DNA of 28,462 nt from a virus. Of this stretch, positions 1-28,462 are shown piece after piece. Made by a program: the position numbers and the translations under genes. The number at the start of each line of letters is the position of its first letter. Position 1 is the stretch's first letter. Location: positions 1 through 28,462 of the IMG/VR virus record IMGVR_UViG_3300028197_001985, one strand, 5' to 3'. The notes under the pieces were generated by a model. It was not told the origin of the DNA, searched no databases, and saw only the letters and a program-made list of their open reading frames with translations.

Positions 1-1
1 T

Positions 2-79
2 GTAGAAGGTGAGTATAGTTTAGACCAGGTTGGTGAACTCGTTGTATTTAAAAATGGTAAATGGCAGTATCCAGAATAG
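2..79 (+). CDS. C-terminal fragment of an unknown protein (5' end outside window)
   Basis: A reading frame is open from the left edge and stops at TAG 77-79. It gives the 25-residue tail VEGEYSLDQVGELVVFKNGK followed by WQYPE. The pattern of short hydrophobic strands ending in a Lys/Trp-rich tail looks like a real protein end. The next plus-strand gene begins 5 nt after this stop, which suggests an operon. The family cannot be recognised from so short a piece. Confidence 0.55.
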   Translation, partial: VEGEYSLDQVGELVVFKNGKWQYPE

Positions 80-84
80 GTACT

Positions 85-627
85 ATGGAATATATAAACA
101 AACTATCGATTCAGATAGATCAAAAACAACTACTAGAAGATGTCGAGTATATACTTGGCTTAACACCGTTATGGCCTAACCAACAAATAAGTCTTACTAG
201 TATTACAGGCGACGATGATTGGGATTGTAGTATAGGTAAAATAGCCAATTTAAACTATAGTGAACACGAGTTTACTACTATCAATAACAGTATAAAAGAC
301 CGTTATATAGGCAGTTTAATTGAAAGTTTAGCACCTAACTACTGTAGATGGCGTATAATGAATAAAGCAAGACGCACATGTTATAGTGTTCATCATGACG
401 GCATAGACCATGTAATGCGCCTACACATACCTGTTGTAACGAACGATCAAAACTTTTTAATGTTCTACACGGATACGCCTAAAGCAAGTGATACAGGTAC
501 TGATATTTCTATTAAACATTATAACTTAGCACCAGGAAATGCGTATCTAATGCGTACTAATTATTTACATTCTGCTGTGAATTTCAGCAATGATGATAGA
601 ATACACATTGTAGCAACGCAGATTTAA
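85..627 (+). CDS. Asp/Asn beta-hydroxylase-like 2OG-Fe(II) oxygenase
   Basis: A 180-residue protein with the layout of the aspartyl/asparaginyl beta-hydroxylase cupin family. It has a His-x-Asp iron motif within YSVHHDG, then RLHIPV, then APGNAYLMRTNYLHSAVN supplying the distal His, and DRIHIV supplying an Arg that would bind 2-oxoglutarate. Such enzymes hydroxylate side chains using Fe(II), O2 and 2-oxoglutarate; the substrate is unknown. I chose ATG 85 rather than the in-frame ATG 61 because the preceding gene ends at 79 and an AGG lies just upstream of 85. With the partial gene before it, this is the only plus-strand gene seen. It meets the minus-strand glutaredoxin tail to tail, with 4 nt shared. 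Confidence 0.75.
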   Translation: MEYINKLSIQIDQKQLLEDVEYILGLTPLWPNQQISLTSITGDDDWDCSIGKIANLNYSEHEFTTINNSIKDRYIGSLIESLAPNYCRWRIMNKARRTCYSVHHDGIDHVMRLHIPVVTNDQNFLMFYTDTPKASDTGTDISIKHYNLAPGNAYLMRTNYLHSAVNFSNDDRIHIVATQI

Positions 628-932
628 TCTACTAATACTTCTTTTAATTCGCCTGCTGAGTGCATTTCAGTTATAATATCGCAACCGCCTATCAGTTCAC
701 CTTTAACAAATAATTGTGGGAATGTAGGCCAATCGCTTACACTAGGTAGTGTTGCTCTAATTTCGGGATCTTGTAGTATGTCCATGTAACTAAACTCTAT
801 TTGATATTCCTTTAACACCTCTACTACTCTAGCAGAAAAACCGCATTGTGGTTGATGTGGATTTCCTTTCATGAATAAAATAATATTATTTTCTGATATC
901 ATTTGTTCTAATTGTTGTTTAACTTCTGACAT
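624..932 (-). CDS. grxD: monothiol (CGFS-type) glutaredoxin
   Basis: A 102-residue protein of normal length for single-domain monothiol glutaredoxins. It carries the CGFS active site at residues 30-33, the upstream Lys of MKG, and the WPTFPQLFVKGELIGGCDI segment (cis-Pro loop and GG glutathione-binding motif). In bacteria Grx4/GrxD proteins bind a bridging 2Fe-2S cluster with glutathione and pass it to client proteins. They are poor general thiol reductants. The start codon overlaps the stop of the dithiol glutaredoxin upstream (TAATG), so the two should be translationally coupled. The family call is firm; the role in Fe-S supply during infection is inference. Confidence 0.93.
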   Translation of the reverse strand: MSEVKQQLEQMISENNIILFMKGNPHQPQCGFSARVVEVLKEYQIEFSYMDILQDPEIRATLPSVSDWPTFPQLFVKGELIGGCDIITEMHSAGELKEVLVD

Positions 933-1162
933 TATTTACTTGCGTCTACTAATGCTTTAAACTCTGTGAACCCACCAATTTTATTGCCGTCGACAATAAT
1001 TTGCGGGAATGTTCTAGCACCTGGAAATGTTTCCATTAGTGTCTCTCTGTTAAAGTCCTCATCTAACATTTTGTATGTTAGTTCGTGGCCTTCTCTTTCT
1101 GCTAATGCCTTTGCTTGAACGCAATAAGGACATTGTGGTTTGCTATATATTTCAACTTTCAT
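932..1162 (-). CDS. dithiol glutaredoxin (CPYC)
   Basis: A 76-residue classical glutaredoxin with CPYC at residues 11-14, TFPQIIVDG (cis-Pro loop) and GGFTEF (glutathione-binding Gly-Gly). The likely role is electron donor to the phage class Ia ribonucleotide reductase encoded in the same window, as T4 NrdC and host Grx proteins do. There is no Shine-Dalgarno sequence. Instead a TATAAATA late motif lies exactly 5 nt before the ATG. It is coupled to the CGFS glutaredoxin downstream through TAATG. Confidence 0.93.
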   Translation of the reverse strand: MKVEIYSKPQCPYCVQAKALAEREGHELTYKMLDEDFNRETLMETFPGARTFPQIIVDGNKIGGFTEFKALVDASK

Positions 1163-1167
1163 ACTTT

Positions 1168-1175
1168 TATTTATA
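1168..1175 (-). promoter_or_regulatory. T4-type late promoter motif, 5 nt before the dithiol glutaredoxin
   Basis: TATAAATA on the minus strand matches the T4 late promoter core exactly. The spacer AAAGT (5 nt) separates it from the ATG at 1162. It overlaps the last codons of the methyltransferase gene upstream. A start site about 6 nt downstream of the core, as in T4, would fall at or beside the ATG. Confidence 0.65.
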
Positions 1176-1830
1176 CCTTACAAATGTACATCCATTGGCC
1201 TCTTGGATGGCCGAATGTATTATTAAATATTTTAGTATACCCACATTCGCTGACTATACTATCCATTACTTTTCTGTCGTATTGTATATCAACTTTAGAG
1301 TTACTATCTGTGTGTTGTTCCCTTTCTTGACCTGGCCTTTGAAAGTATGTAAAATACACTTTTGTATTTTCATGGCATACACGTTTAATATTATTTAAAC
1401 ATTTTTTAATGTCTTGTTCATTTAGATGAGACATTAAACTCTGACACCATACATAATCTACTGGCTTGTCAACAAAGTCAACATTAAATTCAGAATTAAC
1501 TGAAAATTTAGGGCTCTTATTAAAAACTATTTGTTCATCAAACACATCGTTTAATCCAAACTCTATTAGTTCTGGCATTCTATCTAACCCGTAATAGTTG
1601 TTTTTATTTAAGTATGGAACTATCTTTTGTGCTGTGCGACATGCTCCGCACCCAACATCTAAAAATACATGTTCTGGCTTTAGACCTTGTTCAACTAGAT
1701 AGGTGTAATGTGTGTCGGAATGCTGATCAAAATTATCTCTATTATTAGAACCTATAAACATTATGGCCCCGTTGTTTTCGATTTTTTTGGAATATTCTTG
1801 TTGTAATGGAGAACTATCGGTATCAGTCAT
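1171..1830 (-). CDS. class I SAM-dependent methyltransferase
   Basis: 219 residues. Motif I of Rossmann-fold methyltransferases is seen as VFLDVGCGACRTAQ (residues 55-68, DxGxG type). It is followed by NYYGLDRMPELIEFG, where the acidic residue after beta-2 would hold the ribose of S-adenosylmethionine, and by VDYVWCQSLMSHL at the motif IV position. No DNA-methylase (N/D)PP(Y/F) motif is present, so a small-molecule, lipid, sugar or protein substrate is more likely. The ATG at 1830 follows a late-like TGTAAATA motif at 5 nt spacing. Confidence 0.82.
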   Translation of the reverse strand: MTDTDSSPLQQEYSKKIENNGAIMFIGSNNRDNFDQHSDTHYTYLVEQGLKPEHVFLDVGCGACRTAQKIVPYLNKNNYYGLDRMPELIEFGLNDVFDEQIVFNKSPKFSVNSEFNVDFVDKPVDYVWCQSLMSHLNEQDIKKCLNNIKRVCHENTKVYFTYFQRPGQEREQHTDSNSKVDIQYDRKVMDSIVSECGYTKIFNNTFGHPRGQWMYICKV

Positions 1831-1835
1831 AGTTG

Positions 1836-1843
1836 TATTTACA
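1836..1843 (-). promoter_or_regulatory. late-like promoter motif, 5 nt before the methyltransferase
   Basis: TGTAAATA (one mismatch to TATAAATA), spacer CAACT of 5 nt, then the ATG at 1830. It is the weakest of the six exactly spaced motifs, and is listed because the spacing is identical. Confidence 0.4.
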
Positions 1844-1876
1844 CCTCTTAAACGTTTTTATTGTGTAGAAAAGGTA

Positions 1877-2281
1877 TTAACTTACGCCTGATGGATCCTG
1901 TACGTCGTCTCTTTCAAAATCAGGATCAACTACTTTAACATCGTCCTGGCTACCGTCACCAGTCATGTCGTCTCCTGGTGGTACTGCTTGGGTATTTTCT
2001 AAGTAGTGCTTGGCATCGCTAATGTATGCTCCTGCTTTTGTAATCTTTGCTTGCCACCAATTAGGGAAATCTGAGTCTGGCAATTCTTTTAACATTTTAG
2101 CCAATTCGACTGTATATGTTCCCATTTGATATAACTGTCTTCTAATCATATCACGCTCGTTATCTACATGCCCTACTGCTAGTTTTTCAGCACCTCCGGC
2201 ATCCTTTTCATTTAGCACGTCTGTATATATGCCTGCTAATTTTTGTAATTGTTTTAAATCTTCTTTGCTTACTTTACTCAT
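1877..2281 (-). CDS. uncharacterised phage protein with an N-terminal LAGI motif, possibly virion-associated
   Basis: 134 residues. The N-terminus has DLKQLQKLAGIY, an amphipathic motif that recurs twice in the next protein downstream (LRRMAGL and MRHLAGL). The middle has DFPNWWQAKITKAGAYISDAKHYLE, here split as DFPNWWQAKITK and AGAYISDAKHYLE, which I associate with small conserved proteins of T4-like marine phages. The C-terminus is acidic and looks disordered. A good ribosome site (AAAGGG) precedes the ATG. It ends 46 nt before the methyltransferase gene. No enzymatic motif is seen and no function can be assigned. Confidence 0.75.
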   Translation of the reverse strand: MSKVSKEDLKQLQKLAGIYTDVLNEKDAGGAEKLAVGHVDNERDMIRRQLYQMGTYTVELAKMLKELPDSDFPNWWQAKITKAGAYISDAKHYLENTQAVPPGDDMTGDGSQDDVKVVDPDFERDDVQDPSGVS

Positions 2282-2284
2282 AAA

Positions 2285-4288
2285 TTACCCTTTGCACCTA
2301 TTAACGTATGATTGGTAATCCATTTTTTGATCTTCTTGTGAACGTTGCATTTGATGACCTGTTTCTGTTTCTGTTTCTTTTCTCCAATCTGAAAAACTTA
2401 GTGGACTACCGTCGGTGTAAACTGTACAACCGTTTTTCATCATTGTTCCTGCTTCATCTAAACCTGCTAAATGACGCATTCTTTGTAAGTCTTCGTCTAC
2501 TGCTGGTTCGCCATGGTCTGATTGTTCTCTGTTATCAATTATTTCTTGTACAAGACCTTGTATTGCTTCATCTCTGTCGTCGTCTGCATGTAAGCCATGC
2601 TCTGCACAATACTCATTAAGTTCTTGATCAAAATCTTGTTGACTCATATCCAAGTGCTGAGCTAGTGCTTGTTCACCTTCATCGTCGCATATTGTCATTG
2701 CATCATCAAACATAGTTGACTCTTCGCTTGGCTCCATTGCTGGATCAAAACTTTCTAATTCTGCTGGTTCTTGATCATTGCTGTTTTCACCAAAGTCTGC
2801 GTTAATTTCGTCGTAATCCCATTCGCCGTTGTATTCCATGTCAAATTCTTCTTTAGTCATTTGCATAGCATCTATAATAATATCTTTTAGTCTTCCGGCG
2901 TTTAATATTTTGTTATCGCTTTTTGATCTCATACTTGCGTTTACGCCATGTTCTGCTAGTTTAATAATTTTCATATCTTGTGCTGGCACTTCTCTTTCTA
3001 TACCATGTTCAAATTCTACATCATACCATGCAACATAACCTTCGTTTGTTGGTATTGCGTGACTTTCATAAACTGGTTTGCCTTCTCCCCATTTAGGGTG
3101 AATAATTAATGTGGCACAATCATGCGTTTTGCTATGACAGTTTGGTCTTACATCGAAATCTTCTCTAATGTCGTTTAAATCTAATTCTTCAATTTCTTCT
3201 TCTTTTGTAAATGTTTTACCACTTACTGTAAATTTATCACCTTTCTTTTTACCAACTTGAGCACCGCCAAATGCGTTGCCTTCGCCTGTGTATTCTTCTT
3301 TTACTAGGCCTTTTGATCTAGCAAACTCTAACATACTGTGTAGGCCTTCTGATTTTTGTATGGAGTCTAAAAACTTTTCTCTTGCTGACTTTTCTTCGCC
3401 TTGTCTAGCACTTGACAACATTTCCATCATGTCTTTTAGTGCTCTTGCTTCGCCAACACTAACTTCCATTTCTTCGCCGTCATCCGTTTTTACTGTAGAC
3501 AATGGGTTTTTAATGTCATCGCCGTCTTGCGACATTTCATAACTATCAATTATTTTACCAAGTTGGTCGAACATTGGCTTTTCTTTAAAGCCTGGTACAT
3601 GAGAATAATCGTCATCTTGATCGATGTCGCGTTCTTCTAGACCTGCCATTCTTCTTAGTTCGTTTAAATCTATATTTTCCATTGTCTTATTACCTAATTT
3701 GTTTCGTATCATATTGAATACTGTTTCATTATATTTATCATATAAATCGACAAATGCCTGTTTTGCATCGTCTATATTTTCACTTCCTAGCATAGTTCTT
3801 ATCTGTGACGCACTATTTACTTCATGTCCATTGACTTTAAATGAAGTTGTTGGCACAGTCATTATATATCCGTGCTCTACCATGCTGTCAATTTTATCCA
3901 TACTTGTAAATTTTTGTAAGTATGCTGGTTCGCCGTTTTTCTTTAAACTCATACCACTTGCTGGGAAGTTAAAACGTGGATCATCGAGCATATCTTTCTC
4001 ACTAACAGCAAATATTAAACCATAATTGTTATTAAATCGATTTTTGTATTCGTCGCCGTTATATGTTTGTTTTACTTTTAAAATATTGCTTTGTTCTACA
4101 CCAGTTAAATTCATAATTTTAACCTTTTCGTCAAAACTAAATGGTGATTTGACCGCATCTACTTTTTCCGTAGTAGCAATGTAGACATTCTTAAACTTGC
4201 TGTTTAGCAAATCATAGACACCTTTGTGTCCTTTGTGAAAAGGATGAAATCTACCTGGGTATATTACTATTACGTCACTTGCGTTCAT
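2285..4288 (-). CDS. nucleotidyltransferase (NMNAT/cytidylyltransferase-like) fused to a long acidic region
   Basis: 667 residues. Residues 1-200 form a HIGH-type nucleotidyltransferase: PGRFHPFHKGH at 11-21 contains the HxGH motif, and NSASQIR at 158-164 matches the second (ISSTxxR) motif. Such domains transfer NMP or AMP to small phosphorylated acceptors, as in NadM, CoaD and TagD; the substrate cannot be told. Residues 205 to the end are acidic with no known fold. They include LNELRRMAGLEE, then near the C-terminus LQRMRHLAGLDE, and a Cys/His-containing central block (PNCHSKTHDCATLIIHPKWG). I chose ATG 4288 over 4303 because the nucleotidyltransferase strand begins right after it and GATAAATA lies exactly 5 nt upstream. 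It overlaps nothing downstream and ends 3 nt before the LAGI-motif gene. Confidence 0.8.
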   Translation of the reverse strand: MNASDVIVIYPGRFHPFHKGHKGVYDLLNSKFKNVYIATTEKVDAVKSPFSFDEKVKIMNLTGVEQSNILKVKQTYNGDEYKNRFNNNYGLIFAVSEKDMLDDPRFNFPASGMSLKKNGEPAYLQKFTSMDKIDSMVEHGYIMTVPTTSFKVNGHEVNSASQIRTMLGSENIDDAKQAFVDLYDKYNETVFNMIRNKLGNKTMENIDLNELRRMAGLEERDIDQDDDYSHVPGFKEKPMFDQLGKIIDSYEMSQDGDDIKNPLSTVKTDDGEEMEVSVGEARALKDMMEMLSSARQGEEKSAREKFLDSIQKSEGLHSMLEFARSKGLVKEEYTGEGNAFGGAQVGKKKGDKFTVSGKTFTKEEEIEELDLNDIREDFDVRPNCHSKTHDCATLIIHPKWGEGKPVYESHAIPTNEGYVAWYDVEFEHGIEREVPAQDMKIIKLAEHGVNASMRSKSDNKILNAGRLKDIIIDAMQMTKEEFDMEYNGEWDYDEINADFGENSNDQEPAELESFDPAMEPSEESTMFDDAMTICDDEGEQALAQHLDMSQQDFDQELNEYCAEHGLHADDDRDEAIQGLVQEIIDNREQSDHGEPAVDEDLQRMRHLAGLDEAGTMMKNGCTVYTDGSPLSFSDWRKETETETGHQMQRSQEDQKMDYQSYVNRCKG

Positions 4289-4292
4289 AATA

Positions 4293-4631
4293 CTATTTAT
4301 CACATTCTATCTGTACTACCTTGATTGCTTCTAGTAAGTCGTATGGACTTTTGTGTGCCAGTGGTTCTTGTTGATCAACAATATTCTTATCTTCGTACAT
4401 AGCGGCACCTTTTTCATTTAGTTCAAGGAAAGGAATTTGTTCCGGTGGCAATTCATCATCACACCATATTGCTTCTGTTGGACATTCTGGTTCGCATAAC
4501 GCACAATCAATACATTCGTCTGGATTAATGTATAGCATTTCTGGACCTTCATAGAAACAATCAACTGGACAAACTGTAACACATGCTGTATCTTTACAGC
4601 CAACACACGGACTTCCGACTACAAACGTCAT
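4293..4631 (-). CDS. fdxA: 7Fe (3Fe-4S/4Fe-4S) ferredoxin, FdxA type
   Basis: 112 residues from ATG 4631. The cysteine pattern matches Azotobacter-type ferredoxin I shifted by one. C9, C17, C21 and C50 would hold the 3Fe-4S cluster and C25, C40, C43 and C46 the 4Fe-4S cluster, with C12 as the spare cysteine. The C-terminal extension (about residues 55-112) is usual for this family. It acts as a low-potential electron carrier. ATG 4631 is preferred over 4673 because the family starts MTFVV or similar and the upstream gene ends at 4633. It lies directly after two 2OG-oxygenase-like genes in the same operon. Phage ferredoxins known to me are mainly plant-type 2Fe-2S, so a 7Fe type is notable. 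Confidence 0.93.
4294..4301 (-). promoter_or_regulatory. late promoter motif, 5 nt before the nucleotidyltransferase
   Basis: GATAAATA, spacer GTATT of 5 nt, then ATG 4288. The motif overlaps the last codons and stop of the ferredoxin gene. It supports 4288 as the start. Confidence 0.6.
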
Positions 4632-4632
4632 A

Positions 4633-5313
4633 TTAAATATCGAAGTCTTGTGGTTTTTTAAGGTGTAACGCACTTGGCGTGACTACACCTGTAATAGTCA
4701 AGCAGTACCTAGGCCATAAGCCAGCATTGCCTGTAGCATGATATATTCCTTCTTTCCAACAATGGATATCACCTAATTTGTATTGATGTATAACATCATT
4801 GCCAACACTAACATAGTGTCCCCATTGCCAATCGTTAAGTTGTACTAGGTAACGTATCACTTCTGTGTCATCGCCTACTTTGGCATGATTCCTTCTGTAG
4901 TTGTTGTAACTATCTCTGTGCCATGGAACAAATTTACCCGGTGGCTGTTCTAAAAACATTATTTGAGGATTCCATAATCCGCTTCTTTCAGCCATCAAGT
5001 GTGCTATATGATGTAAGTTTTTTCTAGTTTGTCTACCACCAGTATTATGTTCTGTAAATCCTGCTCTTGTTAAATCGTTATGATAGCCTTCCATGATGTC
5101 TCTTGCTTCTTCATTGTAAGGCTCACCTTTAATACTTACTTCGTCGTATCTATCTTCGTCACTTAAGGCCTCTTTGCACGTAAGCACGCCGTCTCTAAGC
5201 AACGATTCAGGGTTAGTAGTAAATCTACCTACATATTGTACATCAGGGGTTGTATTGGCTGGATCGTAGTGCCAATCAAAGTTTTCTTTATTCCATTCCC
5301 AATAACTATCCAT
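4633..5313 (-). CDS. probable 2OG-Fe(II) oxygenase (Asp/Asn hydroxylase-like)
   Basis: 226 residues. [16 protein letters not shown] supplies a His-x-Asp iron motif, and [22 protein letters not shown] supplies the distal His and an Arg that would bind 2-oxoglutarate. The strand order (iron motif, then [14 protein letters not shown], then the His/Arg strand) fits a double-stranded beta-helix. The first ~90 residues are polar and specific to this protein. The product may hydroxylate a protein side chain or small molecule. Spacing to the neighbours is 3 nt and 1 nt, so it belongs to the 7689-4293 operon between another oxygenase-like gene and the ferredoxin. Confidence 0.72.
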
Positions 5314-5316
5314 AAA

Positions 5317-5889
5317 TTACTCTGTGTCAAAGAAGAAAGTTTGAAACAATCTTCCAGTATATTTATCTGTTCCAAAGCCAGGTAGCACACTTCTGTGATA
5401 CATGCCGCCTCTATAGATTACAAGCCTGTTATACATGTTGCCCACAAAATTAATCTGCTCCCATTGGTCCATATGACTATCCCCTAAGAAGTCCGCATTA
5501 TTAAAATCACTTTGTGAATTAGCAATGCCGTCCCATTGATAGATGCCTGTAGGTTTATGTTTATATATAGCAGTACCAGAAAGGGCAGGAGCGTCTGGTG
5601 TTAAATATAAAACTGCCGCCCACATTGTTTCGTCATGATGAATCCATGTAGTTGATTCTTCTGTTGTTATTTGATATGCTGTGTTGTATTCTTTAGGCCA
5701 AAATGTAATCTTTGATCTCATTAACCCTTCAAAGAATTCTTTTAGATATGCGTGTTGTTTATCATTTTCAGGGCCTGTCCTGTAACCTGGGTAGTTGCCT
5801 TCTGTAATATATTCTTGTTCTAATGCGTATTCTCGTACTTGATCTACGTTATCGTAAAAGTTATCAAATACTATTAAGTTTTTATCCAT
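5317..5889 (-). CDS. 2OG-Fe(II) oxygenase-like protein (DUF6445-like)
   Basis: 190 residues from ATG 5889, which has a good AAGGA ribosome site; an upstream in-frame ATG at 5928 would run deep into the GH6 gene. Iron motif WIHHDETMWAAVLYLTPDAP includes His-x-Asp, the distal His is in YRGGMYHRS, and the 2OG Arg is in GRLFQTFFF. The N-terminus (VFDNFYDNVDQVREYAL) is typical of phage-encoded P4H-like oxygenases annotated as DUF6445. The substrate is unknown. It overlaps the GH6 gene by 16 nt, so coupled translation is likely. Confidence 0.8.
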   Translation of the reverse strand: MDKNLIVFDNFYDNVDQVREYALEQEYITEGNYPGYRTGPENDKQHAYLKEFFEGLMRSKITFWPKEYNTAYQITTEESTTWIHHDETMWAAVLYLTPDAPALSGTAIYKHKPTGIYQWDGIANSQSDFNNADFLGDSHMDQWEQINFVGNMYNRLVIYRGGMYHRSVLPGFGTDKYTGRLFQTFFFDTE

Positions 5890-6725
5890 GCTGTATTCCT
5901 TACAAGTTGTTCGCCCATTTCTCCCCACATTCTACCTGCCCTAGGACCGCCATTTGCTTTGCCGTCGCTTTCGCCGGGTATTTTAATCCATAAAAACGCA
6001 TCGCATTTTTCAAGTCCTGTGTCACATGTAGGTGGGTTGCCTAATGCTCTACCAGGTGGATTACACCATTCGTTGCCATGTGGACCATTACCGTTGCGGC
6101 TAGTGTCCACAACATAATAATCCTGTGATCTAAGTTCGCATATTTTATTTGCCCACTTACATGATTCTATTGTTGTTCTATAATTACTTACATTAACTGA
6201 GAAGCCTCTTACCTTAGGATTGGTAACCTTATTAAGGTATTGTGCTACTTCTTCTGGACTTAGCCAATTGCTATGCCCTACATCAATATATACAACTGCG
6301 TTTGTTTCAGTTAATATAGTTAATGCGTTTTTAATTAATTGTATTCTATCTTCTGCTTCTCTATCGCTAAGATGTGTTAAATGAGGTATTGCGTCTGGTT
6401 CAAATATAACAATTGGTGCGTGATTGTCTAACCCTAACGCAAAGTCTTGTACAAATTGTAAGTATTCTTCTTGAGTTTTAGCACCACCTTTACTGTATTG
6501 TCCTATGTCTCTGTTAGGCATATTATACACAACCATTACTGGCAATTTGTCGCCGCTTCTTTTAAACAGTCTGTGTAAACTTTTGTGTAAATTTTTTATA
6601 GGTTTAGCACTACGATTGCCGTACCAAAGACTAAGTGGATATTTAAATATTTCTTTTGTTAATGGATATTGTTCTTGATAGTCTTTTACACGATTCCAAT
6701 CAAAGACCCAGAATGGATACTTCAT
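5874..6725 (-). CDS. glycoside hydrolase family 6 (cellulase-family) enzyme
   Basis: 283 residues, about the size of a lone GH6 catalytic domain. The family signature blocks occur in order: VVYNMPNRDIG (65-75), IVIFEPDAIP (105-114), VVYIDVGHSNWL (144-155), GFSVNVSNY (174-182), VVDTSRNGNGP (205-215), EWCNPPGRALGNPPT (219-233) and DAFLWIKIPGESDG (242-255). Asp73 and Asp111 match the conserved GH6 Asp pair, with Asp111 as general acid; Asp254 lies at the proposed base position. All expected catalytic residues are present. GH6 enzymes cleave beta-1,4-glucan with inversion. There is no signal peptide and no carbohydrate-binding module, so release by lysis or carriage in the virion must be assumed. 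It overlaps peptide deformylase upstream (ATGA) and an oxygenase-like gene downstream. Confidence 0.92.
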   Translation of the reverse strand: MKYPFWVFDWNRVKDYQEQYPLTKEIFKYPLSLWYGNRSAKPIKNLHKSLHRLFKRSGDKLPVMVVYNMPNRDIGQYSKGGAKTQEEYLQFVQDFALGLDNHAPIVIFEPDAIPHLTHLSDREAEDRIQLIKNALTILTETNAVVYIDVGHSNWLSPEEVAQYLNKVTNPKVRGFSVNVSNYRTTIESCKWANKICELRSQDYYVVDTSRNGNGPHGNEWCNPPGRALGNPPTCDTGLEKCDAFLWIKIPGESDGKANGGPRAGRMWGEMGEQLVRNTAWIKT

Positions 6726-7267
6726 ACACGTCTAACACTTCTTTTCATGTTAGCATATTTTTTTACAAGTTTGTCTCTTTTTTTAATGGCTCTTTGTAGT
6801 TTAAAGTCGCTTATATAAGATAAATTAAGTACACCATGTAAATGATCTGTTTCATGCTGAAAGCATCTAGCATCCATTCCTTGTAGTTCTAGTAATTGTT
6901 CTTCACCTTTTCTATCTTGAAATTTAACTTGAATACCTTCTGGTCGTGTAACATGAAAGAATAAACCTGGAAATGTTAAGCACCCTTCTTCGAGACTTGT
7001 TGTTTCTTCTGACTGAAACATTATTTCAGGATTGTAAACAGCGGTATTGCCTAATGTACTGTGAGACATTACAAACATTTTAACAGTATTACCTAGTTGC
7101 GGTGCGGCTAAACCTAACCCCATTCTGTCTCTCATCAATTGAAACATTTCTTGCTCAACTGTTTGCCAAACAATGTCAGTTTCTAATGGATCAATATCTG
7201 CTGGGTTATGTAGTGCTGGATGTTTTGGTTCAACTAATGTGTTGTTCCATAGTGTTGCGTATTCCAT
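6722..7267 (-). CDS. def: peptide deformylase
   Basis: 181 residues with the three family motifs: GLGLAAPQLG (residues 50-59), EEGCLTFPG (93-101, metal ligand Cys96) and QHETDHLHG (137-145, ligands His138 and His142, catalytic Glu139). It removes the formyl group from nascent peptides. ATG 7267 is preferred over ATG 7279 because it overlaps the stop of the upstream gene as TAATG and follows a GGAAGGG ribosome site. Marine T4-like phages often carry a deformylase gene. Its reading frame is intact to a basic C-terminal tail. Confidence 0.95.
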   Translation of the reverse strand: MEYATLWNNTLVEPKHPALHNPADIDPLETDIVWQTVEQEMFQLMRDRMGLGLAAPQLGNTVKMFVMSHSTLGNTAVYNPEIMFQSEETTSLEEGCLTFPGLFFHVTRPEGIQVKFQDRKGEEQLLELQGMDARCFQHETDHLHGVLNLSYISDFKLQRAIKKRDKLVKKYANMKRSVRRV

Positions 7268-7689
7268 TATCCCTTCCAAGTCAGTGTGTTATTAGACAAT
7301 GTAATACTGGGCACATTCTCGTACTCATCACCGTAATCACTCCAATACCATGGATCTAAATAATATATGTATGCTGGGCCTTCTGTGGTATCAAACAACT
7401 CTCTATGGTAAAAGTTTTTATCTTTATCGTTTTGATGGCCTTCAATACCATCGCATAACTTTAAAAAGTCTGCCCCGCCTTCCCACACTTCGCCTAGTAT
7501 ATCATGATCGCCATTTATAACTGCGCCTGGAAATGCGCCTAACTCGACTAAGTTAAATTTGCTTCCAGTAGTTTTAGCAATGCCTAATTTTGTCTTTTCA
7601 ACATGATCAAATTGGGGACTATCTAATCCTCGCATAGAATTGCCTGATTTCAGTGTGCCGTATACAAATATCTTTATTAGTTCTTCCAT
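7267..7689 (-). CDS. gamma-glutamylcyclotransferase-like (AIG2/GGCT fold) protein
   Basis: 140 residues. The signature IFVYGTLKSG (7-16) is the family's substrate loop. FPGAVINGDHDILGEVWEG and LCDGIEGH follow the usual order, and the Glu of DGIEG is the likely catalytic acid. Family members release 5-oxoproline from gamma-glutamyl amines or glutathione; the phage substrate is unknown. It is the first gene of an operon that runs to 4293. A perfect sigma-70 promoter and a late motif lie just upstream, with AAGGA as ribosome site. Confidence 0.85.
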   Translation of the reverse strand: MEELIKIFVYGTLKSGNSMRGLDSPQFDHVEKTKLGIAKTTGSKFNLVELGAFPGAVINGDHDILGEVWEGGADFLKLCDGIEGHQNDKDKNFYHRELFDTTEGPAYIYYLDPWYWSDYGDEYENVPSITLSNNTLTWKG

Positions 7690-7698
7690 AGTGTCCTT

Positions 7699-7727
7699 AT
7701 TATACTACTATTTATAGTATATGTCAA
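7699..7727 (-). promoter_or_regulatory. perfect sigma-70 promoter containing a T4-type late motif
   Basis: On the minus strand TTGACA (7727-7722) is followed after 17 nt by TATAAT (7704-7699), an exact consensus match at ideal spacing. TATAAATA, the late core, sits inside the spacer (7716-7709). The sigma-70 start would fall near 7692, leaving only a few nt before ATG 7689. The late start would fall near 7703 and keep the AAGGA ribosome site. It drives the operon from the gamma-glutamylcyclotransferase-like gene to the ferredoxin. Confidence 0.88.
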
Positions 7728-7737
7728 CTATTATTAT

Positions 7738-8556
7738 CTATAAACCAGAGCCTAATCCTACTGATTCTTCGCGTATTTGCTTCCAATCCTCGAACGGATC
7801 GATATCTCCTGCTTTAACTTTACTAAAGTATTCGCTTGTTTCTGTTTGTCCAATCCTGTCACAATACCATGCTATTTTATGAATAATAGCATCTCTTGTT
7901 TTAATCATATTTTCATGCATTAAATCATTAGGATCTTGCGGATTACCTTCTGAATACTCTCTACTTCTAAAGATGTCATCGTCATTGTTACCAGTGAGAT
8001 CAAATCTATCATGCATGACATCAACTGGAATGTCTTTAATAATTCCTAGTGGTTTAGCAATTAAGTTTAGCCACGCATCATTCTGAGCGTTCAAACTAAA
8101 GTTACCTATTAGTCTACACCAGTCTGTTGGAATCACAGGAAATAGTGCGTATGGGTGTGTATGGTTTGTTTGATTAAATTTTAGTAAAGCAAAGTCATTA
8201 TCAAATTTGCCAATTTCTAAATCCCAATCTTTAGTTTCCATAATAGCATCGTCATTCCATAACATTAACCATTCGCCGTTTGCTTGGCTCCATAATTGAT
8301 TCATGTATTGATGAAGATTTTTATAACCTAATCTGTCAAAAAGGATTGCTTGTACATCTACATTATATTCGTCTTGTAGTTTATTTTGGAATTCGTCAGT
8401 TTGTACATAGTCCAGGGTGGCTGTGTCGTCATTGTCAATGCCTAACATAATTTCAATATTTTCTGAATCGCTGACATTAGTCATTAAACTGTCAATGCTT
8501 TTTTCAAGCATTTCTGGTCGTTCTCTAGTTGCTAATAGTATACTTATTTTTTTCAT
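7738..8556 (-). CDS. GT-A family glycosyltransferase (GT2-like)
   Basis: 272 residues. The N-terminus KISILLATRERPEMLEKSI is a GT2 opening strand and nucleotide-binding segment. GEWLMLWNDDAIM (94-106) gives the NDD variant of the metal-binding DxD motif. A further acidic cluster (TGNNDDDIF) lies near the acceptor half. The product would transfer a sugar from a nucleotide-sugar to an unknown acceptor, possibly DNA, virion protein or host surface glycan. It overlaps the other glycosyltransferase gene by ATGA. It is the last gene of its unit, ending 48 nt before the next ATG. Confidence 0.8.
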   Translation of the reverse strand: MKKISILLATRERPEMLEKSIDSLMTNVSDSENIEIMLGIDNDDTATLDYVQTDEFQNKLQDEYNVDVQAILFDRLGYKNLHQYMNQLWSQANGEWLMLWNDDAIMETKDWDLEIGKFDNDFALLKFNQTNHTHPYALFPVIPTDWCRLIGNFSLNAQNDAWLNLIAKPLGIIKDIPVDVMHDRFDLTGNNDDDIFRSREYSEGNPQDPNDLMHENMIKTRDAIIHKIAWYCDRIGQTETSEYFSKVKAGDIDPFEDWKQIREESVGLGSGL

Positions 8557-9632
8557 TTCTTTTTACTTAGTTGAATTTTATTTTGTTGTGCTTGTGGTTG
8601 TGCTTTTACTTTATCTGAGCGGCCTACTACAAACGGTCTTTGATCCGGAGACTGATAATTGCTCGATGTTGATTCGCCTGTTAGCATTTTCCTAACATTG
8701 CCTCTAAATGTATAATGTCCTACATGATTTAGAGCCACTCTAGGATCTAACCAAATATCACCACCTATTTGTTGCCAACGCCTACAGAATGTGTAGTCCT
8801 CTGACAAGTAACGTCTGCTTTCTGGATCAATGATACAGTCAAATAACGCATACATAAATGGTTCAAACTTATTATCAATGTTTAAATCATTTGCGTATTT
8901 TGTTTCAGGAAATTTATCAAACATTTCTTGTATAACATTTTTCTTAATCATCATAAAGCCTGTACCGGCATCTAATAGTTTAATTAAGTTATCCTGTATT
9001 TGTACATTAGGTAGTTTATTGCCGTCTTCGCCTGTAGGATAATCAAAGTTTGTAACATAGTTTGAACTATGGCCTTCGATTGTTTCTGATGTTTCGTTTA
9101 AGTTAGGTGACCTTGCCGCATTAAGTATACTGTCCCAATTAAGTGCTTTTTTAGGATAGGCACCTGTAATTACTGGCTTGTCATATGCTAACATTCTTAG
9201 CACATCCTCTGGCTGGTATTCAATATCAGCATCTATAAAAAATAAATGTGTTGCTTTTTCGTTTTCCATAAAGAAACTAACAAGTGTGTTTCTGCCTCTT
9301 GTAATAAGACTTTCATTTGCTAATGTGCTTAGTGTGAACTCGACATTAAATCTGTTCATTAATAGAATCAGTCTTACTAAACTTCTCATGTAAGGTTCTG
9401 ATACTTGGCCGCCATAACAAGGTGTGGCAATAAATAAATGCTTGCCTTCAAATGCTTCAACGGGTATCTCAACTTTTCTTTCTAACAGACTAAATAGTAT
9501 TTCTTCTGCTTGTACTTGCTCAGGAGTGAGGTTTGCTTGTTCTAATACTGCTGACGGTTCTAGATTATTTGTTTCAGCAGATTCTTTGGGGCCTGAGTAT
9601 TTTTTGTTTCTTGGTTTTTTATTCCGTGCCAT
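8553..9632 (-). CDS. GT-A family glycosyltransferase with DxD motif
   Basis: 359 residues. The first ~60 residues are basic then polar and probably flexible. KHLFIATPCYGGQ opens the GT-A domain. THLFFIDADIEYQPEDVLRML (split here as THLFFIDADIEY and QPEDVLRML) contains the D134-A-D136 metal motif. DAGTGFMMIKK and YLSEDYTFCRRW are typical of later acceptor-site strands of phage and ANP1-like transferases. A Gln/Lys-rich tail ends the protein. AGGA precedes the ATG and the tRNA lies upstream. The pairing with a second GT suggests two-step glycan building or modification; the target cannot be told. Confidence 0.82.
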   Translation of the reverse strand: MARNKKPRNKKYSGPKESAETNNLEPSAVLEQANLTPEQVQAEEILFSLLERKVEIPVEAFEGKHLFIATPCYGGQVSEPYMRSLVRLILLMNRFNVEFTLSTLANESLITRGRNTLVSFFMENEKATHLFFIDADIEYQPEDVLRMLAYDKPVITGAYPKKALNWDSILNAARSPNLNETSETIEGHSSNYVTNFDYPTGEDGNKLPNVQIQDNLIKLLDAGTGFMMIKKNVIQEMFDKFPETKYANDLNIDNKFEPFMYALFDCIIDPESRRYLSEDYTFCRRWQQIGGDIWLDPRVALNHVGHYTFRGNVRKMLTGESTSSNYQSPDQRPFVVGRSDKVKAQPQAQQNKIQLSKKK

Positions 9633-9659
9633 TTGTGTTCCTGTTATAGTGTGTCTGTT

Positions 9660-9667
9660 TATTTATT
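9660..9667 (-). promoter_or_regulatory. late-like promoter motif before the glycosyltransferase pair
   Basis: AATAAATA lies 27 nt before ATG 9632 and just after the tRNA CCA end. A start near 9654 would leave a normal leader containing the AGGA ribosome site. Confidence 0.45.
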
Positions 9668-9671
9668 AAAA

Positions 9672-9747
9672 TGGAGCTCTGAGTCAGATTCGAACTGACG
9701 ACCTATGGTTTACAAAACCATTGCTCTACCAACTGAGCTATCAGAGC
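9672..9747 (-). tRNA. tRNA-Thr(UGU)
   Basis: A 76-nt cloverleaf with every arm paired. The acceptor is GCTCTGA with TCAGAGC, the D stem GCTC with GAGC, the anticodon stem ATGGT with ACCAT, and the T stem GTCAG with CTGAC around TTCGAAT. The anticodon loop TTTGTAA gives anticodon UGU, which reads ACA (Thr). The discriminator is U and the 3' CCA is encoded. No intron is present. It sits between small phage genes and the glycosyltransferase pair, and would be made from the same minus-strand transcript. Confidence 0.96.
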
Positions 9748-9786
9748 CTCTGATTACTAGATATTATTTACTTGATGGTTGAGTGA

Positions 9787-9948
9787 TTACTCGGGTCTTT
9801 TGGATACAAACTTATTGAGTTTTTCTGCTTCTTCAATAACTTCTTCTGCCGTTGGCATGTACTCTGATTTTGAGGCTTTTGCTTGAAGGATTAGCCTTGC
9901 TTCCTGGATTAATTCTAACCGAATTTCGTATGGTGTTTTACTGCTCAT
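9787..9948 (-). CDS. small conserved phage protein (53 aa), TPYEIRLEL motif
   Basis: MSSKTPYEIRLELIQEARLI then an Ala/Lys/Glu-rich helix ending NKFVSKRPE. It looks fully alpha-helical and soluble. The TPYEIRLEL start resembles a small protein common in T4-like cyanophages, which is recollection rather than a search result. The start ATG 9948 has no ribosome site; a degenerate AGCAAATA motif lies 5 nt upstream. No function is known. Confidence 0.75.
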   Translation of the reverse strand: MSSKTPYEIRLELIQEARLILQAKASKSEYMPTAEEVIEEAEKLNKFVSKRPE

Positions 9949-10009
9949 ATTTTTATTTGCTATATGTTTTATACACGATCATTCAGTGTATTCGTTACAT
10001 GTATTTACC

Positions 10010-10168
10010 TTATCTGTCTGATAAATCTGGTTTATACTTTTGCTTACGAGGTAGAGTTTTTGTGCGGTCGCGTTGAACTTTATGACCATAAGGAGTATCA
10101 CGTGTGAACAACTCTTTCGCATAGCGAACTTTTGGTTGTTGAATTGATCTGGGTTTTTGCCTTTTCAT
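10010..10168 (-). CDS. small basic phage protein (52 aa)
   Basis: MKRQKPRSIQQPKVRYAKEL followed by FTRDTPYGHKVQRDRTKT and a Lys/Arg-rich tail. It is strongly basic and may bind nucleic acid. Similar basic 50-residue proteins occur in marine T4-like phages, but no function is assigned. A consensus sigma-70 promoter merged with a late motif ends a few nt before ATG 10168, and there is no room for a ribosome site between them. Confidence 0.75.
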   Translation of the reverse strand: MKRQKPRSIQQPKVRYAKELFTRDTPYGHKVQRDRTKTLPRKQKYKPDLSDR

Positions 10169-10173
10169 AATAG

Positions 10174-10206
10174 TATTTATTATACATTAATAATTAAACT
10201 TGTCAA
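10174..10206 (-). promoter_or_regulatory. perfect sigma-70 promoter fused with a late motif, directly before the ATG
   Basis: TTGACA (10206-10201), a 16-nt spacer, then TATAAT (10184-10179), which runs straight into AATAAATA (10181-10174). The spacer CTATT (5 nt) then leads to ATG 10168. Either start site would lie within about 4 nt of the ATG. The promoter also lies inside the 3' end of the upstream membrane-protein gene. Confidence 0.85.
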
Positions 10207-10347
10207 GAGTAATAAACTAGTTATACTGCCTAAGAAGAATAATGCTACTAAAAAAGCAAACCATATTATTGATATTGGAGTTATTTCAATTTTGTAATCG
10301 ACTTTTTTACCAACGCCTAGTACGGCCTTTAATGCGCCTTTAATCAA
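10180..10347 (-). CDS. small membrane protein (55 aa), TTG start
   Basis: The frame begins at TTG 10347, which overlaps the TGA stop of the upstream gene (TTGA). It reads M-IKGALKAVLGVGKKVDYKI and then a long hydrophobic stretch, residues about 24-54, made of Ile, Leu, Phe and Trp, enough for one long or two short membrane spans. The basic N-terminus would stay in the cytoplasm. The last codons contain the next gene's promoter. A holin-like or superinfection role is possible but unproven. The TTG start is inferred from the coupling. Confidence 0.6.
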   Translation of the reverse strand: MIKGALKAVLGVGKKVDYKIEITPISIIWFAFLVALFFLGSITSLLLLTSLIINV

Positions 10348-10517
10348 AATATATACGAGTTAACTAACATAACTGCTAACATCATACCAAATACCACAAT
10401 CTGTATGACTGCTGGAATAACTACAAACATCTGCATTACATCAAAGTCACCTTTCATAAAAAAGTCATCTTCGAACCATTGTTTCTGTTCTTCTGGTGTT
10501 GCGTCTCTAACGTCCAT
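10344..10517 (-). CDS. small C-terminally anchored membrane protein (57 aa)
   Basis: MDVRDATPEEQKQWFEDDFF, a short linker, then one hydrophobic span at about 31-55 (FVVIPAVIQIVVFGMMLAVM). ATG 10517 has a clear GGAG ribosome site 7 nt upstream and is preferred to an earlier in-frame ATG at 10601, which would only reuse the upstream small gene. The acidic head would face one side of the membrane. No family is recognised. Confidence 0.75.
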   Translation of the reverse strand: MDVRDATPEEQKQWFEDDFFMKGDFDVMQMFVVIPAVIQIVVFGMMLAVMLVNSYIF

Positions 10518-10638
10518 TTGTGGGCTCCAGGTAATAATGAGGGTTACTAACATCTCGTAAGCCACGCATAATACCTGATATATTATCAGTTTGTGCGGCA
10601 AATAGTAGTACCATATAGCATAATGTATATCTTTTCAT
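10507..10638 (-). CDS. small protein with signal-peptide-like N-terminus (43 aa)
   Basis: MKRYTLCYMVLLFAAQTDNI begins with two basic residues and a hydrophobic core ending in FAAQT, as in a cleavable signal peptide or a single membrane anchor. The remaining ~25 residues are polar. The ATG overlaps the preceding stop (TAATG), and the stop overlaps the next gene's start region by 11 nt. Function unknown. Confidence 0.6.
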   Translation of the reverse strand: MKRYTLCYMVLLFAAQTDNISGIMRGLRDVSNPHYYLEPTNGR

Positions 10639-10733
10639 TACGGTGCGACACCCATAATGCTAACTATAAAAATTGCTGTAAGTAATGTTATTTCGATCTG
10701 TGATTTGAGTTTTTGTACTCTTGGGTCGTCCAT
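10638..10733 (-). CDS. very small membrane protein (31 aa)
   Basis: MDDPRVQKLKSQIEITLLTA followed by IFIVSIMGVAP. The charged N-terminal helix leads into one hydrophobic span to the end. It is first in a chain of four overlapping short genes, and the TAATG junction with the next gene supports translation. It is too short for a family call. Confidence 0.55.
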   Translation of the reverse strand: MDDPRVQKLKSQIEITLLTAIFIVSIMGVAP

Positions 10734-10748
10734 TGTAGTCTGCTGTTA

Positions 10749-10816
10749 TGCCCAAAAGTAGGATATCGCAACATACAACCTAGTATGTTATACTATAAAA
10801 ATCTTAAATGTGGGCA
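10749..10816 (-). promoter_or_regulatory. possible structured 5' leader of the small membrane-protein cluster
   Basis: Within the untranslated stretch before ATG 10733 there is an inverted repeat AACATAC/GTATGTT (10770-10776 with 10783-10789). A second, TAGTAT/ATACTA (10781-10786 with 10790-10795), overlaps it, so the two hairpins cannot form together. TGCCCA (10749-10754) and TGGGCA (10811-10816) could close a long outer stem. No known riboswitch class is recognised. Confidence 0.35.
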
Positions 10817-10856
10817 AAAAATAATATAAAAGTAAGTTATATTCTCTTATACAGTC

Positions 10857-10864
10857 TATTTATA
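10857..10864 (-). promoter_or_regulatory. T4-type late promoter motif before the small membrane-protein cluster
   Basis: TATAAATA on the minus strand in the 155-nt non-coding stretch between the radical SAM gene and ATG 10733. A start near 10851 would give a leader of about 118 nt, the longest predicted leader in the window. Confidence 0.55.
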
Positions 10865-10888
10865 TCAAAATTAATTTATGGTGGTGTT

Positions 10889-11908
10889 TTACGATGTTTT
10901 GAGAATAGCAATATCTTTTGGATTATTACAATGCTCATGTGGACAGACAACACCGTCTGGTGTTGGTAGTTCAAAGCCGCCGTGAAATATATTACCGTAT
11001 GTTTTAGCACCACACCAACTGCTAACAATATTGCCACGCATATCTATGTTAAAGCCGCGTTCGCCTATATGGCAAGTCATTCCCTTAAACTTGTTCATGC
11101 CTTGATTCATTATTTGATCAGGCTCCATATACTGTATACTATTATCACTTGATTGTATTGTAAACAAAAATTCTCCTTGATCAATTTCTGCTGGCTCGTA
11201 CACTACTGGTGAAATTGGTTCATGTGGAGTAGGATCTATTTCCCATGCTGGTAAATTTATTATTCTCCAATCGTTACCGTTATAATCATAAAAAGGTTCC
11301 TGCTTACTACCTGGGCCAAGTAACTTTTTGTACATAGTTTTTATATCAATATTGACACCGTAGTAGTCTTGTACCTTATTATTTCTATAAACTTCTCTTA
11401 ATCTTTTTTGTAATAATTCTATATCAGGCAAACTATCCTTTACGCCTGCCAAATGATAACTAGCAGGTACTGTGTCGCTTATTTCCTCTGCCATATCTAT
11501 TAAATCATCTTCGTGCATACTGTTTATATGAAAACTTATAATTAAATCATCGATATAATGTTTTGCTTTACTCCACCAATTACGAGTTCTACTACCATTA
11601 GTAAACACAATACTTCTTCCATTATGCTCTTTTATTTTTTGTAGTATTTCTAAAAAGCCTGGCATAACTGTAACCTCTCCACCTATAAGTTCAAAGTTAA
11701 CTGTTTTGTTTATTGTAGCATAATGTGTACAAATTGTATCTATAACTGACAAGTATATGTCTGTTTGTTGCCATGGATTACTGCCGTTGTGTAATTGTGT
11801 AGGGCAATATTCACATTCAAAGTTACATGAGTTGCCCATGCTCCATTGTATTGTAATATCATTAGGTACGTGGTTACTACGCGGACCGTGTACTTTAACT
11901 ATCGACAT
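10889..11908 (-). CDS. radical SAM enzyme with C-terminal twitch/SPASM-like cysteines
   Basis: 339 residues. The 4Fe-4S motif is CNFECEYC (C28, C32, C35, CxxxCxxC). ELIGGEVTVMPGF (73-85) is the GGE motif that binds the SAM amino group, and FTNGSR is the ribose-contact strand. Near the C-terminus C279, C299, C322 and C327 form a twitch- or SPASM-like set that could hold an auxiliary cluster. Enzymes of this build modify peptides or small molecules by radical chemistry. The substrate is unknown, and no precursor peptide is clearly seen, although very small genes lie downstream. It overlaps the GNAT gene by 14 nt and probably shares its transcript. Confidence 0.87.
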   Translation of the reverse strand: MSIVKVHGPRSNHVPNDITIQWSMGNSCNFECEYCPTQLHNGSNPWQQTDIYLSVIDTICTHYATINKTVNFELIGGEVTVMPGFLEILQKIKEHNGRSIVFTNGSRTRNWWSKAKHYIDDLIISFHINSMHEDDLIDMAEEISDTVPASYHLAGVKDSLPDIELLQKRLREVYRNNKVQDYYGVNIDIKTMYKKLLGPGSKQEPFYDYNGNDWRIINLPAWEIDPTPHEPISPVVYEPAEIDQGEFLFTIQSSDNSIQYMEPDQIMNQGMNKFKGMTCHIGERGFNIDMRGNIVSSWCGAKTYGNIFHGGFELPTPDGVVCPHEHCNNPKDIAILKTS

Positions 11909-12371
11909 TTAGATTCTTTTGTACATAGATGTTTGGCCCAAACTCCATGCCTTCATCAAAATATTCACCAACTGTTTTAAATCCAAACTTACTATAGGCT
12001 GGCAAGGCACTCTTGCGAGGTATACTCCATATCATATCGCAGTCTTCTAATTTTGCTTGATGTTCGGTCATAGTAAAAAGCATTTGCGATATTCCGTGTT
12101 TTCTATATTGTGGGTCAACCCATATACCTCTACTACGATATTGTGTATCCGTTGTTCTGTGGCCACTGTTAACACCTACTAATTTATCATCCATGTATAC
12201 TCCCCAAAAAATTGGGCGGTATTCAAATATGTTCATATCGTATTGTTCTGGCGTACCTTCAAAAGGCCAAGTCATCGCACTATGTGGTTCTATATCACTT
12301 ACTCGTTCTGGCCATAGTTCTACTTTCCACACATCGCAAATTTGCTCAAAAGATATCTTAGTTGTTTTCAC
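11895..12371 (-). CDS. GNAT-family N-acetyltransferase (GTG start)
   Basis: 158 residues from GTG 12371. VDPQYRKHGISQMLFTMTEH is the acetyl-CoA pyrophosphate loop, a variant of the Q/RxxGxG/A motif in which the second Gly is replaced. WSIPRKSALPAYSKFGFKTVG is the usual beta-5 to C-terminal segment (split here as WSIPRKSALPAYSK and FGFKTVG). It should acetylate an amine on an unknown target. It shares 14 nt with the radical SAM gene downstream, so the two may act on one product. AATAAATA lies exactly 5 nt before the GTG and no ribosome site is seen. Confidence 0.8.
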   Translation of the reverse strand: MKTTKISFEQICDVWKVELWPERVSDIEPHSAMTWPFEGTPEQYDMNIFEYRPIFWGVYMDDKLVGVNSGHRTTDTQYRSRGIWVDPQYRKHGISQMLFTMTEHQAKLEDCDMIWSIPRKSALPAYSKFGFKTVGEYFDEGMEFGPNIYVQKNLNVDS

Positions 12372-12376
12372 AATAG

Positions 12377-12384
12377 TATTTATT
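12377..12384 (-). promoter_or_regulatory. late promoter motif, 5 nt before the acetyltransferase
   Basis: AATAAATA, spacer CTATT (5 nt), then GTG 12371. Motif and spacer are identical to those at 10174-10181. It lies between the terminator and the gene, so it starts a new transcript. Confidence 0.6.
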
Positions 12385-12394
12385 TTTAATAGCC

Positions 12395-12419
12395 AAAAAA
12401 ATAGGCTGTTCCCAGCCTA
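12395..12419 (-). terminator. Rho-independent terminator after the subtilisin-like gene
   Basis: On the minus strand the stem TAGGCTG/CAGCCTA (7 bp) closes a GGAA loop and is followed by seven T residues (complement of 12395-12401). It begins about 20 nt after the protease stop. A shorter T run on the other side would allow some activity on the plus strand as well. It is the only clear intrinsic terminator in the window. Confidence 0.9.
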
Positions 12420-12438
12420 CTTTTTATTAATGTACTAT

Positions 12439-14133
12439 TTACTTTAACTGGAAGTTACCACCACCAAACGCGGCTTGCATACCTTTAACATATTGTACTT
12501 CTTCTGTATCGCTACCATCTACAACATAGTATACTTCATAAATAGCCTCTCTTAGATCATCTGTTATTTCGCTACCTGTATAAAAACTATAAGCAAAATG
12601 TCTATTAAATTCTGTATTATCGTTTTTAGTTGCTGTTAATATAAAGTTATATGTTTTATCTTCTGTTAAAGCCGCTGTTACAGTTGTATTGGCTGTTAAT
12701 GCCCAACCGTCTGACGCATTACCTGTAATTTCTAGTGCTGGCGGTAATGCGGCAAAGTCTGAACTGGTTATACCTGTTACTGTATTTGCTACATCTAAAC
12801 TTAAACTTAAACTACCTGCGGCACTTGTTAAGCCTTCACCTAATGTACCTGCGTTTGTATTCCACACAGTTGCGTAATACTCGTTTTCTAAATAAACAAT
12901 GTTATTTGGAGTTGTGCTATATAGACCTGGGTCTTGGAATAGCATACCTGTCAGTGACTGTGATATTACAAAATCTCTAATATTTTCTGGATGGTATCCT
13001 GGATTTCGTTGTACTGCTATTGCGGCTACGGCACCTACTATTGCTGTTGATGCACTAGTACCTGATGCTGGCATAAATGTGTCTGCTTCTGCTACTGAGT
13101 CATATCCGCCGCCTACGTTTCTATTTACTATTGATGCTACATTAACTGCTACACCTGGAGCAAATACGTCAACTTCTTCGCCGCCATTTGTTTGTAAGCC
13201 TGTACCTTGTTCAACAACTGTTCCAGCATCGTTTGAGAAAGTTGGAACGTTATCTGAGGCATCACTTGCCCCTACTGTTAAAATGTTGTTAAGACCTGCT
13301 GGGGAGTAGTTATCTACGTCACCACCGGCATTACCTGCCGCGGCAACAACTACAAAACGTCTGGCCCACATATATGTTGCTAGTCTATCTAGTGCTTCTG
13401 ATTTAGGAAATGTGAATGCCATAACTGCTACGGCTGTTCTGTTTGCGCCACCTGTATCTCTTCTAGAAGCAAGATCTCTATGTACAAACATTGAGTTAAC
13501 ACCTTCTGCTACTGATGAAATGTCAGCAGATCCAGTTGCGTCAGAAATTTTAACAACACCTAAATGTGCGTCTTTGGCAACACCTAATGTTTCGCCTACA
13601 ACTAAACTTGCCATTGCTGTTCCGTGTCCGTGATCGTCCTGTACAACGAATGTAGAAGCATCGCCGCCTCCAGAAATAAAGTCGTTGTAACTACCATTTG
13701 TTGGGTTGTGTACTTTTTGTATTGTAGCATTAGCAAATTCTGAATGCTGATCATCTACACCACTATCTATGACATATACAGTAACATCGTTACCGGTGTA
13801 CACTGGGTCAAAAGTATCTCTAAGAGGAAGATTCCTAGTAACTAGACGTTGTTTGTGCCACTCGGTTGTTGATTCGCTAATAGCAAGTGTGGATACATTT
13901 GATCCTGTTCCGACTAATTCTGTTGCCATTACATTTGCTATGCCTGTAATATCGCCGATACTTGCTTCGTCTATTGTTAATTCGTAAAACCCGCCATCAA
14001 TGTTAGCGAATTCGTTAACAATAGTTGCGCCTGCTGTAACTAATTCTTGTTTTTGTGATGCTGGGTCAAAGTCAGTGAACCCTGCGTCTATACGATGATT
14101 TTTCATCGATATAAAGTAATTTTTATCTGCCAT
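12439..14133 (-). CDS. subtilisin-like serine protease (peptidase S8)
   Basis: 564 residues. The catalytic triad is Asp123 in VIDSGVD, His170 in DDHGHGTAMAS and Ser360 in ASGTSASTA; Asn268 in AAAGNAG supplies the oxyanion hole. Residues 1-105 resemble an I9-type propeptide (YFISMKNH, then FYELTIDE). Residues about 420-564 are a beta-rich extension with Ala/Thr-rich strands, ending in a short helical segment and QAAFGGGNFQLK. There is no signal peptide, so it may be virion-associated; PAAR lies two genes upstream. A good ribosome site (AAGGAAGA) precedes the ATG. It is followed by an intrinsic terminator. Confidence 0.93.
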   Translation of the reverse strand: MADKNYFISMKNHRIDAGFTDFDPASQKQELVTAGATIVNEFANIDGGFYELTIDEASIGDITGIANVMATELVGTGSNVSTLAISESTTEWHKQRLVTRNLPLRDTFDPVYTGNDVTVYVIDSGVDDQHSEFANATIQKVHNPTNGSYNDFISGGGDASTFVVQDDHGHGTAMASLVVGETLGVAKDAHLGVVKISDATGSADISSVAEGVNSMFVHRDLASRRDTGGANRTAVAVMAFTFPKSEALDRLATYMWARRFVVVAAAGNAGGDVDNYSPAGLNNILTVGASDASDNVPTFSNDAGTVVEQGTGLQTNGGEEVDVFAPGVAVNVASIVNRNVGGGYDSVAEADTFMPASGTSASTAIVGAVAAIAVQRNPGYHPENIRDFVISQSLTGMLFQDPGLYSTTPNNIVYLENEYYATVWNTNAGTLGEGLTSAAGSLSLSLDVANTVTGITSSDFAALPPALEITGNASDGWALTANTTVTAALTEDKTYNFILTATKNDNTEFNRHFAYSFYTGSEITDDLREAIYEVYYVVDGSDTEEVQYVKGMQAAFGGGNFQLK

Positions 14134-14134
14134 A

Positions 14135-15325
14135 TTAATCTTCCTTCAATATATAATTTACAATCCGGCTTGCTTCATGTTCATCAATGGCAACCGATCG
14201 CGACATTGTTTCTCTAAAATACTTATCAAACTCTTGGAGTAACATGTCTTTACCTAAGTATTTATCTGAATAGAACTTTTTGATACCCTCAAAGCCAGTA
14301 TATTTAGTTCTGGGTAAAGCAAACATGTTATTCGGTGTGTAAATATGATTTATTTTAAAGTTGTATTTATCTTTCTTAAATGATCTAAAGTTTTTAGGGT
14401 TATCTACTTGTCCAAAACCATGAAACATGTATCCGTCCCTGTACTGCCACACGTTATAGTCTAGTAATTCTTTGAATGTGACATCCGTTTTATTGATCAT
14501 ATTATTAGTTTGTGTTAATGCCATGTCAGTAGTACAGTTATAAAAATCTGATATAGAATTATCATTGCGTTCTGCTAGTGCTTTATCAAACACCCACAAT
14601 GATGTAGGTTTGGTCATGTAGTCTATGTCATTAAACACATCATTTTTGTATGTAAAGTTGTCCAATACATTTTCTAAATCTGTTGAATCTTTTCTTGCGT
14701 TGTACAGCAAGTTTGTAAATATTTTGTGATGGCCTGAGTAAATTATATTGCCTTCCACCTTTTCAAATGCGTGTAGTATTGGCGGAAACTGTGGACTAGT
14801 ACAGTTATACTTTCTACAATACTTCATTATTTCGCCTGTATTAAAAAAGTTAATAATGTCAATGTCAATAACAGTAGGTGTTAGGTTATGGTGCTTACAA
14901 AAATCAAATGCGTATTTTGTATCGTAATCGTTAAGCACTTTGTCCATATGACAGTATGTTACTATTATAGGCGTAAATCTTATTCCTAATTGTAATAACA
15001 AACTAGCAACATTTTCGCTGTCAACACCACCACTAAGAAACACATTATAATTATTTTCTTGTAAGTAGTCGCGTAAATGTATATCTACATACTCTGCTAT
15101 TGTGTTTTCTATTTTTGGATTTTTTGGAATTACAGTTGTTGTATACGGAAGTATTATACTGTTTAGATTTTTTTCAGCAAGTCGATGTTCTGTACCAATG
15201 CCACCACCTAAAGTTTTTGCTCTAAAGTCGTAAAGGTTATTACTATCAAAATGTGTTTTTTGTTTTATAGGTACTAAATGTAATTTAGTATCATTTGAAA
15301 TGCCTAATACGGCGTCATTTATCAT
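14135..15325 (-). CDS. PP-loop ATP pyrophosphatase, asparagine-synthase-like, without amidotransferase domain
   Basis: 396 residues. NVFLSGGVDSENVASLLLQLG (split as NVFLSGGVDS and ENVASLLLQLG), residues 94-114, is the PP-loop that binds ATP in asparagine synthetase and related enzymes. The first ~75 residues are short and lack an N-terminal Cys nucleophile, so ammonia or another nucleophile would be used. The rest matches no family I can name. Such enzymes adenylate a carboxylate or amide carbon and then form an amide, imine or thiolated product. It overlaps the PAAR gene by 4 nt and leads into the protease gene with a 1-nt gap. Confidence 0.75.
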   Translation of the reverse strand: MINDAVLGISNDTKLHLVPIKQKTHFDSNNLYDFRAKTLGGGIGTEHRLAEKNLNSIILPYTTTVIPKNPKIENTIAEYVDIHLRDYLQENNYNVFLSGGVDSENVASLLLQLGIRFTPIIVTYCHMDKVLNDYDTKYAFDFCKHHNLTPTVIDIDIINFFNTGEIMKYCRKYNCTSPQFPPILHAFEKVEGNIIYSGHHKIFTNLLYNARKDSTDLENVLDNFTYKNDVFNDIDYMTKPTSLWVFDKALAERNDNSISDFYNCTTDMALTQTNNMINKTDVTFKELLDYNVWQYRDGYMFHGFGQVDNPKNFRSFKKDKYNFKINHIYTPNNMFALPRTKYTGFEGIKKFYSDKYLGKDMLLQEFDKYFRETMSRSVAIDEHEASRIVNYILKED

Positions 15326-15591
15326 CCAATATTAACACTATCAGACCCGCCAGTAATAGGGTGGCCACATGTTGCTGTGTCACCTGCTCTTGCGGCAAAT
15401 TTGCCTTCAATCCTCACTTTACTAGATACTTTTTTACTTATGGTAACTTTGGCATGTGGTGAGTCGCCATGTGCTTGTACAGGATCGCCTTCACGGGCGG
15501 CTGGTAGTCCATCAATATTAACCTTTGATGCTCCATCCTGTATTAGTCCACCTGCTTTATCGGTAGTGTTTGCTCTTGCGGCTTTTGACAT
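15322..15591 (-). CDS. PAAR-repeat protein (baseplate spike tip)
   Basis: 89 residues with the PAAR layout: NIDGLPAAREGDPVQAHG, a central strand pair, then KFAARAGDTATCGHPITGGS. The His and Cys residues (HGDSPH and CGH) could bind the metal at the spike tip. PAAR proteins cap the central spike of contractile tails, as gp5.4 does in T4. The N-terminus is cleanly placed by ATG 15591, which is 5 nt after a CATAAATA late motif, in keeping with late virion expression. Confidence 0.93.
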   Translation of the reverse strand: MSKAARANTTDKAGGLIQDGASKVNIDGLPAAREGDPVQAHGDSPHAKVTISKKVSSKVRIEGKFAARAGDTATCGHPITGGSDSVNIG

Positions 15592-15596
15592 ATTAG

Positions 15597-15604
15597 TATT
15601 TATG
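15597..15604 (-). promoter_or_regulatory. late promoter motif, 5 nt before the PAAR gene
   Basis: CATAAATA, spacer CTAAT (5 nt), then ATG 15591. It overlaps the stop region of the upstream gene. Its placement before a virion gene agrees with late expression. Confidence 0.65.
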
Positions 15605-15896
15605 CTTTTGCTAAGGTGATTCCTGTGGTACCTTCGATATACTGATCAGCAAGATCTTTTAATGTATCCATAGTACAAAATATTTGGTTAACGTCAATAG
15701 TGATTTGCTTTGAAGCGTCAGCACTAAACAACCACGGCATTAATCCAAGACCCTGTGGAGTAATGCTTACTGCCATTGGCTTTTCGAATGTGATTCCGTT
15801 ATCGTCTTGACTGACAAAACGTGTAATGATTTCTGTATCACTGGTTAATTTGATTGTGACAATGTCACCTTTGGTGTGCGGTTTTGTTATTAGCAT
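15600..15896 (-). CDS. small conserved T4-like phage protein, possibly Sm/Hfq-like
   Basis: 98 residues from ATG 15896, chosen for its GAGG ribosome site; the upstream in-frame ATG at 15980 lies deep in nrdB. MLITKPHTKGDIVTIKLTSD with ITRFVSQDDNGITFEKPMAV looks like five short beta strands of a small barrel. QGLGLMPWLFSAD and YIEGTTGITL follow in an order I recall from conserved proteins of T4-like marine phages. An Sm/Hfq-like fold is a guess from strand pattern; no function is established. Confidence 0.7.
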   Translation of the reverse strand: MLITKPHTKGDIVTIKLTSDTEIITRFVSQDDNGITFEKPMAVSITPQGLGLMPWLFSADASKQITIDVNQIFCTMDTLKDLADQYIEGTTGITLAKA

Positions 15897-15916
15897 GTGT
15901 TTCCTCTGTGTGTGAA

Positions 15917-15924
15917 TATTTATA
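15917..15924 (-). promoter_or_regulatory. T4-type late promoter motif with normal leader
   Basis: TATAAATA 20 nt before ATG 15896, lying between the nrdB stop and that start. A start near 15911 would give a leader of about 15 nt that still contains the GAGG ribosome site. Confidence 0.6.
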
Positions 15925-17013
15925 TTAAAGTGTGAAGCCGGTGAATGTATCTTGAGTAACGTCTTGTTTTGTGCCGCCAATAACGTAACTACTAATTTCT
16001 GTTTCTTGTGGTGCTACTTGTACATCGCCACCTGTGATCCATTGTTGTGTCCACGGTAACGGGTTAGTGCCTGTGTTAAATATTTTTTCTTGCCTAACAG
16101 CATTCATTCGTTTGCCAGCAATAAACTCTACATACTGTTTTAGTAGTTCTGCGTTAAGTCCAATAATGCTACCATCTTTAAACAAGTAGTCAGCCCATTG
16201 CTTTTCTTGTTCAACAGCGTCTAAAAACATTTGTGTACATTCGGCATAAGTTTCTTTTTCAATTTTTTCAAAGTCTTTGTCTTCACGTGGAAGTAATTTT
16301 AACATCTGCTGAGTACTTGCTAAGTGAACATTTTCGTCTCTAGCAATCAGTTTAATAATTTTAGCATTGCCTTCCATCTTTTTAAGTTCAGCAAACGCCC
16401 AACTACAGGCAAATGACACATAAAAACGTACACCTTCAAGTATGTTTACACTCATTAAGCACAACCAAATACGCTTCTTGTGTTCATATTCGTTATACTT
16501 GCTACTGTTAGTTGCTTTTAGTAAATTATATTCAATAAGTCTATCGTAGTTTTGTGTAATACTATCTGAACAGTCTGTAATTTCCGGAACGTCCATCATA
16601 TCGTCAAACACTTTACTTGGATTAGGGTACACATTACGAATAATATGCGTGTAACTCTTACTGTGAATTGTTTCACTGAATGCCCAAGTCTCGATCCATG
16701 TTTCTAATTCAGGCAGACTTACTATAGGCAAGAAAGCAAGATTAGGTGAGCGACCTTGTACACTATCAAGTAGTATCTGTCGCTTCAAGTTACTGGTAAA
16801 GATATGCTGTTCGAAGTCAGTGAGATCTCTAAAGTCTTTTGTATCTTTGGTGATATCTACTTCTTCTGGTCTCCAAAAGAAACCTAATTGCTTTTCTGTG
16901 AGTTTATCGAACTGTCTATATTTAAGAATATCAAATCGTTGAATTCCCATGTCGTTTGATAAAAACATGTTACTCTTGCTTGTATATTTTGCTTTTGTGT
17001 TAAGTACACCCAT
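15925..17013 (-). CDS. nrdB: class Ia ribonucleoside-diphosphate reductase, beta subunit
   Basis: 362 residues, close to the E. coli protein in length and sequence. Diiron ligands are Asp83 (LLDSVQGRSP), Glu114 and His117 (AFSETIHSKSYTHII), Glu193 (NILEGVRFY), and Glu227 and His230 (ARDENVH). The radical Tyr is Tyr121. The C-terminal tail ends TFTGFTL, matching the segment that binds the alpha subunit. It forms a holoenzyme with NrdA to make deoxyribonucleotides for phage DNA. It is coupled to nrdA by TAATG. Confidence 0.98.
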   Translation of the reverse strand: MGVLNTKAKYTSKSNMFLSNDMGIQRFDILKYRQFDKLTEKQLGFFWRPEEVDITKDTKDFRDLTDFEQHIFTSNLKRQILLDSVQGRSPNLAFLPIVSLPELETWIETWAFSETIHSKSYTHIIRNVYPNPSKVFDDMMDVPEITDCSDSITQNYDRLIEYNLLKATNSSKYNEYEHKKRIWLCLMSVNILEGVRFYVSFACSWAFAELKKMEGNAKIIKLIARDENVHLASTQQMLKLLPREDKDFEKIEKETYAECTQMFLDAVEQEKQWADYLFKDGSIIGLNAELLKQYVEFIAGKRMNAVRQEKIFNTGTNPLPWTQQWITGGDVQVAPQETEISSYVIGGTKQDVTQDTFTGFTL

Positions 17014-19301
17014 TATATTTTACAACTCTCGCAGTCTTCGTCATCAATTTCGCCCATTGGCAAATCTTCTAACTTATCATCTTTGTTTATATCAATCTCG
17101 CCTTGACCATCGTATGTGTTGTTATAGTATAACTGTTTGCCGCCATACTTATAAAACATCAAAATGTCTTGAATCAGTACGCTCATTGGTACCTTTTCGT
17201 CTTCGTAGTGTTCTGGATTATACGATGTATTTACCGAAATACCTTGGTCTATATACTTTTGTAATACAGCCATGATCTTTAGATACCCCTGTGGCGATTT
17301 TTGATCCCATAATAAATCATATTTGTTTTTGTAATATGGAAATCCTGGTACTACTTGTTTTAGGATACCGTGTTTACTTTGTTTAATGCTAATATATCCA
17401 CGCGGTGGTTCAATACCGTTTGTGCTATTACTAATTTGTGCGGATGTCTCAGCAGGCATAAGTGCCATTAATGTACTATTTCTAATACCGTGTTCTATTA
17501 AGTTCTTTCTTAGTTCTTTCCAATTTTGTCTTTCTTTGTGTTTAACTAATTCGTCTAACTCTTTTTTGTATGTTTGATTAGGTGTAATGCCCAATCCATA
17601 CTTTGTTTCAGGTGTGCCCGGACAAGCACCTTTCTCCATTGCTAGTTTGTTACTAGCCTTAATTAAACTGTAACTCCATGCTTCTGCCCACTCGTCAATT
17701 AATTCTAAATTAGGCTCTTGATAAGTCATGTTATGCTTGGCCATCCAGTACGCAAAATTAATAATACCAATACCTAGTGGACGTCTTTTCATTGTGCTAA
17801 GTTCAGCGGCTAATACTGGATACTCTTGGTAGTCTAGTAATTCGTCTAATCCCCTAACTGCTAACTTACATACTTTAGACATTTCGTCAAAGTCTTTTAT
17901 CACACCCCAATTCACAGCACTCAGTGTGCACAAACTAATCTCGCCTTCTGGATCGTTAATATGTGTTAACGGCTTTGTAGGTAAGTTAATTTCGCAACAC
18001 AAATTACTTTGTCTAATAGGTGCTACATCTTCAATAAATGATCCGTGTGTATTAGCATGGTCAACATTCATTAAGTATATTCTACCAGTGTCTTTTCTTT
18101 CTGTTACATACGCACTGAATAAGTCTATTGCCTTAATAGTTTTCTTTCTGATACTTGTTTTACGTTCTGCCGCTTCGTACAATTCTTTAAACTTATCTTG
18201 ATCAGTAAAGAAAGCATCGTATAGACCTGGTACATCTTTGGGACTAAACAATGTGATGTTTCCACCACTAATAAGTCTTTCGTACATAAGTTTGTTAAAC
18301 TGTACACCATAGTCCATGTGTCTAACGCGGTTGTCTTCTGTGCCTTTGTTATTTTTAAGTACAAGTAAATCTTCTACTTCTAAATGCCATAACGGATAGT
18401 ATAGTGTTGCCGCTCCACCTCTTACTCCACCCTGTGAGCATGACTTAACTGCTGATTGGAATAGTTTATAGAAGGGAATAACTCCTGTGTGAGTTGCGTC
18501 TCCGCTCCTAATAGGCGAGCCAATTGCTCTAATGTTTCCAGCACCTATACCTATGCCTGCCTTTTGACTTACATACTTAACTACAGCACTAGATGTTGCG
18601 TTAATGCTATCTAAACTGTCGTCAGTTTCAATTAGAACGCATGAACTAAATTGTCTTTGCGGTGTTCTAACTCCTGCCATAACTGGTGTAGGCAAGGAAA
18701 TTTTAAATGTGCTGATAGCATCATAATATGCTTTGACATACGCCATTCTTTTCTTAGCAGGGTACTTACTAAACAATGTAGCCGCAATCATCATGTATGA
18801 TACTTGTGGTGTTTCGTAAATTTTGCCAGTTGCTCTATTTTGTACTAGGTACTTGCCACGGAATTGTTCCATAGCCGCATAAGTTAAATCTTCGTCGCGA
18901 TCATGATTAATAAATGTTTGTAATTGATTTATCTCGTCCTTGGTATACAATTTAGTAAACTCACGGTCATAGAAGCCAGCCTTGATATTTTCATCAATAA
19001 TATCGCATAAGCAAGGAGGTGTAAAACTGTCGTATACCATTTTACGCAAATGATAATTGATTAGCCTACCTGCTACATATTGATAGTTTGGCGTTTCTTC
19101 AGATATTAAATCTGCTGTACTCTTAATTATAGTTTCTTGAATTTCTACTGACGGGATTCCATCATAAAATTGTATTTGACTGTTAATTTCAACTTGCGAC
19201 GCACTGACACCTGTGAGGCCGTCAACCGCATACATTACTACTTTGTGTAGTTTGTCTATGTTTAAGTCTTCTTTGTGTCCATTGCGTTTTGTTACTTTCA
19301 T
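17013..19301 (-). CDS. nrdA: class Ia ribonucleoside-diphosphate reductase, alpha subunit
   Basis: 762 residues. An N-terminal ATP-cone (about 1-90, MKVTKRNGHKEDLNIDKLHK opening) suggests allosteric activity control is kept. Active-site residues are Cys221 (SSCVLIE), Asn433, Cys435 and Glu437 (SNLCCEINLPT) and Cys458 (SLCTLSAVNWG). The C-terminal CESC pair (C757, C760) would pass electrons from glutaredoxin. Both substrate and specificity-site segments look complete. It shares ATGA with the gene before it and TAATG with nrdB. The two glutaredoxins are in the same window but in a separate unit. Confidence 0.98.
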   Translation of the reverse strand: MKVTKRNGHKEDLNIDKLHKVVMYAVDGLTGVSASQVEINSQIQFYDGIPSVEIQETIIKSTADLISEETPNYQYVAGRLINYHLRKMVYDSFTPPCLCDIIDENIKAGFYDREFTKLYTKDEINQLQTFINHDRDEDLTYAAMEQFRGKYLVQNRATGKIYETPQVSYMMIAATLFSKYPAKKRMAYVKAYYDAISTFKISLPTPVMAGVRTPQRQFSSCVLIETDDSLDSINATSSAVVKYVSQKAGIGIGAGNIRAIGSPIRSGDATHTGVIPFYKLFQSAVKSCSQGGVRGGAATLYYPLWHLEVEDLLVLKNNKGTEDNRVRHMDYGVQFNKLMYERLISGGNITLFSPKDVPGLYDAFFTDQDKFKELYEAAERKTSIRKKTIKAIDLFSAYVTERKDTGRIYLMNVDHANTHGSFIEDVAPIRQSNLCCEINLPTKPLTHINDPEGEISLCTLSAVNWGVIKDFDEMSKVCKLAVRGLDELLDYQEYPVLAAELSTMKRRPLGIGIINFAYWMAKHNMTYQEPNLELIDEWAEAWSYSLIKASNKLAMEKGACPGTPETKYGLGITPNQTYKKELDELVKHKERQNWKELRKNLIEHGIRNSTLMALMPAETSAQISNSTNGIEPPRGYISIKQSKHGILKQVVPGFPYYKNKYDLLWDQKSPQGYLKIMAVLQKYIDQGISVNTSYNPEHYEDEKVPMSVLIQDILMFYKYGGKQLYYNNTYDGQGEIDINKDDKLEDLPMGEIDDEDCESCKI

Positions 19302-19729
19302 CGTTTGATTTTGTCTAGTTTGTTATGTTTAATTTTTTCTAATACTCGTATGTAATTATCTAATTCTTGTCTTTTTACAGTTTGATTCGGTAAAATGTTA
19401 TAGTAACATACTCCATCTGAAAAAGCAAGTCCTACCTGGCCAAATTCGTGATTATCTGCAACAAACCACGAGACAGTACTAGTGTCTAATAACCCCATAT
19501 GAGCAAGTGTGTCGTGTAGTAATAATGCCTTGCCGCTATGGCAAAACATTGATTCGCTTATAATTTCCCAACTTGTTGGCCAGTCACCCGGCGAATAGAA
19601 GTCAAAGGCTCGTTCAGTAGTTTTAATACTACCTACATAACTAATAACTTTGTTTATTTCTAAATCTTGTTTTTTGAAATTACGCCAAACTGTTAATCGC
19701 TGTTGCGAGTTGACTATGGTGTCAAGCAA
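19298..19729 (-). CDS. uncharacterised protein (143 aa) next to nrdA, TTG start
   Basis: The frame starts with TTG 19729, directly after the TAA of the structural gene (TAATTG), and ends in ATGA with nrdA. It contains PGDWPTSWEIISESMFCHSG, KALLLHDTLAHMGL and VSWFVADNHEFGQVGLAFSD. The ordered Cys, His and Asp residues are loosely like a transglutaminase-type triad, but I cannot support that call. The C-terminus is basic. Position between a virion gene and nrdA gives no clear hint of function. Confidence 0.6.
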   Translation of the reverse strand: MLDTIVNSQQRLTVWRNFKKQDLEINKVISYVGSIKTTERAFDFYSPGDWPTSWEIISESMFCHSGKALLLHDTLAHMGLLDTSTVSWFVADNHEFGQVGLAFSDGVCYYNILPNQTVKRQELDNYIRVLEKIKHNKLDKIKR

Positions 19730-21493
19730 TTATCCCAACCATTTTCTTACTAGGTATTTTACTGTTGCCGCTCTATTGCCGCCTGATGCTAGTGTATTGG
19801 TTGCTTTAACTTCGATTGTACCTGAGTTCATACTTGCTGTGAAGTCTACTGTGCCTGTAAAGTTATTATCAATGACAACACCGCTGTCGACTAACGCCGC
19901 ATCAGCCATTCCTGTGTCACCTGTAACTTGTAATGTGCCTGTTCTACTGTAGCCGTCACTGGCACTTGCGCCTACGGCCTTAACTGAATATTCGATTATG
20001 GCTGAATCGTAAACTGTTGATTCAAAGGTGTCTACTACTTTATTTGATTCACCAGCAGTAAGTGATACAGTCTGTGCTGTATAGCCTGAGTCTGCTGATC
20101 CACTTAGTAGTAAGTCATAGTCATCATGTGTTAAAAGTCTTTGGTTAGATTTTACATTGGTTAAACCGGTAACATCAGCGTCAGCATTAGCAAAGTATAA
20201 TCTGTTTGCTATGTAAGAAAAGTTCTCTGCTTCCTTATTACCTGTAAATGTTACAGACAATGCGTCGGATGATGCTGTAACATTTGCGTAAGTTTCTATG
20301 TTAGTAGCACCGGAATTATACTTTGTTCCTTTAACCTGTGCTGACGTAAACATATTAAAACTTGTACTGGCTACTGCGTTACTTACCCACGCCTCAAGTT
20401 TGCCTTTGATAGAATCAATTGCTTTTGTGCGACTGCCTGTAGCAATACTTAAATCGCTGTCTATAACTGTAATATTAAATTCTGAACCATCTGTTGAATA
20501 TAAGTTCCACTTGGTGGCTGATTCGCTTTTTGCCTTTAGCCATGTATTACTTGACGCATTATTAATTGCTGTTATAACACTTGTTAGTGTTGTATGACTG
20601 GATAATGGTATATTCAAGTCACTGCCGGCAGTTCTTGTTACTGTAATTTGCCCTGTTAGTGTTAGACTTGAAGGTGATGTAACTGTACTACTGTATGCTA
20701 CAACTTCTAAATGCTTATCTTCTAATCCAATAAATGCTGTACCAGTAACGTGATCTGCTAAAATATATGCGTTACTTAATTTTCTTGTGTCAGGTATGTT
20801 TGTACCTGTAAAATATTGCTGATAAAAACCCTGAACATTAGTACTACCTATAGTATTGTCACTTGATGAGTCAACAATAGCAGAAATAATATCAACATTA
20901 TTATAATATGAAACAGTAAAATCATCACTGCCTGTTGGTTGTGTACCAAATGTTATTGTATGATCTGCTGTTTTAGAGTTTGTCTCTGATGAAATTATAT
21001 ACTCACTTGATAACAGGTTTGCTGTTGTTCTTGTTGCGTTAGTAGTTAATAATGTACCGTTCTTAGTTACTGTTAAATCAGTACTTTGAAAAAATGCGTT
21101 ATCAAATACATTAACAATACCTGTACTTCCTACGTTAGTCCCAAATACTGTTTTACCGTGTGTTTGGTTACTGGCACTACTTGGTGTGTAAATGCTACTG
21201 TTAGAAGTTCCGTCAAATGTACCTGGGGATAACCGTTTGCTAGGTAGTATAATTCTAATAACATTGTTATTTAGATACCCATTAGCATAACTATAACCGC
21301 CTACAACGTTATTAATATTAATAGCATTGGCATTTTGCTTAGTAATTCCTATACTAGGATCTAACCCAATAAAGATTTCCTTGCTGTCTGATGCTAATCC
21401 AATTTCGCCAGGGCGAAGTGGTTGAGGCAAATCTACGCGATTTCCTCTGCGTTGTTGCATTCTTGATATAATTATTTTGTTTTGGTCTGCCAA
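19730..21493 (-). CDS. large virion structural protein, fibre-like, TTG start
   Basis: 587 residues starting at TTG 21493 with GGAG as ribosome site; the next ATG is inside the conserved N-terminus. The opening RMQQRRGNRVDLPQPLRPGE then IGLASDSKEIFIG is the N-terminal attachment-type motif often found in marine T4-like tail-fibre or baseplate proteins. The remainder is Ser/Thr/Asn/Gly-rich with beta-strand periodicity and no enzymatic motif, as in a trimeric fibre or receptor-binding protein. No reverse transcriptase or variable/template repeat accompanies it. A GATAAATA motif lies 21 nt before the start. Confidence 0.78.
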   Translation of the reverse strand: MADQNKIIISRMQQRRGNRVDLPQPLRPGEIGLASDSKEIFIGLDPSIGITKQNANAININNVVGGYSYANGYLNNNVIRIILPSKRLSPGTFDGTSNSSIYTPSSASNQTHGKTVFGTNVGSTGIVNVFDNAFFQSTDLTVTKNGTLLTTNATRTTANLLSSEYIISSETNSKTADHTITFGTQPTGSDDFTVSYYNNVDIISAIVDSSSDNTIGSTNVQGFYQQYFTGTNIPDTRKLSNAYILADHVTGTAFIGLEDKHLEVVAYSSTVTSPSSLTLTGQITVTRTAGSDLNIPLSSHTTLTSVITAINNASSNTWLKAKSESATKWNLYSTDGSEFNITVIDSDLSIATGSRTKAIDSIKGKLEAWVSNAVASTSFNMFTSAQVKGTKYNSGATNIETYANVTASSDALSVTFTGNKEAENFSYIANRLYFANADADVTGLTNVKSNQRLLTHDDYDLLLSGSADSGYTAQTVSLTAGESNKVVDTFESTVYDSAIIEYSVKAVGASASDGYSRTGTLQVTGDTGMADAALVDSGVVIDNNFTGTVDFTASMNSGTIEVKATNTLASGGNRAATVKYLVRKWLG

Positions 21494-21514
21494 GTTTACT
21501 CTCCGATATAGAAG

Positions 21515-21522
21515 TATTTATC
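21515..21522 (-). promoter_or_regulatory. late promoter motif before the fibre-like gene
   Basis: GATAAATA followed by ACTTC, 21 nt before TTG 21493, with GGAG between. Normal-leader type. Confidence 0.55.
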
Positions 21523-21540
21523 TCTTTTGTAATTTACTTG

Positions 21541-23439
21541 TTAAGAAAGTTTTTCCAGCACATTTAGGTACCACAGTCTATGTCTACCATATAAGATACT
21601 ATCAGTGTGTCGCTCTAATGATGTTGGGAAGTCTCCACCAATTCTGTCGTACGCAACATATCTAGTTGGTTGATTACTAAATTCTTCTCTACCTGCTGTG
21701 TATTCTAGTAGATTTGTTTTAGTATCTATATGCTTATGACCTCTTATATACTTGCCCCATGTTTTTATGCGTGAGTTATTAATAGTCAAGTAGTCATCTA
21801 GCACGTCATTATCTATACTGTAATTATTTTTTACATAATCAACAACAATATCTTGTATTTTTTCTATACTTTGATGATAATGAGTAAGCATACCTAAATG
21901 ATGAGGCAACTGCCAACTATATACTTTTAACTCATCGCCAACTGTGACGTCATAAAATCCTGTCTTATGCCATTTTTTTAATTCTGTTTTTAGATCTTCG
22001 TTCCACATACTGTACTCTTCGTCAGCAAATATTCTATCAAACAACTCGTCATAGAACACATGATATTTCACGTTGTGTTTCTTATATAGATAGATTGCTA
22101 TAAGGTCTGTTATACCGTAACTGTGAAGACCTATTAGTTTCCATGTGTAAGCAAAACTGTCAATTAGTTGATCCTGTGACATGGTGTTAGTGCTTTTTAA
22201 TACTTCAACGCCCTCTGCTGTATTCTTTTGAATGTCTTCAAAGTCTGTGGTATCATTAAACATGTCGTATGCTGTAAATGTTTTAATACCGTATTTTTCA
22301 ATATCAGCACTAATAGGCGCATTTTCAATCATGTTTAAAAAGTAAATGTCTAAGCCATTATGTAAATCATATTCTAAGATATCGCTTAATGTAGTCTTCC
22401 ATGTTTCATAAGATTCGCCCGGCAAGCCAAGTATGAGTTCTGTGCTTACTGGTATTTCTTCTTTCCTAGCATGTTCTGTAATTTCGCGAACATTGTTAAT
22501 AGCCATGTTCTTGCGTTCAATGTTTTCTAATACTTGCTGATTTGTTGTTTGTAGGCTAAGTGTAAAACTTGTTGACACCCCACCTTCCTTAAACTTTTTA
22601 ATCATACCAAACACTTGGGCGTTGCCATTCTTTGCCCAACTAGTTGTTATTTTTTGTGGGAAGCCAGTCAGTTGATTTTGTTCAATCATTTTGTCAACAA
22701 TTAAGCCATCGCGGTCTTTGAAAATGCCAAAGTTAGCAGATGTCATTGTTATAAAATCCATGCCATGTTTACTAAACCATTCTATCTCAGCAAACACTCT
22801 GTCTAATTCAAACTTGTATACTTTACTGTTTGTTAGTCCACCCCAGTCACAAAATGTACACTTATAAGGACACCCTCTATCTGTTTCTAGTGTTGGATTC
22901 CACAATACTTCAGGATGTTCTACCATTAAACTATCAAACACACCATCTAGATATGGACTAGGCAGTTTCATATCTTTGATACGCTCTGCTCTTACAATTT
23001 TATCTACTTTTTTATTTTCTAAATAATCAAGTAATATTTTCTCTACTACATGCTCGCCTTCGCCTACGCACATACTATCTACATACGGGTGATCATTAAA
23101 AAAGTTTGGGTCGGTATGTGGTAGTTGTGGACCACCAAATAGGATAATAGCCTCGGGGTTATATTCTTTTACTTCCTTTGCTAACTGTAAACAATACTTG
23201 TAGTTCCATACATACACACTAAAAAATATTAGTTTGCTATCTTTTACTCTTTGAAAATTGTCATCATACGGATGGCGCCTGTAAACAAAATATTCTACAT
23301 TAAAATTGTCTGCTACTTTTTTATTTTGTCTTGCGTAGGCCCAAAGGATACCCGAAGTATAGGGTAGATAAAATGCGTTAAGGTGTGTAGGACCAGTTTG
23401 AAAGTTTGGCTGTACAAAACTGATCGGCGTGGTTGACAT
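21541..23439 (-). CDS. B12-binding-domain radical SAM protein
   Basis: 632 residues. Residues 1-150 look like a cobalamin-binding Rossmann domain: LIFFSVYVWNYKYC, AIILFGGPQLPHTDP and VDSMCVGEGEHVVEKIL. The DxHxxG base-off motif is absent. The radical SAM cluster is CPYKCTFCDWGG with C190, C194 and C197, and ELILGLPGESYETW is the later conserved loop. The last ~200 residues are unassigned. Proteins of this type methylate unreactive carbons or rearrange rings (BchE/P-methylase group). Its substrate is unknown. It lies between an exonuclease and a fibre-like gene. Confidence 0.9.
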   Translation of the reverse strand: MSTTPISFVQPNFQTGPTHLNAFYLPYTSGILWAYARQNKKVADNFNVEYFVYRRHPYDDNFQRVKDSKLIFFSVYVWNYKYCLQLAKEVKEYNPEAIILFGGPQLPHTDPNFFNDHPYVDSMCVGEGEHVVEKILLDYLENKKVDKIVRAERIKDMKLPSPYLDGVFDSLMVEHPEVLWNPTLETDRGCPYKCTFCDWGGLTNSKVYKFELDRVFAEIEWFSKHGMDFITMTSANFGIFKDRDGLIVDKMIEQNQLTGFPQKITTSWAKNGNAQVFGMIKKFKEGGVSTSFTLSLQTTNQQVLENIERKNMAINNVREITEHARKEEIPVSTELILGLPGESYETWKTTLSDILEYDLHNGLDIYFLNMIENAPISADIEKYGIKTFTAYDMFNDTTDFEDIQKNTAEGVEVLKSTNTMSQDQLIDSFAYTWKLIGLHSYGITDLIAIYLYKKHNVKYHVFYDELFDRIFADEEYSMWNEDLKTELKKWHKTGFYDVTVGDELKVYSWQLPHHLGMLTHYHQSIEKIQDIVVDYVKNNYSIDNDVLDDYLTINNSRIKTWGKYIRGHKHIDTKTNLLEYTAGREEFSNQPTRYVAYDRIGGDFPTSLERHTDSILYGRHRLWYLNVLEKLS

Positions 23440-23444
23440 AGTTA

Positions 23445-24131
23445 TTATCCATTATGTTTAGCATAGTAGTCGGCAAGCCTTTCTGCCCACTTCTTAGAAT
23501 ACTTATCAAATTCATCGGCATTTATTGAAAACTCTTTAAATTTTGACTCTCTGTCGACCATAAGGATAACTATTTTTTTAATGTCTGTACCAAACATTTC
23601 ATTGTGTGCTAGTGCGTAAGCACACCCTTGTAGGAAATAATCTTCAATCCACTCACGTTTTTTCATTTTTTTAGCAGTCTTGAAATCGATGATAGCATGT
23701 TCGCCTTCGTATACACCAATAGCATCAGATGTGCCAGCATATAGACCCTTGGCTATCAAGGCTACTTCAACGCCCCATAACTCGTCAATCTTAGATAATC
23801 CGTTGTTTATCATTTCTGATGTCATGCTTTCTGCTAATACACTAACATGATTGTTACCAAATGTGTTCCACTCTTCGCCAAGAATATGTTTCTCTAATGC
23901 GTTGTGAACCTTGGTTCCTAGGCCTGCGGCCTCTGTACTTATACGAGTTGCTTCGGCATTACCAACACGTTTACGCCAGGCAATCAATGCCGACTTGTCG
24001 CCTGTTGCTGATAAAATAGTAGTTACACTAGGTACAGGATGATTATCATCGCCTGTGTATTGACGTTGTCCTGACTTTGCTGTAACTCTTTTAAGGGTTG
24101 GATATTCGTGTACATTTTTGTTTAATAACAT
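23445..24131 (-). CDS. PD-(D/E)XK nuclease (RecB/MGME1-like exonuclease)
   Basis: 228 residues. VPSVTTILSATGDKSAL opens the domain, GTKVHNALEKHI (72-83) contains the His of RecB-like nucleases, and the core is Asp136 (GTSDAIG) with Asp149 and Lys151 (IIDFKTAKK). QGCAYALAHNEMFG is the Q-x-x-x-Y motif following the active site. These features fit single-strand-directed exonucleases of the RecB/Cas4/MGME1 group. It probably works in phage DNA replication, repair or host DNA degradation. It follows an AATAAATA motif. Confidence 0.87.
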   Translation of the reverse strand: MLLNKNVHEYPTLKRVTAKSGQRQYTGDDNHPVPSVTTILSATGDKSALIAWRKRVGNAEATRISTEAAGLGTKVHNALEKHILGEEWNTFGNNHVSVLAESMTSEMINNGLSKIDELWGVEVALIAKGLYAGTSDAIGVYEGEHAIIDFKTAKKMKKREWIEDYFLQGCAYALAHNEMFGTDIKKIVILMVDRESKFKEFSINADEFDKYSKKWAERLADYYAKHNG

Positions 24132-24161
24132 GTGTGTTTGTCTTTTATTAGTTAGTATTAT

Positions 24162-24169
24162 TATTTATT
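24162..24169 (-). promoter_or_regulatory. late-like promoter motif before the nuclease gene
   Basis: AATAAATA, 30 nt before ATG 24131 and overlapping the end of the upstream gene. It may be chance in such AT-rich DNA. Confidence 0.35.
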
Positions 24170-25436
24170 GTATTTGTTCTACAAATTCTTTAACTATTGA
24201 ATTTTCTAAATCTTTGCTGTAAAATCTGTTAGTGTTATGGAGGATAGCAGTTAACGTCTCTTTAGACATCAGTTCTTCTTCTAACTGTGGTATTGAGTCA
24301 CATAATGTTTTAAAACGTGTGTGTGGCTGTTTAATTGCGTCGTAGGCACCGAATTGTGTGTATGATTCGAACCCGTAACCGTGTAGTACCTTCCATGAAT
24401 CAGGCATAGCAAACAGCAATATAGGATGCCCATAAATCATTGGCTTCCATGTTTTTTCTGTAAACCATGTGAACCCATCTATGTTTGTTTGAAATAATGT
24501 TTCTGTTATTAAAGAGTATTTTGCCCTAGAATAAACATTATTTTTAGGATTTGGATCACCTGTGCTGTAGTATTCTTCTCTATATTCTGGTATTGTTAAT
24601 GTCTGTGTGTAATTTTTTAATTCAGAAATATCACAAAACTCGCCTAGTTTATATCTTGATACGTCATTGTAAATATCGTCAATATACTTTAGAATTATAT
24701 CTTGATTACTGTCGTTTATATCAGATGACATGTTAGTAGATATAAAATTATTGTCCAGTAGTTTACTATCTGTTAAAAATTTTATTAATGCTAATCTATA
24801 TCCTCTAGGCCTTCCAGAGCACATGATAAAGTTTTTATCTTTTTTGTGATTAAAATTATCAATTATACACTGATCCGTGTATGCTCTTTTTATAGTTACT
24901 GATAATAACAGTAATAATATATTAGTAGAAATAATTTGTACATTATTAAATACTTTACTAAACATGTCATATGCTGTAGCAGTATTTAATTCAGCACTCG
25001 AAAGTATTCGCACATTATCTAAATCAATAACGGTGCCTAGTTCTTTAAAGAATGTTGATATTACCTGCGTCTGATTATTGTCCTCATCAAATATCCAACT
25101 ATCCCATGTTTCGTCAATGATTATTTTACCGTTGTATTGCGACAGTAATGCTAAGTGTTCGTTAGTAAAGTATAACAACCACATGTAAGGAAGAATTATA
25201 GCGTCGCAATCTAAGTTATTAATATCACACCATGCTGGTGTAAAGTGACGTTGTGAAGTTGTTGTCCGACGAAGCCATAATTCTATTGTGGTTTGAGATA
25301 TTACTGTGCCTTTCGCGTTACTACTGAATACATTATTTGCTGGTTGCTTTGTAGCATGTAATGGCAAGTTCCAATCAGAGTATAATGTATCTACATTTAC
25401 TCCGTCGTATGGCCATTGTAAGAATCCAAGTTTCAT
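24165..25436 (-). CDS. uncharacterised protein, possibly a glycosyltransferase
   Basis: 423 residues. The N-terminal half has alternating strands (KLGFLQWPYDG, CDAIILPYMWLLYF, NGKIIIDETWDSWIFD) like a nucleotide-sugar-binding fold. The later segment FMVCSGRPR-like (KNFIMCSGRPRGYRLALI) and AKYSLITETLF with FTEKTWKPMIYGHPILLFA resemble the donor-binding end of GT-B or fucosyltransferase-like proteins, where a Glu-Lys-Thr-x-(K/R) segment holds the donor. I cannot name a family. It starts by ATGA overlap with an SGNH-like hydrolase, so the pair may act on the same glycan. Confidence 0.6.
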   Translation of the reverse strand: MKLGFLQWPYDGVNVDTLYSDWNLPLHATKQPANNVFSSNAKGTVISQTTIELWLRRTTTSQRHFTPAWCDINNLDCDAIILPYMWLLYFTNEHLALLSQYNGKIIIDETWDSWIFDEDNNQTQVISTFFKELGTVIDLDNVRILSSAELNTATAYDMFSKVFNNVQIISTNILLLLLSVTIKRAYTDQCIIDNFNHKKDKNFIMCSGRPRGYRLALIKFLTDSKLLDNNFISTNMSSDINDSNQDIILKYIDDIYNDVSRYKLGEFCDISELKNYTQTLTIPEYREEYYSTGDPNPKNNVYSRAKYSLITETLFQTNIDGFTWFTEKTWKPMIYGHPILLFAMPDSWKVLHGYGFESYTQFGAYDAIKQPHTRFKTLCDSIPQLEEELMSKETLTAILHNTNRFYSKDLENSIVKEFVEQIQ

Positions 25437-26080
25437 CAGTTAATACTTTTGATAATTTCTTGTGCTATTTGATTATGTAAGTTGTCATTTAAATGATCAA
25501 AACGATCATTGTCCTCATGAAATGGCATATATTCCCATGGATTAATTCCAAACTTTATATTATTAAATTTAGAAAACTTTTCAATGTAATCATTTTTATT
25601 ATACATTGGTAATATTATAGAATTACATGGCAAGGTCAGGCAAGTACTTACTACAGCATCGCAATATATTTGATGAGTGTGTTCATAATCTTTAAAAATC
25701 TCAGTATACACATACCCAGCAGTTTTTAATTCTTCAGCAGTCAGCCCACTTAATTCTATAAATCTTTGTGGTGGCTCTAACAGTTCGTACAGTTTGATAT
25801 CATCGAACCCTTCGACTGTGTTGTATAGCCTGTCTGGATTTGTCATCTGTACAAGTACAGTATCTTCTGGCTTAAATAGATGCTTGTTGCTGTTTAAAGC
25901 ATTTAAAATAAAACTATTACCCTGCCCTTCTCTAGCATAACCTTCAACATCTAAGTCTAAATGGTTTGCTACAATGCTGGCATAGTTTGAAGGGTCATGT
26001 GGATAGTCACCTGGTTCTAGATCAAAGAATTTATGTGTAGAAAAACTACAACCGAATTTATGAAGTTTATTTTTTACCAC
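25436..26080 (-). CDS. SGNH/GDSL-like hydrolase, GTG start
   Basis: 214 residues from GTG 26080. HKFGCSFSTHKFFD carries the block I serine (Ser12, GCS in place of GDS). YAREGQGNSFILNAL gives the Gly and Asn oxyanion residues (blocks II/III), and the C-terminal DRFDHLNDNLHNQ gives Asp and His candidates (Asp195/Asp199, His196/His202). Such enzymes remove acyl groups from glycans, lipids or proteins. There is no signal peptide. It overlaps its upstream virion-like gene by 7 nt and the possible glycosyltransferase gene by ATGA. Confidence 0.72.
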   Translation of the reverse strand: MVKNKLHKFGCSFSTHKFFDLEPGDYPHDPSNYASIVANHLDLDVEGYAREGQGNSFILNALNSNKHLFKPEDTVLVQMTNPDRLYNTVEGFDDIKLYELLEPPQRFIELSGLTAEELKTAGYVYTEIFKDYEHTHQIYCDAVVSTCLTLPCNSIILPMYNKNDYIEKFSKFNNIKFGINPWEYMPFHEDNDRFDHLNDNLHNQIAQEIIKSIN

Positions 26081-26394
26081 TTAATTTTCCACTGTAAAGT
26101 ATTACCTGTACCTGAGTTAGTACTGATATTTACCGAATAACCTTTATCGGTAAAATACTTTTTGACAGTAGAAATTTGATCTGTTAATGTAGTATTGGAT
26201 GTTATGTTGTTATATGCTTGATAATATGTAGTACCGCCAGTAATAGTAGTACCAGTTGAAACTGTAACGTCTAAGTTACCGGCATCTACTTGCGTTAATA
26301 CATTGGCTTCGATTGCTCTAACTTCGTTAAGAACAATAACACTATCTCTGGTTTGTTTTCTTGCCTCTGTGGCATTTATAAAAATGTCTGCCAT
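26074..26394 (-). CDS. small virion-like protein (106 aa)
   Basis: The N-terminal helix TEARKQTRDSVIVLNEVRAI is followed by a Thr/Gly-rich beta region (VSTGTTITGGTTYYQAYNN) and a C-terminal DKGYSVNISTNSGTGNTLQW segment. This helix-plus-strand pattern ending in a Trp-rich strand is one I associate with structural or fibre-associated proteins of T4-like marine phages. No enzymatic motif is present. Confidence 0.65.
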   Translation of the reverse strand: MADIFINATEARKQTRDSVIVLNEVRAIEANVLTQVDAGNLDVTVSTGTTITGGTTYYQAYNNITSNTTLTDQISTVKKYFTDKGYSVNISTNSGTGNTLQWKIKW

Positions 26395-26395
26395 A

Positions 26396-26737
26396 TTATA
26401 GTTCCGCCTTTATGCCTTTCATTGCTTCTTGATCAGCCATTGAACTGACCTTTGCTCCCATGTCCTCGATGCTATCTTGGTCCATGTCGTCGGGCATATT
26501 GCCCTTGAATTCAATCGTATCCGATGATACATTTTGAATTATTGGTAAGTCTTCTAGTATGTCTCTTAGTAACTGTGCTGATACCTCTGTGTGTCCGCGT
26601 TCTCTTATATCGTTAAGAAATTCATCAAAGTTCAACTTTTGAACATTTTGAAATTTCTTATTGAAAACTATATCGGCAATATCAGAAGTTAATTCGTCTA
26701 TTTCACCTTCTGTAAGGATGAATTGAACGGCTCTCAT
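26396..26737 (-). CDS. uncharacterised acidic protein (113 aa)
   Basis: The start is MRAVQFILTEGEIDELTSDI. The rest is helical and acidic, with a KFQNVQKLNFDEFLNDIRER stretch and a Met/Asp-rich tail (NMPDDMDQDSIEDMG). No family is recognised. Tight spacing on both sides (1 and 3 nt) places it in the same transcript as the Gly-repeat protein upstream. Confidence 0.65.
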   Translation of the reverse strand: MRAVQFILTEGEIDELTSDIADIVFNKKFQNVQKLNFDEFLNDIRERGHTEVSAQLLRDILEDLPIIQNVSSDTIEFKGNMPDDMDQDSIEDMGAKVSSMADQEAMKGIKAEL

Positions 26738-26740
26738 TTA

Positions 26741-28072
26741 TTACTCTTTTTCTAATCTACCTAATGGCTCTTCTAATGGTCCTGCTTCAGCATCTGCTCC
26801 ATCAAAATTATCCATTGGTACATCATCTAGTGCTGGTTCGTCCATGGCACCCATTTCGTCACCGCCTGCCATTGGGTCATCTGCTACAGATCCTTCGCCA
26901 GTAATACCGCCTAGTATATTATCGATACCGTCTTTACATGCTTTGTTGGCATCAAGTGTACTTGCTAGTAACTCTTCCATACCAGTTTTAAAACTTTGTG
27001 CTTTATCTAAGCCAAATTCATGTGACATACTGTCAGCAATAGCAGGTATATCTTCGTTTACCATTCTACCAAGTCTTTCAATGTGATCCTGGATGTCGTT
27101 ACTTAACGCTCTTGCCGCCATAACAACTTCTGCTTCTTCTACTGATGTACCAGCAATTTCTTCTGTTACCATTCCGTCGACAACATCGTCTAAGAATGAG
27201 TCAAATTCGTCTTTTGATTCTTTAAAATTCATTGGTTCTTTTCCTGCTTTTTTCATTGCTATATCGTATGCGTCATGATACTTATCGGCCATTTCAATTG
27301 AAACACTTTCTAATTCAGAAAAAAGTTCTCCAATTGTTCTGCTTTGCCAATCTTCTCTATTAAGTGCTTTGCCTAAATGTTTAGCAAACACTTCTTCTGG
27401 GTCACTACTGCTTGTATCTAATTCTGTAACTGTTGCCATTGCTGGTGATAATGATGCGTTTACTACTGATGCCACACCGCCTGACATTGATTCGTCTTGG
27501 TTGCCTGCTCGATCAATTGCGCCGCCAATTCCACTTGCTACACCACCGATTCCTTTTGCTACTCCACCAATCCCAGCGGCTACTCCACCAATCCCAGCGG
27601 CTATACCGGCACCTGCCAGTGCTAAAGGATTTTCAAACATTGGCATAATTTGTTCGCCAATTGCCGCCAATATCATATCCTTTGGATATCTTGCTGGCAT
27701 AGAATCATATCTTTTACCACAACTTGCCATGATCGTATCATAGTCATCACCACTTTCAGCGAGTGAACAACTGTATTCATACAGTTCGTCCATTAATTTT
27801 CTATAAGTCTCACCTTCGTAATATAGACCTTCGTTAATCATAATACCTAATGCATCTCTAACCATGATATTCATACCATAGTTTGGATCTTGTTGAAATT
27901 TATTACTTTTATTTCGTAAATTTACAAGTCTCTTCTCTACATTTTGATATGCTTGTTCTAGTTTTTGCTTAGGTAAAACTTTTTTAACATTGATGTCAAA
28001 ATTTTCAGTAAGATAGTTTTGCAACTTACCTAATCTTGATAAGTTATCTTCGTTTAAATGTTTTACTTCCAT
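26741..28072 (-). CDS. uncharacterised protein with glycine-zipper-like GIGGVA repeats (443 aa)
   Basis: Residues 1-150 are helical and charged (LSRLGKLQNYLTENFDINVK opening). Then a hydrophobic Gly-rich segment follows (from ALAGAGIAAGIGG) in which GIGGVA-x recurs with period 7. Residues 200 to the end are acidic and helical, finishing in Asp/Pro/Glu-rich low-complexity sequence. The Gly-rich segment could insert in a membrane or pack as a glycine zipper, so an ejected internal virion protein is one possibility. A GGGA ribosome site and GATAAATA late motif precede it. No family is recognised. Confidence 0.7.
   Translation of the reverse strand: MEVKHLNEDNLSRLGKLQNYLTENFDINVKKVLPKQKLEQAYQNVEKRLVNLRNKSNKFQQDPNYGMNIMVRDALGIMINEGLYYEGETYRKLMDELYEYSCSLAESGDDYDTIMASCGKRYDSMPARYPKDMILAAIGEQIMPMFENPLALAGAGIAAGIGGVAAGIGGVAKGIGGVASGIGGAIDRAGNQDESMSGGVASVVNASLSPAMATVTELDTSSSDPEEVFAKHLGKALNREDWQSRTIGELFSELESVSIEMADKYHDAYDIAMKKAGKEPMNFKESKDEFDSFLDDVVDGMVTEEIAGTSVEEAEVVMAARALSNDIQDHIERLGRMVNEDIPAIADSMSHEFGLDKAQSFKTGMEELLASTLDANKACKDGIDNILGGITGEGSVADDPMAGGDEMGAMDEPALDDVPMDNFDGADAEAGPLEEPLGRLEKE
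27519..27602 (-). repeat. four 21-bp tandem repeats encoding GIGGVA-type heptads
   Basis: Units at 27519-27539, 27540-27560, 27561-27581 and 27582-27602. The last two are identical; the other two differ at several bases. The period of 21 keeps the frame, so copy number could change without a frameshift. Partial unit remnants continue to the right. Confidence 0.9.
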
Positions 28073-28093
28073 AGTAGTCCCTTCTAATAGTTA

Positions 28094-28101
28094 TATTTAT
28101 C
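28094..28101 (-). promoter_or_regulatory. late promoter motif before the Gly-repeat gene
   Basis: GATAAATA 21 nt before ATG 28072, with AGAAGGGA as ribosome site between. It is of the normal-leader type. Confidence 0.55.
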
Positions 28102-28113
28102 AAAGAAGTATAA

Positions 28114-28462
28114 TTATGCCGAGATTAACAAATGACAGTGATGTAGTAATTTATCTACAGCACTTGCAGACTTATGTTCTGCTTCAGTTAATTTTGCTTC
28201 ATATATACCTAATCTATCAAAATTGCCTGGTGTTCCTGTTAGTTCTTCGTAAATTTTGACTTCTACCATTTTAGACACAGCATACCTTTCAATTGTAAGT
28301 ACTTTTTCTATTGTAGAAGAATTAATATCTTCACCTGTGTTTAATGCTGATGCAATAATATTAGCAACAATTTGTAAATTAATATCTTCATATAGCATAT
28401 TGCTATTTTTTAGATTAATTATGTCAAATGTATCGCCATTATCTATAACGTCGTATATATCC
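28114..28462 (-). CDS. uncharacterised protein, N-terminus outside window
   Basis: The frame that holds ATG 28398 remains open for 21 more codons (DIYDVIDNGDTFDIINLKNS then N) up to the right edge, so the gene most likely starts beyond the window. The visible part has LYEDINLQIVANIIASALNT, then a helical region with EELTGTPGNFDRLGIYEAKL and ends KLLHHCHLLISA. No family is recognised. Confidence 0.65.
   Translation of the reverse strand, partial: DIYDVIDNGDTFDIINLKNSNMLYEDINLQIVANIIASALNTGEDINSSTIEKVLTIERYAVSKMVEVKIYEELTGTPGNFDRLGIYEAKLTEAEHKSASAVDKLLHHCHLLISA

Follow-up and report, generated by a model that had tools for sequence, protein, structure and literature searches.

The window analysed here, a 28,462-nucleotide stretch of an uncultured virus from IMG/VR, encodes a single-domain protein of glycoside hydrolase family 6 (GH6), and this is no stray gene: PA5oct-like jumbo phages and other phage lineages carry relatives. 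The viral GH6 lineage looks like a distinct branch of the family adapted to production inside the infected cell. Previous work had described viral GH6 genes (PMC8725595) and phages equipped with cellulases to exploit the cellulose of their hosts (PMC9544554); the present analysis adds the scale of the phenomenon, the core status of the gene in a jumbo-phage clade, its single deep viral branch and its cytosolic-type features.

The family assignment rests on concordant sequence and structure comparisons. A Pfam profile search matched PF01341 to residues 20-259 of the 283-residue protein with an E-value of 1.5e-52 (180 bits against a curated cut-off of 27, which places it in GH6), and phmmer matched the GH6 endoglucanases Cel6 of M. 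tuberculosis (1UP0; 5e-53) and Cel6A of T. fusca (1TML; 6.5e-50), which a profile of the viral set matches at 6e-71 and 3e-58, respectively. An AlphaFold2 model (pLDDT 87, pTM 0.89), in which only the loop 74-78 adjoining D73 has a pLDDT below 50, displays the distorted beta/alpha barrel of Cel6. It overlays Cel6 endoglucanases with Z-scores of 30-32 over about 270 residues; the top PDB structure is 1UP0 (Z 32.3, rmsd 2.3, 277 residues), and cellobiohydrolases score lower (Z 25-28). The catalytic domain, with 283 residues, compares with 286-294 in bacterial endoglucanases and about 358-428 in cellobiohydrolases, and this length together with the best Z values predicts an enzyme of the endoglucanase rather than the cellobiohydrolase type. 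These results bear out the identification of a phage GH6 enzyme in the earlier note. Its proposal that the predicted structure should contain an active-site tunnel is unsuited to this protein, because both the length and the closest structures are those of short open-cleft endoglucanases and not of tunnel-bearing cellobiohydrolases. Searches with the protein matched no PHROGs family and nothing in NCBIfam, and the BFVD library of viral models gave no convincing match for GH6 structures.

Table 1. Features of the GH6 operon and its surroundings in the window
Feature	Positions	Strand	Remarks
Nucleotidyltransferase-like N-terminus with long extension	2285..4303	-	recurrent neighbor
Ferredoxin-like protein	4293..4673	-	weak PHROG ferredoxin match, CxxC motifs
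Conserved downstream neighbor without Pfam match	4633..5313	-	
DUF6445 protein	5317..5928	-	downstream in operon; PHROG 1644
GH6 (PF01341) single-domain protein, 283 aa	5874..6725	-	ATG start; D73, D111, D148, D254, Y67
Peptide deformylase	6722..7279	-	overlaps GH6 start by 4 nt (ATGA)
Gamma-glutamyl cyclotransferase-like (GGACT) protein	7267..7689	-	first operon gene
Perfect sigma-70 promoter, TTGACA-N17-TATAAT	7699..7727	-	9 nt before first ATG of operon

In an alignment to T. fusca Cel6A, D111 corresponds to the catalytic acid D117, and D73, D148, D254 and Y67 to D79, D156, D265 and Y73; further equivalent pairs are R72 and R78, H151 and H159, W154 and W162, K248 and K259, and E252 and E263. 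The three aspartates singled out previously (Asp73, Asp111 and Asp254) were therefore named correctly, and the active site is intact as had been claimed: none of the GH6 catalytic positions checked is missing from the window protein, and all are invariant in 67/67 distinct viral proteins. For the SKG and DxGHxNW motifs this invariance arises partly by selection, because the seeds of our second scan contained them; the same active-site residues are seen in members from the first scan, whose seeds were other peptides, only some of them covering the active site. Residue 79 of the catalytic loop is lysine in all viral proteins and serine in T. fusca (Ser85 of Cel6A) and M. tuberculosis. We rejected it as a virus-specific active-site change and see no viral innovation in it, since two actinobacterial GH6 proteins (L077 and L086) share the lysine. 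The gene is under purifying selection, with dN/dS values of 0.06-0.13 among close relatives. Judging from these residues, the protein is predicted to be a catalytically competent endo-beta-1,4-glucanase with an open cleft, which by the rule of its family would be inverting.

The viral proteins share family, fold, catalytic-domain length and catalytic positions with M. tuberculosis Cel6 and T. fusca Cel6A, but those enzymes are secreted, contain disulfides and often carry binding modules. The viral GH6 proteins do not have the signal peptide and conserved disulfides that mark secreted bacterial cellulases. A hydrophobic N-terminus is absent in nearly all of them (the highest value being that of L113). 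The cysteine that follows the catalytic-loop aspartate, retained at the Cys80 position by most of the cellular GH6 proteins sampled, the Gilgamesh phage protein discussed below being an exception, gives way to I, V, M or L in every one of the 67 viral proteins; C221 persists in 62 of the 67, and its partner cysteine is variable and missing in the window protein. As the earlier note had stated, the window protein has neither a signal peptide nor a binding module: its N-terminus is not signal-like and its 283 residues leave no space for an extra domain. The loss of the disulfide conserved in secreted GH6 enzymes and the want of a signal peptide would fit folding in the cytosol.

A first scan of IMG/VR yielded 39 GH6 loci and a profile-seeded scan at least 109 relatives, 80 of which, including some near-copies of one another, were kept; GH6-bearing contigs reach 339,794 and 216,820 bases. 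We regard the main group (group A) as jumbo-phage-like because G002, a sister contig of 130 kb, encodes a terminase with 58.5% identity to that of PA5oct-type Pseudomonas jumbo phages, and we take this group to be marine, following both the earlier note and our own reading of the material. The GH6 proteins of a second group (group B) show 40-46% identity, and its gp6-like baseplate protein is nearest to those of Microcystis phage Mel-JY01 and Flavobacterium phages; loci L165-L167 represent a third genomic context. The phage origin of the gene is supported. All 11 loci retrieved with the deformylase of the window as query also contain GH6, which accordingly behaves as a core gene in the close clade. 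A search of 18 contigs for the T4 gp23 major capsid protein (PF07068) gave no match anywhere and is uninformative.

In a maximum-likelihood tree whose cellular GH6 sequences, as in our other comparisons, are mostly from Actinomycetota, all 30 viral representatives form one clade (support 100/100) on a stem of 0.89. Among INPHARED phages, GH6 was matched only in Streptomyces phage Gilgamesh (two records) and in MT836874.1. Gilgamesh gp72, annotated as a glycoside hydrolase (GH6), likewise exemplifies a GH6 enzyme encoded by a phage, but its gene is larger (1335 nt), and it probably represents a separate acquisition because it branches outside the marine viral clade. MT836874.1 (L069), filed as Bacteriophage sp., was rejected as a GH6 phage, since its six-frame reading resembles, by eye, a bacterial chromosome; the frames appear to include TonB receptor, PepSY-like and regulator proteins.

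The deformylase adjoins GH6 in 63 of the 80 loci, mostly directly upstream, and a nucleotidyltransferase-like gene lies near it in 66. The operon proposed in the earlier note stands with respect to the deformylase; of the "oxygenase-like" proteins it listed, the two encoded after GH6 are a DUF6445 protein and a protein without a Pfam match (Table 1). The DUF6445 gene probably starts at the ATG at 5889. Its product matches PHROG 1644, "minor coat protein" (E=8e-35), which is odd for such an operon, and the name of that PHROG may be wrong. Elsewhere in the window a subtilase (PF00082) extended by a long C-terminal region (12439-14133) and a PAAR spike-tip protein (15322-15591) are encoded a few genes apart. 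Certain related contigs carry other unexpected genes. Downstream of GH6 in L152 (3063-4925), a contig classed as viral, there is a gene for a SusC/RagA-like TonB-dependent receptor (TIGR04056, E=1e-24, below the cut-off), which suggests a Bacteroidota host or a phage-carried host gene. Type IV pilin-like proteins (GFTLIELVMVTIILGILAAVAIP) encoded at a contig end (L056, about 17000-20000; G014, 117-120 kb) are either phage cargo or the result of a contig join. On the jumbo-phage contig G002 (107-111 kb; L049) proteins resembling the iron-sulfur cluster assembly factors SufC, SufD, SufS and SufT were recognized by eye.

Behind its promoter the operon runs in the order GGACT-deformylase-GH6-DUF6445 and onward, and both hexamers and their spacing are kept upstream of the GGACT gene in 12/12 sequences inspected, with variable flanking bases. 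Perfect sigma-70 promoters number 2 in the window against 0.06 expected from base composition, 11 against 0.30 in G002, 6 against 0.14 in G007 and 0 against 0.38 in the group B contig G014, and looser matches show no excess over expectation. None of the 11 in G002 falls in its first 21 kb, with the terminase and tail-sheath-like genes. One of them precedes its SleB endolysin gene, so promoter type alone cannot separate early from lysis genes, and a host-type promoter leaves the timing of expression unfixed; it suggests that the host RNA polymerase may transcribe the GH6 operon. The second perfect promoter of the window (10179-10206, minus strand) lies 10 nt before a 52-codon ORF (MKRQKPRSIQQPKVRYAKELFTRDTPYGHKVQRDRTKTLP...), and both recur in G002 at 64516. 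Since several perfect -10 boxes (in G002, L044-L050; at 7699 and 10179 in the window) sit just 6-10 nt before an ATG, some transcripts may be nearly leaderless. We considered and rejected the idea that the operon is preceded by a late promoter of T4 type, TATAAATA: this word occurs 4 times in the window with 5 expected, similar AT-rich words score alike, and its copy at the GGACT gene falls inside the spacer of the perfect sigma-70 promoter.

An endolysin gene of the SleB type (Hydrolase_2) is present in 8/10 large group A contigs; in G002 its product begins with a signal-like sequence and matches a PHROG endolysin. GH6 is hence probably not the main lysin, although the 28-kb window is too short to show whether its own phage has a separate endolysin. 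The role in lysis or adsorption put forward in the earlier note is plausible, and we tentatively favor a version of it in which GH6 is a soluble endo-beta-1,4-glucanase that builds up in the cytosol, is freed at lysis and cuts exopolysaccharide. For this explanation we infer the activity, substrate, timing, release at lysis and benefit of the enzyme. The host-type sigma-70 promoter would drive GH6 within the deformylase operon, and the protein would fold in the cytosol and accumulate there, needing neither the signal peptide nor the disulfide of its secreted relatives. After the SleB-type endolysin, a separate protein, has breached the cell, the released enzyme would attack cellulose or a similar exopolysaccharide of the beta-1,4-glucan type, either at the surface of the host or in the matrix, which could free progeny and thin the matrix around neighboring cells. 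This explanation is supported by the precedent of Erwinia phage S6 (Schitoviridae), which depends on cellulose as its first receptor and encodes a GH5 cellulase (gp095) verified on carboxymethylcellulose, besides a predicted GH48 enzyme, gp094 (PMC9544554). The S6 cellulases are likewise phage enzymes directed against beta-1,4-glucan, but they belong to other families and are multidomain. The absence of a carbohydrate-binding module or tail-attachment domain in viral GH6 proteins counts against the explanation.

It is also conceivable, if unlikely, that GH6 is a structural depolymerase located near the baseplate, cutting surface glucan at adsorption. The requirement of phage S6 for its cellulose receptor agrees with such a function, as does the gene context in group B, where GH6 lacks a deformylase neighbor and genes for gp25- and gp6-like baseplate proteins follow a few genes downstream. 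The Gilgamesh gene comes after minor tail protein genes, though its product falls outside the marine clade. Gp255 of jumbo phage vB_BpuM_BpSp, a GH25 enzyme, provides a further parallel: this too is a glycoside hydrolase that a jumbo phage encodes as a stand-alone protein, and it interacts with a baseplate protein; it differs in being a cell-wall hydrolase with LysM domains and in having been shown in virions (PMC4870245). Against a structural role, GH6 has no extra attachment domain, and in the lineage of the window the conserved host-type promoter and the metabolic-looking operon (GGACT, deformylase and ferredoxin-like genes) do not favor a virion component. Given the different context of group B and the lack of a perfect sigma-70 promoter in G014, the role of GH6 could differ between lineages.

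The same operon genes and promoter, along with the cytosolic type of the protein, would accord with an enzyme that works while the infected cell is still alive, attacking for instance nascent beta-glucan or oligosaccharides and so freeing glucose or blocking polymer export. We consider this quite unlikely, as no gene for sugar uptake or a beta-glucosidase was noticed adjoining GH6 and bacteria are not known to have a cytosolic pool of cellulose. A more general proposal, to our minds improbable, is that a virus-specific deep branch of GH6, core to jumbo phages across several host groups and produced in the cytosol early on, acts within infected cells or on some polymer other than cellulose; if true, GH6 would have a role unknown in cellular life. 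An auxiliary metabolic function agrees with the label of carbon-metabolism AMG given to viral GH6 in Mariana Trench sediment, where it was one of several AMGs (PMC8725595); those genes, compared here by their description alone, likewise lie on viral contigs.

Re-use of the GH6 fold in lysis on another polymer, a non-glucose beta-1,4 polysaccharide or even peptidoglycan, is decidedly improbable: the depth of the viral clade and the invariant Lys79 could point that way, but the lysine is not virus-specific, every glucan-site residue checked is conserved and sister phages have their SleB-type endolysin. That GH6 is a neutral passenger or decaying cargo, for which nothing speaks except the lack of a known function, is scarcely credible with an invariant catalytic set in 67 proteins, a dN/dS of about 0.1 and its presence in all 11 close-clade deformylase loci.

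The earlier note stated that no role of GH6 is established in tailed phages, which holds only in part. Our literature searches on phage GH6 turned up the Mariana Trench study as the one directly relevant paper; against the statement, viral GH6 genes had been reported there, Gilgamesh carries an annotated GH6 and phage S6 a verified cellulase of another family. The proteins assembled here form a defined set, single-domain and of cytosolic type, that is ready for expression and assay. They also counsel caution where viral GH6 genes are taken to be nothing more than carbon-cycling AMGs. In a widespread group of uncultured phages the gene for a cellulase-family enzyme is conserved and not rare cargo, which suggests that polymers of the beta-1,4-glucan type are an obstacle or a resource during infection by such phages.
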